Shown: positions 1 through 64,000 of the stretch, piece after piece
Layout: the number at the start of each line of letters is the position of its first letter
Numbering within the stretch: position 1 is the first letter of the stretch
From: Bacteroidia bacterium
GTDB lineage: Bacteria > Bacteroidota > Bacteroidia > Chitinophagales > Chitinophagaceae
Assembly (NCBI GenBank): GCA_030427635.1
Contig: JAUIBA010000004.1
Location: forward strand, 1-64,000
Direction: 5' to 3'
DNA: 64,000 bases
Program-made: the position numbers and the translations under genes
Notes under the pieces: generated by a model
Told to the model about the DNA's origin: nothing
What the model saw: the letters and a program-made list of their open reading frames with translations, nothing else
The model's database searches: none

Positions 1-264
1 CCAAATTTTTGTCAAAACTTTTTCTGAGCAAAAACCCTGTAAAATCAGGCCTCAACAACACTTAAAGAACTTTTTACTTTACCCCGTTTCTGTAAGGGAG
101 TGCGAAGGTAGAAGTCTGTTTCCAAACCACCAAATTTTTGTCAAAAACTTTTTTGAGCAAAAACCCTGTAAAATCAGGCCTCAACACTACTTAAAGAACT
201 CTTTCAACACCTCCCGTTTCCGTAAGGGAGTGCGAAGGTAGAAGTCTGTTTTCAAACCACCAAA
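1..264 (-). promoter_or_regulatory. Two tandem leftward promoter-leader units (direct repeat of about 129-130 bp)
   Basis: Bases 1-129 and 130-259 are near-identical direct repeats. Read on the minus strand, each contains TACCTTCG (at 103-110 and 233-240), close to the Bacteroidota -7 consensus TAnnTTTG. Each is preceded by a TTTG (131-134 and 261-264) at a 20-base spacing, a good match to the -33/-7 layout. Downstream of each -7 a short CTCCC/GGGAG inverted repeat lies in the presumed leader. Tandem strong promoters of this kind usually drive stable RNA operons. The target lies left of the window and is not seen, so that part is inference. Confidence 0.5.
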
Positions 265-309
265 CATATTTTTGCTTTCTTTCAAAAAAAAGTTCAGAGT
301 CTTCTTTTT

Positions 310-317
310 TACTTTCG
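310..317 (+). promoter_or_regulatory. -7 element of the bestrophin gene
   Basis: TACTTTCG matches TAnnTTTG with one change and lies 25 bases ahead of the ATG at 343. No good -33 element is visible. Confidence 0.4.
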
Positions 318-342
318 TGTCTATAATAATAACCTGATTAGA

Positions 343-1224
343 ATGATCAACTATAACTCCAAAGAATGGCTGCTGGGTATATTCATGTTTAAAAAGGGCG
401 ATACCCTGCGCCAGCTGTTTCCGGCTATAATAGGTGTAAGTATATATACCGCAGGCATAGTATATGCAGAGCGTAGCCTGCTGCACCTGCCCGATAGCAG
501 CCCCGTGCGCCATTTCGGTATATTGCAGACGTTGCTGAGCTTTGTTATATCAATGCTCCTTGTGTTCCGTACCAACACAGCCTATGACAGATGGTGGGAG
601 GGACGGAAACACTGGGGTGCGCTGGTAAATAACTGCCGCAACCTGGCAGTGAAGATAAACGCCATGCTGCCCCATCATGACGAGCGCAACCGCTCGTTCT
701 ACTGTAGACTGATACCTGCATTCTGCCATGCACTACGCCTGCACCTGCAATCAGAAACCACACGACTGGCACTGGACACAGAACCGCACCCTGAGATTCC
801 TGACTTTGACCATACCAGACATGTGCCCAACCAGATAGCAGGATTAATGATAAGCAAGGCAAACATGCTGTACCGTGATGGTGTAATAACCGGAGACCAG
901 CTGATAACCCTGAACAGTGAGCTGCAGTCCTTTCTGGACATATGTGGTGCCTGCGAACGTATTAAAAACACGCCTATCCCCTACTCCTATAGCGTGTTCA
1001 TCAAAAAGTTCATCTTTATATATACCGCTACACTACCTATAGGTCTGGTATATTCCCTGGATTATCTGCTGATACCGGTAGTGGCTCTGGTATTCTATGT
1101 ACTGGCCAGTCTGGAAATGATAGCAGAAGAAATAGAAGACCCATTTGGCACAGATCCGAATGACCTGCCACTGGAAAAGATATCTGACAACATAAGCAGA
1201 AATGTACACGACATACTCAGATAA
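343..1224 (+). CDS. Bestrophin-family (UPF0187) anion channel
   Basis: The 293-residue product is an inner membrane protein of the bacterial bestrophin family, pentameric channels that conduct anions or, in some bacterial members, cations. Seen in the sequence: an early hydrophobic segment (about 25-42), a second (about 60-76) running into the family motif with RWW at 83-85, a pair of hydrophobic stretches near residues 220-250, and the C-terminal signature EDPFGTDPNDLP starting about residue 265. Length is normal for the family (about 280-310). It stands alone, divergent from the promoter units at 1-264. Ion selectivity cannot be read from the sequence. Confidence 0.9.
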   Translation: MINYNSKEWLLGIFMFKKGDTLRQLFPAIIGVSIYTAGIVYAERSLLHLPDSSPVRHFGILQTLLSFVISMLLVFRTNTAYDRWWEGRKHWGALVNNCRNLAVKINAMLPHHDERNRSFYCRLIPAFCHALRLHLQSETTRLALDTEPHPEIPDFDHTRHVPNQIAGLMISKANMLYRDGVITGDQLITLNSELQSFLDICGACERIKNTPIPYSYSVFIKKFIFIYTATLPIGLVYSLDYLLIPVVALVFYVLASLEMIAEEIEDPFGTDPNDLPLEKISDNISRNVHDILR

Positions 1225-1256
1225 TAGTATGCTTTCCGATTAAAAGCTGTAATGTG

Positions 1257-1264
1257 TAACTTTG
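1257..1264 (+). promoter_or_regulatory. -7 element of the 3-hydroxybutyryl-CoA dehydrogenase gene
   Basis: TAACTTTG is an exact TAnnTTTG match, 22 bases ahead of the ATG at 1287, in the 62-base gap behind the bestrophin gene. Confidence 0.6.
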
Positions 1265-1286
1265 CAGCCCCAAAAACAAAAAACTG

Positions 1287-2201
1287 ATGACGCAATCTGC
1301 AATAACGAATGTTACCGTAATAGGCTCCGGAACAATGGGCAATGGCATATGCCATGTGTTTGCACAATCTGGCTTTACTGTATCCATGATGGATATAAAA
1401 CAGGATGCACTGGACAGGGCAATGGCCACTATAGCTAAAAACATGGACCGTCAGGTGACAAAGGGCACTATGACAGAAGATGCGAAAGCAGCCGCACTGG
1501 GCCGCATAAGCACTCATACAGATATGGCTGAAGCTGTAAAAAATGCCCAGCTGGTAGTAGAAGCAGCTACTGAGAATGTAGACCTGAAGCTCAATATCTT
1601 CCGTCAGCTGGATGAGCTGGCACCTGCTGGCTGTATTCTGGCATCCAATACATCTTCAATATCTATTACCAAAATAGGCTCTGTAACCAAAAGAGCTGAC
1701 AAAGTAATAGGTATGCACTTTATGAACCCTGTGCCGGTAATGAAACTGGTGGAAGTAATAAATGGCTATGCTACAAGCGCCGACGTTACCAGCACTATCT
1801 ACAAACTGTCTGAGCAACTGGGCAAGGTGCCATGTGTAGCTAATGACTATCCCGGCTTTATAGCTAACCGCCTGCTGCTGCCTATGATTAATGAGGCTAT
1901 CATATCGCTGCAGGAAGGTGTAGCCGGTGTAACAGAGATAGATACTATAATGAAACTGGGTATGGCCCACCCTATGGGCCCGCTGCAGCTGGCAGACTTT
2001 ATAGGACTGGATGTATGCCTGTCTATACTTAATGTACTGCACAATGGCATAGGAAATCCTAAATATGCGCCTGCTACCCTGCTGGTAAATATGGTACAGG
2101 CCGGATATCTGGGTGTAAAATCTGGCGAGGGCTTTTATAAATATACCCCGGGCAGCAAGGAGCTGGTAGTAAGCTCTATGTTTTCTGTAAAGAAGTGGTA
2201 A
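1287..2201 (+). CDS. hbd: 3-hydroxybutyryl-CoA (3-hydroxyacyl-CoA) dehydrogenase
   Basis: A cytoplasmic enzyme that interconverts acetoacetyl-CoA and 3-hydroxybutyryl-CoA with NAD(P)H, used in fatty acid oxidation or C4 metabolism. The 304-residue protein opens with a Rossmann fold (VIGSGTMGNG at about 11-20), carries the catalytic-His segment GMHFMNPVPV in mid-protein, and has the all-alpha C-terminal dimerisation domain including GPLQLADFIGLD. Length is slightly above the usual 280-290 because of a short C-terminal tail. It is a single-gene unit with its own promoter and a terminator at 2229-2253. Cofactor preference is not certain. Confidence 0.9.
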   Translation: MTQSAITNVTVIGSGTMGNGICHVFAQSGFTVSMMDIKQDALDRAMATIAKNMDRQVTKGTMTEDAKAAALGRISTHTDMAEAVKNAQLVVEAATENVDLKLNIFRQLDELAPAGCILASNTSSISITKIGSVTKRADKVIGMHFMNPVPVMKLVEVINGYATSADVTSTIYKLSEQLGKVPCVANDYPGFIANRLLLPMINEAIISLQEGVAGVTEIDTIMKLGMAHPMGPLQLADFIGLDVCLSILNVLHNGIGNPKYAPATLLVNMVQAGYLGVKSGEGFYKYTPGSKELVVSSMFSVKKW

Positions 2202-2228
2202 CTATCAATGTTATTATTAAGATACTGA

Positions 2229-2253
2229 GGGGCCGCTGTGCGGTCCCTTTTTT
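2229..2253 (+). terminator. Rho-independent terminator after hbd
   Basis: GGGGCCGC and GCGGTCCC form a short GC-rich stem around TGT, followed by a run of T. Confidence 0.7.
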
Positions 2254-2324
2254 ATACCCAACTACTGACAAAACCGAGGTACAAAAGGCAATGAAGCCCC
2301 ATAATATGTTTAGCCTTAAAAAAG

Positions 2325-2332
2325 TATCTTTG
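2325..2332 (+). promoter_or_regulatory. -7 element of the first DUF4856 gene
   Basis: TATCTTTG fits TAnnTTTG and ends 20 bases before the ATG at 2353. Confidence 0.55.
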
Positions 2333-2352
2333 AAAACAAGCATAAACTGATA

Positions 2353-3501
2353 ATGAAACGATATATAATATCTGTCCTTGCCATTGCGGCATTAACCACT
2401 GCCGGATGCCGTAAAAAGAAACAGGACCAGAAAGTACCCTATGACAACCTGACAGCTACTACCAGCTATCATGAGACATTTAAAGGAGAAGATAATAACA
2501 GCTCTGTAGATATATATGAAACATCTGTACGGCAACGCATGCTGAAAGAGGTGGCAGAATACATGCAGGTATTTTATGTAACCCCGCTGAATGCTGACCG
2601 CATGAAAAGGATGTTCACAAATACAGATGCCCCGTATATAGACTCTACGCTCAACAATATCACTAATATATCTCTATATGAGGCTACAGCACAGTCGGCC
2701 GGTGGCGCTGTAGGTGATGCTGAGCGGCAGTGGTTCCTTTCCATGTTTGATTCTCTGGCTGCCACCAGTACACACGCACTGGAAACAGCACAGCAGGGTG
2801 TACCCGGAGCTATAGGGGGAACATTTCTGATAAATGGAAAAGGATTTGAACAGGGACAGTTTCTGGAAAAAGGATTTATAGGAGCCATGTTGCTGGACCA
2901 GATAGCCAATGTATACCTGGGTAGCGAAAAGATGGCAGCTGATAATACTAACCCGGTAAGTGGTAAAAACTACACACAACTGGAGCATAACTGGGACATG
3001 GCTATGGGCTACCTCAGTCAGAACGCATACTACCCCATGCAGGCAGCTGACGGCACCTGGCAGGAGTACTTCCTGGGTGATCTGGTTCGCCAGGTAAACG
3101 GATTATATGGCAACCCTTCCGAACTCTATCTGGCATTTCTGAAAGGACGTGCAGCTATAGTAAATAAAGATATGGGTGTACGGGACCAGCAAATAGCTAC
3201 CATCAATAAACTACTGGAGCGTGCTATGGCTACCGTGGCGGTAAGCTATCTCAATAAAGCCGAAATTTCATTTACAGATGCCTCCCGATTTCATGCATTA
3301 TCTCAGGCCACTGGTTGCATATATGCATTAAGATGGGGACATTCGGGAAAAATGAGCAGGGAGAAATCGGAGGAGTTAATGGGGATGCTGATGAACAGTA
3401 CCTATGGTTTCTGGACGCTTACCAAAAGTAATACAGATGCTGTAAAATCGTTTCTATCATCAACATATGTAATTGATATTGACTCAATTGTAAACTCTTA
3501 G
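2353..3501 (+). CDS. DUF4856 lipoprotein, first copy
   Basis: A 382-residue predicted lipoprotein. The signal peptide ends in a lipobox at TTAGC (Cys about 19), followed by a Lys-rich stretch. The body matches the DUF4856 family: YDNLTATTSYHETFKG near the start, and the long helical part containing KGFEQGQFLEKGFIGAMLLDQI and SGKNYTQLEHNWDMAMGYL. DUF4856 proteins are Bacteroidota-specific and commonly sit beside imelysin-like proteins; a role in iron or other metal handling is inferred from that context, not shown. A paralogue follows at 3806, separated by a terminator and a second promoter, so the two may be controlled separately. Confidence 0.8.
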   Translation: MKRYIISVLAIAALTTAGCRKKKQDQKVPYDNLTATTSYHETFKGEDNNSSVDIYETSVRQRMLKEVAEYMQVFYVTPLNADRMKRMFTNTDAPYIDSTLNNITNISLYEATAQSAGGAVGDAERQWFLSMFDSLAATSTHALETAQQGVPGAIGGTFLINGKGFEQGQFLEKGFIGAMLLDQIANVYLGSEKMAADNTNPVSGKNYTQLEHNWDMAMGYLSQNAYYPMQAADGTWQEYFLGDLVRQVNGLYGNPSELYLAFLKGRAAIVNKDMGVRDQQIATINKLLERAMATVAVSYLNKAEISFTDASRFHALSQATGCIYALRWGHSGKMSREKSEELMGMLMNSTYGFWTLTKSNTDAVKSFLSSTYVIDIDSIVNS

Positions 3502-3530
3502 TAAAGTTTAAAATTAAATAAAAATAACAG

Positions 3531-3566
3531 CCAGACTGCATTATTGTGTAGTCTGGTTATTTTTTT
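3531..3566 (+). terminator. Terminator after the first DUF4856 gene
   Basis: CCAGACT (from 3531) pairs with AGTCTGG (ending 3556) and is followed by TTATTTTTTT. It cuts the first DUF4856 gene off from the downstream locus. Confidence 0.7.
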
Positions 3567-3567
3567 A

Positions 3568-3770
3568 ACTAAACGACAGTTTTTACTCATTACTGTCAGC
3601 GTAATAATAAAATTCAAATAATTGATTTTCAACAAAATAAAACAACATAATTAAAGCAAGAATAAAATTACAATATAAAAACTTGTATAGTCGGAGTACA
3701 TATGTAGCAACAAGCTGACAATTTTAAGACAATCTTTTTCCCGATTATGAAAATGCAGCTGGGGTACACA
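3568..3770. other. AT-rich intergenic stretch between the DUF4856 genes
   Basis: No gene is seen. A small inverted repeat GACAGT/ACTGTC (3575-3580 and 3592-3597) is the only structure noticed before the promoter of the next gene. Confidence 0.5.
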
Positions 3771-3774
3771 GGCA

Positions 3775-3782
3775 TACTTTTG
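3775..3782 (+). promoter_or_regulatory. -7 element of the second DUF4856 gene
   Basis: TACTTTTG is an exact TAnnTTTG match, 23 bases ahead of the ATG at 3806. It probably drives the whole 3806-9751 cluster. Confidence 0.6.
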
Positions 3783-3805
3783 CATCCTCAAATCACTTCA
3801 TATTC

Positions 3806-4972
3806 ATGATTAAGAATACTACGATATGTATTGCTGCGGCAACAATGCTATTTGGCGCATGTAAAAAAGAAGATAAGGTAACTCCTGCCGGAGAGGCAAC
3901 AATACCTTATACTACCCTGTCAACAACCTCAAACTACCTGACTACCTTCAAGGGTTTTGATGGTAATTCATCTGTTGACTTCAGTGGCCAGACTACACGT
4001 ATAAATATGATGAAGGAACTGGATGCCTACATCAAATCATTTGCAACAGCGCCACTGGATGCCGGCAAACTGAAAAACATGTATGCCAACACCAATACCC
4101 CATTCAGTGATGCAGCCCTTAACAGTGCCACCGATAAAACGATTATATCCAAAACCGCACAGTCATTCTCTGCTACAGACGCAGATGCTGAGCGCAATTG
4201 GTTTAATACCTGTTTTGACTCTGTAGCTACAGCCAGCACATTTGCAGGGCAGACAGCCTCTGCCGGTGTGGCAGGAAAACTGGGCAACTACCTGGTTAAC
4301 AGCCGCGGCTTTGAATATGGTCAGTTTATACAAAAGGGCCTCATGGGCGCTATGATGCTGGACCAGATATGCAATGTGTACCTGGGCACTGAAAAAATGG
4401 CATCAGACAATAGCACTGTAGTAAGTGGAAAAAACTATACACAACTGGAACATAGCTGGGATGAAGCATATGGATACCTGACATCAAATGCAGTATATCC
4501 TTCGAAGGACCCTGCAGATCCCACCAAGTGGCTGGAAAGCTATCTGGGTAGTTATGTGCGCCAGGTAGGAGCACCTTATGGCGACCCATCAGCAGTATTC
4601 CTGGCATTTCTCACCGGCCGTGCAGCTATTGTAAATAAGGACATAAATGTGCGCGACCTGCAGATAGAAGCAATACGCACAGCGCTGGAAAAAGCAGTAG
4701 GTACTGTAGCCATCAGCTACCTGAACAAGACCAAAACTGCTACAACCGACGCAGCCCGCTTTCATGCATTGTCAGAAGGTATCGGTTTTGTGTACTCCCT
4801 GCGCTACGCACACAACGCTAAGGTAAACAAAGCAAAATCGGACGAAATGCTGAATACACTGCTGGGTAAAACAAATGGGTTCTGGTCTCTGACCAATGCC
4901 GACCTGGATACCGTACGCGATCAGATAGCCAGTGCGCTGGGCATTGATAAAGAAGCTCTTGTAAATCACTAA
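3806..4972 (+). CDS. DUF4856 lipoprotein, second copy
   Basis: A 388-residue paralogue of the protein encoded at 2353. The two share the order of all recognisable blocks, for example SGKNYTQLEHSWDEAYGYL and GRAAIVNKDINVRDLQIEAI against the equivalent segments upstream. The lipobox is LFGAC. This copy lies immediately ahead of the imelysin-like gene with a 77-base gap holding a perfect hairpin and no promoter match, so it probably heads the uptake operon. Function is unknown; a periplasmic or surface role in metal uptake is inferred from the neighbours. Confidence 0.8.
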   Translation: MIKNTTICIAAATMLFGACKKEDKVTPAGEATIPYTTLSTTSNYLTTFKGFDGNSSVDFSGQTTRINMMKELDAYIKSFATAPLDAGKLKNMYANTNTPFSDAALNSATDKTIISKTAQSFSATDADAERNWFNTCFDSVATASTFAGQTASAGVAGKLGNYLVNSRGFEYGQFIQKGLMGAMMLDQICNVYLGTEKMASDNSTVVSGKNYTQLEHSWDEAYGYLTSNAVYPSKDPADPTKWLESYLGSYVRQVGAPYGDPSAVFLAFLTGRAAIVNKDINVRDLQIEAIRTALEKAVGTVAISYLNKTKTATTDAARFHALSEGIGFVYSLRYAHNAKVNKAKSDEMLNTLLGKTNGFWSLTNADLDTVRDQIASALGIDKEALVNH

Positions 4973-4998
4973 GCTGCTGCAAAAGACTACAACTACAG

Positions 4999-5026
4999 GA
5001 AGCAACCGGTAACAGCCGGTTGCTTC
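4999..5026 (+). repeat. Perfect 11-bp inverted repeat between DUF4856 and imelysin genes
   Basis: GAAGCAACCGG (4999-5009) and CCGGTTGCTTC (5016-5026) pair perfectly around a 6-base loop. No T-run follows, so it is not a standard terminator. It may stabilise or process the message, or lower expression of the genes behind it. Confidence 0.65.
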
Positions 5027-5049
5027 TGCCACAATAACAAGGTAAGACA

Positions 5050-6195
5050 ATGAGACTCAGAAACGGGATATTACTGCCACTTGCGGCCATCGCTATAACA
5101 ATGGGAGCCACGGTACTAAGCTGTAATAAGAAAGATAACGATAGCAATACAGGAGGCAATAACGGAAATAGCTTTGACCGCTCGGCCATGTTTACAAACT
5201 ATGCCGACAACTATATAGTACCTGCCTATACTGACATGGCAACCCGGCTGGCAACACTGAAGGACAAGGCCGATAACTTTGCCTCCTCACCTGATGCAGC
5301 TACACTATCTGCCTTACGTACAGCCTGGCAGGATGCCTACTTTACCTGGCAAAAAGTGGAAATACTGGAGTTTGGACCGGAAGCAAGTATTTCTCTGAGA
5401 GACTTCATGAACATATATCCCGTATCGCTTACCAAGGTTAATGCCAACATTAACGCCGGCAGCTATGACCTGGAGCAGTTTGCCAACAAAGATGCACAGG
5501 GATTCCCGGCTATTGACTACCTCATAAACGGCATAGCAGCCACTGATGCTGATGTTGTAGCAGCATTTACTACAGATGCAGCAGCCGCAGGCCGTAAGCA
5601 ATATCTGCAGAACGTAATAGCCAAAATGCAGTCGAAGATAACGGCTGTAAAGGATGCATGGGGCAGCTACAAAAGCAGCTTTTCGGGCAATACTGCTACC
5701 AATGCCGGTGGCAGCCTGTCTCTGATGACCAATGCTTATGTACTGTACTATGAGCGCTATGTACGCTCCGGCAAAATAGGGCTTCCCGTAGGGGCAATGA
5801 GCGGCACCGCTGCACCGGAACTGGCAGAATGCTACTACTACCCTACTATAGGCCGTGACCTGGCCAATGCTGCAGTAAGCAGTGTAATAGCCGTTTATGA
5901 AGGCAAATCGTACGATGGTGCTACCGACGGACTGGGCTTTAAGGATTATATGACCGCTATAGGCACAAAGGATAGTGACGGAACGCCTATAGCAGACGTA
6001 ATAACAAATGAACTGGCCGAAGTGAAAGCAAAGCTGGGTACGCTGACACCATCCCTGAAAGATGCAGTGGTTAATGACCGCACAAACGTGCTGAACCTGT
6101 ATGATGAAATGCAGCAGGTAGTGCCACTGATAAAGGTAGATATGGTATCTGCCTTCGGCATATCTATCACCTATACGGATAATGATGGAGACTAA
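5050..6195 (+). CDS. Imelysin-like (M75 family) lipoprotein
   Basis: A 381-residue lipoprotein (lipobox TVLSC near residue 25, then an Asn/Gly/Asp-rich linker). The body is the two-helical-bundle imelysin fold, recognised by WQDAYFTWQKVEILEFGPE and, further on, GFPAIDYLINGI. Imelysin-like proteins (IrpA, EfeO relatives) act in bacterial iron uptake at the cell envelope. In the canonical family the second block reads GxHxxE; here the His is Pro and the Glu is Asp, so metal binding by that motif is doubtful. The stop codon abuts the next start codon (TAAATG), indicating translational coupling with the HTTM gene. Confidence 0.88.
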   Translation: MRLRNGILLPLAAIAITMGATVLSCNKKDNDSNTGGNNGNSFDRSAMFTNYADNYIVPAYTDMATRLATLKDKADNFASSPDAATLSALRTAWQDAYFTWQKVEILEFGPEASISLRDFMNIYPVSLTKVNANINAGSYDLEQFANKDAQGFPAIDYLINGIAATDADVVAAFTTDAAAAGRKQYLQNVIAKMQSKITAVKDAWGSYKSSFSGNTATNAGGSLSLMTNAYVLYYERYVRSGKIGLPVGAMSGTAAPELAECYYYPTIGRDLANAAVSSVIAVYEGKSYDGATDGLGFKDYMTAIGTKDSDGTPIADVITNELAEVKAKLGTLTPSLKDAVVNDRTNVLNLYDEMQQVVPLIKVDMVSAFGISITYTDNDGD

Positions 6196-7572
6196 ATGAA
6201 TAGGGGCCGCACATCAACAATTAAAGCATATCTAGAGCAGCCGGTTCACTCGGCTGCTCTTGCCATTTTCAGACTGGCATTCGGGCTTATGCTCTGTGGT
6301 GGTGTTATACGGTTCTGGCTCAGGGGCTGGATAGAGGAGCTGTATATAACCCCAAAGTATTACTTCCACTACTATGGTTTTGACTGGATACACCCTATGG
6401 GTGCTTCCAGCACATATATTCTGTTTGTATTATGCGGCATCAGTGCCTTTCTGGTTGGCATAGGGTTGTTCTACAGGCTGTCGTCCATAGTGCTTTTTCT
6501 GTCATTTACCTGGATAGAGCTACTGGATAAAACCAACTATCTGAATCACTATTACTTCGTAAGCCTGGCACTGTTTCTTATGATATGGCTGCCTGCCAAT
6601 GTAACACTGGCTGCAGACGTATGGCGGAAGCCATCCCTGGCAAGCAGAAAAGTACCACGATGGACGGTAGGCAGCATAAGGATGATGCTGGGCATAGTAT
6701 ATGTATATGCCGGGCTGGCAAAGCTGAACAGTGACTGGCTGCTGGAGGCAATGCCCCTGCGTCTGTGGCTACCCGCAAAAAATGACCTGCCGGTAGTGGG
6801 CCCCTTGCTCAATAAAGTATGGGTAGCTGTATTTTTCAGCTGGTTTGGGGCCATATATGACCTTACAATCCCCTTTTTCCTGCTCATAAGGCGTACGCGG
6901 CCATTTGCCTACGCTGCCGTAATCATCTTTCATGTAGCTACCTCCATACTGTTCCCTATAGGTATGTTTCCCTACATTATGATACTGGCGGGTCTTATTT
7001 TCTTTGATAGTGCCGATACGGACAGCGTACTGTCAAAATGTAAAAATCATTTTACAAAAATACCTGTTGCAACAGGGTCCAATGTCTTTACCTTTGCGCC
7101 CGCATGGCGCAAGGGAATCACTGCGCTGTTTGCAGTGTTCTTTATCATACAGCTATTACTGCCCTGGCGCTACCTGCTCATACCTGGCGAGCTCTTCTGG
7201 ACAGAAGAAGGATACCGGTTTTCATGGCGGGTAATGCTGATGGAAAAAGTGGGTTATGCCCAGTTTGTGGTACAGGATGGTGTTACCGGCAAAAAGGTGG
7301 GTGTAAACAATAATGAGTTTCTCACGCCTAACCAGGAAAAAATGATGGCAACACAGCCTGACTTCATCATACAGTATGCTCATATACTGAGAGACTATTA
7401 TGAGGCACAGGGTATGCAGCAGCCAGAGGTTTATGCTACGGTATATGTAACCCTCAATGGCCGCAGAAGCAGACCTTTTGTAAAGCAGGGTGTAAACCTT
7501 GCAGCACAAAACGATGGATGGAAACACAAAGAGTGGATAACGGAATTCAATGACCGGATCTATGGACTATAA
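6196..7572 (+). CDS. HTTM-domain membrane protein (vitamin K-dependent gamma-carboxylase-like)
   Basis: A 458-residue polytopic inner membrane protein with the HTTM domain in about the first 290 residues and a soluble C-terminal part. The stretch LLDKTNYLNHYYF (about 109-121) closely resembles the region of human gamma-glutamyl carboxylase around its catalytic lysine (DKTxxxNHxYL); the lysine is K112 and the histidine H118. The start follows the imelysin stop with no gap, and the end overlaps the TonB-receptor gene, so the three are one operon. What it carboxylates, or whether it works with vitamin K or with menaquinone (mqnA is at 47125), is unknown. Confidence 0.85.
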   Translation: MNRGRTSTIKAYLEQPVHSAALAIFRLAFGLMLCGGVIRFWLRGWIEELYITPKYYFHYYGFDWIHPMGASSTYILFVLCGISAFLVGIGLFYRLSSIVLFLSFTWIELLDKTNYLNHYYFVSLALFLMIWLPANVTLAADVWRKPSLASRKVPRWTVGSIRMMLGIVYVYAGLAKLNSDWLLEAMPLRLWLPAKNDLPVVGPLLNKVWVAVFFSWFGAIYDLTIPFFLLIRRTRPFAYAAVIIFHVATSILFPIGMFPYIMILAGLIFFDSADTDSVLSKCKNHFTKIPVATGSNVFTFAPAWRKGITALFAVFFIIQLLLPWRYLLIPGELFWTEEGYRFSWRVMLMEKVGYAQFVVQDGVTGKKVGVNNNEFLTPNQEKMMATQPDFIIQYAHILRDYYEAQGMQQPEVYATVYVTLNGRRSRPFVKQGVNLAAQNDGWKHKEWITEFNDRIYGL

Positions 7573-9751
7573 AAAGATGCTGATAATATCGCTGGTACTG
7601 ATACCGGCTATGAGCCGCGCCCAGAAGGACACGGTGCAGCATCTTAATGCCGTAGAGGTACGTGACCACCGCTCAGGCGACTTCAGAAGCATGAACCAGG
7701 TGGAAGGCATGAAGCTTACCGCCGGCAAGAAAACAGAGCTTATCAATGTAGCACAGCTTACTGTCAATAAATCTACCAATAATGCACGTCAGGTATTTGC
7801 CAAAGTATCCGGACTGAACATTTTTGAAAATGATGGCTCCGGGCTGCAGTTGAGCATAGGTGGCCGGGGACTTGACCCCAACCGTACATCAAACTTCAAT
7901 GTACGGCAAAACGGATATGATATCAGTGCCGATGCACTGGGATATCCTGAAAGCTACTATACCCCACCTACTGAAGCCCTCAAGAAGATAGAAGTTATAA
8001 AGGGTGCAGCCAGCCTGCAATATGGTACTCAGTTCGGCGGACTGCTGAATTTTGAGATGAAACAGCCCGACGACCAGAAAGATAAGCTCACCATAGAAAG
8101 CAGACAAACAATAGGTTCATGGGGTTATTTCGGCTCATACAACAGTATAGCAGGGCATGCAGGCAAGCTCAGTTATCTGGCCTATATACAATATAAACGT
8201 GGCAATGGCTGGCGCCCCAACAGTGGCTTTGAAGCAGTGAATGCCTATGCAGATATGCACCTGCACCTGAATGAAAAGCATATGCTGGGGCTGGAGCTTA
8301 CACACCTTAATTATATGTCGCAGCAGCCGGGCGGCCTTACCGACGACATGTTTGCTAAAGACCCCAGACAAAGCAACCGTGAGCGCAACTGGTTTTCTGT
8401 AAACTGGAACCTGGCAGATCTGGAATGGGATTTTCGTATTTCTGACCGTACACGCTGGCAGACACGCGCTTCTGGGCTGTATGCCAGCAGAGATGCAATA
8501 GGCTACCGCCCCAACAGGCCATCGCAGCCTGACAATGGCGACCCAAGAGACCTGCTGAAAGGCGTGTTCAGGAACGGTACTCTGGAGTCCCGGCTGATGC
8601 ATCGCTACACTGCGGGAAAACAGCAGAATACTCTGCTGGCAGGCATACGCACCTACTATGGTCATAGCTCCTCACAGCAGGGTTATGTAAATACAGGTAG
8701 TGGTGCCAACTTCAACTTCCCGGCCGAAAACACAAACCTGATGTCGGACTATGTGTTCCCAAATCTGAATTTTGCAGCATTTGCAGAGCATATATTCAGG
8801 TTATCTGACAGACTGAACATAACGCCGGGTATACGGGCAGAATATATAAAAACACAGACCGACGGATACTATCGCTATACAGAAACTGACCTGGCAGGCA
8901 ATGCCATTGTAGACTCACTGATTAATGAACAAAGAAACCTGCCACGCACTTTTGTACTGGGAGGTATAGGTGCTGGCTACAAACTCACATCAGACCTGGA
9001 GCTTTACGGCAATGTGTCTCAGAACTACCGCTCTGTCACGTTCTCTGATATCCGTACTATGAATCCGTCATTTCAGATAGACCCTGAAATAAAGGATGAA
9101 CGGGGCTGGAGTGCCGATATGGGTGCTCGGGGTAATGTGAAAAATGTGCTCAGATTTGATGCCAATCTGTTTTTCCTGTACTATGGCAATCGTATAGGCG
9201 AATATTTCTACAAAACTGCCAACTATACAGTGATACGCAGGCGGGGTAACATAGGTGTAGCCAACATTTATGGTCTGGAATCATTCATGGAGCTGAATAC
9301 GCTGAAGTTGGCAGGCTATGCCGGCGAAGACTGGAAGCTCAACCTCTATTCCAATTTTGCCCTTACTCAGGCATACTACACCCAAAGCCCTATAGCCGAT
9401 GTGAAAGGAAAACGTGTAGAATACGTACCGCTCATCAATCTGCGTACAGGCATACAGGCTGGGTATAAAAACTATCGGTTATCTGTACAAATGAGCAAAC
9501 TGAGTGAGCAGTTTTCTGATGCTACCAATGCATCCAATGGTGGCTATAGTGGTGTTAATGGTCCTATACCTGGCTATACACTTACCGATATATCAGCATC
9601 CTGGCACTGGAAGTGGCTTACACTGGAAGGTACCATTAATAATGTACTGAATGCCAGCTACTACACCCGCAGGGCTACCGGATATCCCGGCCCGGGTATC
9701 ATTCCAGGCGATGGCAGAGGCTTCTTCCTCACTGCCGGAGTACGCTTTTAG
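7562..9751 (+). CDS. TonB-dependent outer membrane receptor, FecA type
   Basis: A receptor of about 729 residues that would import a metal complex across the outer membrane with TonB energy. After a signal peptide (LVLIPAMSRAQ) comes a plug domain with RQVFAKVSGLNIFENDGSG and the ALKKIEVIKGAASLQYG block, then the beta-barrel ending in AGVRF with the expected terminal Phe. There is no carboxypeptidase-like N-terminal extension and no STN domain, so it is not a SusC protein or a signalling receptor. ATGs at 7550, 7562 and 7577 are possible; 7562 gives an 11-base overlap with the HTTM gene. The operon context suggests an iron or haem-like substrate. Confidence 0.88.
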   Translation: MDYKKMLIISLVLIPAMSRAQKDTVQHLNAVEVRDHRSGDFRSMNQVEGMKLTAGKKTELINVAQLTVNKSTNNARQVFAKVSGLNIFENDGSGLQLSIGGRGLDPNRTSNFNVRQNGYDISADALGYPESYYTPPTEALKKIEVIKGAASLQYGTQFGGLLNFEMKQPDDQKDKLTIESRQTIGSWGYFGSYNSIAGHAGKLSYLAYIQYKRGNGWRPNSGFEAVNAYADMHLHLNEKHMLGLELTHLNYMSQQPGGLTDDMFAKDPRQSNRERNWFSVNWNLADLEWDFRISDRTRWQTRASGLYASRDAIGYRPNRPSQPDNGDPRDLLKGVFRNGTLESRLMHRYTAGKQQNTLLAGIRTYYGHSSSQQGYVNTGSGANFNFPAENTNLMSDYVFPNLNFAAFAEHIFRLSDRLNITPGIRAEYIKTQTDGYYRYTETDLAGNAIVDSLINEQRNLPRTFVLGGIGAGYKLTSDLELYGNVSQNYRSVTFSDIRTMNPSFQIDPEIKDERGWSADMGARGNVKNVLRFDANLFFLYYGNRIGEYFYKTANYTVIRRRGNIGVANIYGLESFMELNTLKLAGYAGEDWKLNLYSNFALTQAYYTQSPIADVKGKRVEYVPLINLRTGIQAGYKNYRLSVQMSKLSEQFSDATNASNGGYSGVNGPIPGYTLTDISASWHWKWLTLEGTINNVLNASYYTRRATGYPGPGIIPGDGRGFFLTAGVRF

Positions 9752-9826
9752 CAATACCCATTACAGTATTTTATGGCTACAGCCTGAGGTTTAGTTATAT
9801 TTACATCCTAATTCGCCCTTCCTGAT

Positions 9827-11161
9827 ATGAAGTCAAATAAAGCGTTATGGATACTAATTATTGCAGCACTTGCTATAGTTATAGCAATTGCTATTATTCG
9901 CAGAAACAGCAACATTGGTACTAAAGTTGCCGTTGAGCAGGCAGCCCGCCATACTATTACAGAGACGGTGAGCGCCAGTGGCAAGATATATCCCGAAACG
10001 GAAGTAAAGATTGCACCAGAAGTGAGTGGTGAAATCACAGAGCTGAATATAGAAGAAGGAGACAGTGTACAGAAAGGCGATGTACTGGTAAAAATCAATG
10101 CTGCTATTTACAACTCTCTGGTAAATCAGGCCTCTGCTACCGTAGCACAGTCCCGTGCCGGTGCCGATAACTCTCAGGAAATGATAGCACAGAGCCAGTC
10201 GCAGTATGAGCTGGCCCTTGCCACACACAACCGTAACAAAAAGCTGTACGCTCAGAAAGTGATTTCTCAGCTGGAATATGAGCAGGGAGAAGCCAACTTT
10301 AAATCAGCCAAAGCCTCACTGGAAGCTGCAAGAGCATCGGCTAACGGTGGCAGGTATAATGTAGACGTAGCAATGGCAGGCCTGAGCCAGGCACGTGAAA
10401 ACCTGCAGCGTACCACTATTATAGCGCCGGTAACAGGCGTAGTATCGCAGCTGAACGTAAAAAAGGGCGAGCGTGTGGTAGGTACCGCTCAGATGGCAGG
10501 TACTGAAATGCTGACGATAGCTGATATGAGCCGTATGGAAGTACGTGTGGATGTGAGCGAAACAGACATATCAAAGGTAAAAATTGGTGATACCACTATT
10601 ATTGAAGCAGATGCATACCGCAGCCGTAAGTTCAAAGGTATAGTATCCCGCATAGCGGTAAGCAGTGCCAAAACCTCTCTTACATCGGGCAGCAACAGCA
10701 GCGACCAGGTTACCAATTATACGGTACATGTAGCCATATTGCCTGATAGCTATGCCGACCTTACCGCTAAAATGGCTAAGGGAAAATACCCTTTCAAACC
10801 GGGCATGTCGGCATCGGTAGAAATACAGACCAACCGTCAGGACAATATCCTGTCAGTACCTGTAAACGCTGTAACTACAAGAGACTGGCCCGACAGTATG
10901 AAGAAAAGAGACGACCTGAATGACATTACCAGCGAGATAAGGCAGGTGGTGTTTGTTTATGACAAGAAAAACCAGGAAGTGAAACTGCGTGATGTAAAAA
11001 CCGGCCTGCAGGACAATCGCTATCTGGAAATCACATCAGGCCTGCAGGAAAACGAGGAAGTAGTAAGTGCACCTTATGGCGCTATAGCCCGCATCCTTAA
11101 AGACAAGAGTAAAGTAAATGTAGTAGACAAGGATAAGCTGTTTGAAAAGAAAGAAGAATAA
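9827..11161 (+). CDS. Periplasmic adaptor (MacA/HlyD-type) of an efflux system
   Basis: A 444-residue membrane-fusion protein: one N-terminal membrane helix (about 6-24), a lipoyl-like half motif (VSGEITELNIEEGDSVQKGDVL), a coiled-coil hairpin (about 100-190), the second half motif (IIAPVTGVVSQLNVKKGERVVG), then beta-barrel and membrane-proximal domains with KPGMSASVEIQT. It matches MacA-type adaptors that link ABC transporters to TolC. No MacB or TolC gene is adjacent; the strong bidirectional terminator behind it shows the gene stands alone, so partners must lie elsewhere. Confidence 0.85.
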   Translation: MKSNKALWILIIAALAIVIAIAIIRRNSNIGTKVAVEQAARHTITETVSASGKIYPETEVKIAPEVSGEITELNIEEGDSVQKGDVLVKINAAIYNSLVNQASATVAQSRAGADNSQEMIAQSQSQYELALATHNRNKKLYAQKVISQLEYEQGEANFKSAKASLEAARASANGGRYNVDVAMAGLSQARENLQRTTIIAPVTGVVSQLNVKKGERVVGTAQMAGTEMLTIADMSRMEVRVDVSETDISKVKIGDTTIIEADAYRSRKFKGIVSRIAVSSAKTSLTSGSNSSDQVTNYTVHVAILPDSYADLTAKMAKGKYPFKPGMSASVEIQTNRQDNILSVPVNAVTTRDWPDSMKKRDDLNDITSEIRQVVFVYDKKNQEVKLRDVKTGLQDNRYLEITSGLQENEEVVSAPYGAIARILKDKSKVNVVDKDKLFEKKEE

Positions 11162-11181
11162 AGCCGGAAACGGTATATCTC

Positions 11182-11228
11182 ATAACAAAACTGCCTGCTG
11201 TTACAGAAACAGCAGGCAGTTTTGTTAT
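11182..11228. terminator. Bidirectional terminator between the MacA-type gene and dapD
   Basis: A perfect 21-bp stem (11182-11202 with 11208-11228) around a 5-base loop. A/T runs at both ends let it serve the converging genes on either side. Confidence 0.85.
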
Positions 11229-11246
11229 TGCGGGTGTGTATATAAG

Positions 11247-12056
11247 CTATACAGCTACATTAAACTCTCTTAAGGCATCATTCAGACTCGTTTTCAGGTC
11301 GGTAGATGGCTTACGCGTGCCTATTATCAGCGCACAGTTTACCTGATAGTCGCCGGCAGGAAACTTCTTCGTATAGCTGCCGGGTATTACCACACTACGT
11401 GCCGGTATCCTGCCCTTCAGTTCCACAGGCTCACTGCCACTTACATCTATTATTTTGGTAGACTGCGTCAGCACTACATTAGCGCCCAGTACTGCCTCCT
11501 GCTCTACAATAACGCCTTCCACCACTATGCAGCGGGAACCTATAAAGCAGCCATCTTCAATGATAACAGGTGATGCCTGCAGTGGCTCCAGCACACCGCC
11601 TATACCTACCCCACCACTCAGATGCACTCCCTTACCTATCTGTGCGCAGGAGCCTACAGTAGCCCATGTATCTACCATGGTACCCTCATCTACATACGCG
11701 CCTATATTTACATAGGAAGGCATGAGAATGACATTACGCCCTATAAAAGCACCATAACGCGCTACTGCATGAGGCACTGCCCTTACACCCAGTGAGGCAT
11801 AATCGCTTTTCAGCTTCATTTTGTCATAAAACTCGAAAGGTGGCAGCTCCCATGTCTGCATCTCCTGAATACCGAAGTACATAAGAATGGCTTTTTTCAC
11901 CCACTCCTGTGTTTCCCAGCCGTTTTCTTTTTTCACCGCTACTCTCAGCCGGCCCTTATCCACTTCTTCCAGTACCTCGCGCACGGCATCGGCATACCGC
12001 GCATCCTTCAGCAGCTCCCGCTGCGCAAATGCTGATTCTATTAACTCCTGCAACAT
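11247..12056 (-). CDS. dapD: 2,3,4,5-tetrahydropyridine-2,6-dicarboxylate N-succinyltransferase
   Basis: Catalyses the succinyl-CoA-dependent step of the succinylase branch of diaminopimelate and lysine synthesis. The 269-residue protein has the N-terminal helical domain, then a left-handed beta-helix of hexapeptide repeats (about 105-215, for example GAFIGRNVILMPSYVNIGAYVD) and the segment MVDTWATVGSCAQIGKGVHLSGGVGIGGVLEPL, which is diagnostic for DapD. Length is typical. It lies 37 bases behind a small lipoprotein gene on the same strand and may be co-transcribed. lysA, the last step of the pathway, is at 25755 in this window. Confidence 0.95.
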   Translation of the reverse strand: MLQELIESAFAQRELLKDARYADAVREVLEEVDKGRLRVAVKKENGWETQEWVKKAILMYFGIQEMQTWELPPFEFYDKMKLKSDYASLGVRAVPHAVARYGAFIGRNVILMPSYVNIGAYVDEGTMVDTWATVGSCAQIGKGVHLSGGVGIGGVLEPLQASPVIIEDGCFIGSRCIVVEGVIVEQEAVLGANVVLTQSTKIIDVSGSEPVELKGRIPARSVVIPGSYTKKFPAGDYQVNCALIIGTRKPSTDLKTSLNDALREFNVAV

Positions 12057-12093
12057 CGTTTTATATTATTAATTATTACTACTCTGTTCCCAT

Positions 12094-12645
12094 TTATCTG
12101 AGGAATGCATCTTTAAGAAATGCAACCTTCTGCTCTGCACTCATTTTTCTTGTTTTAAGTGTAAGGCTACGATACACACATTCGTTACAGCTGCAATCTT
12201 TAAGACCGAAAAGAGAATACTGGTCTATTCCATCTACATGCGACTTCCATATCATATACCTGGCGGCCTCATCTTCTATTACTATTTCGGGCGTAGCTCC
12301 CTGCATACTCATATACTGCTGCTCCAGCTCATAAAAACGTTTTACTACAGCATAGCCTTCCAGCCCCTGCTTTCCAAAAGGCAGACTTTTACAGTCAGCA
12401 ACCGATACCACCAGTGTACTCGTATCTGCCCGGTAAAAATACTGGTTGTGGCTTGTCTTGTTATAGCGTCCTCCATCCCAGTGGCCGGTAAAGCTGATGC
12501 TCCCCCAGGGCTCCACAGTATATGTAGTTCTGTTGGTCAATGAATCATATACACCTCCTTTACCTCCCGGTGCAGAACGGTGAAAACATCCGCTCACAAC
12601 AATACCAAGCGCAAAAAAGAGCACAATAGCACTAATCTTCTTCAT
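12094..12645 (-). CDS. Small lipoprotein of unknown function
   Basis: About 183 residues if started at the ATG at 12645, which places MKKISAIVLFFALGIVVSGC at the N-terminus with a clear lipobox (VSGC). A longer reading to 12672 adds nine residues that do not fit a signal peptide. The mature protein has a Cys-containing segment (KDCSCNECVYR) near the C-terminus and no domain I recognise. It sits between the antiporter gene (37 bases upstream) and dapD (37 bases downstream) on the same strand, compatible with one operon. Confidence 0.75.
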   Translation of the reverse strand: MKKISAIVLFFALGIVVSGCFHRSAPGGKGGVYDSLTNRTTYTVEPWGSISFTGHWDGGRYNKTSHNQYFYRADTSTLVVSVADCKSLPFGKQGLEGYAVVKRFYELEQQYMSMQGATPEIVIEDEAARYMIWKSHVDGIDQYSLFGLKDCSCNECVYRSLTLKTRKMSAEQKVAFLKDAFLR

Positions 12646-12682
12646 AACACATGTCATTTTTATAAAATTCATATTCAGAGGG

Positions 12683-14926
12683 CTAATTTACAGGTGATGT
12701 CACCATTTTTTCAAAAACTTTTATTCTTCGGGCATTACCTACTATCCACAGCAGGTCGCCGGCAGTAAGTATAACTGATGATTCCGGATTAAGAATGCGC
12801 TGCCCGTCCCGCTCTATGCCTACTATCAGCCCCTTGGTACGCTCCCGTATTTCAGACTCCTTTATACTTTTCCCCGCTATTACCATGCCCTCCTGTACCT
12901 CCATTCTCTGCAAGGTAAGCTCATCTTCCGCACTTGATCTCCGTGCTTTAGACAGACTGCTCTCCTCCAGATGATGCCGGAAAGCAGTCATCTGGTCATC
13001 GGTGCCTATTACATATAGAACATCTTCCGGATAGATGCGTTCCTGCCTGTCGGGCGCCTGAATAGTAAACGTGCCTCGTTTTATCATGGCCACATTTACG
13101 CCAAAACGCTCTCTGAACATCAGATCAATGAGCGGCTGTCCTATCCCTTTAAATTCTGGCGAAACTGTGAAACGGGTAATGTGTGCATCCCATGGCGTTA
13201 GATGTTCCCCCGACTCCCTCCGGTCCAGCTGCTCTTTCTCATTCAGGTTTGACATAAACCGCCGCTCGGCCCATGAGTGCACCAGCTGAAGTCTGCGATA
13301 ATTGAATACCAGCGCCATAATAAGTACCCCCAGCAAAAGTAATGCCCACGAATAGGATACTATATTATGTATCAGGAAGCCTGTAATGACAAATGCGATA
13401 AAGAGGCGGAACAGCTGCAGCACTATCATAGGCCCCCGGTAATAGCGGTTAGTCCAGAGCCGCTCCGCTACCACGGGCTGTATTTTCCTTATTGCCAGCG
13501 CCCACAATAAAGGAGCAATAAGTAATAGCGTCACAAATGCCGTAGCCAGACGAATGACAGGTGTCTCCTGGTCTACCACCAGCAGCGGCAGCACTATTTT
13601 TGACACTACCAGCACCACACCTACCACCAGTATGGTATGTATGCTTATCTGTATCAGATAGGAAGTTATGTACCGGTTCCAGTCGCTGGTGGGGCGGGCT
13701 TTCTGCCCGTCATGGCTGTACTTATCTATAGCGCCTACCCATGCAGCCGGCAGCCGCGCATTTAAAAACCGGTATAATGGCCCTGCCACTTTTATCATAT
13801 AGGGAGTAGTAAACGTGGTGATGGCCGACACTGCCACGGCTATAGGATACAGATGGCCACTGGTAAGCTTTAACCCCATACCCATGGTAGCTATGATAAA
13901 TGAAAACTCTCCTATCTGCGAAAGACTCATACCTGCCTCTACCGAAACCTTGAACGACTGCCGGGACAATATTGCCCCCACCATAGAGCTGAGCGGCATA
14001 ACAATAAGTACGGCCGATGTGATTAGTAATATCTCTTTCCAGTATAAAGGCAGTATATGTGGGTCTATCATCATACCTACCGACACAAAAAAGACAGCTC
14101 CGAACATTTCCTTTACCGGCACCGTGAGATGCTCAATTTTTCCTCCCAGCGGTGTCTCTGCCAGAATAGCCCCCATAATAAAAGCTCCTAATGCAGGAGA
14201 GAATCCGGCACTCGTAGCCAGCACTACCATCAGGAAACAGAGTGCCAGCGAGGATACCAGAAGCATCTCATTGTTCATAAACCTGCCGGCTTTGCGCAGC
14301 AGGCTGGGCAGGAAGAAAATGCCGGATACGAACCAGAGTACCAGAAAAAACACCAGTTTCCCTATAGGAAATAAAATATCAGAGCCGGAAAGCCGGGTGC
14401 TGGCAGCTACTGTAGGCAGCAATACCAGCATAAGGATAGCTGCCAGATCCTGTACTATCAGTACACCAAAAACAAGGTCGGCAAACTTCTTTTCCTTTAC
14501 CCCCCGCTCCTCAAATGCTCTTATTATAATAGTGGTAGAGGAAATAGATAACATAGCCCCAAGGAAAATGCAATCTGTTGTACCCCACCCCATGATACGA
14601 CCTATTCCAAATCCGCACAGGAGCATAGCGCCTATTTCCGCCACAGCGGTTACAGAAGCGGTGCCACCTACTTTTATCAGCTTTTTGAAACTGAACTCCA
14701 GCCCCAGACAAAATAGTAGCACAATCACCCCTATCTGTGCCCATACCTCTACACTCTCCCGGTCTGCTACGCTGGGAAAGAGTGGGAAGTGTGGCCCTAC
14801 CATGATGCCCGCCAGAATGTAACCCAGAACAGCAGGCTGTTTTAGCCTGCGAAACAGCAATGTAGCAACTGCCGCTGCACCCATCACAAGGGCAAGGTCT
14901 GATATTAGCGGAGGTAAATGTGACAA
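12683..14926 (-). CDS. CPA2-family cation:proton antiporter with two C-terminal RCK_C domains
   Basis: A 747-residue inner membrane protein. Residues 1-390 form the Na+/H+ exchanger domain with many membrane helices (FCLGLEFSFKKL; LSLSQIGEFSFI-like segment). A second set of hydrophobic segments (about 415-555) follows, then two TrkA-C/RCK_C domains (about 585-655 and 670-740) that usually bind regulatory ligands. No NAD-binding TrkA-N domain is seen between membrane part and RCK_C domains, unlike KefB/KefC. The start is a TTG at 14926, because no ATG precedes the first helix; a TATCTTTA -7-like element (14954-14961) fits that choice. Likely role: K+ or Na+ export coupled to protons. Confidence 0.85.
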   Translation of the reverse strand: MSHLPPLISDLALVMGAAAVATLLFRRLKQPAVLGYILAGIMVGPHFPLFPSVADRESVEVWAQIGVIVLLFCLGLEFSFKKLIKVGGTASVTAVAEIGAMLLCGFGIGRIMGWGTTDCIFLGAMLSISSTTIIIRAFEERGVKEKKFADLVFGVLIVQDLAAILMLVLLPTVAASTRLSGSDILFPIGKLVFFLVLWFVSGIFFLPSLLRKAGRFMNNEMLLVSSLALCFLMVVLATSAGFSPALGAFIMGAILAETPLGGKIEHLTVPVKEMFGAVFFVSVGMMIDPHILPLYWKEILLITSAVLIVMPLSSMVGAILSRQSFKVSVEAGMSLSQIGEFSFIIATMGMGLKLTSGHLYPIAVAVSAITTFTTPYMIKVAGPLYRFLNARLPAAWVGAIDKYSHDGQKARPTSDWNRYITSYLIQISIHTILVVGVVLVVSKIVLPLLVVDQETPVIRLATAFVTLLLIAPLLWALAIRKIQPVVAERLWTNRYYRGPMIVLQLFRLFIAFVITGFLIHNIVSYSWALLLLGVLIMALVFNYRRLQLVHSWAERRFMSNLNEKEQLDRRESGEHLTPWDAHITRFTVSPEFKGIGQPLIDLMFRERFGVNVAMIKRGTFTIQAPDRQERIYPEDVLYVIGTDDQMTAFRHHLEESSLSKARRSSAEDELTLQRMEVQEGMVIAGKSIKESEIRERTKGLIVGIERDGQRILNPESSVILTAGDLLWIVGNARRIKVFEKMVTSPVN

Positions 14927-14961
14927 AAAAGAATAAATTATTGCTGGTGGCTCTAAAGATA

Positions 14962-15371
14962 ATGTAAGACCATAAAATCCGCCAGAGAATAGTATGTTAA
15001 AACATAATTGCGCCGCTTTTCAGTTTCTTTGTGTCTGTGCACTCGTAACAATATTGAAATATTAGCCTACAAAAAATAATATATCAAAAAACAGATGCGA
15101 CACAACAGGTAAATCAGATGTGCCTGAAATGCCCGATGGAGGTACAATTGAAAGGAATCATTATTTTTTCATTTTTATTCATAGATGGGTTGGCAAGTAA
15201 ATTAAATTTGTTAAATTTGCCCCCATGTAGGCTCTTTTCGGGAATTGTATGTTCAATTCGTGTGGAAATATTTTTTGTAAAAAAATGTGAGAAAATTGCT
15301 CATATTTCCGGAATATTGCCTGAAAGTAAATTAAAACTGTAAACACATAGATATCCTTTAAAATAGTATTC
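14962..15371. other. Intergenic region with divergent promoters
   Basis: No convincing gene. The minus-strand promoter of the antiporter lies at the left edge. At 15203-15210 and 15212-15219 two adjacent TAAATTTG elements point rightward. The second has TTGG at 15190-15193 at an 18-base spacing, a likely promoter for the barrel protein gene with a leader of about 145 bases. A 74-codon open frame across this stretch is judged non-coding. Confidence 0.55.
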
Positions 15372-16469
15372 ATGGGTAAGCGAATTTTATGTTTGGTAGC
15401 TTCTGTAGCTGCACTTAGCACACAGAGTGTGTTTGCGCAGGTAAGAAGTGAGTACTTCCGCAGTTTGTCGGCCGACCTGCAGGCTAACGGTGGTATCCTC
15501 ACCCAGAAGATAACTGCTATACCTTTTTCTATTAACTATCCTGATGCTCTTAATGCAACCCAGAGCGAGATTAAATTCTCTTCCGGTCAGTCAATGGGTT
15601 ATGACTTCAGGCTTGGTTACTACTTTAACCGCAAACGTAGCCTTGGTGTAGGTATAGGTATTAACTACTATCAGCAGAAAGGTACACTGGCGCTGGATAC
15701 ATTCCATATTGAGTTCCGCTCTTCCGATGCGCTGTATCCTGTATTCCGTCAGGTAATATCTACTACACGCGGCATTAAGGAAACAATAATATCTAAAAGT
15801 CTGAATGTACCTATCCTGCTTCGCTACAAAAAAGACTTCAGCGATAAGCTGGCGCTTACTGTAGATGCAGGTATCGTGTACAATATTAAAGTACAGAACA
15901 GTTACGAAACAGATGCCCGCTTTGACTACGAAGCCATCTACAAGTTTGAGGGTAATACACCAGTGTATGACAACTCACCTGTACCTGATGCATCTTCATA
16001 CCCTGTTACAAAAGCAAACTACCTTTCTCACTTCCCTAATGGCGATGTAGTTCACTACTTCCAGGTACAGTCAGACAGTGTAGGACAGAGTGTAGGTCTT
16101 AACCTGGCGCCAAACAAAAAGTCTGGTGATGTTAAATACAAATCCGGTTCTCTGGGTTATACAGGTGAAGTTGCTATCAACTACATGGTGGTACGTAACA
16201 TATGCCTGAGAGCAGGTGTATATTATACTGCACAGTCATTTACAAACACTTCTAACAATAACGCACTGCGTCTTACCGATACAAAGTATAAAGATGCTGC
16301 AGGCGTAAGTACGGTAAACTACAACTCAATGCTGAATGAAATGCAGACAGCTAAGAGCAGTAACTACGGTATGGTACTGGGTGTAAGGGTTTACTTTAAC
16401 CGTATGGCATGGAAAGTTCCTGCCGATGACGTAAACCGCGTTACTCCTGCTAAAGGTCGCGCACACTAA
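15372..16469 (+). CDS. Outer membrane beta-barrel protein
   Basis: A 365-residue secreted protein: signal peptide ending at VFAQ (about 23), then alternating aromatic/polar strands typical of an outer membrane barrel (GYDFRLGYYFNRKRSLGVGIGINYYQQ; LNVPILLRYKKDF; GMVLGVRVYFNRMAW). It resembles the porin-like PorT/OMP_b-brl_2 group of Bacteroidota. A Cys-poor insert (about 195-265) contains charged extracellular-type sequence. It is a single gene with its own promoter region and terminator. No substrate or specific function can be assigned. Confidence 0.8.
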   Translation: MGKRILCLVASVAALSTQSVFAQVRSEYFRSLSADLQANGGILTQKITAIPFSINYPDALNATQSEIKFSSGQSMGYDFRLGYYFNRKRSLGVGIGINYYQQKGTLALDTFHIEFRSSDALYPVFRQVISTTRGIKETIISKSLNVPILLRYKKDFSDKLALTVDAGIVYNIKVQNSYETDARFDYEAIYKFEGNTPVYDNSPVPDASSYPVTKANYLSHFPNGDVVHYFQVQSDSVGQSVGLNLAPNKKSGDVKYKSGSLGYTGEVAINYMVVRNICLRAGVYYTAQSFTNTSNNNALRLTDTKYKDAAGVSTVNYNSMLNEMQTAKSSNYGMVLGVRVYFNRMAWKVPADDVNRVTPAKGRAH

Positions 16470-16492
16470 TAGTTACAAATACATTTTTTATA

Positions 16493-16522
16493 AAAACGGA
16501 CTTCCTTCGGGGAGTCCGTTTT
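16493..16522 (+). terminator. Terminator after the outer membrane barrel gene
   Basis: AAAACGGACT pairs with AGTCCGTTTT around a TTCG-containing loop, and the right arm ends in T. Confidence 0.8.
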
Positions 16523-16554
16523 GCATTACCATTATTATTACAGTATTAAGTACA

Positions 16555-16594
16555 AAAAAGGAGCGGCAATATATATATACTGCCGCTCCTTTTA
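16555..16594 (-). terminator. Terminator after rocD
   Basis: AAAAGGAGCGGCA (16556-16568) pairs perfectly with TGCCGCTCCTTTT (16581-16593); on the minus strand the stem is followed by a T-run. Confidence 0.8.
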
Positions 16595-16612
16595 TAGTTT
16601 CTGTTTATATGG

Positions 16613-17845
16613 TCACCAGCGCTCCATGCTGAGCCGAATAATATCCAGACATTCATCCATTTGCCCACGGTCAATAACAAGTGGCGGTGCAAACCTGATT
16701 CTGTCTCCGTGTGTAGGCTTGGCAAGAAGACCTCTGTCTTTCATATCCATACATATTTCCCAGGCAGCGTTTTTATCTGAGTGCTCTATCACTATTGCAT
16801 TAAACAACCCTTTACCCCTCACTACAGATATATGTGGATGCCCCATAGCCAGTAGCTGACTACGCAGATACTCACCCTGTATCACAGAGTTTTCTGCCAT
16901 CTTTTCATCTATCAGTACCTGTAACGCAGTAATGGCTACTTTACAAGCCAGCGGGTTACCGCCATACGTAGAGCCATGCTCGCCCGGCTTAATGGTAAGC
17001 ATTACTTCGTCATCGGCCAGTACTGCCGATACCGGCATGGCACCTCCTGACAGGGCTTTGCCCAGCAGTAAGATATCGGGATGAACCTGCTCATGATCAC
17101 AGGCCAGCATTTTACCTGTTCTGGCCAGTCCGGTCTGTATCTCATCAGCTATCAGTAATACATTTGACTCACGGCACAGAGCCGCCGCCTGAGTAAGATA
17201 GCCTTCATCAGGCACTACTACCCCGGCCTCGCCCTGTATAGGCTCCACCATAAATGCCGCTACATTACTATCCTGTAGTGCCACTTTCAGTGCCTGCACG
17301 TCATTGTAAGGTATCACTTCATAGCCTGGCGTAAATGGCCCGAAGTTTCTGCGGGAGTCATCATCCGTGCTGAAGGATACTATATTAATAGTACGGCCAT
17401 GAAAGTTATTGGCACACACTATTATTTTTGCCTTACCGGCAGGAATACCCTTTACTTCATAGCCCCACCTGCGTGCCAGCTTTAAGCCTGTCTCCACTGC
17501 CTCTGCTCCCGTATTCATGGGCAGCACTTTATCATAGCCAAAGAGCCTGGTAATATATTCCGCAAACTCTCCCAGTGCATCACTGTGAAACGCACGGGAT
17601 GTAAGCGTGAGGCGCTGTGCCTGCTCTAAAAAAGTCTGTATAATACGCGGATGGCAGTGTCCCTGATTAATAGCCGAATAGCCGGATAGAAAATCAAAAT
17701 ACCTGCGCTCATCCACATCCCATACATAAACGCCCTGCCCGCGTGATAGTACAACCGGTATAGGGTGGTAATTATGCGCACCATACTGTTCTTCCAGTGA
17801 AAGAAAGTGCTGTGTACGCTCCGATAGTGAGTTTAATACCTGCAT
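16613..17845 (-). CDS. rocD: Ornithine--oxo-acid aminotransferase
   Basis: A 410-residue PLP enzyme that converts ornithine and 2-oxoglutarate to glutamate semialdehyde and glutamate, linking arginine breakdown to proline and glutamate. Class-III aminotransferase hallmarks are visible: [16 protein letters not shown], the FHGRT segment, [14 protein letters not shown], and the PLP-lysine segment [16 protein letters not shown]. The N-terminus ([24 protein letters not shown]) is typical of ornithine aminotransferases rather than acetylornithine or GABA enzymes. The -7 element ends 4 bases before the ATG, so the mRNA is probably leaderless. Confidence 0.93.
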
Positions 17846-17849
17846 AAAG

Positions 17850-17857
17850 CAAAGTTA
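17850..17857 (-). promoter_or_regulatory. -7 element of rocD, 4 bases from the start codon
   Basis: On the minus strand this reads TAACTTTG, an exact consensus match, with only CTTT between it and the ATG. Transcription would start at or beside the start codon. Confidence 0.65.
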
Positions 17858-17979
17858 CATTATTCGCCCGCAACCGCCTACCCCCTTAAAAGTGCGCAGA
17901 TGATGCCATAAGTAATGATAATAGCATATAGCTGGTCATAAAAGGTTTTTACACTAATTTGCCTTCAAAAGATAGCATC

Positions 17980-18627
17980 ATGAAAAAAGTAGGCATAATA
18001 GGTTCAGGAATTGTAGCCCGTACTCTGGGCAATGGGTTTCTGAAATATGGATATGAAGTAATGCTGGGTACGCGGGATACTGCAAAGCTTACTGAATGGA
18101 AAGAAAACGGAGGCGATAACGCACATGTTGGCTCATTTCAGGATGCAGCCCGCTTCGGAGAAATAATAGTGCTGGCAGTAACCGGTCGTATAGCAGCCGA
18201 TGTGATAGATATGGCCGGGCCACAGAACCTGCACTGGAAAACTGTTATTGATACTACAAACCCGATAGGGACTGCAGCGCCGGAGAATGGTGTGCTCAGG
18301 TACATATCCAGTATCAACGAGTCACTGATGGAGCAGTTACAAAACCGTTTCCCGGAAATACATTTTGTAAAAGCATTCAATTCGGTGGGTAGCGCCTACA
18401 TGGTAGACCCCGCTTTTGAGCAGAAGCCATCCATGTTCATCTGTGGCAATAACACCACATCAAGAAATCAGGTAAAAGATATTCTGCACACCTTTGGCTG
18501 GGAAGTGGAAGATATGGGCAAGGCTACTGCCGCCCGTGCTATTGAGCCTCTTTGTATGCTGTGGTGTATCCCCGGCCTGCAGGAAGGCCGCTGGAATCAC
18601 GCATTCCGGCTGATGAAGGCAAACTAA
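17980..18627 (+). CDS. NADP-dependent oxidoreductase, F420-reductase-like fold
   Basis: About 215 residues, starting at the ATG at 17980; the upstream in-frame TTG at 17959 overlaps the probable promoter (TAATTTG) and adds residues before the Rossmann motif. The protein opens with KKVGIIGSGIVARTLGNG, the dinucleotide fold of the F420-dependent NADP oxidoreductase family (Pfam F420_oxidored), and continues with VMLGTRD, where the Arg may select NADP. VKAFNSVGS and the C-terminal LCMLWCIPGLQEGRWNHAFRL are shared with a widespread short-chain group of unknown substrate. Single gene with a strong terminator. Confidence 0.85.
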   Translation: MKKVGIIGSGIVARTLGNGFLKYGYEVMLGTRDTAKLTEWKENGGDNAHVGSFQDAARFGEIIVLAVTGRIAADVIDMAGPQNLHWKTVIDTTNPIGTAAPENGVLRYISSINESLMEQLQNRFPEIHFVKAFNSVGSAYMVDPAFEQKPSMFICGNNTTSRNQVKDILHTFGWEVEDMGKATAARAIEPLCMLWCIPGLQEGRWNHAFRLMKAN

Positions 18628-18643
18628 ATATTGGACCTATACA

Positions 18644-18684
18644 AAACACAGAGAGCGGCGCTGATTGCGCCGCTCTCTGTGTTT
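18644..18684 (+). terminator. Terminator after the F420-type oxidoreductase gene
   Basis: A perfect 18-bp stem (18644-18661 with 18667-18684) around TGATT, with A/T at both ends. Confidence 0.85.
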
Positions 18685-18733
18685 ATACGATACCGGGAAA
18701 TGTTAAGATTATAGGCGGATAAGAAAAATTTAA

Positions 18734-18773
18734 TCAAACGATTGTTTAATTATCAAACAAGTGTTTAACTTTG
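18734..18773 (+). promoter_or_regulatory. TetR-type double operator over the efflux operon promoter
   Basis: Two imperfect palindromes of the same type, TCAAACGATTGTTTAA (18734-18749) and TCAAACAAGTGTTTAA (18753-18768), are spaced 19 bases apart. The second overlaps the -7 element TAACTTTG (18766-18773) and the first covers the -33 position. This is the expected arrangement for autorepression by the TetR protein encoded next. Confidence 0.75.
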
Positions 18774-18795
18774 CCTCCGCAATCAATGATGGGAA

Positions 18796-19422
18796 ATGGA
18801 ATTCAATGAAAAACAGTTAGCCATCATCGATACTGCTGAAAAGCTCTTTTCAATAAAAGGATTTGACGGCACTTCGGTGAGAGATATAGCAAACGAAGCA
18901 GGTATTAATGTAGCTATGATATCCTACTACTTCGGCTCAAAAGAAAAGCTCATGGAAGCGGTCTTTGAGGAAAAGACCAAAAAAATGAGGCTGAAAGTAG
19001 AAAGCATGCTGCAGGACACCACCATGACTACCCGTCAGAAAGTGAATATACTGATAGATGATTATGTGGATAAGTTCATGCTGCAACCGGAGTTTCATAA
19101 AATAATGCTCATAGAGCAGATTACTGATAAACCCGGAGGCGTATCGGACCTGATACTGACCCTGAAGAAAAGAAACCTCACCTCTGTAAGAAAACTCATA
19201 CTGGAAGGCCAGAAGCGGGGTGAATTCAGGAAGAATATTGATCCTGTGTTAATGATGGCTACAATGGTAGGTATTGTAAGCCAGATGATAATTGGCCGAC
19301 GTTTTTATAAAGAGGTAAACAACCTTGAGCATTTATCAGATACCGAACTGAATAACCACATGCGTAAAAAAATAAGCCTGTACATAAAAAAATTATTTAA
19401 AGTAATACTGACAAATGAATAG
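18796..19422 (+). CDS. TetR/AcrR-family repressor of the efflux operon
   Basis: A 208-residue regulator. Residues 5-50 form the TetR helix-turn-helix (IIDTAEKLFSIKGFDGTSVRDIANEAGINVAMISYYFGSKEKL). The C-terminal ligand domain is of the type that pairs with multidrug efflux genes. The stop codon overlaps the tolC-type start by 8 bases, so it is the first gene of a four-gene operon. The paired operators over its promoter suggest it represses itself and the pump; the inducing compound cannot be predicted. Confidence 0.9.
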   Translation: MEFNEKQLAIIDTAEKLFSIKGFDGTSVRDIANEAGINVAMISYYFGSKEKLMEAVFEEKTKKMRLKVESMLQDTTMTTRQKVNILIDDYVDKFMLQPEFHKIMLIEQITDKPGGVSDLILTLKKRNLTSVRKLILEGQKRGEFRKNIDPVLMMATMVGIVSQMIIGRRFYKEVNNLEHLSDTELNNHMRKKISLYIKKLFKVILTNE

Positions 19423-20764
19423 TAACCGCACACTCCAACACATTGCCCTTGTAGCGGTATTTACCGCAGCGGGCCTGTCAACATCCCATGCTCAGGAAAA
19501 GCACAAACTCTCATTGAGCGAAGCCATAGAGCTGAGTATTAAAAACAGTGGAAAACTCCACATTGCAAACGCTAAAATTGATGAGGCACATGCCAACCTT
19601 CATGAGGCTACCGACCGTCGCCTGCCAGACCTGAAGGCTTCCGGTGCTTACATGCGTGTCAACTCACCAAACATTGACCTGAAAACGAGTGCTGCAGGCA
19701 GCCAGAGCAACGGCGAAACCGAAGGACAAAGCGGTGGAGGTACTCCCAATGTAAATCAGGTAGCATATGGCATGGTCAATGGCTCCCTGCCCCTGTTCTC
19801 AGGACTTAGGATAAAATACGGAGCAGAGTCTGCCCGGTATCTGGAGCAGGCAGCCCGCTATGATGCAGAAAAAGACCGCGAAGATGTGATACTGAATACA
19901 GTAGAAGCCTACTGTAACCTCTACAAAGCCCAGCGCTCTGTAGAGCTGGTAAAAGAAAATCTGAGCCGTGAAGAGGGCCGTGTAAAAGACTTTACCAACC
20001 TGGAAAAAAACGGCCTCATGGCTCGTAACGACCTGCTCAAGGCGCAGCTGGCGCAGTCCAATGTAGAGCTGTCACTGGCCGAGGCTGAGAGCAATCTGAA
20101 AATTACAAACATTAACATGGCTCTGATGCTGGGCATGTCAGAAAATGCCGACTTCACACCAGATACCGCAGGAATGTCCATCACACCCGATGCCGGTAGT
20201 GTAACACAATGGGAGCAGATAGCACTGGAACAGCGTAAGGACAGAGCCGCTACCGGCGCACGCATCATGGCCGCAGAAGCAGGTATAAAAGCTACAAAAG
20301 GAGAATACTATCCGGGCCTTGCACTTACAGGGGGCTATATAGCGCTGAATATACCAGACTTCCTCACTGTTACCAATGCTTTCAATGCAGGTATAGGGCT
20401 GCAGTATAACCTTGCTTCCCTATGGAAAACGCGGGCCAGAGTAGCAGCCGCAAAAGCAAGACTGCATCAGGTACAGGCTATGGAGGGCATGATATCAGAC
20501 CAGGTACGTATGGAGATTCATCACGCCTACCAGGGATATGTGCTGAGCCTTAGAAAAATACAGGTATTAAAGAAATCGGTAGAGCAGGCAAATGAAAATT
20601 ACCGCATTACTAAAAACAAATATGATAATGCCCTGGTAACTACTACAGAACTGCTGGATGCCGACGTAGCGCAACTTCAGGCTACACTTAACTATACTTT
20701 CTCTAAAGCAGATGCTATGGTAGCTTATAAAAAGCTACAGAAAACCGCAGGTGTACTCAATTAA
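19415..20764 (+). CDS. TolC-family outer membrane efflux protein
   Basis: A 449-residue outer membrane channel subunit for the pump encoded downstream. The signal peptide ends at SHAQ (about 26). The OEP domain duplicates long coiled-coil segments (about 150-240 and 345-440) and includes LSLSEAIELSIKNSGKLHIANAKI near the start and NENYRITKNKYDNALVTTTELLDADVAQLQATLNY near the end. A Gly/Ser/Asn-rich insert (about 90-112) sits in an extracellular loop position. It overlaps the TetR gene by 8 bases and is followed 58 bases later by the adaptor gene. Confidence 0.92.
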   Translation: MNSNRTLQHIALVAVFTAAGLSTSHAQEKHKLSLSEAIELSIKNSGKLHIANAKIDEAHANLHEATDRRLPDLKASGAYMRVNSPNIDLKTSAAGSQSNGETEGQSGGGTPNVNQVAYGMVNGSLPLFSGLRIKYGAESARYLEQAARYDAEKDREDVILNTVEAYCNLYKAQRSVELVKENLSREEGRVKDFTNLEKNGLMARNDLLKAQLAQSNVELSLAEAESNLKITNINMALMLGMSENADFTPDTAGMSITPDAGSVTQWEQIALEQRKDRAATGARIMAAEAGIKATKGEYYPGLALTGGYIALNIPDFLTVTNAFNAGIGLQYNLASLWKTRARVAAAKARLHQVQAMEGMISDQVRMEIHHAYQGYVLSLRKIQVLKKSVEQANENYRITKNKYDNALVTTTELLDADVAQLQATLNYTFSKADAMVAYKKLQKTAGVLN

Positions 20765-20822
20765 CAACAAACAATAAAAAGCAAATCAACAACTTCCATT
20801 CCCTAATAATACAATAAGTGTC

Positions 20823-21923
20823 ATGAGCAACAAAAATCATTCAGAGAACGAAGCGCCTAAAAGCAATAACAAGAGGTTCATAATAATCCTGGCCGTTCTG
20901 ATACTGGGCGGTGGTACATTCGGTGTATCTAAATACATACACGCACAGCATCATGAAGAGACAGAAGATGCACAGATAGATGCGCACATCAGCCCGGTAA
21001 TCCCCCGTATATCAGGCTATGTTACAGAAATACGCGTTAAGGACAACCAGATAGTGAAGAAAGGTGATACACTGATAGTACTGGACAACAGAAGCGAGCT
21101 CATACATGTAGCACAGTCTGAAGCTGCACTTGCTGCCGCTGAAAATGGTCTTGCAGTTGCCAATGCCAGCACATCGGCCTCACGAGCCAATGTCACTGCC
21201 TATGAAGCAAACGTTACAACAGCCAATGCACAGATAGAAGCGGCAAAAATTACGCTGAAGCGTGCCTCTCAGGATTTTGAGCGGTATGCCAATCTTATCA
21301 AAGACCACTCAATAACACAGCAGCAGTACGAGCAGGCCGAGGCTGCAAAACAAAGTGCTGAGCGTCAGCTTCAGGTACTTATGGACCAGAAAAATGCGGT
21401 AATGCGCCAAGCAGGCGCCGCATCATCTCAGAGCCATGCTACCGCACAGCAGATAAGCGTGGCCAATGCTACCATTGAGCAGCGCGAAGCCGATCTGGAA
21501 AATGCAAAGCTGAACCTGTCCTATACAGTAATAACAGCGCCACAGGATGGCCGCGTATCAAAAATCAATGCTCAGCTGGGGCAGATGGTACAGGCTGGTC
21601 AGTCGCTGTTCAGCATCGTACTTGACGATCAGCCGTGGGTAGTGGCTAACTTTAAAGAGACGCAGATAGGCCGTATGCATGAGGGTCAGAAAGTAGTAGT
21701 GCATGTAGATGCATTCCCTGACCATGAGTTTTACGGTAAAGTATCTTCTTTCTCCCCTGCCACCGGCTCACGGTTTGCACTGCTGCCACCTGACAATGCT
21801 TCCGGCAACTTCGTAAAAGTAGTACAGCGCCTGCCCGTAAAAGTAGAGCTTACTACCGACGATAAGCTTATTACAGAGTTACGCCCGGGTATGAACGTAG
21901 ATGTGGATGTACACATTAACTAA
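20823..21923 (+). CDS. emrA: HlyD/EmrA-type membrane-fusion protein
   Basis: A 366-residue periplasmic adaptor joining the inner-membrane MFS pump to the TolC-like channel. One N-terminal membrane helix (about 19-38) follows a polar start. Lipoyl half motifs flank a long coiled coil: ISGYVTEIRVKDNQIVKKGDTL before and VITAPQDGRVSKINAQLGQMVQAGQ after. The C-terminus LRPGMNVDVDVHIN is typical of EmrA. The order TetR-TolC-EmrA-EmrB on one strand supports a tripartite export pump. A structured 146-base gap separates it from emrB. Confidence 0.92.
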   Translation: MSNKNHSENEAPKSNNKRFIIILAVLILGGGTFGVSKYIHAQHHEETEDAQIDAHISPVIPRISGYVTEIRVKDNQIVKKGDTLIVLDNRSELIHVAQSEAALAAAENGLAVANASTSASRANVTAYEANVTTANAQIEAAKITLKRASQDFERYANLIKDHSITQQQYEQAEAAKQSAERQLQVLMDQKNAVMRQAGAASSQSHATAQQISVANATIEQREADLENAKLNLSYTVITAPQDGRVSKINAQLGQMVQAGQSLFSIVLDDQPWVVANFKETQIGRMHEGQKVVVHVDAFPDHEFYGKVSSFSPATGSRFALLPPDNASGNFVKVVQRLPVKVELTTDDKLITELRPGMNVDVDVHIN

Positions 21924-21949
21924 TACAATTGCTATCAACAACAATTTTA

Positions 21950-22044
21950 TTACGCAAAAGACAGAGTCCGGGCCTGTGATACACAACAGACATAATACAG
22001 GCTACTTAAGACAGGAAAGGCCATGGGCTCTGCCTTTTGCGTAA
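21950..22044 (+). repeat. Long structured hairpin between emrA and emrB
   Basis: TTACGCAAAAG-A-CAGAG (21950-21966) pairs with CTCTG-C-CTTTTGCGTAA (22028-22044) over 16 of 17 positions, and pairing continues inward through GGCC-type bases. Inside, GCCTGT (21972-21977) pairs with ACAGGC (21997-22002). It ends 25 bases before the emrB start. It is either a structured intercistronic RNA or a small palindromic mobile element. Confidence 0.6.
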
Positions 22045-22069
22045 AACCACCCACCAATAAGAATAATAC

Positions 22070-23644
22070 ATGAACGAATCATTGGTAGAGTACGGCTCAC
22101 GAAGGGTGATTATCACCATTACCGCCATCTTCTGCGCACTGCTGGAGATAGTGGATACCACCATCGTAAACGTAGCGCTCAATGAAATGAAGGGAAACCT
22201 GGGCGCTACCCTGAATGAAATAGCATGGGTCATAACTGCATATGCCATCGGTAATGTAATTATTGTACCTATGACCAGCTGGCTTGCGGCTCAGTTTGGC
22301 AGGCGCAACTACTTTGCAGCCTCAATCATCATATTTACAGTATGCTCATTCCTGTGTGGTAATGCCACCAATATATGGGAACTGGTACTTTTCCGCTTCC
22401 TGCAGGGACTCGGCGGCGGTGCACTCCTTGTTACCTCACAAACAATTATTACAGAAAGCTACCCTCCCGAAAAACGTAGCATGGCACAGGCCATATACGG
22501 TATGGGGGTGATTATTGGCCCCACACTCGGCCCCCCACTGGGTGGCTTTATAGTGGATAACTATTCATGGCCCTATATCTTCTACATCAATATCCCCATC
22601 GGTATCGTCGCTACATTGCTTACACTACAGTATGTACGCAGCCCCAAATATGCCGAGAAGAAATCACGTAAGGAGATTGACTGGGCTGGTATCGGCCTCC
22701 TGGCTTTGGCTGTTGGCTCACTACAGTACGTGCTGGAGCGCGGGCAGGAAGAAGACTGGTTCTCCAGTACCAGTATCACCGTATTATCAGTAGTAACTGT
22801 ATTTTCATTCTTCTTCTTTATATGGCGTGAGCTTACCGCTAAAAATCCAATAGTGGAGCTGCGGGTACTTCGCAATGGTAACCTGCGTGTGGGTACTATC
22901 CTTTCTTTCATCCTTGGGTTTGGTCTGTACGGCTCTACATTTATTATACCGCTCTATACGCAGAGCACGCTGGGCTGGACCGCCCAGCAGTCTGGTGCGC
23001 TTATGGTACCCGCCGCCCTCACCACCGCATTCATGATGCCTGTCATAGGTAATATGCTGCAGAAAGGTGTCAAACAGCAGTATCTGGTGGCATTGGGTAT
23101 GCTTGTATTCTTTATTTACAGCTTCTGGGGCTATAAAATACTCACCCCCGATACTGGCGAGGAAGCATTCTTCTGGATGCTCATATTCCGGGGTATTGGT
23201 ATGGGTATGCTGTTTATTCCTATCACAGCCATGTCCTTATCTACGCTCAAAGGGCAGCAGATAGGTCAGGGAGCATCATTTACTGGTATGATGCGTCAGC
23301 TGGGTGGTTCATTCGGCATTGCCCTCATCACTACATTTATGGCACATCAGAATAATGTGCACCGCAATGACCTTGTGGCACACATGAGGGCAGATGACCC
23401 TGCGGTACAGCAGCGGGTACAGGCTACTACAAGGATGTTTGTATCAAAAGGTATGAGTGCTGATGTAGCGCTGGGTAGTGCCTACAAGTCTATGGAGTAT
23501 AATGTAATGAAGCAGGCTGCGGTATTGTCCTACATGGATGTATTCCTGTTCATAGGACTCATGTTCCTGTTCTGCATACCATTTGTACTGCTGGTGAAGG
23601 CCAAACAGAATCCCGGCATGGATATGTCCGAAGCGATGCACTAG
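22070..23644 (+). CDS. emrB: DHA2-family MFS multidrug transporter (EmrB-like)
   Basis: A 524-residue proton-driven inner membrane exporter with about 14 membrane helices, the DHA2 number. Visible signatures are DTTIVNVALNEMKGNLGATLNEIAWVITAY in helix 1 (motif D1 of 14-TMS MFS pumps), LAAQFGRRNYF (loop 2-3 motif A) and GMGVIIGPTLGPPLGGFI (antiporter motif C). It closes the TetR-TolC-EmrA-EmrB operon and is followed directly by a terminator. Substrates are unknown; hydrophobic drugs or detergents are usual for the family. Confidence 0.92.
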   Translation: MNESLVEYGSRRVIITITAIFCALLEIVDTTIVNVALNEMKGNLGATLNEIAWVITAYAIGNVIIVPMTSWLAAQFGRRNYFAASIIIFTVCSFLCGNATNIWELVLFRFLQGLGGGALLVTSQTIITESYPPEKRSMAQAIYGMGVIIGPTLGPPLGGFIVDNYSWPYIFYINIPIGIVATLLTLQYVRSPKYAEKKSRKEIDWAGIGLLALAVGSLQYVLERGQEEDWFSSTSITVLSVVTVFSFFFFIWRELTAKNPIVELRVLRNGNLRVGTILSFILGFGLYGSTFIIPLYTQSTLGWTAQQSGALMVPAALTTAFMMPVIGNMLQKGVKQQYLVALGMLVFFIYSFWGYKILTPDTGEEAFFWMLIFRGIGMGMLFIPITAMSLSTLKGQQIGQGASFTGMMRQLGGSFGIALITTFMAHQNNVHRNDLVAHMRADDPAVQQRVQATTRMFVSKGMSADVALGSAYKSMEYNVMKQAAVLSYMDVFLFIGLMFLFCIPFVLLVKAKQNPGMDMSEAMH

Positions 23645-23674
23645 CACCTTCCGGCTACAGTTATAAAGTTTTCC

Positions 23675-23711
23675 TAACAGCTTCTGCCCTCATGCAGAAG
23701 CTGTTATTTTT
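23675..23711 (+). terminator. Terminator after emrB, touching the next start codon
   Basis: TAACAGCTTCTGC (23675-23687) pairs perfectly with GCAGAAGCTGTTA (23694-23706), followed by TTTTT. The T-run is part of the apparent -7 element of the next gene. Confidence 0.8.
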
Positions 23712-23712
23712 A
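23705..23712 (+). promoter_or_regulatory. -7-like element of the DUF695 gene, 4 bases from its ATG
   Basis: TATTTTTA differs from TAnnTTTG only in the last base and overlaps the T-run of the emrB terminator. ATG follows after ACAGC minus one base (4 bases), the same spacing as at rocD, paiA and fur. Confidence 0.4.
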
Positions 23713-23716
23713 CAGC

Positions 23717-24535
23717 ATGTCTTTAAAACGCAGTATTTCTGTCCTGCCGCTTATACTGTGCGGCTCATCCATGCTACACGCACAGGACGAGCACTGGGAC
23801 ACCTATATGGCAAGCTATGGCGGCAAGCCCGGCTCGGTGCTGGTAGATATGGGCGCAGTAACTACCGCACCTGATAAGGCGCTCCCCTACCTGCTCATTA
23901 CAGGTCCTGCGGCACTGGACTGTAATGCAGAAAAAGGCATACCGCCTCCCGGTGCCATTGATGATATGGAGCAGGTACTGGATGTAACCAGTGCTATGCT
24001 GAGTGGTGTAACGGCTAAAAAACTGGTAGGCACGTTCACCCACAATTGTGAGCGGCTCAACTATTATTATGTAAAGGATACAGCCGCCATCCGTTTTGCA
24101 CTGGCACGCATGTACCGCGACCACTTTAAAGACTACCGGTATGTACTACGCATAAAACCCGATGCAGAATGGCTTACGTACCGTACATTTCTCTACCCCG
24201 ACAGTGCTGCAAAAGCATGGATGGCGGCAGATAAAACAATTACAGGACTACTGCAGTCGGGAGATGATCTATCTGCCCCGCGGGCCATCAGATATACACT
24301 ATGCTTCCACACAGAAAATGAACGCAGCATATTTGCCGATTCCTGCATTAAACAAGGTTTCACCATTGCCGGACAACAGAATACTTCAGCATTGAAAACG
24401 ATGTATGAGATAACGGTATCAAAAGTTGCAGCGGTAAAAATGGATAGTATTCTTGCCGATGAAGCCCGCCTTTCACTTATTGCTGCCGGCAATCATGGTT
24501 ATTATATAAAATGGGAAGCCCCCCTACCTCACTGA
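23717..24535 (+). CDS. Secreted DUF695/RraB-type protein
   Basis: A 272-residue protein with a signal peptide ending at LHAQ (about 22). The first half matches DUF695 (DEHWDTYMASYGGKPGSVLVDMG; then GTFTHNCERLNYYYVKDT); the second half (about 170-265) resembles the RraB-like fold often fused to it (RYTLCFHTENERSIFADSCIKQGFTIAG). Secretion argues against a role in RNase E control, and no function is known. It begins just behind the emrB terminator, probably on a leaderless message, and converges with lptG 9 bases away. Confidence 0.75.
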   Translation: MSLKRSISVLPLILCGSSMLHAQDEHWDTYMASYGGKPGSVLVDMGAVTTAPDKALPYLLITGPAALDCNAEKGIPPPGAIDDMEQVLDVTSAMLSGVTAKKLVGTFTHNCERLNYYYVKDTAAIRFALARMYRDHFKDYRYVLRIKPDAEWLTYRTFLYPDSAAKAWMAADKTITGLLQSGDDLSAPRAIRYTLCFHTENERSIFADSCIKQGFTIAGQQNTSALKTMYEITVSKVAAVKMDSILADEARLSLIAAGNHGYYIKWEAPLPH

Positions 24536-24544
24536 TTGCTTACT

Positions 24545-25621
24545 CTATCGCGACTGCCTCAGGTATAGCACCAGAGCTACTACGGCAAATATCATATTGG
24601 GTATCCATACTGCTATCAGTGGGTCCAGGGTAGACTTGGTGGCAAAAGTATTGGTAAGCTGCTGAAACATTATGTATATGGCACTTAGTGCAATACCCAA
24701 TGCCAGATGGAAGCCGCTTCCGCCACGTATTTTACGGGAGGCAATACAGGCGCCTATTATAGTAAGTATAAAGCCGGCAAAAGGCTGTGATGTTCTTCGC
24801 TCCCGTTCTATATAATAGGTGTTCAGGTTTTCCTGCCCGCGTAGCTTTTCAGTGGCTATATACTTATCCAGCTGAGGGGTAGTTAATGCTTCTTTTATGG
24901 CATCGCCCTTATTCAGGTCAAAGGGTGTGAAAGGATATTCCACTATCATTTCCGGCACCTTATCCAGCTTTTCATACAGGGAGTCATTGGTACGAATGAC
25001 AACAGAATGCAGGTGCCATACTTTCTTTACAGTATCATAGGTCACATAGTCGGCCATGAGTTTCTCCTTCAGCAGTGTTCCCTCTATCTTCTCCACACAG
25101 AAGCGGTTACCCATGAAATTGTTGTAGTTAAAGTTCTGAAGATATACATAAGTCCCCTTTGCTATACCCAGATGCAGGTTGTCTGATGCATATCTGAAGT
25201 TTGCATCATTTATATAAGTGTTTTCAAAGTCTATCCGCTGCTTATTCGCCACGGGTATTATCCAGTGATTGGATACCAGCGACACCAGACACAGAAACCC
25301 GCCACCTATCATATAGGGTCTAAGAAAACGCCCGAAAGAAACTCCCGATGAAAGGATGGCTATAATTTCAGATTTATAGGCCATCTTGGAAGTGAAGAAG
25401 ATGGTAGCAATAAATATGAAAAGCGGAAATAGCAGAGCCGTAATATGCGGTACAAAATTCTTGTAATAGTTCACCACTACAGACAATGGTGCCTTCTTGG
25501 ACACTATATTATCCACTTTTTCAGAGTAGTCAATGACACAGGATATTATCGCCAGTATCATAATGGCGAAAAAAAACGTGGTCAGAAACTTCTTTACTAT
25601 ATACCAATCAAGCTTTTTCAT
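24545..25621 (-). CDS. lptG: LptF/LptG-family permease for lipopolysaccharide export
   Basis: A 358-residue inner membrane subunit of the Lpt machine that extracts LPS and feeds it to the periplasmic bridge. Three N-terminal membrane helices (about 10-32, 55-78, 100-120), a periplasmic beta-jellyroll domain (about 130-260) and three C-terminal helices (about 278-355) give the YjgP/YjgQ layout. DWYIVKKFLTTFFFA at the start is typical. LptF and LptG are hard to tell apart; the single gene here could be either. Confidence 0.85.
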   Translation of the reverse strand: MKKLDWYIVKKFLTTFFFAIMILAIISCVIDYSEKVDNIVSKKAPLSVVVNYYKNFVPHITALLFPLFIFIATIFFTSKMAYKSEIIAILSSGVSFGRFLRPYMIGGGFLCLVSLVSNHWIIPVANKQRIDFENTYINDANFRYASDNLHLGIAKGTYVYLQNFNYNNFMGNRFCVEKIEGTLLKEKLMADYVTYDTVKKVWHLHSVVIRTNDSLYEKLDKVPEMIVEYPFTPFDLNKGDAIKEALTTPQLDKYIATEKLRGQENLNTYYIERERRTSQPFAGFILTIIGACIASRKIRGGSGFHLALGIALSAIYIMFQQLTNTFATKSTLDPLIAVWIPNMIFAVVALVLYLRQSR

Positions 25622-25741
25622 GCTACGGACAAGCCCTGATGGCCAATCCGGCCGGGTGCAAATTTGCTTCTTTTTTAGCTAATCAACGACTTGCATCTTG
25701 TTAATATATCTTCCGGATATCATGAATTCATCCGGAACTGG

Positions 25742-25749
25742 TATTTTCG
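25742..25749 (+). promoter_or_regulatory. -7-like element of lysA, 5 bases from the start codon
   Basis: TATTTTCG (one change from TAnnTTTG) ends 5 bases before the ATG at 25755, which argues for that start rather than the in-frame ATG at 25722 or TTG at 25698. Confidence 0.5.
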
Positions 25750-25754
25750 CGCCC

Positions 25755-26963
25755 ATGTTACAGCCAGTATCTGATAAAATGCTTGTGGAAATTGCCGATG
25801 AGTTCGGCAGTCCCGTTTATGTGTACCATGCAGAGCAGATAGCAGCACGCTACAATATGCTCACTCATGCATTCCGGCACCATCCTACCCGCTTCTTCTA
25901 TGCGTGTAAGGCATTGTCTAACGTGAATATTCTGCGTTATATAAAACGGTTAGGCGGTCTGCTGGATTGTGTAAGTATCAATGAAGTAAAGCTGGGCCTG
26001 TATGCCGGGTTTGCTCCTGATGAAATATTGTTCACACCAAACTGTGTTGATTTTACTGAGATTCAGGAAGGCGTGGAGCTGGGGGTAAGGGTGAATATAG
26101 ACAACATATCTATGCTGGAACAGTTCGGCAATGTATATGGCGGCACCTATCCGGTATGTATCCGTATCAATCCCCACATTGTGGCAGGTGGCAACTACAA
26201 GATATCTACAGGGCATATAGACAGCAAATTTGGCATTTCCATTCATCAGCTGCGCCATATAGAGCGGGTGGTAAAAACCACCGGCCTTAATGTAAAGGGG
26301 CTGCATATGCATACCGGTAGTGAGATAAAGGACGTAGAGGTATTCATAAGAGGGCTTAATATCATGTTCGATGTGGCAATACACTTCCCTGAGCTGGACT
26401 TTATAGACCTGGGTAGTGGCTTTAAAGTACCCTATAGCGACGATGAGCAGGAAACAGACGTAAACCTGCTGGGTGAGCGTGTTGCCGCAGCAGCCGCAGA
26501 GTTTGAACAGAACTATAACCGCAGGCCTGAAATATGGTTTGAGCCAGGTAAATACCTGGTGAGCGAATGTGGCTACCTGCTGGTAAAGGTCAATGTCATC
26601 AAGCAGACAACCGCAACTGTATTTGCAGGTGTCAATTCCGGATTTAACCATCTGCTGCGTCCCATGTTTTATGAAGCATACCACCGTATCAGAAATATCT
26701 CTAACCCCGATGGTGCAAGGCGCATATATACCGTAGTGGGAAATATATGTGAAACAGACACATTTGCATGGGACCGTGTACTGAATGAAGTGCGGGAAGG
26801 TGATTATCTGGCTTTCAGCAATGCCGGTGCATATGGGTTTGAAATGAGTAGCAATTTTAACTCCCGTCTAAAACCTGCCGAAGTGATGATAGAAGACGGT
26901 GTAGCCCGGCTTATAAGGAAGGGAGATGTGTTTGAAGACCTGCTGCGCAACCAGGTCGTATAA
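25755..26963 (+). CDS. lysA: Diaminopimelate decarboxylase
   Basis: The last step of lysine synthesis: decarboxylation of meso-diaminopimelate with PLP. The protein of about 402 residues is a fold-III PLP enzyme. The PLP-lysine segment FFYACKALSN lies near residue 50, the barrel continues with GLHMHTGSEI, and the C-terminal barrel has FEPGKYLVSECGYLLVKV, GNICETDTFAWD and GAYGFEMSSNFNSRLKP. The start at 25755 is chosen from the -7 position; longer readings would place coding sequence over the promoter. A hairpin terminator follows. dapD is in the same window but not linked. Confidence 0.93.
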   Translation: MLQPVSDKMLVEIADEFGSPVYVYHAEQIAARYNMLTHAFRHHPTRFFYACKALSNVNILRYIKRLGGLLDCVSINEVKLGLYAGFAPDEILFTPNCVDFTEIQEGVELGVRVNIDNISMLEQFGNVYGGTYPVCIRINPHIVAGGNYKISTGHIDSKFGISIHQLRHIERVVKTTGLNVKGLHMHTGSEIKDVEVFIRGLNIMFDVAIHFPELDFIDLGSGFKVPYSDDEQETDVNLLGERVAAAAAEFEQNYNRRPEIWFEPGKYLVSECGYLLVKVNVIKQTTATVFAGVNSGFNHLLRPMFYEAYHRIRNISNPDGARRIYTVVGNICETDTFAWDRVLNEVREGDYLAFSNAGAYGFEMSSNFNSRLKPAEVMIEDGVARLIRKGDVFEDLLRNQVV

Positions 26964-26966
26964 GGA

Positions 26967-27003
26967 ATGATGTGGCTGATTGTCGCATCATGCCCTCTTT
27001 TTG
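26967..27003 (+). terminator. Terminator after lysA
   Basis: ATGATGTGGC (26967-26976) pairs with GTCGCATCAT (26982-26991), including two G-U pairs, followed by a T-rich run. Confidence 0.55.
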
Positions 27004-27085
27004 TCACTTTCATACAGTACCTGGGAAACGCTTGTTGCAGATATTTGCATCAGCAATCAGATAATAACACTTAAAGCAAAGAACA

Positions 27086-27511
27086 ATGGAAACACCAAAA
27101 GCAATCGAAATCACCATTTCGGCATCTGTAAATGCTCCTGTAGCCAAAGTATGGGAATACTGGAACGGCCCGGAGCATATAACAAAGTGGAACAGCGCAT
27201 CGCCCGACTGGCATACTCCCAGCGCAGAAAACGACCTGCGTGTAGGCGGTAAGCTGAATGCCCGCATGGAAGCTAAGGATGGTAGCATGGGATTTGACTT
27301 CTGGGGGATATATGATATCATCACCGAACATCAGTATATAGAATATACCCTTGGCGATAACCGTAAGGTAAAAATCACCTTCACTGCCAATGGAGATACA
27401 ACGGACATTGTAGAAACCTTCGATGCAGAATCAGTCAATCCGGTAGAGATGCAGCAGTTCGGCTGGCAGTCTATTTTGAATAGTTTTAAGGCATACGCAG
27501 AAACTAACTAA
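27086..27511 (+). CDS. SRPBCC/AHSA1-family protein
   Basis: A 141-residue START-like protein of the AHSA1 group. The family signature is clear: ASVNAPVAKVWEYWNGPEHITKWN at the start, then DLRVGGKLNARMEAKDG with FDFWGIYDII, and the final helix GWQSILNSFKAYAE. Such proteins bind small hydrophobic ligands in a helix-grip cavity; the ligand here is unknown. A TATTTG-containing element about 47 bases upstream may be its promoter. A clean terminator follows. Confidence 0.88.
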   Translation: METPKAIEITISASVNAPVAKVWEYWNGPEHITKWNSASPDWHTPSAENDLRVGGKLNARMEAKDGSMGFDFWGIYDIITEHQYIEYTLGDNRKVKITFTANGDTTDIVETFDAESVNPVEMQQFGWQSILNSFKAYAETN

Positions 27512-27527
27512 GCTATACCAGCTATCT

Positions 27528-27562
27528 AAAGGAGAGGACTTTCATAAGCCCTCTCCTTTTCA
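27528..27562 (+). terminator. Terminator after the SRPBCC gene
   Basis: AAAGGAGAGG (27528-27537) pairs with CCTCTCCTTT (27550-27559), followed by T. Confidence 0.75.
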
Positions 27563-27608
27563 TTTACCCATATATGATGTTATAAAACTTTGATTACCCG
27601 TTTGACTG

Positions 27609-27616
27609 TATTTTCG
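27609..27616 (+). promoter_or_regulatory. -7-like element of the PaiA-like gene, 4 bases from its ATG
   Basis: TATTTTCG ends 4 bases before the ATG at 27621. TTTG at 27589-27592 lies 16 bases upstream of it as a possible -33. Confidence 0.5.
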
Positions 27617-27620
27617 GCCT

Positions 27621-28148
27621 ATGGATTTATCCTCACTCACCATAGATATAGTAGCCGCATCCTATGTTGCAGCTTTGAGCGCCATCAGTAAGCAGACATT
27701 TCAGGAGGCATTCGGCGCTCAGAACTCGGAAAGCGATATGACCGCATACCTGGCAAAGTCCTTCAGCACAGAGCAGTTGCTGAAGGAGTTACACACTCCC
27801 GGCTGTACATTTTACTTTGCCAGGATAGATGGTAAGGTTATAGGATATATGAAACTGAATACCGGCGCTGCACAGAGCGACCTCCAGGAGAGTGACAGTC
27901 TGGAAATAGAGCGCATCTATATACTACAGCCCTGGCAGGGAACAGGCATTGCAGCCGCAATGATGGAGCTGGCTATAGATACCGCAAAGAAGATAGAAGC
28001 ACAAAGTATATGGCTGGCCGTGTGGGAGCATAATGACAGGGCTATACGATTCTATACAAAGTTTGGGTTCACGGCATTTGGCAGGCATCCTTTCATTCTG
28101 GGCAGTGACGTACAAACCGATATCATGATGCGGAAAATGCTGGTCTAA
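27621..28148 (+). CDS. GNAT acetyltransferase, PaiA-like (polyamine N-acetyltransferase group)
   Basis: A 175-residue GNAT enzyme transferring acetyl from acetyl-CoA to an amine. Features shared with Bacillus PaiA, a spermidine/spermine acetyltransferase, include AISKQTFQEAFGAQN near the start, GYMKLNTGAAQSDLQESDSLEIERIYI in the middle, the acetyl-CoA loop QPWQGTGIAAAMM and IWLAVWEHNDRAIRFYTKFGF near the end. The resemblance is recalled from the family, not computed, so the substrate is an inference. Its last four bases overlap the stop codon of a small gene on the other strand. Confidence 0.85.
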   Translation: MDLSSLTIDIVAASYVAALSAISKQTFQEAFGAQNSESDMTAYLAKSFSTEQLLKELHTPGCTFYFARIDGKVIGYMKLNTGAAQSDLQESDSLEIERIYILQPWQGTGIAAAMMELAIDTAKKIEAQSIWLAVWEHNDRAIRFYTKFGFTAFGRHPFILGSDVQTDIMMRKMLV

Positions 28149-28423
28149 TGACGGTAGCCGGGCTTCTGCTCCAGTATATGGCACTGATTTGGCTCCCCCA
28201 CCCTCAGCATAAGTGGGATGTTTCTTTTCTGAAGCTGCAACTCCTGCCTGCAAAAGAAACCAAAACCACGGGTATAAAAGTCAGGTGCCGGAGACCCTGT
28301 AGCAGAAACAGGCACAGTAGCCGACAGAAACTGAACAGAAAACGCAACAGAATCTGCCTTGCGCTGAGCATGGCAGCAATAAGAAATTACAGAAAGGAAT
28401 ACCGGAACACAAACCCGTTTCAT
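28145..28423 (-). CDS. Small secreted protein of unknown function
   Basis: A 92-residue protein. A signal peptide (MKRVCVPVFLSVISYCCHAQ) is followed by a variable middle and a C-terminal block FYTRGFGFFCRQELQLQKRNIPLMLRVGEPNQCHILE that I associate with a family of short exported Bacteroidota proteins of unknown role (recollection, not a search). Support that it is real: an exact -7 element (TAGATTTG) sits 4 bases before the ATG, and a long open frame on the other strand lacks any signal of its own. It overlaps the paiA-like gene tail to tail by 4 bases. Confidence 0.65.
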   Translation of the reverse strand: MKRVCVPVFLSVISYCCHAQRKADSVAFSVQFLSATVPVSATGSPAPDFYTRGFGFFCRQELQLQKRNIPLMLRVGEPNQCHILEQKPGYRH

Positions 28424-28427
28424 CCTG

Positions 28428-28435
28428 CAAATCTA
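28428..28435 (-). promoter_or_regulatory. -7 element of the small secreted gene, 4 bases from its ATG
   Basis: On the minus strand TAGATTTG, an exact match to TAnnTTTG, is separated from the ATG only by CAGG. Confidence 0.55.
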
Positions 28436-28507
28436 CACAACCTTTTACCTGTCACAGTTATTCACTACTTTAGCCTGTACTGTATAGCAGCAAACTACAA
28501 TCACTCC

Positions 28508-29290
28508 ATGCGAAAAATCATATGCCTGTTTGCCATATTCACGGCTAGCATCAGTGTTAAAGCACAGACAACACCACTTGCATGCCGCAATAATCCACAC
28601 CTTTCGGCAGAGGCACGTAATTTCTTTGATAATGGTATGAACCCCGATGCTGCCGGTGACCTCGCGTCTGTAACAGACAGCCTCTGTGCCAGAGTTACAG
28701 CCAACAGACCATTCTATATACACCTGGTGAGCAATGCCCTGAGCCGTGCTACCGGATCTACCGCCGGCATGCTGAACAGTGTCTGCCGCAGCTATGCCGA
28801 AAACAACCCTACAGACCTGATGCGTTTCTTCACATCAGAAAACGGACTTTGTGATTCCCGGTACTTTTATGACTGGGCTGATGCCGTAGCCGGTGCTCTG
28901 ATGCAGGACGACTGCTGCCATACACACCGCATTATAAATGCGTCCCTGCGTAGTGCCCGCCTGGCCTGTAAAGCACATTACCTGCCTACGCTCAACCGGT
29001 TCTATCATGAAGTACGGGTAAAAGTGCAGGAAAGAAGAGTACTGAGCGCAGTATGTACCATACCAGAGGTAAGCGCCGCTCTGTTACGGGACAACTGTAC
29101 CGTGACCGTACACCAGTGCCCTGTTGCTGGCCTGCCCTATTTCTGGGTAAAAGTGCAGGAAAGCAGTCATGACGCTACCCTCACCCGGTTCGACTTTACA
29201 GTGGACCCCGAAACTATGGAGGTCCTCTTCTTCGACCCTGCCGGGCATCGTATGATGCCGATGGAAGTATGGCGGGAAAAGTGGCAGTAA
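28508..29290 (+). CDS. Secreted cysteine-rich protein of unknown function
   Basis: A 260-residue protein starting at the ATG at 28508, where a signal peptide (MRKIICLFAIFTASISVKAQ) begins. The open frame runs on upstream to 28148, but that part lacks a signal and lies over another gene and the promoter TACTTTAG (28466-28473). The mature protein has about ten cysteines in spaced positions (for example SLCARV, SVCRSY, DDCCHTH, DNCTVTVHQCPV), suggesting several disulfides. The C-terminal part (about 205-250) looks beta-rich. No domain is recognised. Confidence 0.75.
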   Translation: MRKIICLFAIFTASISVKAQTTPLACRNNPHLSAEARNFFDNGMNPDAAGDLASVTDSLCARVTANRPFYIHLVSNALSRATGSTAGMLNSVCRSYAENNPTDLMRFFTSENGLCDSRYFYDWADAVAGALMQDDCCHTHRIINASLRSARLACKAHYLPTLNRFYHEVRVKVQERRVLSAVCTIPEVSAALLRDNCTVTVHQCPVAGLPYFWVKVQESSHDATLTRFDFTVDPETMEVLFFDPAGHRMMPMEVWREKWQ

Positions 29291-29426
29291 GCCTCTCTCT
29301 GTTTATTAATGTGCATGATTGGTTTCCTTTTATATACCGGTTACCACCAGGTAAGTAACGGGCTATGAAACACAATCAGTACGACATTTGCTGTCTTAAA
29401 ACATAACATTCTATAATCAACAGCAA

Positions 29427-30008
29427 ATGAGAAAAATTACACTTACATCAACCCTTGCTATTGCAGGCTTACTCATGGCATTCAAAGCGCCGGCCCCTGC
29501 TACATGGACACTGGACAAGTCGCACGCACGCCTGGGATTCAGTGTCAGCCACCTGACCGTATCTGATGTGGAAGGTAGCTTCAAAAAAGTGGATGCCAGC
29601 ATTACCACCACTCATAACGACTTTTCCGATGCCGTAGTAGAACTGACTGCTGAAGTAAGCAGTGTAAACACCGACAATGAACAGCGCGACAAGCACCTGC
29701 TCTCTGCCGACTTCTTTGATGCCGCTAAATATCCTACACTTACCTTCAAAAGCCGCAGCTTCAAAAAAGTAAAGGACAATACCTATAAAGTAACGGGCGA
29801 TCTGACCCTGCACGGAATTACAAAACCTGTGGAGCTTACAGCAACCGCCCGCTCAGGCACAAACCCCATGAGCAAAAAGCCAATTACAGGCTTTAAAATA
29901 ACAGGCACCGTTAAGCGTACCGACTTTGGCATTGCGCCATCTACTCCCGGCGCTATGCTGGGCGATGAAGTATCACTGAATGCCAATGCAGAGTTTACAC
30001 AGGAGTAA
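29427..30008 (+). CDS. YceI-family periplasmic lipid-binding-like protein
   Basis: A 193-residue exported protein with an N-terminal signal sequence (to about residue 21). The YceI fold is shown by WTLDKSHARLGFSVSHLTVSDVEGSFKKVDA at the start, the segment DNEQRDKHLLSADFFDAAKYPTLTFKS, then GDLTLHGITKPVELT and KRTDFGIAP near the end. YceI proteins are lipocalin-like and bind polyisoprenoids or amphiphiles; in Bacteroidota their role is unclear. The terminator lies inside the end of the converging acyltransferase gene. Confidence 0.92.
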   Translation: MRKITLTSTLAIAGLLMAFKAPAPATWTLDKSHARLGFSVSHLTVSDVEGSFKKVDASITTTHNDFSDAVVELTAEVSSVNTDNEQRDKHLLSADFFDAAKYPTLTFKSRSFKKVKDNTYKVTGDLTLHGITKPVELTATARSGTNPMSKKPITGFKITGTVKRTDFGIAPSTPGAMLGDEVSLNANAEFTQE

Positions 30009-30029
30009 GCAATGCCGGAAATACCACCA

Positions 30030-31238
30030 CTATAAAGCGTTCCTGTCGGGGACGCTTTTTTTGATATCATCATCAGATGCTCCCTCATCAGTGCGTAGTA
30101 ACAACCTGGCAAAAGATTTTGAAAGGCGGATGCCATGCACATCTATATAACGGGTCATCAGCCATGCTGCAATAACCAGTACAGCCAGAGTTATACCTGC
30201 AATCAGAACCACAGAATAATGATAATGCATCACCCCCTGCAATCTGAGCAGCAACCAACAGGATAAAGACCCTATAAGCGGTATATGCAGCAGATAAAAG
30301 GAGAAAGAAATACGCCCCATAAACCGAAACAGTCGCAGCGATAAAAAACGCTGCAACCCGGATGACAACACAAAGGCCAGAACCAGCAAATAAGCGGCTA
30401 TTGTATGAAACCAGTCACGAAAATCCATCAATGTATTACCCAGATGTGCAAACAAGGTATGGTCATAACGCCCGTTTGTAGGCCAGGAACCAAATACAGC
30501 TGCCAGAAACAGTAGCGCTACAGGTACGAGGAACATGTATCTCCCCCTGAGCGGACGGGATATATAATTAAGACTCAGCCCCAGAAAGAAAGAAAAATAA
30601 ACATCCCTGCCGGTAAAATAAAAGTAGCTCAGTATAATGATGAGCATCAATGCCCTGTAGCGTACAAAGTGAGTGAAAATAAGATAAGTAAAAATGAGCA
30701 TAGCCCCGTAAAACTCAAAGCTGATGGTCCAGAGGGCAGAATTAAAGTTATTGTTGCCATTAAACATGGTATCATAACTCATACATCTTATAAACTCTTT
30801 TACAGGATGCTCCAGCTGCCACATAGGGGCCAGCCACCAGTCTGATAAGGTCACAACGGCTGCCTGCCGGTTAAAATACAGTCCCGCAAACAATAAGATA
30901 GCAGCTAACACCAGTGATGCCGCCACGGGAATATAAAGGCGTATATACCTGCGGAAAAATGCAGTAGCCGGGATACTTATGTTGCCTGTAAGAAAATAGG
31001 CACGGGCCAGCACCATGCCACTTAATACAAAGAATACATGTACCCAGAAGTTGCCATTGGTAAAAACACTGAACACACTACGACCAAATGCTACATCCCA
31101 CCCATAGCAGTGGGTAGTGTTCATATCAAAACTGTAATAGGCAGGATAGAAGGCTAACAGGAAATGGTGGGCAAATACAAAAAATGCGGCAATGCCTCTT
31201 ATACCGTCAGGATATGAAAGATGGGGACTGGGAGGCAT
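30030..31238 (-). CDS. Acyltransferase-3 family membrane protein
   Basis: A 402-residue polytopic inner membrane acyltransferase (OafA/NodX group), which transfers acyl groups to surface sugars or lipids. YPDGIRGIAAFFVFAHHF near the start carries the family's conserved Arg and His, and VHVFFVLSGMVLARAYF the next signature. About ten membrane helices follow. A cytoplasmic Asp/Lys-rich tail ends the protein. The last codons overlap the yceI terminator. Acyl donor and acceptor are unknown. Confidence 0.88.
   Translation of the reverse strand: MPPSPHLSYPDGIRGIAAFFVFAHHFLLAFYPAYYSFDMNTTHCYGWDVAFGRSVFSVFTNGNFWVHVFFVLSGMVLARAYFLTGNISIPATAFFRRYIRLYIPVAASLVLAAILLFAGLYFNRQAAVVTLSDWWLAPMWQLEHPVKEFIRCMSYDTMFNGNNNFNSALWTISFEFYGAMLIFTYLIFTHFVRYRALMLIIILSYFYFTGRDVYFSFFLGLSLNYISRPLRGRYMFLVPVALLFLAAVFGSWPTNGRYDHTLFAHLGNTLMDFRDWFHTIAAYLLVLAFVLSSGLQRFLSLRLFRFMGRISFSFYLLHIPLIGSLSCWLLLRLQGVMHYHYSVVLIAGITLAVLVIAAWLMTRYIDVHGIRLSKSFARLLLRTDEGASDDDIKKSVPDRNAL
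30034..30059 (+). terminator. Terminator of the YceI gene, embedded in the acyltransferase gene
   Basis: AAAGCGTTCC pairs with GGGGACGCTTT (one bulge/mismatch), then a run of T. It lies within the last ten codons of the minus-strand acyltransferase gene. Confidence 0.7.
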
Positions 31239-31411
31239 ATTATATGTTTAAGGATAGAAAGTCGGGTAAAATCAAGGAGGTATATGACAAAATATTCTCA
31301 CAGCATCTTCTGTTTAAACTGATTTGCATAATAGTGTAATAAATATCAGCAAAAAATGAGCCATGTATTTGCTACAGCAGGTACATAGTCGGAAAATAAA
31401 CGATACAGGCG

Positions 31412-31813
31412 TTATGATGCCTGAAAATCGTGCAATATCTCCTGAAGCTTCTTTTCAGTAACAGGCTTTATAACATAGTTGTTCACCATCTCATATGATT
31501 TAGCCCGCTTTATATCATCAGGGTCTATAGATGAGGTAACAATATAGATGGTAATGACTTTGTCATGCTGCACTTTTACAAACTCATCCAGAAACTGCCA
31601 TCCATCCATGATAGGCATATTCAGGTCCAGTAATATGATATCAGGCACCTGACTACCAGATTTGATTATTGCCTGCAGATTATCAAGCGCTTCTTTACCG
31701 TTATGAAACACGAGAAACGAATTGCAGAAACCTGCCATTTTCATAATTTTCCTGGTAGCAAAGATGTATATAGGGTCATCGTCTACTATACAGGCAACAT
31801 CAATTTTTCTCAT
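31412..31813 (-). CDS. Single-domain response regulator
   Basis: A 133-residue receiver domain without output domain. The acidic pair is in CIVDDDP, the phospho-acceptor Asp in ILLDLNMPIMDGW, the Thr/Ser position in YIVTSS and the conserved Lys in NYVIKPV. It overlaps the kinase gene by 14 bases, so the two are translated together and presumably form a pair. With no effector domain the signal must pass on by protein contact or phosphotransfer. Confidence 0.92.
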   Translation of the reverse strand: MRKIDVACIVDDDPIYIFATRKIMKMAGFCNSFLVFHNGKEALDNLQAIIKSGSQVPDIILLDLNMPIMDGWQFLDEFVKVQHDKVITIYIVTSSIDPDDIKRAKSYEMVNNYVIKPVTEKKLQEILHDFQAS

Positions 31814-33674
31814 GCTTTAAATATACTTTAAAAACCGTACCAATGTCTAACGTACTTTCCACTTCTATTCTGCCGCCCAATGCCTCTACCTGATTTTTTG
31901 TAATAAACAGTCCTATGCCTCGTGCATCCTTATTACCATGAAATGTCTTATACATCCCGAATAGCTTATGCCGCACCAGTTTCATATCCATCCCTATCCC
32001 GTTATCCTGAAAGTTAAGTACTACATAACCCTTCCTTACCTCTGACGAAATCCGTACAAACGGGGCCCTGTTCTCTGCCCTGTACTTGATGCCATTTGTG
32101 AGAAAGTTGATAATAATACTATCCAGGTATGCCTCCACACCTGCCACATGCAGCGAACTGTCTACCTCATTGATAAATGTTACGTTATGCTCACCGGCCA
32201 AAGCACCTATACTGTGAACAGCTCTTTCTACAAATGTGTGCAGATGGAGGTTTCTAAGGCTCTGCTCCACAGTACTATTCATTACCACTACATCATTCAG
32301 GTGCGTTATTGTCTCTTTCAGCTTTTCAGATGAAAGTCTCAGATGCTGCACCAGCTCTGACGCAGCCACATCGGGATACTCCTGAAAAAACAAATCTATG
32401 AGTACTGATATATTACCTGCATGCGACCTCAGGTTGTGAGAAACAATATGTGCAAAGTTTTTCAGCCGCGCATTCTGTCCCCTCGTTACCTCCAGCAATG
32501 ACTTCATTTCAGCCTCCACCCGCTTTATTTCACTGATATCGGCAGCTATAGCAAGATAGCCCACTATCTTCCCTTTATCCCTGATAGCCGTAACCGTAAG
32601 CTGAACCGGAAACCGCGAGCCGTCTTTTCTTACATATCGCCATTCCCGTGTCTCATACTTCTGCGTTCTGAGCATGGCAGTCAGCACATCGCCCCCCGAC
32701 ACATTTATGCCATAAATATCAGACAATTCTATGCGGCGCTGCTCCAGCTCCTCTGCCAGGTGTATCTCCTCCAGCTTGCGGGAGTGCAGCATCTCATCTC
32801 TGTGATAACCGAGCAGGTTCTCAGCCCCTATGTTAAAGCTCGTAATAACTCCGTCTGTATCGGCACTGATAATACTAACCTGTGTGCCGGAATCAAGAAT
32901 ACCTTCCAGTTTGCTCAGCGCCTCCTCCAGCTGATGCTGAATGTCCCGCTGCGTATTGATATCTGTAATCTGCGAAACAAAATGCTGTGCTCTGCCTTTT
33001 ACATCCCGAACAAGAGATACCGATAAAATAGCCCATAAATAATGGCCTGATTTATGGAGATAACGCTTCTCCATCTGATAATACTGCTGCCTGCCACGTA
33101 TCAGGTCAGATACCAGCGCCAGGTCTGCCTCCAGGTCATCAGGGTGGGTAATTTCCTGAAATGTCAGCCCCATCAGCTCCTCCTCAGTATAACCAAGAAA
33201 GTTACACAGGGCAGCATTTACCTTTACCCATGCTCCCTGCAGGGATACAATAGCAATGCCAATGGCCGATGATTCAAAAACACCCCTGAACTGTGACTCA
33301 CTTACTTCCAACTGTATTTCTGCAAGTTTCCGTGCTGTAATGTCCTGAGTGTACATAATAATGCCACCTATTTCAGTTTCATTCGCATACCACGGTCTTA
33401 CGTCCCATGTAAGCCATTGTTCTGTACCATCGGCCCGCTGAAAACACTCTTCTGCACTCTGACTAATGGCTCCGTTCAGGCAGTTCCTGTGTGTTGCTTT
33501 CCAGTCTTCACCTATTTCAGGAAATACTTCATAATGAGATTTACCAATGATATCCACCCCCTCCAATCCATAATCGGATATCCACTTCCCGGATGCCGCC
33601 AGATAGCACATGTCCATATCGAACATGGCAATGGCATTGGGTGCCTGACTAACAAAAATATGACTGTAATTCAT
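31800..33674 (-). CDS. Multi-PAS hybrid-type sensor histidine kinase (soluble)
   Basis: A 624-residue kinase without membrane segments, so a cytoplasmic sensor. It has three PAS domains (about 1-115, 124-244, 254-386; the middle ones with PAC-like QITDIN and AADISEI ends), a HisKA helix pair with the phospho-accepting His in FAHIVSHNLRSH (H413), and an HATPase domain (about 510-620) with NFLTNGIKYR, QDNGIGMD and RGIGLFI. The partner response regulator overlaps its 3' end. The ligand or redox signal sensed by the PAS domains is unknown. Confidence 0.9.
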   Translation of the reverse strand: MNYSHIFVSQAPNAIAMFDMDMCYLAASGKWISDYGLEGVDIIGKSHYEVFPEIGEDWKATHRNCLNGAISQSAEECFQRADGTEQWLTWDVRPWYANETEIGGIIMYTQDITARKLAEIQLEVSESQFRGVFESSAIGIAIVSLQGAWVKVNAALCNFLGYTEEELMGLTFQEITHPDDLEADLALVSDLIRGRQQYYQMEKRYLHKSGHYLWAILSVSLVRDVKGRAQHFVSQITDINTQRDIQHQLEEALSKLEGILDSGTQVSIISADTDGVITSFNIGAENLLGYHRDEMLHSRKLEEIHLAEELEQRRIELSDIYGINVSGGDVLTAMLRTQKYETREWRYVRKDGSRFPVQLTVTAIRDKGKIVGYLAIAADISEIKRVEAEMKSLLEVTRGQNARLKNFAHIVSHNLRSHAGNISVLIDLFFQEYPDVAASELVQHLRLSSEKLKETITHLNDVVVMNSTVEQSLRNLHLHTFVERAVHSIGALAGEHNVTFINEVDSSLHVAGVEAYLDSIIINFLTNGIKYRAENRAPFVRISSEVRKGYVVLNFQDNGIGMDMKLVRHKLFGMYKTFHGNKDARGIGLFITKNQVEALGGRIEVESTLDIGTVFKVYLKHEKN

Positions 33675-33846
33675 CTGATATGATTACAAAATAAAGCGAA
33701 AAAGTGCAGTCGCATGCCATTGCCCCCCCTGCCATAACAAAATATCGTTTGTGCATCTCCTCATTTACACGAAATGCTGTTAATAATATAACCTTATCTC
33801 CCCTGCTACACACTCTGAAGAAAGTAATTTTACAGCCGTTACAGAT

Positions 33847-34986
33847 ATGAACAGGCTTTTTTTCTCCGCTACATTTCTTTTCATAGCGTTGATTTCCGCA
33901 TCATGGGGTACCACAGGGCACTTTGCTGCCGGGCTGATAGCAGAACGTCATCTTACACCGGTAGCAGCAAGGGCTGTACAAGACCTGCTGGGTACAGAAA
34001 CACTGGCCGATGTAAGCACATGGGCCGATGATGTACGCTCAGAAAATGAGTATGCCGGTACTGATAAGTGGCATTACATAAACCTGCCCAAAGGGATAGC
34101 CACCTGGTCTGCATTTGCCGGAATAGTAACGGAACAGAAGCAGGACAACGTATACAAAGCAGTACTGCAATGCAGAGAAACGCTGCTTTCCCCCACTGCC
34201 GACAGAAAGAAAAAAGCAGAAGCCCTCCGGTTTCTCGTCCACTTTGTGGGCGACCTCCACCAGCCCATGCACGTGAGCCGGGCCGAAGACCGCGGTGGAA
34301 ATTCCATAACCGTACAATACCGCAACCAGCGCTCAAACCTCCATGCCGTGTGGGACGGGAAACTGATAGCAGATGGAGGTAAAGGGTACAAAAAAATAGC
34401 ATCGCACTATGATACCGCCTCGGCACAGCAGGTAGCCATATGGCAGCAGGATAGTCTGTTGCAATGGATATGGGAAAGCTACCAGATAAGTGAAACCCTC
34501 TATGCAGAAACAGAACAGCCTTCTGGCCGTATAATGAAACGGTCATACTACACAAAACACATTGCTACCGTTTACGAACGGATAGAAAAAGGAGGGGTAA
34601 GACTGGCGGGAATGCTGAATAAAATATTTGACAGCAGCTATAAAGCACCGGCAAATACGCTTGCTGATAAAAGTGCAGGCAATGCCATTCCCGCAAAATA
34701 TATAGACATAAAGGAAGCGCGAAACCACATAGGAGAATATGTAACCGTATGTGCACGGGTATGCGGCAGCAGAAATATGGACGACCTGAAACTGGTAAAT
34801 CTGGGAAAAGCCTACCCCAATCAGCTCATGACAATAGTGCTGAAAGGACGCGCACTCACCACATGGAAAAGACTCTATGGACGAAAAATAGCAGTAACTG
34901 GTAAACTGATCATGTACAAAGGCACACCAGAGATTGTAGTTACCAATCCGCAAATGATACGCCCGGCCCGTAAAATGGAACAATAA
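33847..34986 (+). CDS. S1/P1-type zinc nuclease fused to an OB-fold domain
   Basis: A 379-residue secreted enzyme. The signal peptide would be cut after ISAS so that the mature protein begins with Trp (W20), as required for the trinuclear zinc site of P1 nucleases. Further ligands are visible in TTGHFAAGL, STWADDVR, KWHYINL, LVHFVGDLHQPMHV and NLHAVWDGKLI. From about residue 285 a separate beta-rich domain (GEYVTVCARVCGSR; GRKIAVTGKLIMYKGTPEIVV) matches an OB fold, a nucleic-acid-binding addition not present in the fungal enzymes. Probable role: breaking down external single-stranded DNA/RNA for nutrients. Confidence 0.9.
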   Translation: MNRLFFSATFLFIALISASWGTTGHFAAGLIAERHLTPVAARAVQDLLGTETLADVSTWADDVRSENEYAGTDKWHYINLPKGIATWSAFAGIVTEQKQDNVYKAVLQCRETLLSPTADRKKKAEALRFLVHFVGDLHQPMHVSRAEDRGGNSITVQYRNQRSNLHAVWDGKLIADGGKGYKKIASHYDTASAQQVAIWQQDSLLQWIWESYQISETLYAETEQPSGRIMKRSYYTKHIATVYERIEKGGVRLAGMLNKIFDSSYKAPANTLADKSAGNAIPAKYIDIKEARNHIGEYVTVCARVCGSRNMDDLKLVNLGKAYPNQLMTIVLKGRALTTWKRLYGRKIAVTGKLIMYKGTPEIVVTNPQMIRPARKMEQ

Positions 34987-35046
34987 CAGCAGTCCCGCTT
35001 ATAGGCGCACTACGGTATTACCATCTGTCATAAACCTGTAGGAATA

Positions 35047-36381
35047 CTATCCGCTTACCGTCTCCTCAAACACTACACCAAACTGCTCCAGCTCTTTAAG
35101 TACCGGCTTGTATACCGATGGCATCACAGGTACACACACTCCCGTAGGCGGTGTTACCTTACCACGTAGTATAAGTGAAGCCAGTATAGCTATAGGCAGC
35201 CCCACCGTCTTAGCCATAGCAGAGTGCTCCCCACCATTACCTTCCAGTACCAGTGAGCTGGTAAGTGTTATATGACGGCCTTTATGCTCATACTCTATTT
35301 CGTGCTGCATCACTACCATGTCCTTGTCATCAGGCATCATTTTCCACTTGTCCTGCAGCAGCACATATAATACATCTGCCGAAGACTTAATGCCCTGTGG
35401 CAATATCGTATCGTCAAACAACCCTATCCATCTGAGCAGATAAATAACCTTATCATCACCACCGGCACCTAATACTGAGGCTACATGTGCAGCTATATCC
35501 TGGTCCTTACCGCAGTTGGTTTTCAGGCGCACCCATGATGCAAACGTATGTCCGTCACCATTAAATCCGTCGGACGAGCTGGTAAGCCCTAACTGCACCA
35601 GCGCATGCCATCCCTTGCAGAATGAAGGGTAGCGCAGTGTAGCCCTTAGGAAAGTAGTAACGCCCTGTATGTCATATTTATCCAGATAGTTCAGGGAATC
35701 CCTGTTAGGATAATAGGCCAGCGCGGGCAATCCGGGTACCTTTATTTTCTTACTGTTTTCAAAGAGGTGAGCATATGGTACCTCTGTCACCTTACCATTA
35801 TTCAGGTATCTGCCACCCAGTGAGCCGGCGGCAATCACATTGCGGGGATTCCAGCTAAACTTATAGTGCCATGGATTGTCATCACTATCCGGAGCAATGA
35901 GTCCGCCACAGTAAGATTTGAATGAGGTAATACGGCCTGCTACTTTGCGTACGCTGTTTATTATCTGGCTGGCGGTCATGTGGTCTATACCGGGGTCCAG
36001 CCCCATCTCACACATAAACATCAGCCCGGCTTTCTTCGCTTCCTCATGCATGGCCAGCATTTCGTCCGATACATAGGAAGACGTTATAAGACTCTTCCCA
36101 TACTTCAGGCAGTCTTTGGCCAGCATTATATGCAGGTGTGGAGGCATCAGTGACAGTACTATGTCTGCCTTCCTCACCAGTGGCTCACGCTGTGCATCAT
36201 TTGTAATATCTATGGCAGCAGCCTCACCACACGGATGACGATTCAGCTTCTTTGCAATTGCGGCAGGGTCTCCGTCAGCTACAATAACATGCCATTTTTT
36301 CCTTAGTGCGTTCTCCAGTAAATACTCTATCAGATACGTCGAAGATTTGCCTGCCCCGGCTACCAATATTGTCTGCATCAT
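35047..36381 (-). CDS. Saccharopine dehydrogenase-like oxidoreductase
   Basis: About 444 residues: an N-terminal NAD(P)-binding part (QTILVAGAGKSSTYLIEYLLENAL; MPPHLHIMLAKDCLKYGKSLITSSYVSDEM) and the saccharopine dehydrogenase C-terminal domain (GLDPGIDHMTASQII; SYCGGLIAPDSDDNPWHYKFSWNPRNV). This is the Bacteroidota version of the lysine/saccharopine enzyme, which would split saccharopine in lysine breakdown. Three start codons stand in a row (GTG, ATG, ATG at 36384, 36381, 36378). A -7 TATTTTTG on the minus strand (36396-36403) lies about 14 bases upstream. Confidence 0.85.
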   Translation of the reverse strand: MMQTILVAGAGKSSTYLIEYLLENALRKKWHVIVADGDPAAIAKKLNRHPCGEAAAIDITNDAQREPLVRKADIVLSLMPPHLHIMLAKDCLKYGKSLITSSYVSDEMLAMHEEAKKAGLMFMCEMGLDPGIDHMTASQIINSVRKVAGRITSFKSYCGGLIAPDSDDNPWHYKFSWNPRNVIAAGSLGGRYLNNGKVTEVPYAHLFENSKKIKVPGLPALAYYPNRDSLNYLDKYDIQGVTTFLRATLRYPSFCKGWHALVQLGLTSSSDGFNGDGHTFASWVRLKTNCGKDQDIAAHVASVLGAGGDDKVIYLLRWIGLFDDTILPQGIKSSADVLYVLLQDKWKMMPDDKDMVVMQHEIEYEHKGRHITLTSSLVLEGNGGEHSAMAKTVGLPIAILASLILRGKVTPPTGVCVPVMPSVYKPVLKELEQFGVVFEETVSG

Positions 36382-36493
36382 CACCTTTAACGGGTCAAAA
36401 ATAATTGCGCAAAAATAGTGGGAAATAGTTACTTATTTTAGAGAAATAATTTAGTTATATCTTTATATAATATACCTGAAATAAGCGGAAATA

Positions 36494-36955
36494 TTAGGTT
36501 ATATCCTGTATTTGCTCAGGTATATCTGCTGGCGATACCATGCGTACCCTGGAATGCTGCCTGATATTAACAAAGTGAGTACCTATAAGCCCTGCAGAAG
36601 CAATGTAGCTAAGCCAGTGCAAACTATCCTCGAAAATAACAGCCACACCCAGGCATAGCCAGAAGAACCATAGCGCTACCCTTACACCTGTAGATGCCGA
36701 ATGTGTGGAAGCATGCAGTACCGCAACAAAGCCTATAATGAGAAAAACATAGTCCAGCACATGCCACCATATAGGCAATGCCCCCCCCTCTCCCGAATGC
36801 AGAACAGTGAGACTATCGGCAAACGAATATTTGAGCAGAAACAAGGCCGGTATTACAAGACAATGTACCGCGCATATAACTGCGCTGATGATACCCAGCT
36901 TATCGGCACCGGGGGTATATGCATTACTGTGAAAAAGACGATGTAAACGCAACAC
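36494..36955 (-). CDS. MerC-domain membrane protein
   Basis: About 153 residues starting at a GTG at 36955; the open frame extends to 36988, but that part holds the promoter and operators. Four membrane helices fit MerC: GIISAVICAVHCLVIPALFLL with the paired cysteines in ICAVHC, then about 60-80, 90-110 and 115-135. MerC proteins are metal (classically Hg2+) importers, but Bacteroidota members next to Fur-family regulators are probably for another metal. It is divergent from the Fur-family gene, with two operator-like palindromes between them. Confidence 0.82.
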   Translation of the reverse strand: MLRLHRLFHSNAYTPGADKLGIISAVICAVHCLVIPALFLLKYSFADSLTVLHSGEGGALPIWWHVLDYVFLIIGFVAVLHASTHSASTGVRVALWFFWLCLGVAVIFEDSLHWLSYIASAGLIGTHFVNIRQHSRVRMVSPADIPEQIQDIT

Positions 36956-37020
36956 GGTTGCAAATGTAATGATTTTATACAAACGCAACAGTGTTGCATT
37001 TATTTTTTTAACTTTGCCCT
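36945..37020. promoter_or_regulatory. Divergent merC/Fur-family promoters with two GCAAC palindromes
   Basis: GCAACACGGTTGC (36949-36961) and GCAACAGTGTTGC (36985-36997) share the flank AAAC before and sit 36 bases apart. The first covers the merC start and touches its -7 (TACATTTG on the minus strand, 36961-36968). The second lies ahead of the -7 of the regulator (TAACTTTG, 37009-37016). Both -7 elements end 4-5 bases before GTG start codons. The symmetry points to binding by the Fur-family protein encoded at 37021. Confidence 0.75.
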
Positions 37021-37428
37021 GTGAACAGTGCAGATCATATACATAGCAAAGGGCTGAAAGCTACACCTGTAAGGATGAAGGTACTGGACGAACTCAGTAA
37101 AACACACCTTGCATTATCTCAGTCTGAGCTGGAATCCACTTTCAGAAAAGTGGACCGCATAACACTGTACCGTGCCCTGCGCGACTTCGAAGAGGCTGGC
37201 ATAGTACATAAGATAGTGGACATGAATGGCACTACCCGATTTGCCATCTGTAGCGACGACTGCCCCGATGCTACGCATAATGAGGAGCATGTACACTTTA
37301 ACTGCCAGCGATGTCATAAGATGTTTTGCCTGCAGCATACCCATATACCAGATATACAACTACCACCGGGCTTTACACACTCCGGTATCAATGTACTGGT
37401 ACAGGGGGTATGCAATAAGTGCAGTTAA
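37021..37428 (+). CDS. Fur-family metal-responsive regulator
   Basis: A 135-residue protein starting at a GTG 4 bases behind the -7 element, so probably leaderless. The N-terminal winged helix (KGLKATPVRMKVLDELSKTHLALSQSELE; RITLYRALRDFEEAGIVHKI) and the dimerisation domain with EEHVHFNCQRCHKMFCL and the final GVCNKCS place it in the Fur/Zur/PerR superfamily; the two CxxC pairs form a structural zinc site. The divergent MerC gene and shared palindromes suggest it controls import of a metal, perhaps zinc, but specificity is an inference. Confidence 0.9.
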   Translation: MNSADHIHSKGLKATPVRMKVLDELSKTHLALSQSELESTFRKVDRITLYRALRDFEEAGIVHKIVDMNGTTRFAICSDDCPDATHNEEHVHFNCQRCHKMFCLQHTHIPDIQLPPGFTHSGINVLVQGVCNKCS

Positions 37429-37445
37429 CTCGTTCGGTTACAGAC

Positions 37446-38294
37446 TCAGATATTATCCTTTGCAAATACCGTCCAGTCGCTGTTTCCAAACCCATCCGCT
37501 ATCCACTTATCCATCTCTGCGGCTACAGCAGGTATTACCTTCAGCGGCCTGCCTGCCTTCTGTGCTTCTGCCATCATCAGTCCCGCATCTTTGCGTGCCA
37601 TACTAAGCTCCCATGAGGGGTTATCAAAATTACCCGCTGTCATACGCTTCAGCCGTGCCTGCAGCATTGCTCCCGGGTTCCATTCGCTGAACAATGCCGC
37701 CACATCTGCCGACGGTATACCCAGTGAGCTGGTAAGCGATAATGTATCAGATATACCTGCGGTGAACGCTATAAGAAATAGATTTCCTGCCAGTTTCATG
37801 CCGGCAGCCTTACCGGCCTCATTACCAAAATCCAGCACTTTACCTGTCATTGGCGCCAGCATTGGCTTTACTGCATCTACTACGTCCCTGTCACCAGACA
37901 CCAGCATATAGCCGGTACTTTCCAGTGAGTTTACAGGGCCCATAAATACTGGGGCATGCACATAAGTAAACCCACCTACCTTCCATTGTGCAGTGCGCTC
38001 TATGGCGCCTGATACAGATGTTGTCGTATGGTCTGCTATAATTGCGCCCGGTTTCATGCCCGGTTTTGCTGCCAGCAGTACTTCATTTACACTGGCATCA
38101 TCCTTTAATGTGAGGTGTATCCTGTCGGCTCCCGCCACAGCCTCAGCAGGCGTGGCACACACAATAGCCCCATACTGCTGCAGGGCTGTTGCTTTCTCTG
38201 GTGTGCGATTCCATATCCTTACCTGCTCTCCCTTTGCCAGCAGTGCCCTCACAAAGCCTGCTCCCAGTAATCCTGTACCTAAATATGCTACCAT
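37446..38294 (-). CDS. 3-hydroxyisobutyrate dehydrogenase-like NAD(P)-dependent oxidoreductase
   Basis: A 282-residue beta-hydroxyacid dehydrogenase. The dinucleotide motif is YLGTGLLGAGFVRALL at the very start, followed by WNRTPEKA, where the Arg suggests NADP. The substrate motif DHTTTSVSGA, APVFMGPVNSLESTG and the helix with the catalytic Lys (GKAAGMKLAGNLFL) are all present. It belongs to the group that includes glyoxylate/succinic semialdehyde reductases. It converges on the Fur-family gene with 17 bases between the stop codons and no terminator seen. Confidence 0.87.
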   Translation of the reverse strand: MVAYLGTGLLGAGFVRALLAKGEQVRIWNRTPEKATALQQYGAIVCATPAEAVAGADRIHLTLKDDASVNEVLLAAKPGMKPGAIIADHTTTSVSGAIERTAQWKVGGFTYVHAPVFMGPVNSLESTGYMLVSGDRDVVDAVKPMLAPMTGKVLDFGNEAGKAAGMKLAGNLFLIAFTAGISDTLSLTSSLGIPSADVAALFSEWNPGAMLQARLKRMTAGNFDNPSWELSMARKDAGLMMAEAQKAGRPLKVIPAVAAEMDKWIADGFGNSDWTVFAKDNI

Positions 38295-38405
38295 TTTATG
38301 CTTTTTTTCTTTCTGCTAAAGTAGTCAGTTACACACAAATAGCAGCATGGAAAGAGTGCCAGTGCAATACAGGGGGAAATAATGTGACATTTGAACGAAA
38401 AAATT

Positions 38406-38413
38406 TACTTTTG
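38406..38413 (+). promoter_or_regulatory. -7 element of the E2 gene
   Basis: TACTTTTG matches the consensus and lies 27 bases before the ATG at 38441, supporting that start over any upstream in-frame codon. Confidence 0.55.
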
Positions 38414-38440
38414 GCACTCAAAAAAGATACAACGACTGTT

Positions 38441-39709
38441 ATGGCTGAAGCTATACGTATGCCGCTGCTTAGCGACACAATGAAAGAGGGAGTTATTGCT
38501 GAATGGCATAAGAAAGTAGGTGATACTGTCAAATCTGACGATGTGATAGCAGAAGTAGAGACAGATAAGGCCACTATGGAAGTAATGCCTTATGTGGACG
38601 GTACGCTTCTTTATATAGGTGTGGAAAAGGGAAAAGGTGTACCTGTAAATGGTATCATGGCCATAATAGGTAAGCCGGGAGAAGACTTCCAGTCAATACT
38701 GGATAGTGAAAAAGGTGGCGGCGATGCACCCGCAGCACCACAGCCCGAAGCTGCGGCAGCGCCTGCACCACAGCAGGCAGCAGCACCTGCAGCGCCGGAA
38801 AAAGCGGAAGCACAGCCTGCACCCGCAGGAGACGACCGCATTAAAGCATCGCCCCTGGCAAAAAAACTGGCCGAAGAAAAAGGAGTTGATATCCACAACA
38901 TCAAAGGCTCCGGCGATAACGGACGCATTATAAAAAGAGATGTAGACGGCTATGTTCCCGCAGCAGCAGCGCCTGCAGCAGCTCAGAGCAAAGCGCCTGC
39001 ATATCAGGCACCGGCAGTAAGTGGCACAGAAGGCCATACAGATATCCCTGTTACACAGATGCGCCGCATCATAGCACAGCGCCTTGCCGAAAGCAAGTTC
39101 TCTGCACCGCATTTCTATCTGCGCATTACTGTAAATATGGATAATGCCATTGAGTCACGGAAAGCTATCAATGCCGTATCTCCTGAAAAGGTATCATTCA
39201 ATGATATGGTCATCAAAGCCTGCGCGATGGCGCTGAGAAGCCACCCTGCAGTAAACAGCAGCTGGCTGGGCGATGTAATCCGTCAGAACCATCACATACA
39301 CATTGGTACTGCAGTAGCAGTAGATGAAGGGCTGATAGTACCTGTAGTGAAATTTGCCGACCAGAAAGGCCTGGCACAGATAGCGCAGGAGGCTGGCACG
39401 CTTATAGATAAAGCACGCACCAAAAAGATACAGCCACACGAATTTACAGGTAACACATTCACCATATCTAACCTCGGCATGATGGATATTGATGAATTCA
39501 CAGCTATTATTAATCCACCGGATAGCTGCATACTGGCAGTGGGCAAAATAGCCGCTACACCTGTAGTGGAAAATGGCAATGTAGTAGTAAGGAACCTCAT
39601 GAAGCTGACATTAAGCTGCGATCACCGTGTGGTTGATGGTGCCGTAGGCTCACGATTCCTGCAAACGCTGAAAACATACCTTGAGAATCCGGTAACCATG
39701 CTTGTATAA
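38441..39709 (+). CDS. pdhC: Dihydrolipoamide acetyltransferase (E2 of pyruvate dehydrogenase)
   Basis: About 422 residues, starting at ATG 38441; the frame is open further upstream but without a domain. It transfers the acetyl group from E1 to CoA in the pyruvate dehydrogenase complex. Order: lipoyl domain with the lipoylated Lys in EVETDKATMEV (K43), an Ala/Pro-rich swinging linker (about 85-125), an E3/E1-binding domain (KASPLAKKLAEEKGVDIHNIKGSGDNGRIIKRDV), a second linker, and the catalytic domain ending with SCDHRVVDGAVGSRFL. Only one lipoyl domain is present. E1 and E3 are not adjacent. Confidence 0.93.
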   Translation: MAEAIRMPLLSDTMKEGVIAEWHKKVGDTVKSDDVIAEVETDKATMEVMPYVDGTLLYIGVEKGKGVPVNGIMAIIGKPGEDFQSILDSEKGGGDAPAAPQPEAAAAPAPQQAAAPAAPEKAEAQPAPAGDDRIKASPLAKKLAEEKGVDIHNIKGSGDNGRIIKRDVDGYVPAAAAPAAAQSKAPAYQAPAVSGTEGHTDIPVTQMRRIIAQRLAESKFSAPHFYLRITVNMDNAIESRKAINAVSPEKVSFNDMVIKACAMALRSHPAVNSSWLGDVIRQNHHIHIGTAVAVDEGLIVPVVKFADQKGLAQIAQEAGTLIDKARTKKIQPHEFTGNTFTISNLGMMDIDEFTAIINPPDSCILAVGKIAATPVVENGNVVVRNLMKLTLSCDHRVVDGAVGSRFLQTLKTYLENPVTMLV

Positions 39710-39811
39710 GCAATACCGGATGCTCCGGATATCAGAGCCGGGTATTTGCATTGTTTGTTAATAATTTATACACACAATAAAAAACAAACGGCAATTGAGG
39801 ATATTAAATCC

Positions 39812-39819
39812 TAACTTTG
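39812..39819 (+). promoter_or_regulatory. -7 element of tatA
   Basis: TAACTTTG is an exact match; ATTGA upstream (39793-39797) may serve as -33. The leader to the ATG is about 45 bases. Confidence 0.6.
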
Positions 39820-39869
39820 CCTGATAAAGGTGTAAACCGCTTTATTATTTTTAAATCAATTCTTAAAAA

Positions 39870-40103
39870 ATGTCTGTACTGAACATTTTTCCGCACGTGC
39901 TGATGGGTATGCCTAATTCAGGCGAGTTGATGATTTTGCTGCTGATAATTGTAGTGCTTTTCGGTGGGAAGAAAATCCCCGAACTGGCTAAAGGTCTCGG
40001 CAAAGGAATCCGTGAGTTCAATGATGCCAAAGATGGTATCAAGAACGAGATAGAAAACGGTATGAAGGATAAAGACCGTACTAATTCAGGAACTAACGCC
40101 TGA
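39870..40103 (+). CDS. tatA: Twin-arginine translocase subunit TatA/TatE
   Basis: A 77-residue pore-forming subunit of the Tat exporter, which moves folded proteins across the inner membrane. The N-terminal membrane helix ([16 protein letters not shown], about 18-33) is followed by the hinge and amphipathic helix [17 protein letters not shown], the family signature, and a charged tail. Length is normal. tatC is not adjacent. It has its own promoter and terminator. Confidence 0.93.
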
Positions 40104-40113
40104 TAAAAAACTT

Positions 40114-40151
40114 CCGGCGAAACGATAGCATTTTTGTTTCGCCGGTTTTTC
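40114..40151 (+). terminator. Terminator after tatA
   Basis: CCGGCGAAAC (40114-40123) pairs with GTTTCGCCGG (40136-40145), followed by TTTTT. Confidence 0.8.
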
Positions 40152-40215
40152 CTATTTTTCATCTTCTGCTACCCATTCCGGGTTGCATGCTTCACCGCCT
40201 CAAAAACGATAAAAC

Positions 40216-41421
40216 ATGCAATTAAAGGTCTTTTTGTCGATATTAACTGCTTCCCTGCTGAGTAGTAGCTACTTTGTGCGGGCACAGCAGCACGTATCCA
40301 GAAATTCCGGAACTACGACGACCATCATCGTCATCAAAAAGAAGAAAGATACTGTAGCGCCCGCCCCCGAAGCTACAGAAGAAAAACCCACCGCTAAGGC
40401 AGACAAAAAGAAATCTTCCGCGTCCAAAAGTGACGCTGGTTATGGACCTGTGCCACTGGCTGGTACACGCTCCTACTTTGGCGACAAAGATGAGTTTGTA
40501 AAAGAATATACACGCCGGTATCTTGCCGCCCACAGCCAGACACTGAATCATGTACAGAATGCCTGTGCTACCCCATTCAGTGTTATAGATACGGTACTGC
40601 GCCGTAAGCAACTGCCAAAGGAACTTAAATATCTCGCAGTCATAGAATCTGCCCTGAACCGTAAGGCGGTGTCTAAAGCTGGCGCAGTAGGCCCCTGGCA
40701 ACTGATGGAGTCTACCGCCAAAATGATGGGCCTCTCCGTTAATCATACAAGAGATGACCGTACCGACTGGTATAAATCCACAGCTGCCGCTACCCGGTAT
40801 CTGGAAATGCTGTATGGACAGCTCAATGACTGGCTGCTGGTAATAGCAGCATATAACAGCGGGCCTGTACCGGTGCAGAAAGCTATCAAGCGTACCGGCA
40901 GCACCAACTTCTGGGATATAAAAGAATACCTGCCCCGGGAAACACAAGGCCACGTACTGGCTTTTATAGCTACTGCCAGCATTTTTGAAAATCTCAACAA
41001 ATTCATAGATCTGGGTAGTATTCCCATAGACTTCAGGTTCAGTAAAGATGATGATGCTGAGCATAAAGATCTGAACAATGCGGCTAACACGGCAGCACTG
41101 CTGGCCGCAGTGCCAGCCCCCGCTCCGGGAGCATTGTCGGCCGAAGAACGTGCGCAGTTTACAGAAGAAGAGCTGAGTAACATGACCATGGTACGGCTTA
41201 AATCTCCCATTCATCTGGATCTTATTCAGAAAGAAGTAGGTATAGATAAAAAAATGCTGGAGCGGTGGAACGACGACTACAACGAATTCCTCTATGCTGC
41301 CAGTTACCCTGAGCCATATTACAATCTGAAAATCCCGAAGGATAAGCTGGATGCATTCCTCGCAAAAAAAGACGTTATGACCAAAAAGTCAGCACAGGTA
41401 CTGGGGCAGTTACACCATTAA
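40216..41421 (+). CDS. Lytic transglycosylase, MltD/Slt type
   Basis: A 401-residue exported peptidoglycan-cleaving enzyme. A signal peptide (to VRAQ, about 24) is followed by a Lys/Ala-rich linker and the goose-lysozyme-like SLT domain: the catalytic Glu is in YLAVIESALNRKAVSKAGAVGPWQLM, with AAYNSGPVPVQKAI and the final helices. The C-terminal 80 residues (MVRLKSPIHLDLIQKEVGIDKKMLERWN) resemble the linker region ahead of LysM repeats in MltD, but no LysM repeat is present. It cleaves glycan strands with formation of 1,6-anhydro-muropeptides. Confidence 0.9.
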   Translation: MQLKVFLSILTASLLSSSYFVRAQQHVSRNSGTTTTIIVIKKKKDTVAPAPEATEEKPTAKADKKKSSASKSDAGYGPVPLAGTRSYFGDKDEFVKEYTRRYLAAHSQTLNHVQNACATPFSVIDTVLRRKQLPKELKYLAVIESALNRKAVSKAGAVGPWQLMESTAKMMGLSVNHTRDDRTDWYKSTAAATRYLEMLYGQLNDWLLVIAAYNSGPVPVQKAIKRTGSTNFWDIKEYLPRETQGHVLAFIATASIFENLNKFIDLGSIPIDFRFSKDDDAEHKDLNNAANTAALLAAVPAPAPGALSAEERAQFTEEELSNMTMVRLKSPIHLDLIQKEVGIDKKMLERWNDDYNEFLYAASYPEPYYNLKIPKDKLDAFLAKKDVMTKKSAQVLGQLHH

Positions 41422-41533
41422 CAACCGCCCAATGCTACCCCACCAGCTGATAATAATGTCATATCGAAGTAATACTGCCGGTTAAGGATATACATTATAC
41501 TACCCGATATCGGAAACTTATTTGTAATTTCGT

Positions 41534-41541
41534 TACCTTTG
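41534..41541 (+). promoter_or_regulatory. -7 element of queA
   Basis: TACCTTTG is an exact match, 28 bases ahead of the ATG at 41570. Confidence 0.6.
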
Positions 41542-41569
41542 CACACTTTTAATCAATCTTCTCCATTTT

Positions 41570-42619
41570 ATGAAGTTGTCACAATTTAAGTTTGACCTTC
41601 CATTAAATCTCATAGCGCAACACCCTGCAAAGAAACGTGACGAAAGCCGTCTGATGGTGATACACAGGGATACCGGTACAATAGAACACAAAACTTTCAA
41701 AGACGTCCTGTCTTATTTTGACGATAAGGATGTGATGATAGTGAATAACACAAAAGTGTTCCCGGCCCGCCTATATGGCCGCAAAGAGAAAACAGGTGCA
41801 AAAATTGAAGTTTTCCTGCTTCGCGAGCTCAATAAGCCAAATCATCTGTGGGATGTGATAGTGGACCCTGCCCGTAAAATACGTGTGGGTAACAAACTTT
41901 ATTTTGGCGATAACGACGAGCTGGTAGCAGAAGTAATAGATAATACTACCTCTCGTGGTCGTACTATCCGCTTCCTGTTCGATGGTAATGAAGCAGAGTT
42001 CAGAGGTATGCTGGACCAGCTGGGCGAAACCCCGCTGCCAAAGTACATAAAGCGCAAGCCTGAAGAGGACGACAAAGAGCGTTACCAGACAGTATATGCC
42101 AAATATGAGGGTGCTGTTGCAGCCCCTACAGCAGGTATGCACTTCAGCCGTGAGCTTATCAAACGTCTGGAGATTGTAGGCGTGAAGTTTGCCGAAGTAA
42201 CGCTGCACACAGGTTTGGGTACTTTCCGCCCAATAGAGGTAGAAGACCTGTCAAAGCATAAAATGGATGCTGAATACTTCAGAGTTGATGATTATGCATC
42301 TAATATGGTAAACAGGGCTATTACCGAAAAACGCCGTATTTGCTCCATCGGTACTACTACCATGAGAGCGCTGGAAAGCTCGGTTACAGCTCAGGGATTG
42401 CTCAAACCGGAAGAAGGATGGACCAACGTGTTCATTCACCCGCCATATAACTTCTCTATTGCCAACTCACTCATCACTAACTTCCACCTGCCTAAAACAA
42501 GCCTCATGATAATGGCTTGTGCATTTGCCGGTTACGATCTGATGATGACAGCATATGAAACTGCTATCAAAGAGAAATACCGCTTCTTCAGCTATGGAGA
42601 TGCTATGCTGGTATTATAA
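41570..42619 (+). CDS. queA: S-adenosylmethionine:tRNA ribosyltransferase-isomerase
   Basis: Adds the cyclopentene precursor (epoxyqueuosine) to the queuine-modified wobble base of tRNAs for Tyr, His, Asn and Asp, using the ribosyl part of SAM. The 349-residue protein has the usual blocks: [24 protein letters not shown] at the start, [54 protein letters not shown] and [22 protein letters not shown]. Length is typical. It is a single gene with a strong terminator behind it. Confidence 0.95.
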
Positions 42620-42632
42620 TTAATTTACCACC

Positions 42633-42676
42633 AAAAAATGATGAGGCTGTCACAATTGTGGCAGCCTCATCATTTT
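42633..42676 (+). terminator. Terminator after queA
   Basis: AAAATGATGAGGCTG (42635-42649) pairs perfectly with CAGCCTCATCATTTT (42662-42676). Confidence 0.85.
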
Positions 42677-42757
42677 AGGCATATGCCAGCCGGGTTATTC
42701 ACATTCGGTAGTTGAAAAGTATTTGCCGCTCCGGCGGGCATACACTTTGAATTATAT

Positions 42758-42765
42758 TAGGTTTG
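42758..42765 (+). promoter_or_regulatory. Possible -7 element of the PBP2 gene
   Basis: TAGGTTTG fits TAnnTTTG and ends 32 bases before the ATG at 42798. Confidence 0.45.
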
Positions 42766-42797
42766 CAGTAGGTTTTCGTACATCAATTTGTTCCCTT

Positions 42798-44825
42798 ATG
42801 TCTCTTGCGACAAACCCTCGTCGGTATGTCATCAGTTTAATCTTTATAGGAGTAGGTATCATCATGCTCCTAAGGCTGTTTTTTCTCCAGAATTTTGAAC
42901 CCAAATACAAAATACTGGCGAATGACATCGCTATATACAAAAAGGTAGTATACCCTCCTCGGGGGGTAATTCTGGATAGAAAAGGGAAAACACTGCTGTC
43001 CAATACCCCTGTTTATGACCTGATGATAACTCCTGCCAATGTACCCGGCAGCCTTGACACATCAGAGTTATGTGCATCTCTTGACATTAATAAAGAAACC
43101 TATGAAAGTATGCTGGCCCGTATTCGCGCCAGAAATCTGGATGTACGGCAGAGTACGTTCATGGAGCTGCTGAGCGAGTCTCAGACAGCACGCTTTCAGG
43201 AAAACGCATACAAGTTCCCGGGATTTGAACTCGTGGAGCGCAATCTACGACGCTATGAGAAGCCCGTAGCCGGGCTGGTACTGGGTTATATAGGCGAGGT
43301 GTCTCAGCAGATGCTGAAAAAGCCACGCTATGCCTCCTATCGTCAGGGCGACTATGCAGGCCTCAGTGGTCTGGAGCTGCAGTACGAAGAAGTACTACGG
43401 GGACAGAGAGGTGTACACTATCTGGAGCGCGATAAGTTCAACCGCCCCCGTGGCCCCTACCGGGGCGGAGAGCTGGATACACAGGAGGTGTCAGGGCGGG
43501 CCCTGGACCTCTATCTGGATATGGAGCTTCAGGAGTATGCCGAAAAGCTGATGGCCAATAAAATAGGCAGCGTAGTGGCAATAGACCCACAGACAGGTGG
43601 CATTCTGGCTATGGTAAGCAGCCCCACATTCGACCCTAACCTCCTGCGGGGAAAAGAGCGCTCTCATAATTATGGAAAGCTGTACAAAGACCCTACCCGC
43701 CCGCTATTTAACAGGGCTACACAGGCTATGTACCCTCCCGGCTCTACCATTAAGCCATTTACCGGACTGGTAGCCCTGAATGAAGGAGTTATCGGGTCAG
43801 AGTTTGGCTATCCCTGCGGTGGCTCATACGGAGCCTGTAGCCGCAAAATAGGATGCGAGCACCATGATGCCGGCCACGCTGCCAACTTCAGACTGGCGCT
43901 GGCACACTCATGCAACTCCTATTTCTGTCACATATTCCGCCTCACGGTAGATTACAGGAACTTCAAAAGCGTAAAACAGGGGCTGCAGGTATGGCACGAC
44001 TACTATAACAGTTTTGCATTTGGCAGGCAAACCGGCGTAGATATCCCATACGAAGGGAAAGGACTTGTGCCGGATACTGCTATGTACAACCGTATGTACC
44101 GGGGTTCCTGGAACTCATGCACAATTGTATTTGTAGGTATGGGACAGGGTGAGCTCCTGCTTACACCGCTGCAGATGGCTAACGGCATGTGTATCATTGC
44201 CAATAAGGGATATTATTACCTTCCGCACTTTGTTAAGTCTATAGGTAAAAATGAAAATGACAGCCTGCTGCTTAAATACAAGGAGAAACACCGCGTACTG
44301 GATATCCCCGATGCTACATTTACAGTTGTTCAGCAGGCTATGCAGGATGTGGTAGACCATGGTACGGCATCGGCTGCCCGTATTGACAGTATTACCGTTT
44401 GCGCCAAAACAGGTACTGCCGAAAACAAAGCAGTAGTGAACGGAGAGGTAATAAAGATGCAGAACCACTCCATGTTCGTAGCATTTGCCCCGCGCGAAAA
44501 CCCGAAAATAGCAATAGCGGTAGCGATAGAAAATGCCGGCTTTGGCGGCACATGGGCAGGACCCATTGCCAGCCTCATGATGGAAAAGTACCTGAAAGAC
44601 AGTATATCGGCCAGACGGAAACCGGTAGAAGAGAAAATGATGAATGCCCACCTTATCAATAAATATGTGTACACAATAGACTCTGTAAACAGGCTGCGCG
44701 ACCGCCGCATATATGAGGCAAAAATGGAACGCCGCCGTATAGCCGACAGTACAGAAAAGTCTCAGGACTCTATTATGTACAGGAGATGGATATATACAAA
44801 AATGAAATACAAACACAAGAAATAA
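42798..44825 (+). CDS. mrdA: Penicillin-binding protein 2 (elongation-specific transpeptidase)
   Basis: About 675 residues starting at ATG 42798; the frame is open to a TTG at 42723, but that part covers the promoter. One membrane helix (about 12-32) anchors a periplasmic protein with a dimerisation domain and a transpeptidase domain. Active-site motifs: PPGSTIKPF with S316 and K319, SCNS in LAHSCNSYFCHIF, and KTG in VCAKTGTAEN. PBP2 crosslinks side-wall peptidoglycan. rodA starts 9 bases after the stop codon, the classical mrdAB order, so the two are co-transcribed. Confidence 0.93.
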   Translation: MSLATNPRRYVISLIFIGVGIIMLLRLFFLQNFEPKYKILANDIAIYKKVVYPPRGVILDRKGKTLLSNTPVYDLMITPANVPGSLDTSELCASLDINKETYESMLARIRARNLDVRQSTFMELLSESQTARFQENAYKFPGFELVERNLRRYEKPVAGLVLGYIGEVSQQMLKKPRYASYRQGDYAGLSGLELQYEEVLRGQRGVHYLERDKFNRPRGPYRGGELDTQEVSGRALDLYLDMELQEYAEKLMANKIGSVVAIDPQTGGILAMVSSPTFDPNLLRGKERSHNYGKLYKDPTRPLFNRATQAMYPPGSTIKPFTGLVALNEGVIGSEFGYPCGGSYGACSRKIGCEHHDAGHAANFRLALAHSCNSYFCHIFRLTVDYRNFKSVKQGLQVWHDYYNSFAFGRQTGVDIPYEGKGLVPDTAMYNRMYRGSWNSCTIVFVGMGQGELLLTPLQMANGMCIIANKGYYYLPHFVKSIGKNENDSLLLKYKEKHRVLDIPDATFTVVQQAMQDVVDHGTASAARIDSITVCAKTGTAENKAVVNGEVIKMQNHSMFVAFAPRENPKIAIAVAIENAGFGGTWAGPIASLMMEKYLKDSISARRKPVEEKMMNAHLINKYVYTIDSVNRLRDRRIYEAKMERRRIADSTEKSQDSIMYRRWIYTKMKYKHKK

Positions 44826-44834
44826 CCCACAACA

Positions 44835-46163
44835 ATGAGAGAACTGAGGAAAACGCTTTTCAACAGGATAGACGGCACACTGCTGCTGCTCTATTTTACG
44901 CTGGTAAGCATAGGCATCATGGCCATCTTCTCTGTAGAGCACCGCGCTACAGACCCTCAGATTATCATGATGCATAAAGGGTATATGAAGCAGGTAATGT
45001 GGCTGGGGTACTCCCTGTTCATAGGGCTGCTCATCATCCTTACAGACAGTAAGTTCTTTTCATCTTTTGCATTTCTCATCTATACTGCGGGCATCTTTAT
45101 TCTTATCATTACCATATTTGCCGGGGTAGATGTAAAAGGGTCGCGCTCATGGCTGGGAGTAGGAGGCTTCCGCTTTCAGCCGGGCGAAGTAGCAAAAATA
45201 TTCACATCACTGGCACTGGCCCGCTTCTTTGCACTTAATGAAACCAACTTCCGTAAGCTGAAAGACCGCCTTATTGCAGCATCCATTGCATTGGGCCCCG
45301 CAGTGCTTATACTGTTGCAGAAGGAAACAGGACTGGCGCTTGTGTACTTCTCTTTCTTTCTGGTCATGTTCAGGGAAGGGCTGCCCAGCGCTATACTCAT
45401 CACGGGCTTTGCTGCCATAGCATTGGTCATAACTACCCTCCTGCTGGACCGTATGACAATGGCTATTGTCATTACCGGGGTTACCATACTGGTAGGCTAC
45501 GCCATCCGCAGCAATCTGCGCCGGCGAATGTCGACCCGCATAGTGCTGGTAAGCTGCTGGCTGTTCTCCATCCTTTTCTCTCAGTTTGCAGTCCCGTTTG
45601 TATTTAAAAATGTGTTGCAGAAACACCAGATAGAGCGCATCTACTCCATGATAGGCATTGACGTGCCCGATGAGTATAACAAAGCCCTGGAGCCAGGGGA
45701 TGACAGAAGAGAGCATACCAACAGCTCTGAATATAATGTGCTGCAGTCCAAAATAGCCATTGGCTCTGGCGGCATGTTTGGCAAAGGGTTACTTAATGGC
45801 ACCTCTACAAAAAACCAGTTTGTACCGGAACAGAACACAGACTTCATATTCTGTGCCATTGGTGAGCAGTTCGGTTTTGTAGGCAGTGCCACACTCATCA
45901 TACTGTATATACTGCTTATGCTACGCATCATATATCTCGGTGAGCGGCAGCGGTCAGACTTTACACGTGTTTATGCCTACTGTGTGGCCTGTATCCTGTT
46001 CTTCCACGTAGCTATCAATATATCTATGACCATAGGGCTGGCGCCGGTAATTGGCATTACCCTGCCCTTCCTTAGCTATGGAGGTTCTTCGCTGCTATCC
46101 TTCAGCATTCTCATTTTTATACTGGTAAGGCTGGATGCCGACAGGCAGGTAATAATAAGGTGA
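44835..46163 (+). CDS. rodA: Rod-shape SEDS glycosyltransferase
   Basis: A 442-residue SEDS-family membrane protein with about ten helices that polymerises lipid II for lateral wall growth together with PBP2. Diagnostic segments include VDVKGSRSWLGVGGFRFQPGEVAKI, FVPEQNTDFIFCAIGEQFGF and, at the C-terminus, GITLPFLSYGGSSLLSF. A central stretch (about 255-300) contains a larger, charged periplasmic loop with many acidic residues, which is usual in Bacteroidota RodA. It lies 9 bases behind mrdA. Confidence 0.93.
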   Translation: MRELRKTLFNRIDGTLLLLYFTLVSIGIMAIFSVEHRATDPQIIMMHKGYMKQVMWLGYSLFIGLLIILTDSKFFSSFAFLIYTAGIFILIITIFAGVDVKGSRSWLGVGGFRFQPGEVAKIFTSLALARFFALNETNFRKLKDRLIAASIALGPAVLILLQKETGLALVYFSFFLVMFREGLPSAILITGFAAIALVITTLLLDRMTMAIVITGVTILVGYAIRSNLRRRMSTRIVLVSCWLFSILFSQFAVPFVFKNVLQKHQIERIYSMIGIDVPDEYNKALEPGDDRREHTNSSEYNVLQSKIAIGSGGMFGKGLLNGTSTKNQFVPEQNTDFIFCAIGEQFGFVGSATLIILYILLMLRIIYLGERQRSDFTRVYAYCVACILFFHVAINISMTIGLAPVIGITLPFLSYGGSSLLSFSILIFILVRLDADRQVIIR

Positions 46164-46198
46164 TGCCAATATTATGATTACGATTGCGTTGCCGGTAG

Positions 46199-46206
46199 TA
46201 TTTTTG
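46199..46206 (+). promoter_or_regulatory. -7 element of the metallo-hydrolase gene, 4 bases from its ATG
   Basis: TATTTTTG is an exact match and only CGCC separates it from the ATG at 46211. Confidence 0.6.
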
Positions 46207-46210
46207 CGCC

Positions 46211-46957
46211 ATGGCAGCAATCTATCCGCTTTCCGAAGGTGTATTTACTATAGGCCACGATAAGGAATTTGTACCGTTCGATACAGAAAAAGACGAACTG
46301 AATGACCGCCCCACAGGCTCGCTGCTGGTAGAGATACTCCCTTTTCTGGTAGTCACAGACAGGGATGTAATAATCCTGGATACTGGTCTCGGCTTTCATA
46401 ACGGCAATGGTGAGCTGCAGATACATGACAATCTGCGCCATGTGGGCTACGAAGCAGCACAGGTTACCAAAGTACTGCTCTCCCATCTGCATAAAGACCA
46501 TGCAGGCTGCCTCACCTACCGCGATGGTAACGGACTGATAAAACCCACATTCCCCAACGCCGACTACTATATATACCGGGCCGAGGCCGACTTTGCCCTT
46601 GCCACCGGCCTCCCATCCTACCACCCTGAAGATATAGAGCCGCTGCTGGCTACAGGCCAGGTAAAATGGCTGGAAGGCGAAACCGGACTCATAGATAACT
46701 ACATAAGATACACCCATTCCGGTGGCCACTGCCCACAGCATATTGTGTATCTCATAGACGATGGTAAGGACAAGGTTTTCTTTGGCGGAGATGAAGCCCC
46801 GCAACTGAAGCAGATGAAAATAAAGTATGTGGCTAAGTACGACTTTGACGGTAAAAAAGCCATGATGCTGCGGGAGCAATATGCCACTCAGGGGCAGGCC
46901 GAAGGTTGGCATTTCCTCTTCTATCACGATGTAAAGACACCTATAGCCCAACTATAA
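46211..46957 (+). CDS. MBL-fold metallo-hydrolase
   Basis: A 248-residue enzyme with the metallo-beta-lactamase fold. The dinuclear metal motif HxHxDH appears as LLSHLHKDHAGCL (about 94-106), with a further His in YTHSGGHCPQH and an Asp in VFFGGDEAPQL; the final His is in FLFYHDV. The group includes lactonases and thioesterases, and the substrate cannot be told from sequence. The start codon lies 4 bases behind the -7 element, so the mRNA is probably leaderless. Confidence 0.87.
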   Translation: MAAIYPLSEGVFTIGHDKEFVPFDTEKDELNDRPTGSLLVEILPFLVVTDRDVIILDTGLGFHNGNGELQIHDNLRHVGYEAAQVTKVLLSHLHKDHAGCLTYRDGNGLIKPTFPNADYYIYRAEADFALATGLPSYHPEDIEPLLATGQVKWLEGETGLIDNYIRYTHSGGHCPQHIVYLIDDGKDKVFFGGDEAPQLKQMKIKYVAKYDFDGKKAMMLREQYATQGQAEGWHFLFYHDVKTPIAQL

Positions 46958-47039
46958 AACGGGAGCCGTTGCCTGTGCTATCCTGTATGTAAGCCGGCAT
47001 AATGACAAGGTACACATGCCTGTGTCCGTCCATAAAAAA

Positions 47040-47072
47040 AGCTGTATATTATAGGGTATTGACTATACAGCT
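47040..47072. repeat. Hairpin upstream of mqnA
   Basis: AGCTGTATA (47040-47048) pairs with TATACAGCT (47064-47072). A run of seven A precedes the left arm, so it could act as a terminator for leftward transcription, though no leftward gene is seen here. Confidence 0.5.
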
Positions 47073-47098
47073 ATAACATGAAAAAGACTACCAGCAAC

Positions 47099-47106
47099 TA
47101 TATTTG
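47099..47106 (+). promoter_or_regulatory. -7 element of mqnA
   Basis: TATATTTG is an exact match, 18 bases before the TTG start at 47125. Confidence 0.5.
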
Positions 47107-47124
47107 TAACAAAATAACTACAAC

Positions 47125-47865
47125 TTGGAAACATCGGTAAAAATAGGCGCAGTAAGCTATCTGAACACAAAACCACTCCTTTACGGTATAGAACATAGCG
47201 ATGTAGCTGCAGACATTGTTTTGTCTGTAGCATATCCCTCCATGCTGGCGCAGCAGCTGCGCGATGGCGTTATAGATATGGCATTACTGCCGGTAGCAGC
47301 CATACCAGGCATACCGGGCGCACGTATAGTAAGCGACTATGGCATAGCCTCCGATGGCAATGTAGTATCTGTAGCCATATTCAGTCAGGTGCCTATGGAA
47401 GAAATCACAGAAGTATTTCTGGATTACCAGTCACGTACATCGGTAAAGCTGGCAGAGATACTCCTGCGCCATTACTGGAAAAAAGACGTAAAGCTCACGC
47501 CCGCGCACCCTCGCTATATAGAAGATATAAAAGGCACAAAAGCAGGCGTAATAATTGGCGACAGAGCCCTCAGGCACCTTAAAGACTTTACCTTGTCATG
47601 GGACCTCTCTGCCGCATGGAAAGACTATACAGGGCTGGATTTTGTATTTGCAGCATGGGTGGCCAATAAGGATATCCCGCAGGTATTTATGGACCGCTTC
47701 AATGCCGCAAACGCCGAAGGACTGCAACAAATAGACAAGGTAATAGCCGAAACCGACCACCCATGGTACGACCTCAACACCTACTACCGCAAAAACATAT
47801 GCTACCGGCTTGATGAACAGAAAAGAAAAGGGCTGGAGCGTTTTCTGGAAATGATACAGGAATAA
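47125..47865 (+). CDS. mqnA: Chorismate dehydratase of the futalosine menaquinone pathway
   Basis: A 246-residue protein of the periplasmic-binding-protein fold that turns chorismate into 3-enolpyruvylbenzoate, the first step of the futalosine route to menaquinone. VKIGAVSYLNTKPLLYGI at the start and DMALLPVAAIPGIPGARIVSDYGIASDG are family signatures; FVFAAWVANKDIP follows. The start must be TTG at 47125, since the first in-frame ATG lies well inside the conserved part and an upstream ATG (47078) is out of frame. The AhpD-like gene follows 48 bases later. Confidence 0.88.
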   Translation: METSVKIGAVSYLNTKPLLYGIEHSDVAADIVLSVAYPSMLAQQLRDGVIDMALLPVAAIPGIPGARIVSDYGIASDGNVVSVAIFSQVPMEEITEVFLDYQSRTSVKLAEILLRHYWKKDVKLTPAHPRYIEDIKGTKAGVIIGDRALRHLKDFTLSWDLSAAWKDYTGLDFVFAAWVANKDIPQVFMDRFNAANAEGLQQIDKVIAETDHPWYDLNTYYRKNICYRLDEQKRKGLERFLEMIQE

Positions 47866-47913
47866 CCGCATAGCATACGCAATACAAACAAACATAAAAT
47901 AGTCCCCCATATA

Positions 47914-48255
47914 ATGGATCAGGTACAGGAGTTCAACGAATACAGGGAAAAAATGAATGAGGTAATTCTGGGCAAACAGAATAAGGTAATCAACCGCCTG
48001 TTCAACCTCGATACAAATACCTATGCAGAAGGCGCTCTGCCTGTGCGCACCAAGGAAATGCTGGGCCTTGTAGCCAGCATGGTACTGCGCTGCGACGACT
48101 GTATTAAGTACCACTTGGGCAAGTGCCATGACGAGGGCATCTCTACAGAAGAAATGTATGAAATATTTGCTGTTGCCAATATTGTAGGCGGCACCATCGT
48201 AATACCACATACACGGCGGGCTGCAGAATACTGGGAGGCACTGCAGGCACAATAG
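47914..48255 (+). CDS. Carboxymuconolactone decarboxylase/AhpD-like protein
   Basis: A 113-residue all-helical protein of the AhpD-like part of the carboxymuconolactone decarboxylase superfamily. The redox motif is VLRCDDCIKYHLGKCHDEG, with CxxC and a His four residues later as in alkylhydroperoxidase AhpD. Residues EEMYEIFAVANIVGGTIVIPHTRRA complete the fold. It may be co-transcribed with mqnA and converges on rsgA with 7 bases between the stops. A thiol-dependent peroxidase or disulfide role is likely, not proven. Confidence 0.88.
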   Translation: MDQVQEFNEYREKMNEVILGKQNKVINRLFNLDTNTYAEGALPVRTKEMLGLVASMVLRCDDCIKYHLGKCHDEGISTEEMYEIFAVANIVGGTIVIPHTRRAAEYWEALQAQ

Positions 48256-48262
48256 TGCGGCA

Positions 48263-49189
48263 TTACCATTCTTTCTCTATGCTATCCAGCATAGCCATAT
48301 AGTTGGCATAACGTTCAGGCGATATTGTACCGTCCGATACTGCCTGCTTTACGGCACAGTGTGGCTCATTGATGTGCTGGCAGTTGTTAAAACGGCAGCC
48401 TGCCATCACATTGCGCATCTCAGGAAAATACTGGGCCAGCACTTCCTGCTCCATATCTATAAGGCCAAACTCCTTTACCCCAGGGGTATCAATGATACAT
48501 CCCCCGCCGGGCAGGTCAAACATTTCGGCAAATGTAGTAGTATGCTGCCCCTTACCACTCCAGCCCGATACGGCATTGGTTCTGATACCTATACCCGGTA
48601 TCAGCTGATTGATAAGCGTGCTTTTCCCCACACCGGAGTGCCCGCTGAAAAGTGTGGTTTTGCCCTGTAGCCGTGCTGCCAGGCTGCCTATAGTAGCGGC
48701 ATCTGTAGCTACTACGGGAAATACCTCATACCCTATCCGGGTATAAATATCGGTCCATTCTTCCAGTATCTGGCGGTGTTTGGGCTTTAGTATATCTATC
48801 TTGTTTATTACCAGTATAGCCGGTATATGGTAAGCCTCGGCAGTCACCATAAAGCGGTCTATAAACCCTGTAGATGTACGCGGCTCGGTAATAGAGGCCA
48901 CCAGCAGTGCCGTATCTATATCGGCAGCTATAATGTGCTTCTGGCTGGGGTTATGGGGCGATACCCGCACCATATAGTTATGCCGGTCACATATCTCACT
49001 GATGATGGCCGTATGCACTGCCGGGTCCTCAGGCTCAAAAATAACGGAGTCTCCCACCGCCACAGGATTGGTAGATGAGATTTGCTCATCTATCTTCAGC
49101 CGCCCCTTTATACGGGCATTCCATACCTCACCATCCTGTGCACGTACTATGTACCAGCTACCCGTAGATTTATAAACTTTTCCTTTCAT
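48263..49189 (-). CDS. rsgA: Ribosome small-subunit assembly GTPase RsgA
   Basis: About 308 residues from ATG 49189; the longer frame to 49222 would run across the -7 element. It has an N-terminal OB fold (KGKVYKSTGSWYIVRAQDGEVW), a circularly permuted GTPase with the order G4 (VINKID), G1 (FSGHSGVGKST), G3 (DTPGVKE), and a C-terminal zinc-binding region (CRFNNCQHINEPHCAVKQA). RsgA checks 30S maturation and releases assembly factors. Confidence 0.94.
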   Translation of the reverse strand: MKGKVYKSTGSWYIVRAQDGEVWNARIKGRLKIDEQISSTNPVAVGDSVIFEPEDPAVHTAIISEICDRHNYMVRVSPHNPSQKHIIAADIDTALLVASITEPRTSTGFIDRFMVTAEAYHIPAILVINKIDILKPKHRQILEEWTDIYTRIGYEVFPVVATDAATIGSLAARLQGKTTLFSGHSGVGKSTLINQLIPGIGIRTNAVSGWSGKGQHTTTFAEMFDLPGGGCIIDTPGVKEFGLIDMEQEVLAQYFPEMRNVMAGCRFNNCQHINEPHCAVKQAVSDGTISPERYANYMAMLDSIEKEW

Positions 49190-49199
49190 GCGGATAGTG

Positions 49200-49207
49200 C
49201 AAAAGTA
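49200..49207 (-). promoter_or_regulatory. -7 element of rsgA
   Basis: On the minus strand TACTTTTG, an exact match, 10 bases before the ATG at 49189. Confidence 0.6.
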
Positions 49208-49333
49208 CATTGGGTAAGGCAATGTGACACGATAAATACACAGTAATATATTATAGGTTCCTGTTTACCCCTGTATTGGGTGAGGGGCACTTCGGTATTA
49301 AATTCTATTTTTACGTGCAAATAATAACGCTAC

Positions 49334-52300
49334 ATGAACGTAAGGCCTATAATAGCCATTGCGGGCATACTTGCTATATCGCTTACAAGCAGTGCCCAAA
49401 TAAATGATAATGCCTACCGCAACACCAGCAATAAATATTACTGGCAAAACCGAAAACCCGATGCCGCCTACTGGCAGCAGGACGTACATTATAAAATAGA
49501 TGCAAAAATAAACGAGCAGGACCACGTAATAGAAGGTTATGAAAACCTCACCTACTGGAACAACTCCCCCGATACGCTCCGCTTCGTCTATTTCCACCTC
49601 TATCAGAATGCCTTTATAAAAGGCTCTTACCTCCACGACCTGGAACTGGCCAATAAAGTAAAGTCGCGAATGGGTAAAAAGGAATCATCGGGACTGGGTA
49701 TTGTTGTAGACCGGGTACAGGTAGATGGTAAGGCCGTCACCACCGAGCTGGACAATACCATTATGAAAGTACACCTGCCGGCCCCACTGCCACCGGGCGA
49801 AAGCATCAACATAGCCATGGCATTTAATACGTGGTATGATATGGGTGCTACAAGACGCCGTATGAAAATGTACTCCGCATGGGGCTTCATGCACTATAAC
49901 GGCTGCCAGTGGTACCCTAAACTGAGCGTATATGACCGCATGCACGGCTGGGACAACTATCAGCATCTGAACCGTGAGTTTTATGGCGATTTCGGGCTTT
50001 TTGATATAACACTCGACTTCCCTTCCAACTATATAGTAGAGGCTAGCGGTGAGCTGCAGAACCGTAAAGAAGTGCTGCCCGATACCCTGCGGGCAAAGCT
50101 GGACATCAGCAATTTTGCCAACAAAAAGATGAATGAAGCCCCATCTACCATCATCCCCTACGTAAAGGGCGAGCGTAAAAAATGGCACTTCATAGCCAAC
50201 AATGTACACGATTTCGCCTTCACCGGCGACCCTTCATACCGCATAGGCACTACCTACTGGAATGGCGTAGAGTGTGTAGCGTTGGCACAGGAGCCACATG
50301 CCGCAGGCTGGCAGAATGGCGCTGAATATGTAGCTAAGATCATTAAAACATTCTCTGAAGGCATAGGCATGTATGGCTACCCCAAAATAGTAGCTGCCGA
50401 TGCCGCCGATGGTATGGAATACCCCATGCTCACCCTGGATGGCGGTACCGACCCCGGCTACAGAGGCCTGCTGGTGCACGAAATAGCACACAACTGGTTT
50501 TATGGTCAGGTAGGCAGCAACGAAACCTACCGCGCCGCTATGGACGAAGGCTTTACACAGTTCCTCACCGCATATGGCCTGCGCCATATAGATGGCGATA
50601 ATCTGGTGAGCACACCTCCCAAATCGCGCTACAGACGGCACTTTACCGAGCCGGTAAATGTGCTGGACCTCCGGGTGCTGAACTCCTACAGCTATGCGGC
50701 ACTTAACCAGCGCGAAATATCTATTAATACCCATTCCGACGATTTTGGCAGCGCCCTTGCGCATGGCGGTGGCTATGGCATGGTGTATTACAAAACAGCC
50801 AGTATGCTTTACAACCTGGAATATGTACTGGGCGATTCCCTTTTTGCCGCAGCTATGCAGCACTACTTCAGTCAGTGGAAGTTTGCACACCCCTATTATG
50901 AAGACTTCCGCGCCTCTATCATACAGTTTACAAAGCAGGACCTGTCATGGTTCTTCGACCAGTGGTTTGAAACCACCAAGCCGCTGGATTATGCCATATG
51001 CGGCATACGCAAGGTAAGAGGTACCGATAGCTTCGACATCAGCTTTACCCGTAAGGGAGAGATGCAGATGCCCATAGACTTTGTCACTACCGACAAAAAT
51101 GGACAGCAGCACAGCTATCATATCCCCAATACATGGTTTGTGAAGTCTACCACAGCCACCGTACTGCCTAAGTGGACCGGATGGGGCAAGCTGCATGAAA
51201 CCTACACCGCACGCATACAGGCGCCAACAGGTGTGAAGCGCGTAATGATAGATACCTCTATGCGCTTTGCCGACATCAATATGATGGACAACTACAAGAC
51301 CCGTGGGCTACCCGTAAGCCCGCAGGCAGTAAAAATGCAGTTCGACGGGGGTATGAACACCCCTACCGACCGTAAGCACTACCGTGCCGGCATACGCCCC
51401 GATGCATGGTGGAACCCTATAGATGGTGTAAAAGCCGGTCTGCACTTTGAAGGAAATTACTTTGCCACACTGTATAAGCTGGATGCCGGCATATGGTGGA
51501 ACACCCACCTGCTGCAGGGCGATGACTATAAGTCATTTACCAACGAAGGCTACTACGACCGCTACAAGCCCGTAAACTATTCGGTAAACTACTCCTCCCC
51601 CCTGAGCCGGAAAATACCTCGGCTGCAGCTGCAGCTCAACAGCCGCTATCTGGACGGGCTCTGGTATCACCGTGCCGGGTTTAACTGGGAGCAGAGCACC
51701 AAAAACCTCGTGCAGATATGGGGACAGATGATGTGGCGCCCTACCGCCAACGACCAGAATTACCTCTACGACCCACTGGAGTGGAGCAGCGTACCAGGAC
51801 GTAAAAACAACTCTCTGAACGTAGCATGGACACACTCCTACAATTATCTGCATGGCAATGGCCGCTACACACTAAGCGCACGAGCTCCCTTCCTGCAGAA
51901 AGATGCACTACCCTTCACCTACTCATACGCCCAGCTGGAAGCCGTTAATACCAATATGCTCGACCGTCTGGAGATACGCACCCGCATCTTTGGCCGCTTC
52001 GGTCTGGGTAGGCAGATGCCCTGGGAAAGCATGCTCTACATGGCAGGTGCCAGCCCCGAGCAGCAGATGGAAGACAAATACACACGCAGCATAGGCTTCA
52101 CCCCCGACGATTGGAGAGGCACATCTGTCTATGACGTAAACCACTGGCAGCAGGGCGGCGGGCTCAACCTGCGCGGCTATGCCGGCTACTACGCTCCTGA
52201 TGAGCATAACAACGGTCTCCTTACCGGCTACAAAGGCCGCAGCGGTGCATCGGTCAATGTAGAAGTAGGCATCAGCAACTATCTGCAGTGGCGTCCGCGC

Positions 52301-52597
52301 CTCACGCGCAACTGGCTGCATGCCGATATTTATGCATTTGGCGATGCCGGCTTTATGGAGCTGAGCAACTATGCTACCTACAACTTCCGCGTTACCTCCC
52401 CCACCAGTACATGGAGCACACTACATGCCGATGCCGGTGCCGGCTGTGCATTCACCATCAAAAAGTGGGGCGTATTTGAGAAGGCAAAACCACTCACCCT
52501 GCGCATAGACTTCCCCGTAGTCCTCAACCGCCCGCCATACGGCAACAGTCAGTATGCAGCGCTCAGGTATGTAGTGGGTATCAACCGCGCATTCTGA
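49334..52597 (+). CDS. M1-family metallopeptidase with a C-terminal Omp85-like barrel
   Basis: A 1087-residue exported protein. A signal peptide (to SSAQ, about 22) is followed by the M1 aminopeptidase fold with substrate motif DGMEYPMLTLDG and zinc site HEIAHNWF (H382, E383, H386) plus the third ligand E405 in MDEGF. The peptidase part ends near residue 640. The remaining 430 or so residues are strand-like and contain GGGLNLRGYAGYYAP (R947-G948-Y949), resembling the (V/I/L)RG(F/Y) loop of Omp85/BamA barrels, and end in aromatic GINRAF. This suggests an aminopeptidase fixed at the outer membrane by its own barrel; that is inference from motifs. Confidence 0.88.
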   Translation: MNVRPIIAIAGILAISLTSSAQINDNAYRNTSNKYYWQNRKPDAAYWQQDVHYKIDAKINEQDHVIEGYENLTYWNNSPDTLRFVYFHLYQNAFIKGSYLHDLELANKVKSRMGKKESSGLGIVVDRVQVDGKAVTTELDNTIMKVHLPAPLPPGESINIAMAFNTWYDMGATRRRMKMYSAWGFMHYNGCQWYPKLSVYDRMHGWDNYQHLNREFYGDFGLFDITLDFPSNYIVEASGELQNRKEVLPDTLRAKLDISNFANKKMNEAPSTIIPYVKGERKKWHFIANNVHDFAFTGDPSYRIGTTYWNGVECVALAQEPHAAGWQNGAEYVAKIIKTFSEGIGMYGYPKIVAADAADGMEYPMLTLDGGTDPGYRGLLVHEIAHNWFYGQVGSNETYRAAMDEGFTQFLTAYGLRHIDGDNLVSTPPKSRYRRHFTEPVNVLDLRVLNSYSYAALNQREISINTHSDDFGSALAHGGGYGMVYYKTASMLYNLEYVLGDSLFAAAMQHYFSQWKFAHPYYEDFRASIIQFTKQDLSWFFDQWFETTKPLDYAICGIRKVRGTDSFDISFTRKGEMQMPIDFVTTDKNGQQHSYHIPNTWFVKSTTATVLPKWTGWGKLHETYTARIQAPTGVKRVMIDTSMRFADINMMDNYKTRGLPVSPQAVKMQFDGGMNTPTDRKHYRAGIRPDAWWNPIDGVKAGLHFEGNYFATLYKLDAGIWWNTHLLQGDDYKSFTNEGYYDRYKPVNYSVNYSSPLSRKIPRLQLQLNSRYLDGLWYHRAGFNWEQSTKNLVQIWGQMMWRPTANDQNYLYDPLEWSSVPGRKNNSLNVAWTHSYNYLHGNGRYTLSARAPFLQKDALPFTYSYAQLEAVNTNMLDRLEIRTRIFGRFGLGRQMPWESMLYMAGASPEQQMEDKYTRSIGFTPDDWRGTSVYDVNHWQQGGGLNLRGYAGYYAPDEHNNGLLTGYKGRSGASVNVEVGISNYLQWRPRLTRNWLHADIYAFGDAGFMELSNYATYNFRVTSPTSTWSTLHADAGAGCAFTIKKWGVFEKAKPLTLRIDFPVVLNRPPYGNSQYAALRYVVGINRAF

Positions 52598-52612
52598 TAA
52601 AACCATTTCAGG

Positions 52613-52655
52613 AAAAACGGCATGAAAAACAACAATTTTTCATGCCGTTTTTTTG
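52613..52655 (+). terminator. Terminator after the M1 peptidase gene
   Basis: AAAAACGGCATGAAAAA (52613-52629) pairs perfectly with TTTTTCATGCCGTTTTT (52636-52652), ending in T. The end of its T-run overlaps the -33 of the tRNA promoter. Confidence 0.85.
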
Positions 52656-52682
52656 TTGAAATCAAAAAGACTATTACCTTTG
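52652..52682 (+). promoter_or_regulatory. Consensus promoter of tRNA-Gln
   Basis: TTTG (52652-52655), exactly 19 bases, then TACCTTTG (52675-52682): a perfect match to the Bacteroidota -33/-7 promoter. Confidence 0.8.
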
Positions 52683-52701
52683 CAGCCCTGTTACAACAAA
52701 A

Positions 52702-52774
52702 TAGTTCGATGGTGTAACGGTAGCACAACAGACTCTGACTCTGTTTGTCTAGGTTCGAATCCTAGTCGAACTAC
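52702..52774 (+). tRNA. tRNA-Gln (anticodon CTG)
   Basis: A full cloverleaf can be drawn: acceptor stem TAGTTCG with CGAACTA, D arm with GGTGTAACGGTAGCAC, anticodon stem ACAGA/TCTGT around the loop CTCTGAC (anticodon CTG, reads CAG), and T arm CTAGG-TTCGAAT-CCTAG. The first pair is U1-A72, as usual for tRNA-Gln. CCA is not encoded. A terminator follows. The accessory repeats begin about 245 bases downstream. Confidence 0.93.
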
Positions 52775-52776
52775 TG

Positions 52777-52806
52777 AAAAGCAAGCTGAAAGGCTTGCTT
52801 TTTTTG
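52777..52806 (+). terminator. Terminator after tRNA-Gln
   Basis: AAAAGCAAGC (52777-52786) pairs with GCTTGCTTTT (52793-52802), followed by T. Confidence 0.75.
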
Positions 52807-52954
52807 TTTTGAAGTAGCGAGTGCCCTCGACAATCATTGTAAATAAAAACACAGATTGTACATTCCCCCCCTTTTGACCTTTCAAAATATTTTTTTGTAA
52901 AAAAAACTTATTTTAAAGGTATAATTTGAGACCCAAAAATTCTAATTCGCCACT

Positions 52955-53038
52955 ATGAACATCAAACTACCAAAAAAATTTGCTGAAAAAGACCTAGACG
53001 TTGTAGTTAATAAAATTTACCCACTGGCGCGAGTCTGA
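52955..53038 (+). pseudogene. 5' fragment of a gene cut by a palindromic repeat
   Basis: An ATG opens a frame reading MNIKLPKKFAEKDLDVVVNKIYP, which then runs straight into repeat copy 1 at 53020 and stops at TGA after five repeat-encoded codons. The amino-acid composition (Lys, Val, Asp) looks coding, and the region is preceded by an AT-rich stretch with a TATAATTTG element. The rest of the gene is not found downstream. The family is not recognised. Confidence 0.5.
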
Positions 53039-53130
53039 GGCGCAGCCCTTCGCACAGCCGACTCGTGCCTCACATAATTCTGTCAGTTTATAACTGACAC
53101 AAGAAAAATCTGCCGTTGTCGGTGTTCTTC
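53020..53130 (+). repeat. Palindromic repeat, copy 1
   Basis: Begins CCCACTGGCGCGAGTC. Two hairpins: GGCGCGAGTC (53026-53035) with GACTCGTGCC (53060-53069; one G-U pair) and TGTCAGTT/AACTGACA (53081-53099, 3-base loop). A conserved tail including TTGTCGGTGTTCTTC follows. Copies 2-4 are at 54178, 55497 and 55674. Confidence 0.85.
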
Positions 53131-53132
53131 CT

Positions 53133-53186
53133 GTACAACCATGTTCTAAGTGCCTTATTTTCAATTAAGTACAAAAATGGTTGTAC
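53133..53186. repeat. Inverted repeat next to palindromic repeat copy 1
   Basis: GTACAACCAT (53133-53142) and ATGGTTGTAC (53177-53186) form a perfect 10-bp stem around a 34-base loop that holds a smaller CTTA/TAAG pairing. It is present only at copy 1. Confidence 0.6.
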
Positions 53187-53279
53187 CCACCAATCAACGG
53201 CGCGATGTCTATGGATTCACCAACGGCGAAAAATGACCACACATGATGCTCTCCTACCAGATGCTAAAGTTCGTAAAGC

Positions 53280-53744
53280 TTATGCCTGAGTAGCATTAAA
53301 TGTCATAAGAATCTTTTCAAGATCAGACCGAAGCAATTGAATCTTAGTATCAAGTTTCTTCTTTTTCACTACCTCTGCCAACAAATCCATCTTTTGTAAA
53401 ATTGATTGCTTCAAAAAGCCGTAACGGTCTTTCTCGGATCTGCTAAAGAAGTTTTCATCATCCACAATTACGGGTATCCCTATCGATTTTTCGCTCTTTC
53501 TATACGCTTCTATCGGCTTCAATCTTTGTCGTTCAATTGTAGTTGGCTTTACATAAAATTGAAAAAGAGCTAGTTCCAAATCCGCACCGTAGTCTTCAAA
53601 TTTTAGTGTTTTCAAAAAATCACATATTCCTGTTTCACCCCAAATATATGGTTTGAACTCTTTAGCAAGCGCCATGAAATCTTCTTCTTTAAGCCTCGGG
53701 TCAAATCCAAGCTGAAAATAACCGCCAAAAATACTATTCTCCAT
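53280..53744 (-). CDS. Probable immunity protein
   Basis: A 154-residue acidic/lysine-rich soluble protein without signal peptide or membrane segment (IFGGYFQLGFDPRLKEEDFMAL; YIWGETGICDFLKTL; QFYVKPTTIERQRL; IPVIVDDENFFSRSEKDRYGFL). It is more AT-rich in codon use than neighbouring genes, a sign of transfer. It starts 7 bases behind the stop codon of a toxin-tail fragment on the same strand, the usual order for polymorphic toxin and immunity genes. I have no firm family name for it; the immunity role rests mainly on position. Confidence 0.6.
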   Translation of the reverse strand: MENSIFGGYFQLGFDPRLKEEDFMALAKEFKPYIWGETGICDFLKTLKFEDYGADLELALFQFYVKPTTIERQRLKPIEAYRKSEKSIGIPVIVDDENFFSRSEKDRYGFLKQSILQKMDLLAEVVKKKKLDTKIQLLRSDLEKILMTFNATQA

Positions 53745-53751
53745 ATTATAC

Positions 53752-53928
53752 CTAATGCATATTTTTATTTAATGGTCCTCGTAATATTTGGTTTTGCAAA
53801 AACTCCCAGTCCCATGCCTCACGTCTAGTTCCAAACTCATACGGAACCATATACTTATCTTTCATAAACTTTCTTGTATAACGTTTAGTGGGATCGGGTT
53901 TGAAGTTATACCATTTTTCAGGAAAACA
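53752..53928 (-). pseudogene. C-terminal fragment of a polymorphic toxin
   Basis: On the minus strand about 58 codons are open with no start codon at the front: after a stop at 53929-53931 the frame reads CFPEKWYNFKPDPTKRYTRK and later YEFGTRREAWDWEFLQNQ before ending in TAG. The Trp- and Arg-rich, compact style is like the extreme C-terminus of secreted toxin modules, and a probable immunity gene follows 7 bases later. No N-terminal part (delivery domain) exists upstream, where IS and repeat debris begins. Toxin class not assigned. Confidence 0.5.
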
Positions 53929-53964
53929 TCACTCAGCTTGGCGTAGACTCTGTCTATTGTTGTC

Positions 53965-54118
53965 CGGGGAAAATACTAAATGAACAAAAAAAAGGAGGCA
54001 ATAGCCTCCTCAATAAGTAAGTTTGTTAAGCACTACCAAAACAAACTACTCATGGGTAAAAGTACATTTTTTACCGGACAGCCGATTTTCAATCAACTGC
54101 TACAATTGTTACCCCATT
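53965..54118 (+). mobile_element. Left end of an IS4-type element with truncated transposase start
   Basis: ATG at 54052 opens GKSTFFTGQPIFNQLLQLLP, which I recognise as the N-terminus of IS4-group (DUF4372-type) transposases of Bacteroidota. After about 22 codons the frame enters a hairpin repeat at 54120 and the rest of the transposase is missing. A GGAGGC/GCCTCC inverted repeat just upstream (about 53994-54009) may belong to the IS end. The open frame to 54255 is read through non-coding repeats. Confidence 0.5.
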
Positions 54119-54119
54119 T

Positions 54120-54172
54120 GGCGCAAGTGTTTTTCACTTGTGCCTACAATGCAGCAAGTCTTTTTGACTTGC
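54120..54172 (+). repeat. Two short hairpins of the repeat mosaic
   Basis: GGCGCAAGTG-TTTTT-CACTTGTGCC (54120-54144) and GCAAGTC-TTTTT-GACTTGC (54154-54172). The first has the same stem ends and the same G-U position as the main repeat (GGCGC.../...GTGCC) but with paired changes inside the stem. Confidence 0.7.
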
Positions 54173-54177
54173 ATACC

Positions 54178-54310
54178 CCCACTGGCGCGAGTCTGAGGCG
54201 CAGCCCTTCGCCCAGCCGACTCGTGCCTCACATAATTCTGTCAGTTTATAACTGACACTCCGCCATTGTCGGTGTTCTTCACATACAATCAGCACACGGG
54301 TCACACAAGC
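54178..54310 (+). repeat. Palindromic repeat, copy 2
   Basis: Same two-hairpin unit as copy 1 with the conserved tail CCATTGTCGGTGTTCTTC, extended here by ACATACAATCAGCACACGGG, which copy 3 shares. Confidence 0.85.
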
Positions 54311-54501
54311 ATGGGCTTTCACATAAAGGTCCGGAAAAATGTGTTGCAAATGCAAAACAACAAACACGCAGCAGTGCATTCCATCCACCGCTCACAATAG
54401 CCGGAAACTGCGTACCAGTCATACTCTCAAAGTTCATTTGGCATGATGTTTGTTTCTTATAACAAAACCTGATTGTTCACTCTTATCTAAAAAACACCCA
54501 C
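54311..54501. other. Intergenic stretch ahead of the lipoprotein gene
   Basis: No gene and no clear -7 consensus. A TTATCTAA near 54482 is the best promoter-like sequence. Confidence 0.4.
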
Positions 54502-55467
54502 ATGCACCGGATATACCACCCTATTGCCTTTTGTTTATCATTTGCCTTACTCATAGCCTGCTCCAAAAAGCAAAATGACAGTGTTCCATCTGTAAATGAC
54601 AAAACTAAACTCAACAGCCTTTTTGCTGCATTTCGCGACGCTCCGCAATCCTTCTCTGTTACTCCGGGTATATTGCAGACAGTAAAAGGCAACAAGGGTA
54701 CGAAGCTTACATTTTACCCCAATTCTTTCAGGGATGCTGATGGAAATGTAATTACAACCGGCACCATCAATCTCCAGCTTATTGAAATGTATAAGCCTGG
54801 TGATATGATAGCTAACAGAGCTACAACAGTCACAACAAATGGATTCCTGGCTAGTGGCGGACAGATTAAACTTACAGCTACCAGAGATGGAAATATGGTA
54901 TATCCCGGCCAATATGGAGTAAGCTATGCAAATGCATCATCGGGAGATGTTATGGCACTATACCCTGGCAATACCGACAATGAAGACTCTCTTGTAACAT
55001 GGGGAAATCCATTGACATCAAGTGGCACGTTTTGTGTAACCGCAACTGTAGATACAAATTCCAATACTGGTGCTCTGGTTTACAACTTCGACTCATGCAC
55101 TACTTTCGGGTTTGTAAACTGTGACTATTTCTACAGCTACACCGTTCCAAAAACCAGAGTATTCCTTACTACAAACGAAAACACATTCAACTTCACCAAC
55201 ACTCAGGTATTTGTCGTGCTCCCATCTATAAACTCTGTAATGACGCTGCAATACTATGATGGTGCTACCCGTCGTTTTCGTCTTCCCGATGGTTTCTCAC
55301 TTCCCGAAGGGATGGTGGCCAGCTTTATAGTAATGGCCAATAAGAATGGCACCTTTTACTATTTTGAAAAGCTGAATCAAACCATAACCACAGATATGGT
55401 TATAGATGCCAGCACCATATCGGCACAACCTATCGACTATATCAGGTCGCGCCTTTCCGCTCTTTAA
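54502..55467 (+). CDS. Lipoprotein with a ZU5-like domain
   Basis: A 321-residue predicted lipoprotein: signal peptide with lipobox LIAC (Cys about 20) and a charged start of the mature part. Residues 60-135 (TVKGNKGTKLTFYPNSFRDADGNVITTGTINLQLIEMYKPGDMI) follow the pattern of ZU5-like beta domains seen in Bacteroidota surface proteins, in which a gamma-turn GxxGTKLTxPxNSF is conserved. The rest is beta-rich with several NTNT-type segments and four Cys (about 176-206). It is boxed in by palindromic repeats on both sides. Probably cell-surface; function unknown. Confidence 0.75.
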   Translation: MHRIYHPIAFCLSFALLIACSKKQNDSVPSVNDKTKLNSLFAAFRDAPQSFSVTPGILQTVKGNKGTKLTFYPNSFRDADGNVITTGTINLQLIEMYKPGDMIANRATTVTTNGFLASGGQIKLTATRDGNMVYPGQYGVSYANASSGDVMALYPGNTDNEDSLVTWGNPLTSSGTFCVTATVDTNSNTGALVYNFDSCTTFGFVNCDYFYSYTVPKTRVFLTTNENTFNFTNTQVFVVLPSINSVMTLQYYDGATRRFRLPDGFSLPEGMVASFIVMANKNGTFYYFEKLNQTITTDMVIDASTISAQPIDYIRSRLSAL

Positions 55468-55496
55468 TGGCATTTTTCAGCCTGCCGTAGACTCCA

Positions 55497-55632
55497 CCCA
55501 CTGGCGCGAGTCTGAGGCGCAGCCCACCGCATAGCCGACTCGTGCCTCACATAATTCTGTCAGTTTATAACTGACACAAGAAAAATCTGCCATTGTCGGT
55601 GTTCTTCACATACAATCAGCACACGGGTCACA
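55497..55632 (+). repeat. Palindromic repeat, copy 3
   Basis: Same unit as copy 1, including the CAAGAAAAATCTGCC segment that copies 1 and 3 share and the ACATACAATCAGCACACGGG extension shared with copy 2. Confidence 0.85.
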
Positions 55633-55648
55633 CTAACATGAGCTTTCA

Positions 55649-55672
55649 TCTGGTCGAAGTGTCCCGCTTCGT
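55649..55672 (+). repeat. Short CGAAG hairpin of the repeat mosaic
   Basis: TCTGGTCGAAGTGTCCCGCT with TTCG after it folds as CGAAG/CTTCG. A close relative lies at about 55764-55790 (GGTCGAAGCGTCCCGCTTG). Confidence 0.5.
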
Positions 55673-55673
55673 C

Positions 55674-55754
55674 CCCACTGGCGCGAGTCTGAGGCGCAGC
55701 CATTCGCACAGCCGACTCGTGCCTCACATAAATCTGTCAGTTTACAACTGACAT
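55674..55754 (+). repeat. Palindromic repeat, copy 4
   Basis: The two-hairpin core without the long tail. The second hairpin loop is TAC instead of TAT, while the stem TGTCAGTT/AACTGACA is intact. Confidence 0.8.
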
Positions 55755-55940
55755 TGCAATCTCACCTGGTCGAAGCGTCCCGCTTGCTATACTAACGTAT
55801 TCGGCCAGGCATGGACCCCGTCTGCATCACAGTGGCACACTCCCATCTCAGGCTGGTCTCTCACAGCCCCCGGCATTACCCCAAAAACAAAACATATCCA
55901 CATTTTCCCGCACACACCACACCCCCATATCCTCCCGGCC

Positions 55941-55948
55941 TAACTTTG
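55941..55948 (+). promoter_or_regulatory. -7 element of the HTH gene
   Basis: TAACTTTG, an exact match, 21 bases before the ATG at 55970. It shows that the longer open frame to 55811 is not the true start. Confidence 0.6.
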
Positions 55949-55969
55949 TACACCCTGAAAACAAAAACT

Positions 55970-56653
55970 ATGAAAACAGAACAGCTAAAACAGGCCGAAA
56001 ACCTCTACTTCCACACAAACCTCACCAAAACAGAAATTGCCGACGCTGTAGGCGTAAGCCGCCGCACACTCCACTACTGGGTCAGTCATAACCATTGGGA
56101 TACCATCCGGCAGGCTGCTCAGGCTATGCCCACCATTATTACCGGCAATTGTTACATTATCCTCTCGCAGCTACAGAACAGTATTCTTGCCCGCACCGAT
56201 GAACCCATCACCACACAGGAGGTAAACGCCATGGCAAAGCTCGTCAACACAATTACAAAGCTCAACGCAAAGGTAGCACTCTGCGAAAACCTCGAAGCGC
56301 TTACCAACTTTCTCGATTTCACCCACCATGCCGACCCTACCCTTGCCACCCGGCTCCAGCCCATTGTTGCCGCATATGCCGGCCATACAGCAGCAGCACA
56401 GCAGCCCACGGGCGTACCACCGCCATCTCCCCGCGAGTCCCCCGAAGAGCTCCGGCTGGACCAGGAAGACCTTGCAGCACTGGCGGCAGAACAGAAAGCC
56501 GCCACACAACCGGCAGCAACACCCACACCACCTGCCAAACCTACACCAGCCACTCCGCACACTAAGCCCCGCACCATGCCACCACCCGCCCCGCATCTCA
56601 ACCGTGCTGCACGAAGGGCCATGGCACGTAACAGTGCAAACAAAAACACCTAA
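55970..56653 (+). CDS. Terminase-small-subunit-like HTH protein
   Basis: A 227-residue protein. Residues 5-42 (KQAENLYFHTNLTKTEIADAVGVSRRTLHYWVSHNHWDTIR) form a helix-turn-helix of the kind found at the N-terminus of phage terminase small subunits (gpP/DUF1804 type). A helical middle (about 50-115) is followed by a Pro/Ala/Thr-rich linker and a basic tail with LNRAARRAMAR. There is no large terminase, portal or other phage gene nearby, so it is either a phage relic or a domesticated DNA-binding protein. It borders the repeat-rich scar. Confidence 0.7.
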   Translation: MKTEQLKQAENLYFHTNLTKTEIADAVGVSRRTLHYWVSHNHWDTIRQAAQAMPTIITGNCYIILSQLQNSILARTDEPITTQEVNAMAKLVNTITKLNAKVALCENLEALTNFLDFTHHADPTLATRLQPIVAAYAGHTAAAQQPTGVPPPSPRESPEELRLDQEDLAALAAEQKAATQPAATPTPPAKPTPATPHTKPRTMPPPAPHLNRAARRAMARNSANKNT

Positions 56654-56816
56654 AGCATTGATTTACAACAACAAAGTGTGCAGAAAATTACTTTGCACAT
56701 GCGCTCATTATACCCGTAGCGCTCTTATTCCGGCACATGACCTGCTGCAGTCGTATAGATGACTACAATCAGCCGGTCATGTAACAATTGTTACAAACCA
56801 TTGCTGTGCACGGTGG

Positions 56817-56824
56817 TACCTTTA
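56817..56824 (+). promoter_or_regulatory. -7-like element of the DUF983 gene
   Basis: TACCTTTA (last base off consensus) lies 24 bases before the ATG at 56849. Confidence 0.45.
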
Positions 56825-56848
56825 CATCATCAACAAAAACCACAGAAA

Positions 56849-57289
56849 ATGGCCACCCATAACCACAATACCGACACAAAACCATCTGCTATCGGTGCCA
56901 TACTGCACCATAAATGTCCCAGCTGCCGTAAAGGCGACATGTACTGCCAGCACAGCATTTTTCCAATGAAAACCATGCTGGACATGCCCGAAAAGTGCGC
57001 CGAATGCGGACAGCCTATGGAACCTCAGATAGGGTTTTATTATGGCACAGGATATGTAAGCTACGCGCTTTCAGTAGCCCTGTTCATTTTTAACCTGGTT
57101 TGGTACTGGGCACTGTTCGGACTCTCTTATAAAGACAACAGTATCCTCTACTACCTCGTTACCTCTATAGGCATTGTGCTGCTGGTTCAGCCATATATCA
57201 TGCGCATATCCCGGGTACTGTACCTGTATATGTTTGTAAGGTATGGCGCACATACCAAAGAAGCTCAGGATACCAGCCCGGCTGTGTAA
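56849..57289 (+). CDS. DUF983 membrane protein
   Basis: About 146 residues from ATG 56849; the open frame further upstream covers the promoter. A zinc-ribbon-like front part has two Cys pairs (HKCPSCRKGDMYC and EKCAECGQP), then GFYYGTGYVSYALSVALFIFNLVW begins two or three membrane helices. This is the DUF983 layout; in many bacteria such genes sit near cytochrome oxidase genes, which are absent here. Function unknown. A terminator follows. Confidence 0.88.
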   Translation: MATHNHNTDTKPSAIGAILHHKCPSCRKGDMYCQHSIFPMKTMLDMPEKCAECGQPMEPQIGFYYGTGYVSYALSVALFIFNLVWYWALFGLSYKDNSILYYLVTSIGIVLLVQPYIMRISRVLYLYMFVRYGAHTKEAQDTSPAV

Positions 57290-57312
57290 TTACTACATAT
57301 TAAGATTGCCAT

Positions 57313-57354
57313 TCAGGAAGGATATATTCAAAACATATCCTTCCTGAGTTTTTT
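57313..57354 (+). terminator. Terminator after the DUF983 gene
   Basis: TCAGGAAGGATAT (57313-57325) pairs perfectly with ATATCCTTCCTGA (57335-57347), followed by a T-run. Confidence 0.8.
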
Positions 57355-57671
57355 CGTCCCCACCCGATTATGAAAAAGCCTGCCATCATGTTGTCATATG
57401 TTCGTTTCTGAAAGAATACAACTACCGCACAGATAGTATTTCCACAACACTCATATAGGATTAAAGTTTTGTGAATTCACCTCATCACAGGAAAATACCC
57501 CCTGAATAAGTATTAAATTCACATTAGAAAACGCACACACCCTGCACCGGGTTGTTCATATAGTCGCAGAGCAATCTACAACCCGCCATTTATATACCCT
57601 TTGGCATCGCTTACCCCCATTAGCCGGCATAATGACAGAACATAACTATTGGTAACACTAAACATTATAAC
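57355..57671. other. Intergenic stretch before the SpoIIAA-like gene
   Basis: No gene is seen. No exact TAnnTTTG element was found close to the next start codon. Confidence 0.4.
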
Positions 57672-58211
57672 ATGATTACAATCATTAATGGCTTACCCGA
57701 TAATGTACTGGGTATACATGCAGAAGGAAAAATAACTGCCGAAGATTATGAAACCGTCCTGATGCCGGCATTACATGCCAAAATAAAAGAGCATCATAAA
57801 ATCCGCATCCTGTACCAGATAGCCGAGAACTTTGATGGGTTTGCTTTGGGCGCTATGCTGGACGATGCCAAAGTGGGCATAGAGCATATTACTGCATGGG
57901 AAAAGGTCGCATTTGTATCTGAAAACCACTGGATAAATTCTATGACAGGTTTTTTCCGCCATCTGATACCTGTAGAACTTCGGGTATTCAATCTCTCCCA
58001 GATGGATGAAGCCAGAGAATGGCTGCTGGAAAGCACCCATCATCAGACCTGGCTTGAAAGAGCATTGGAACGCCTCAATACGGAATTCCCACTATCCGGC
58101 GCTGAAACTGAAGAAGACTTTTCGATAGGTGATGATGAAAGCAGCGAAGACACCACTGAAAGAGAACATCTGAATTCAAACTTTCCTTTATCAGGCGGAA
58201 CCGCAGACTAA
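57672..58211 (+). CDS. SpoIIAA-like (STAS-fold) protein with a repeated C-terminal peptide
   Basis: A 179-residue cytoplasmic protein. Residues 1-122 match the SpoIIAA-like family (ITIINGLPDNVLGIHAEGKITAEDYETVLMPAL; KIRILYQIAENFDGF; VAFVSENHWINSMTGFFRHL), distant relatives of anti-sigma-factor antagonists. The family usually ends there. This one adds an acidic tail with a duplicated peptide, LNTEFPLSG (135-143) and LNSNFPLSG (167-175), separated by an Asp/Glu/Ser stretch. The stress-type gene follows 54 bases later, so a stress operon is plausible. Confidence 0.85.
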   Translation: MITIINGLPDNVLGIHAEGKITAEDYETVLMPALHAKIKEHHKIRILYQIAENFDGFALGAMLDDAKVGIEHITAWEKVAFVSENHWINSMTGFFRHLIPVELRVFNLSQMDEAREWLLESTHHQTWLERALERLNTEFPLSGAETEEDFSIGDDESSEDTTEREHLNSNFPLSGGTAD

Positions 58212-58265
58212 GTACATCATTGCAGCAACCGGAACATTTTTTATAACCACATAAACGAATAAGTT

Positions 58266-58760
58266 ATGAACGCGGCAATAGGTATATATGACAATCATGA
58301 AAAGGCTGTAGCAGCTATCGTAAAACTGAAAGAATCTGGCTATCCGGCAGCCAACCTGACACTTATGGGCCTTACCGAAAACGAAACAGTAGATAATGCC
58401 GAATATGTAAGCCCCGTAAACCCCATAAAACCCGCAGGACTGGGAATAGGGGTACTCGCAGGTACTACACTGGGCATCCTTACAGGCGTAGGCGTTTTTG
58501 CTATCCCGGGCCTGGGCTTTCTTTTTGGTGCCGGTGCACTGGCAGGTGCTATTGCAGGGTTTGACATAGGTATCATAGGAGGTGGTATAGCCACCGTACT
58601 GAACACCGTAGGCGTAAAGGACGAAATAGCTCAGAAATACCATGATGCACTGGCTGCAGGGAAATTTCTTGTAGTAGCCCATGGTAGTGAAGAGGAAGTT
58701 CATAAAGCCGAAGAGCTTCTGAAAGAGCTGAATACCCACTCCGACTATACTAAACATTAG
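58266..58760 (+). CDS. General stress protein 17M-like protein with glycine-rich membrane segment
   Basis: A 164-residue protein. The N-terminal 45 residues (AAIGIYDNHEKAVAAIVKLKESGYPAANLTLMG) match the YflT/17M stress domain. Residues 58-115 are Gly/Ala/Ile-rich hydrophobic (GLGIGVLAGTTLGILTGVGVFAIPGLGFLFGAGALAGAIAG), like glycine-zipper or DUF1269 membrane segments. The C-terminus repeats the ferredoxin-like fold (KFLVVAHGSEEEVHKAEELL). No precise function is known. It follows the SpoIIAA-like gene on the same strand. Confidence 0.82.
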   Translation: MNAAIGIYDNHEKAVAAIVKLKESGYPAANLTLMGLTENETVDNAEYVSPVNPIKPAGLGIGVLAGTTLGILTGVGVFAIPGLGFLFGAGALAGAIAGFDIGIIGGGIATVLNTVGVKDEIAQKYHDALAAGKFLVVAHGSEEEVHKAEELLKELNTHSDYTKH

Positions 58761-58814
58761 TAAGCAACCACCTACCACCGGCATGCTCCCCAATGCCCTG
58801 TAAAGGTGATAAAA

Positions 58815-58866
58815 CCTGATGGTACTGTGCAGACATAAACATATGTACAGTACCATCAGGCATTTT
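58815..58866 (+). terminator. Terminator-like hairpin after the stress gene
   Basis: CCTGATGGTACTGT (58815-58828) pairs perfectly with ACAGTACCATCAGG (58847-58860), followed by CATTTT. Confidence 0.65.
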
Positions 58867-58960
58867 CACATATCAGATATTACCATCACTTCCATTACCC
58901 TATATTACCTGCATACCCCTTTTTAAAATAAAATTAAATTATAAAATATACAAAACAGAC

Positions 58961-58992
58961 GTAGGGGTATTTCTTCCTTCAGTTGTCTCATA
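58961..58992 (+). promoter_or_regulatory. Candidate ECF-type promoter of the sigma/FecR operon
   Basis: GTAGGGGTAT (58961-58970) and TTGTCTCATA (58983-58992) are unlike the housekeeping TAnnTTTG promoter. From memory, AGGGGT-type upstream and GTCT-type downstream boxes occur ahead of Bacteroidota ECF sigma genes, which suggests self-activation; treat as inference. Confidence 0.4.
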
Positions 58993-59060
58993 TAGGTAAG
59001 GAAGATAAAACAAGAACAAAGAAGCAGGTAATTTTGACACCATACACCACCGCACCATTA

Positions 59061-59621
59061 ATGGAAAGTGAAATAAGTATTGCAACACACACCTTCAGCA
59101 AGCAGGTGATAGAAGAGGCATTCCGCGCCCACTTTGATGGGCTGTATCGCTATGCCTGGACCATCATAAAAGATGAGCCAATGGCAGAAGAGATGGTACA
59201 GAATGTATTCTACAAACTGTGGAAAAACAGGGAAACAACTACCATCAGTCAGTCGGTAGCCTCATATCTGTACCGCAGCGTATACCATGAATGCCTCAAC
59301 TATCTGAAGCACCTGAAGGTAAAAGCAGCCTGGCAGGCACATGCAGCGCGAACAATGGAAAATATGAACAATGCAGCAGACAAGCTGAAACTGAAAGAAC
59401 TGGAGGAGCGGCTGGAAGAAGCACTGCGGGAGCTGCCGGAACAATGCCGTACCATATTCCAGATGAGCCGCTTTGAAGAACTGAAGTATATGGAGATAGC
59501 CGGGAAACTGGGTATTTCTGTAAAAACGGTTGAAAACCAGATGGGAAAAGCATTGAAACTGCTGCGTGGTAAACTTGCCGACTTTCTACCTGTATTCCTC
59601 TTTATATTATCTAACCTGTAA
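59061..59621 (+). CDS. ECF sigma factor, FecI type
   Basis: About 186 residues from ATG 59061; the upstream TTG at 58983 lies in the promoter. Region 2 reads FRAHFDGLYRYAWTIIKDEPMAEEMVQNVFYKLWKN, and region 4 reads LRELPEQCRTIFQMSRFEELKYMEIAGKLGISVKTVENQMGKALKLLRG with its helix-turn-helix. The layout is that of Bacteroidota FecI sigma factors, which are held at the membrane by FecR until a surface protein signals. The FecR gene starts 11 or 32 bases after the stop codon. Confidence 0.92.
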   Translation: MESEISIATHTFSKQVIEEAFRAHFDGLYRYAWTIIKDEPMAEEMVQNVFYKLWKNRETTTISQSVASYLYRSVYHECLNYLKHLKVKAAWQAHAARTMENMNNAADKLKLKELEERLEEALRELPEQCRTIFQMSRFEELKYMEIAGKLGISVKTVENQMGKALKLLRGKLADFLPVFLFILSNL

Positions 59622-59653
59622 AAACAAGCAACGTGAATAATAACAAACAGAAT

Positions 59654-60640
59654 ATGAGTGACGATATGCTTGTGAAGCACATGCTGGGCGAAGCAAGCCC
59701 GGCAGAGCAGCAGGCAGTGGAAGACTGGGTGGCAGCCAGCGGTGACAACAGCCGGTATTATGACCAATTCCGCCTTATATGGGAGCAGAGTAAAAACCTG
59801 GACATTGCCGGCCCTGCCGATACCGATGCCGCATGGGACAGGTTTATGAACAGAGTGGCAAGAGAAGAAGAAGCAGAGGCCTCAGCATCGGCACGCCGTA
59901 CCATTCCATTACGCCCATCCTACCCACTGATGCGGGTGGCTGCAATGCTGGTAGTGCTTATAGGTGCCGGATGGCTCATATATACTGCGGTAAACGGAGA
60001 CAATGACAACATGACCGTAGCATCGGCCGATAAAGTGTTGAAACATACTTTGCCGGATGGCTCCATCGTTACCCTCAACCGCAACTCTACGCTTGCCTAT
60101 CATGGCGATTTCAACAGGCACAGCCGTAATGTAACCCTGAGTGGAGAAGCCTTCTTTGAAGTAGCCCCCGATAAGTCAAAACCATTTGTAATAGATGCCG
60201 GTAATACATCGGTAACAGTAGTGGGTACCACATTCAATGTAAAGAGTCGTAAAGACATTACAGAAGTGGTAGTAGAGAGTGGTATAGTAGAGGTAGCAAA
60301 GAAACAGAAAGCAGTGCGGCTTATGCCCGGGCAGAAAGCCACCGTATCAGCAGCCAGTGATGCACCCGTAGCTGCCGAAAGTACAGATGTACTCTATAAC
60401 TACTACCGTACCAATGAGTTTGTGTGTGACAACCTGCCCATATTCCGGCTGGTATCTATACTCAATGAGGCCTATGGTGTACAGATAGAGATTACAGACC
60501 CTAAGCTGGCCACACTGCCCATAAATACCACCTTCCGCACACAAAACCTGGATGAGATACTGGATATACTGGGTAAGACATTCAAAGACCAGATGAGGAT
60601 AGAGCACAATGGCAAAAAGATAGTATTAAAGTCAAGATAA
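59654..60640 (+). CDS. FecR-type anti-sigma factor
   Basis: About 328 residues from ATG 59654, or 335 if a GTG at 59633 is used. The N-terminal cytoplasmic part (DDMLVKHMLGEASPAEQQAVEDWV) contacts the sigma factor. One membrane helix follows (about 93-112 from the ATG: LMRVAAMLVVLIGAGWLIYTA). The periplasmic FecR domain is recognisable from LPDGSIVTLNRNSTLAYHGDF to MPGQKATV, and the C-terminal domain (FRLVSILNEAYGVQIEI) is the DUF4974/STN-like partner module. It lies between the ECF sigma gene and a gene for an STN-domain protein in one operon. Confidence 0.92.
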   Translation: MSDDMLVKHMLGEASPAEQQAVEDWVAASGDNSRYYDQFRLIWEQSKNLDIAGPADTDAAWDRFMNRVAREEEAEASASARRTIPLRPSYPLMRVAAMLVVLIGAGWLIYTAVNGDNDNMTVASADKVLKHTLPDGSIVTLNRNSTLAYHGDFNRHSRNVTLSGEAFFEVAPDKSKPFVIDAGNTSVTVVGTTFNVKSRKDITEVVVESGIVEVAKKQKAVRLMPGQKATVSAASDAPVAAESTDVLYNYYRTNEFVCDNLPIFRLVSILNEAYGVQIEITDPKLATLPINTTFRTQNLDEILDILGKTFKDQMRIEHNGKKIVLKSR

Positions 60641-60665
60641 AGTACAGGTAATCATACCTGCAACC

Positions 60666-62441
60666 ATGCAATCTGCAACTTACCTTTACCAGATGTTTGT
60701 AAAACACATTCGTTCTATATTCATATACGCCCTGCTGCTTTTAGTAGCAGGGCATACACATGCACAGTCGCTGCTGCAAAAGACAATTACCGTTAAAGTG
60801 CAGAAAACACGACTTGCAGATGCCCTCACCTCCATCGGGAAACAAGGGGGCTTTTACTTCTCATATAACAGCAATATTATCAGGAAAGACAGCCTGGTAT
60901 CATTTACAGCGCACAACCAGACAGTAAAACAACTGCTGGATAATCTGCTGGGAGATAGCTACAAATATTCTGAAACGGAGAAGTATATCATCATCCATAC
61001 CGAGGATCGCGAAAAGTGGTACACAATAAGCGGTTATATCACTGATGGCAATACGGGAATGGGGCTGGAAGATGCGACCATCTTTGAGCGAAATCAGCTG
61101 GCCAGTGCCATCACAGGTAAGAATGGGTACTTTAGCCTGCACCTGAAAGACAGGGGTAGAATAGGTACCGCAGATATTACAGTGAGTAAGGGCTTTTATG
61201 TTGATACCAGCCTGTCAATAATTAAAGGTTTTGACCAGGAGCTGAACCTGAGCATTATACCGCAAACCTATTCACTGCCAGACATGGTAGTAACTCAGTA
61301 CTCACACATGGAGCGCACATGGCTGGGCAGGCTTCTGGTATCATCCCGGCTGCGTACACAGAATATAAACCTTAGTAAGTTCTTTGTAGATAAGCCCTAC
61401 CAGTTCTCACTTATTCCCGGCCTCGGCACACACGGTAAAATGACAGGACAGGTAGATAACAAATTCTCATTCAACCTCCTGGGGGGATATACTGCCGGGG
61501 TTAGTGGTCTTGAAATTGGCGGCCTGTTCAATATCAATAAGCATGATGCACAATATGTACAGATAGGTGGCTTTTTCAATGCGGTTACAGGCCATAGCAA
61601 GGGCGTACAGATAGGTGGCTTCAGTAACTATGTAGGCAAGAGTGTGGAAGGAGCCCAGATAGGAGGCTTCCTTAATAAGGCAGGAAAAGTGGAAGGGACT
61701 CAGGTAGCTGGCTTTTTCAATGCCGCTTTCGATACAGTAGAAGGGGTACAGGTAGCAGGCTTTATTAATATAGCTAAAGCAGCCGACCTCCAGACGGCAG
61801 GATTTATCAACATAGCCGAAGATATAAGCGGCATGCAGCTCGCTGGCTTTATTAACATTGCTGAGCGGGTAGATGGTATGCAGCTCGCCGGATTCATCAA
61901 CATTGCAGAGAAGGTAAAGGGGGTACAGATGGCCGGATTCATCAATATTGCCGATAGCAGCGACTACCCCATTGGCATCATCAATATATCTGGCAGCGGC
62001 GATGCATCATTGGGCATAACGGCCGATGATCTGGGTACTACAATGCTGGCACTGCGCTCCGGTGGCCGCATCATGTATGGCCTTATCGGTATAGGTAGTA
62101 ATCTCATGTCGCCCGATAATAAGACGTTTGCTGCATTGGAAGTGGGGCTGGGAGCACACCTGCCTGTATCAAAACACTTCCGCATCAGTGCAGAAATATC
62201 GTCCATGACCCTGTCAGATTTTACGTATAACCGCTATCACGATAATGGCATACGCATACTGCCGGCAGTACGTATGGGCAGAGTAGAAGTTTTTGCTGGT
62301 GCAGGCATTCATTATGGGTACTATACATACCGCCCGCAGGCATTGATACCGGAAAACAATATTCTCTGGTCAGGAAATTCCTTTGCAGGCACATCAGAAT
62401 ACCGCATAGGTTACCGTGCGGGTGTCCAGTTCCGGCTGTAA
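60666..62441 (+). CDS. STN-domain surface protein with beta-solenoid repeats, in place of a TonB receptor
   Basis: A 591-residue exported protein with no recognised precedent for its full layout. Signal peptide to THAQ (34); STN domain about 38-112 (TITVKVQKTRLADALTSIGKQGGFYFSYNSN); a carboxypeptidase-regulatory-like beta domain about 118-200; then from 282 to 442 eleven tandem units of 14-16 residues with consensus (G)xQ(I/V/L)(G/A)GFxN(I/A)A, similar to the surface repeats known from Leptospira LA_2272 proteins. The last 145 residues alternate like a small outer membrane barrel and end VQFRL. No plug domain or 22-strand barrel is present. It is 25 bases behind the FecR-type gene. An alternative ATG is at 60693. 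Confidence 0.8.
   Translation: MQSATYLYQMFVKHIRSIFIYALLLLVAGHTHAQSLLQKTITVKVQKTRLADALTSIGKQGGFYFSYNSNIIRKDSLVSFTAHNQTVKQLLDNLLGDSYKYSETEKYIIIHTEDREKWYTISGYITDGNTGMGLEDATIFERNQLASAITGKNGYFSLHLKDRGRIGTADITVSKGFYVDTSLSIIKGFDQELNLSIIPQTYSLPDMVVTQYSHMERTWLGRLLVSSRLRTQNINLSKFFVDKPYQFSLIPGLGTHGKMTGQVDNKFSFNLLGGYTAGVSGLEIGGLFNINKHDAQYVQIGGFFNAVTGHSKGVQIGGFSNYVGKSVEGAQIGGFLNKAGKVEGTQVAGFFNAAFDTVEGVQVAGFINIAKAADLQTAGFINIAEDISGMQLAGFINIAERVDGMQLAGFINIAEKVKGVQMAGFINIADSSDYPIGIINISGSGDASLGITADDLGTTMLALRSGGRIMYGLIGIGSNLMSPDNKTFAALEVGLGAHLPVSKHFRISAEISSMTLSDFTYNRYHDNGIRILPAVRMGRVEVFAGAGIHYGYYTYRPQALIPENNILWSGNSFAGTSEYRIGYRAGVQFRL
61500..61985 (+). repeat. In-gene tandem repeats encoding the beta-solenoid
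   Basis: Eleven degenerate 42-48 base units, each coding for a segment like VQIGGFFNA or MQLAGFINIA. Units in the second half (AGF(I)NIA) are closer to each other than those in the first half (GGFxN), suggesting more recent duplication there. Confidence 0.75.
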
Positions 62442-62452
62442 CACTATTCCTT

Positions 62453-63712
62453 CTATTCTACGGGATAACCCTGCACAAAACGGTACAGCAGCAGCATAGC
62501 CATAGCAGCAGCCATTTCCTTATTGCGGGCGCGGTCATAGAAAAAACGGAACTTCTTTGCTACTACCCCGGTAGCCGATGCAGCAGCCATCCACACGGTA
62601 CCTACCGGCAGTGTGTCTGATGCACTGGCTGGCCCCAGCAGGCCGGTAACGGCCAGTGCATAGTCTGCTTTCAGTAAGCGTTGTGCCCCTGCTGCCATCT
62701 CGCGTGCCACGGCTTCACTTACAGTGCCATGCGCATCCAGCGTTTCCCGGCTTACCCCCAGCAGTTCTGACTTTGAGTAATCACTGTAGCATACTACACC
62801 ACCCTGCAGTATGCCCGATGCCCCCGGCACCTGCGTAATGAGGTGTGCTATAAGCCCTCCTGTGCAGCTTTCTGCCATTGCCATAGTAATGCCCCTGGCG
62901 GTAAACAGGTCATAAAGCACCCGCTCCAGCGGCACATCAGTATGCGCTACTACTATTGTTCCCAGGCGCTCAGCCATTGCATTGCGATAAGGCGTTATTT
63001 CCTCCTGCAGCAGGCTCACAGAGTCTCCCCTGCCTGTGAGTCTCAGCTTCACGGTACCGGCTCCTGGCAGATAAGCCAGCCTTATATGGGGCGGCAATGA
63101 GTTTTCAATGTCCGCTATTTTCTCAGCTATAAAACTTTCACCCTCACCGGCAGTCACCAGCGTATTATGTACTATGGCCCCACTCACAAATCTTTCCCTC
63201 AGCCTCGGCAACACCTCATCTTCCATGATACCCACCATTTCATTAGGCACTCCGGGCAGCGATACCACCACCCTGCCCTCCCGCTCAAACCACATACCAG
63301 GAGCAGTACCCCGTGCATTGAACAGTACGGTACAGCTATCCGGCACTTCAGCCTGTTTCAGATTGCGCTCCAGCATAGGCCTGTTTCGTTTAGTAAACAG
63401 GTCTCTCACATGCGCCAGCACCCGCTCATCTACACGCATCGTGCCACCAAAGTATTCCAGCAGCAGGGGTTTCGTAATATCATCAGCGGTTGGTCCCAGC
63501 CCACCTGTTACTATAACTATATGTGCAGTACGCAGCTCTTCATTCAGCGCCCGTGTTATCGCATCTTTATTATCACCCACTGCCACCCGCCTGTGCATAT
63601 CTATACCCAGCGCGTTAAGATGTGTACCTATCCATGCCGAATTGGTATCTATTGTCTGGCCTATGAGCAGCTCATCACCAATAGTAATGACAGATGCGAC
63701 AGTATTTATCAT
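62453..63712 (-). CDS. cinA: CinA-family protein (NMN deamidase-related/competence-damage type)
   Basis: A 419-residue two-domain protein. The N-terminal MoCF-like domain (ITIGDELLIGQTIDTNSAWIGTHLN; VTGGLGPTADDITK) is the ADP-ribose pyrophosphatase/CinA part; the C-terminal CinA domain (MAMAESCTGGLIAHLITQVPGASGILQGGVVCYSDYSK; LAVTGLLGP) hydrolyses nicotinamide mononucleotide in characterised members, returning pyridine nucleotides. The start codon overlaps the stop of the thioesterase gene (ATGA), a translational-coupling overlap. It converges on the STN-domain gene with 11 bases between stops. Confidence 0.93.
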   Translation of the reverse strand: MINTVASVITIGDELLIGQTIDTNSAWIGTHLNALGIDMHRRVAVGDNKDAITRALNEELRTAHIVIVTGGLGPTADDITKPLLLEYFGGTMRVDERVLAHVRDLFTKRNRPMLERNLKQAEVPDSCTVLFNARGTAPGMWFEREGRVVVSLPGVPNEMVGIMEDEVLPRLRERFVSGAIVHNTLVTAGEGESFIAEKIADIENSLPPHIRLAYLPGAGTVKLRLTGRGDSVSLLQEEITPYRNAMAERLGTIVVAHTDVPLERVLYDLFTARGITMAMAESCTGGLIAHLITQVPGASGILQGGVVCYSDYSKSELLGVSRETLDAHGTVSEAVAREMAAGAQRLLKADYALAVTGLLGPASASDTLPVGTVWMAAASATGVVAKKFRFFYDRARNKEMAAAMAMLLLYRFVQGYPVE

Positions 63713-64000
63713 GATTCTGTATTGAAATATGGTAATAAACGGTCTCTTAACACATCAGGAATCCGTACAGTTTTCTTCTCGGCGGCACCGTAAAACACCA
63801 GTGTAGTCACACCTTTGTTCAGCAGTACCCCCGCCTCATTATATAACGCTGAGTGAAACTGTATCTTACTACCGGTCGGCAACTCCTCCAGCGTAGTCTT
63901 TACCGTAATCAGATCGTCATATAATGCCGGACGAAAATACCGGCTCTGCAGCTCGGCTACAGGCATCATTACACCCATCTCCTCCAGCTCACGGTAAGTA
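63709..64000 (-). CDS. YbgC-type acyl-CoA thioesterase (5' end beyond the window)
   Basis: The C-terminal 96 or so residues of a hot-dog-fold thioesterase. The frame stays open through an internal ATG to the window edge (TYRELEEMGVMMPV before the conserved YFRPALYDDLITVKT block), so the true start lies past 64000. YFxPAxYDD and the end of the fold (LNKGVTTLVFYGAAEKKTVRIPDVL) match 4-hydroxybenzoyl-CoA thioesterase/YbgC. Its TGA shares bases with the cinA ATG. Confidence 0.85.
   Translation of the reverse strand, partial: TYRELEEMGVMMPVAELQSRYFRPALYDDLITVKTTLEELPTGSKIQFHSALYNEAGVLLNKGVTTLVFYGAAEKKTVRIPDVLRDRLLPYFNTES

Follow-up and report, generated by a model that had tools for sequence, protein, structure and literature searches.

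A Bacteroidota ECF sigma/FecR operon whose STN-bearing transducer is predicted to carry a beta-solenoid and an 8-strand barrel

The sigma-FecR-transducer operon

The window, i.e. the whole stretch of 64,000 nucleotides that was analysed, contains three consecutive plus-strand open reading frames (59061-62441) encoding an ECF sigma factor, a FecR-type anti-sigma factor and a transducer (Table 1). The sigma factor matched the NCBIfam profile TIGR02985 above its cut-off (E 2.8e-49) and is thus FecI-like. Its ATG is the likelier start because the alternative TTG at 58983, which is probably spurious, lies inside the promoter element. The anti-sigma factor matched Pfam PF04773 (E 6e-19) and the FecR_C domain PF16344 (E 6.8e-10), both above cut-off, in keeping with a cytoplasmic anti-sigma part joined to a periplasmic FecR_C; a match to DUF4880 was weak and below cut-off. 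It is the only PF04773 match in its own genome (E<=0.001).

Table 1. Predicted features of the operon in the window
Feature	Position	Strand	Product or residues	Basis or remark
Predicted ECF promoter	58962..58987	+		TAGGGGTA (58962-58969), 13-base spacer, TTGTC (58983-58987)
ECF sigma factor	59061..59621	+	186 aa	ATG at 59061; domain matches
FecR-type anti-sigma factor	59633..60640	+	335 aa	FecR_C at about 60419-60625
STN-solenoid-barrel transducer	60666..62441	+	591 aa	One open frame
STN domain	60771..61001	+	residues 36-112	Profile matches, AlphaFold2 model
CarboxypepD-like / SusC NTE-like domain	61014..61256	+	residues 117-197	Best PDB match 5aq0
Ton-box-like segment LPDMVV	61275..61292	+	residues 204-209	Aligns with SusC-type segment; compared with SusC Ton box
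Beta-solenoid repeats	61455..61991	+	residues 264-442	Pattern, repeat coupling, AlphaFold2, Foldseek
8-strand outer-membrane barrel	62001..62438	+	residues 446-591	Model, structure matches, loop comparison

One operon here encodes an ECF sigma factor, a FecR protein with FecR_C and an STN partner, as is the case in FecI/FecR/FecA-type signalling and in the SusC version of it found in Bacteroidota. The transducer comprises, in this order, a signal peptide, a weak STN domain, a CarboxypepD-like domain, a linker, a beta-solenoid and an 8-strand barrel. It differs from FecI/FecR/FecA in that no plug or TonB barrel domain was found with Pfam (E<=1), solenoid and 8-strand barrel being present instead. 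The SusC/RagA model TIGR04056, which touched 9 of 71 aligned transducers, left the window protein unmatched at E<=0.01. The domains found thus bear out the first-pass annotation, which had proposed an ECF sigma/FecR operon with an STN partner other than a TonB receptor.

Taken by itself, the STN domain of the window is weak (PF07660, E 0.11, below cut-off), and a PF07660 search of its own genome returned nothing at E<=0.1, missing the window STN too. The same profile was matched at E<=0.1 by 26 of the 28 aligned transducers and CarbopepD_reg_2 by all 28, and the AlphaFold2 model displays an STN domain in the window transducer. We count the transducer as a predicted outer-membrane partner with an N-terminal STN, though its own STN is sub-threshold. 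To judge from sequence, its first ~220 residues, including the Ton-box-like segment, are of the SusC-transducer type; STN, NTE-like domain and Ton-box-like segment together recall the SusC form of signalling. This front end is homologous to proteins of 1,089-1,167 residues encoded in sigma-FecR-receptor operons (6/6 loci fetched), and the alignment to these larger receptors crosses the Ton-box region in four of the six. In the SusCs of PMC7782687 the NTE precedes the STN, whereas the STN comes first in the window transducer and in six canonical relatives.

The solenoid, the barrel and their placement

Ten repeats spaced 14-16 residues were found by pattern and one degenerate unit by eye, which reproduces the eleven units counted in the first-pass annotation. 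The DNA encoding them contained no tandem repeat at score 50. The window repeats matched the NCBIfam LA_2272 repeat (NF047436) at E 0.002 and 17.9 bits, under the curated cut-off of 25 bits. Most aligned transducers do match: at E<=0.01, the LA_2272 repeat was found in 60 and the VC2662 family (NF047437) in 51 of 71, the window transducer failing to reach this E-value with the VC2662 model. We know of no STN in either family. Structure prediction of the repeats alone gave a solenoid, as anticipated (AlphaFold2, pLDDT 92, pTM 0.83). In Foldseek this repeats-only model had weak E-values (best 0.14); its better structural neighbours include a tapirin adhesin and an ice-binding protein, and no outer-membrane barrel was present among the 50 matches listed of 147.

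DSSP assigned strands of 11-14 residues to the repeats of the model, which prompted the idea of a barrel with one strand per repeat. This candidate was rejected because the repeat number varies in steps of one (odd in 48 and even in 23 of 71 transducers), the same position in adjacent repeats is coupled (mean z 9.3 versus 4.2, partly confounded by repeat duplication) and the listed structural matches held no outer-membrane barrel.

Many of the Foldseek matches listed for the transducer model were 8-strand barrels, e.g. NspA, OmpA and OprH. The last barrel residue is L in the window transducer and F in 49 of 71. In classical autotransporters a 12-strand translocator comes after the solenoid passenger; the window transducer departs from them in the eight strands of its model.

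A barrel with an even number of strands and a periplasmic C-terminus also starts in the periplasm, and one of eight strands leaves scant space for the passage of a chain. Two loops of the barrel stand out as long and variable, namely 3 and 7, both of them odd-numbered, and the joint between solenoid and barrel is nearly constant (9-11 residues). The even strand number of the barrel behind it and the long odd-numbered loops make it more likely that the solenoid is on the periplasmic side of the outer membrane rather than at the surface, where the first-pass annotation had put it. The support is indirect, since loop 5 (5 residues) hardly exceeds loop 4 (4 residues) and is no more variable. It is possible, if on balance doubtful, that a surface-exposed solenoid senses contact or a ligand directly. 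The STN ahead of it would have to remain periplasmic for FecR contact and the chain could hardly traverse the 8-strand barrel that follows, with its nearly constant joint and its long, variable loops 3 and 7; yet repeat positions 1-11 are nearly uncharged, the repeat is listed in NCBIfam as a 'surface repeat', an adhesin and an ice-binding protein are among the better structural neighbours, and loops 4 and 5 lack the difference expected of an N-in topology.

Relatives and the promoter signature

Of 40 same-family loci, the window among them, 38 had a transducer, and 37 of these retained the gene order sigma-FecR-transducer; 63 of 77 named loci shared it. The combination of STN and repeats beside sigma/FecR thus recurs in other Bacteroidota, where the first-pass annotation had suggested looking for it. 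A FecR gene lay within 8 genes of the transducer in 70 of the 77; the other 7, including one located where its contig ends, had neither FecR nor sigma within this distance. Since this order recurs, the transducer is not an assembly accident. That an ordinary TonB receptor was disrupted by a frameshift or misassembly, or that the parts were fused by chance, is extremely improbable: the front end is indeed of the TonB-transducer type, but no frameshift was found in the transducer gene, the model is confident over the whole protein (mean pLDDT 87), and the better transducer matches are stop-free open frames of 555-755 residues in many genera. These conserved relatives refute a frameshifted receptor. 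Solenoid and barrel were retained at full length in 27 relatives at 31-41% identity.

Both FecR and FecR_C domains were present in 32 of 33 FecR proteins scanned. The exception, in genome G097 of the same genus, has the promoter, the sigma factor and a FecR-like protein with DUF4880 only, and no transducer match was found in that genome. Transducer, FecR domain and FecR_C domain are absent together in this one case.

The barrel half of the transducer groups, in the tree, with that of an STN-less solenoid sibling within the window's lineage, and by sequence the two proteins appear to have swapped barrel halves there. A single clade of all transducers by barrel was rejected (p-AU 0.0001, with a long-branch warning and a related tree seen beforehand). 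STN-less solenoid-barrel proteins also occur in other classes of the same phylum (families f24, f29, f43, f48 and f54); their solenoid and barrel are homologous to those of the window transducer, which alone has the STN. Neither a sigma/FecR profile match nor the promoter signature was found at 10 of 10 loci fetched for them (6-12 kb). A location within another sigma operon was discarded, the neighbours scanned being PagL, cyclophilin, SelR, a PH domain and unmatched genes.

A signature of the type TAGGGGTA-N13-TTGTC precedes the sigma gene (46/73), the solenoid sibling (23/46), TonB-receptor-like genes (18/29) and a gene for a DUF2807 protein (9/32); it was found before none of 768 unlabelled genes. 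The strict signature is missing from the remaining 27 of 73 sigma genes. In the window's own genome there are three units on two contigs, where N14 + TGTC sites precede the genes for the sigma factor, the sibling and the DUF2807 protein. The pattern TAGGGGTW-N14-TGTY was found 102 times in 80 loci; 93 of these matches precede cassette genes and the other 9 lie elsewhere. At other spacers from 8 to 20 the same elements gave 0 or 1 match, with the exception of spacer 11 (10 matches, all before sigma or sibling genes). Across 147 family genomes the strict signature had 82 matches in 42 genomes, as against 10 matches in 9 genomes for a spacer off by one and 11 matches for the reversed pattern; 21 of the 82 were not near solenoid genes, and 12 came from the 102 genomes that have no such gene. 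By eye, Dyadobacter sigma loci carry the variant TTAGGGTA, and no signature was seen in the Sphingobacteriaceae loci inspected. The window circuit differs from canonical SusC-type systems in having the signature before its sigma operon: none of the 12 upstream stretches from six relatives contained TAGGGG, and on this count the signature was rejected as a part of those systems. A literature search found no paper joining TAGGGGT with a Bacteroid sigma factor. New here is this predicted promoter signature common to the sigma operon, the solenoid sibling, the DUF2807 protein and TonB-receptor-like genes.

The proposed circuit

We propose that the operon probably specifies a cell-surface-signalling circuit, with a transducer in which a SusC-type front end is joined to a solenoid and an 8-strand barrel replacing plug and large barrel. 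The general mechanism is outlined in PMC11637429 and PMC9249621. By homology, the STN of the transducer would dock on FecR_C in the periplasm and shield FecR. A change sensed by solenoid or barrel would make the STN release FecR, which would be cut, and the sigma factor could then activate its own operon together with an outer-membrane set, i.e. the solenoid sibling, the DUF2807 protein and the TonB-receptor-like protein. Because the solenoid is probably on the periplasmic face, the signal is more likely to be what the outer membrane contains or the state it is in, e.g. how much sibling is present, than a soluble ligand from outside. The 'surface-sensing pathway without transport' of the first-pass annotation survives in part: the transducer has no plug or TonB barrel, but the surface position is not favoured and 'without transport' is limited by the signature at 18 of 29 TonB-receptor-like cassette genes.

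An STN partner other than a TonB receptor has a precedent in VreA of the PUMA3 system of Pseudomonas aeruginosa, which also acts with an anti-sigma factor. VreA, as described in PMC2729926, is a barrel-less protein of 23 kDa whose C-terminal domain is TolA/TonB-like; in the window transducer, by contrast, solenoid and barrel form the C-terminal part. The STN-solenoid protein might, in line with the barrel-less VreA, be a constitutive chaperone or anchor of FecR, the signal entering elsewhere, e.g. through the TonB-receptor-like protein or FecR proteolysis. PMC11637429 describes protection of an anti-sigma factor by STN domains without a signal, and G097, which lacks the transducer, has kept a sigma factor together with a FecR-like protein in altered form. 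We regard this as quite unlikely, as two findings argue against it: solenoid and barrel are retained at full length in the 27 relatives, and the transducer has exchanged its barrel half with that of the sibling, itself a predicted member of the regulon.

A circuit sensing the outer-membrane state might, more speculatively, take inventory. The solenoid-barrel of the transducer is of the same kind as a main product of its predicted regulon, and barrel halves appear to have been exchanged in evolution; the signal may be whether the STN-less sibling is present or how it is assembled, through co-stacking of solenoids or competition, possibly with TonB pulling the plug-less transducer via its Ton-box-like segment. 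The odds are against this version, but if it were true, the cell would keep a tally of one outer-membrane protein and match the supply to it.

The STN-solenoid-barrel transducer represents a new variant of cell-surface signalling, in which the signalling role of the STN would be separated from nutrient transport in Bacteroidota. The predicted promoter signature offers a means of reading the regulon of this sigma clade from genomes. As the window's FecR is the only one found in its genome, cross-talk from other FecR systems need not complicate work on the circuit there, and whether an outer-membrane protein family reports on itself via an ECF sigma factor becomes testable.

Operon, domains and predicted fold

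An ECF sigma factor, a FecR and an STN/carboxypeptidase-like/repeat protein had been described as encoded in a row by the first-pass annotation, and this was borne out: the window holds three real consecutive genes with these domains, the third a 591-residue open frame, the transducer. Its N-terminus carries a signal peptide (by eye), followed by a weak STN match and a CarbopepD_reg_2-like domain (E 5e-5); its repeats matched NCBIfam LA_2272 below the cut-off (E 0.002). The sole sequence match among solved structures was a fluorescent protein (E 0.05), taken as chance. The sigma gene should start at the ATG; the alternative TTG at 58983 falls within the promoter element. Nothing unusual was seen by Pfam in the neighbours at 56759-58760 and 62453-63712: DUF983 (weak), SpoIIAA-like, YflT-like (weak) and CinA, the last on the opposite strand.

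Features of the operon and of related loci
Feature	Position	Remarks
Predicted promoter element	58962-58987	upstream of sigma gene; TAGGGGTA-N13-TTGTC
ECF sigma factor	probable start ATG 59061	TIGR02985 clade
FecR		PF04773 + PF16344 FecR_C
Transducer	60666-62441	open frame, 591 residues
STN-less sibling, then DUF2807/GIN, TonB-receptor-like gene	L032 5801-10363, contig C1	second half of cassette
Small protein pair	L204 366-1016; L215 421-1050	signature away from cassette; no Pfam match
FecR-like protein of G097	L219 1039-2028	DUF4880 front only; periplasmic part without Pfam match

AlphaFold2 was run on 71 aligned rows, the window's transducer and 70 of 77 from named genomes. The full-length model (mean pLDDT 87.1, pTM 0.52; low confidence at residues 204-262) and above all the repeats-only model (pLDDT 92.3, pTM 0.83) agree with the solenoid expected earlier. 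Solenoid proteins (tapirin, LpxD, GlmU) headed the listed structural matches of the repeats, every E being above 0.1, and among these matches only the ice-binding protein 3p4g superposed well (TM 0.66, rmsd 3.8). The repeats follow the consensus GVQIAGVxNxVxxxVx and carry charges almost exclusively at positions 12-14 and 16, and the copy number varies by single units from 8 to 13 across transducers. The barrel that follows has eight strands. Of its loops, 3 (8 residues) and 7 (21 residues) combine length with variability, 1, 2 and 6 are short and hardly vary, and 4 and 5 resemble each other. As a rule for outer-membrane barrels, an even strand number together with long odd loops places the barrel start in the periplasm. 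Since this is the arrangement predicted here, the modeled solenoid likely lies in the periplasm as well, and its proposed location at the cell surface is not favoured.

Conservation and promoter signature

Among 147 genomes of the same family, a search with the transducer protein gave relatives in 106, many through the TonB-transducer front end only, and a solenoid gene in 45 (from the list of matches at E<=1e-20). Forty wide loci, the window included, were fetched around the best family matches, and 38 hold a full transducer. A scan of named genomes yielded 331 relatives, and the 80 best were taken further (Chitinophagaceae, Mucilaginibacter, Pedobacter, Dyadobacter and metagenome bins); the ORF caller used found a full transducer in 77 and none in three. 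The architecture does recur beside FecI/FecR genes: FecR and sigma lie directly upstream in 37 of the 38 family loci (window counted), and FecR immediately upstream with sigma second in 63 of the 77 named loci, counts that are not independent, as several contigs appear common to both sets. FecR lies within eight genes of the transducer in 70 of these 77 loci, which also encode an STN-less solenoid sibling (45), a DUF2807/GIN protein (32) or a TonB-receptor-like protein (29). Of 395 genomes sampled across the phylum, 84 matched the transducer at E<=1e-20, partly by the front end only.

In the 80 named loci, TAGGGGTW-N14-TGTY occurred 102 times, 93 of them before cassette genes and 9 elsewhere. 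Other spacers from 8 to 20 gave 0 or 1 each, except spacer 11 (10 occurrences, all before sigma or sibling genes). Within 350 bases, the signature precedes 46/73 sigma genes, 23/46 siblings, 18/29 TonB-receptor-like genes, 9/32 GIN genes and 2/78 transducers, but 0/76 FecR genes and 0/768 unlabelled genes of at least 150 residues. The strict form matched 82 times in 42 of the 147 family genomes, against 11 matches for the reversed pattern and 10 with a spacer one base longer; 49 matches are no more than 8 kb from a solenoid gene, a further 21 fall elsewhere in the 45 genomes that have such a gene, and 12 are in the 102 genomes that lack one.

In the window's genome, seven sites were found with spacers 13-15 (reversed control, two) and eight with a looser form (control, three). 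Of the seven, the three with exact spacing precede the sigma gene, the sibling and the GIN gene, the latter two on a second contig that encodes together the sibling (416 residues), GIN (237) and a TonB-receptor-like protein (794). Elsewhere, in most sibling-bearing loci, the sibling adjoins the sigma operon.

Twenty signature regions were examined: 18 of the 21 matches that lie far from solenoid genes, one in G060 that adjoins a second solenoid gene there, and one in G097. Their first two downstream genes include TonB-receptor-like genes (2 strong, 3 weak), one GIN, one FecR and, in G097, one sigma gene; in the other 12 regions these genes had no match to the profiles used. Two pairs of similar small proteins among those 12 (by eye), L204/L215 and L209/L210, are candidate further regulon members. 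In L218 (G018) the signature stands directly before FecR, followed by a 910-residue protein matching the transducer profile, a departure from the usual order.

Origins of the front end and the barrel

The transducer front aligns with proteins of 1,089-1,167 residues in sigma-FecR-receptor order in all six fetched loci, where a gene of 473-593 residues adjoins the receptor. The alignment reaches residue 215-221, across SLPDMVVTQY, in four loci and ends at 162 in two. This segment corresponds in position to the Ton box of SusC, VDEVVV, described after the NTE domain in PMC7782687. A loose Ton-box-like pattern occurs there in 53/71 transducers, against 13% of 1,889 other equal-length stretches, and a strict one in 23/71, against 2%. 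The same source has NTE before STN in SusCs, whereas the window's transducer has STN first.

G097, of the same genus, has the promoter, a sigma of the same clade and a FecR-like protein whose sole recognisable domain is DUF4880; the transducer query had no match in this genome. Both FecR domains were present in 32 of 33 FecR proteins scanned.

In a tree built from the barrel alone (127 rows), 43 of 44 siblings cluster with the eight-row group of the window and with seven Sphingobacteriaceae transducers, while 63 other transducers stand apart. A single barrel clade for all transducers was rejected (p-AU 0.0001, 127 rows; a related tree was known beforehand, and the program warns of long branches meeting). 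Judged by barrel sequence, this grouping means that the STN module is joined to two or more kinds of barrel, including that of the sibling. In another class of the phylum, STN-less solenoid-barrel genes (L227 3969-8038, L228 5561-6699) lie beside PagL (lipid A deacylase) and cyclophilin, and in L227 also SelR, neighbours that hint at outer-membrane upkeep.

A proposed signalling circuit

The circuit would work like FecIRA-type signalling, but its transducer lacks one defining feature, the TonB-dependent receptor. An STN partner other than a TonB receptor is already known, VreA of PUMA3, whose second domain differs from the transducer's (PMC2729926). No solenoid transducer appeared in the search listings and abstract openings surveyed, mostly outside subscription journals.

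Homology to the FecA- and FoxA-type systems (PMC9249621, PMC11637429) suggests that STN docks on FecR_C in the periplasm and so protects FecR. If the solenoid-barrel part changed, this protection would be lost and FecR cleaved, and the sigma factor would switch on both its own operon and a set of outer-membrane genes; the docking, the cleavage and the signal are all inferred. Given the likely position of the solenoid, its presence in the sibling and the barrel swap, the input would more likely be the state of the outer membrane itself, perhaps how much sibling is present, than a soluble ligand.
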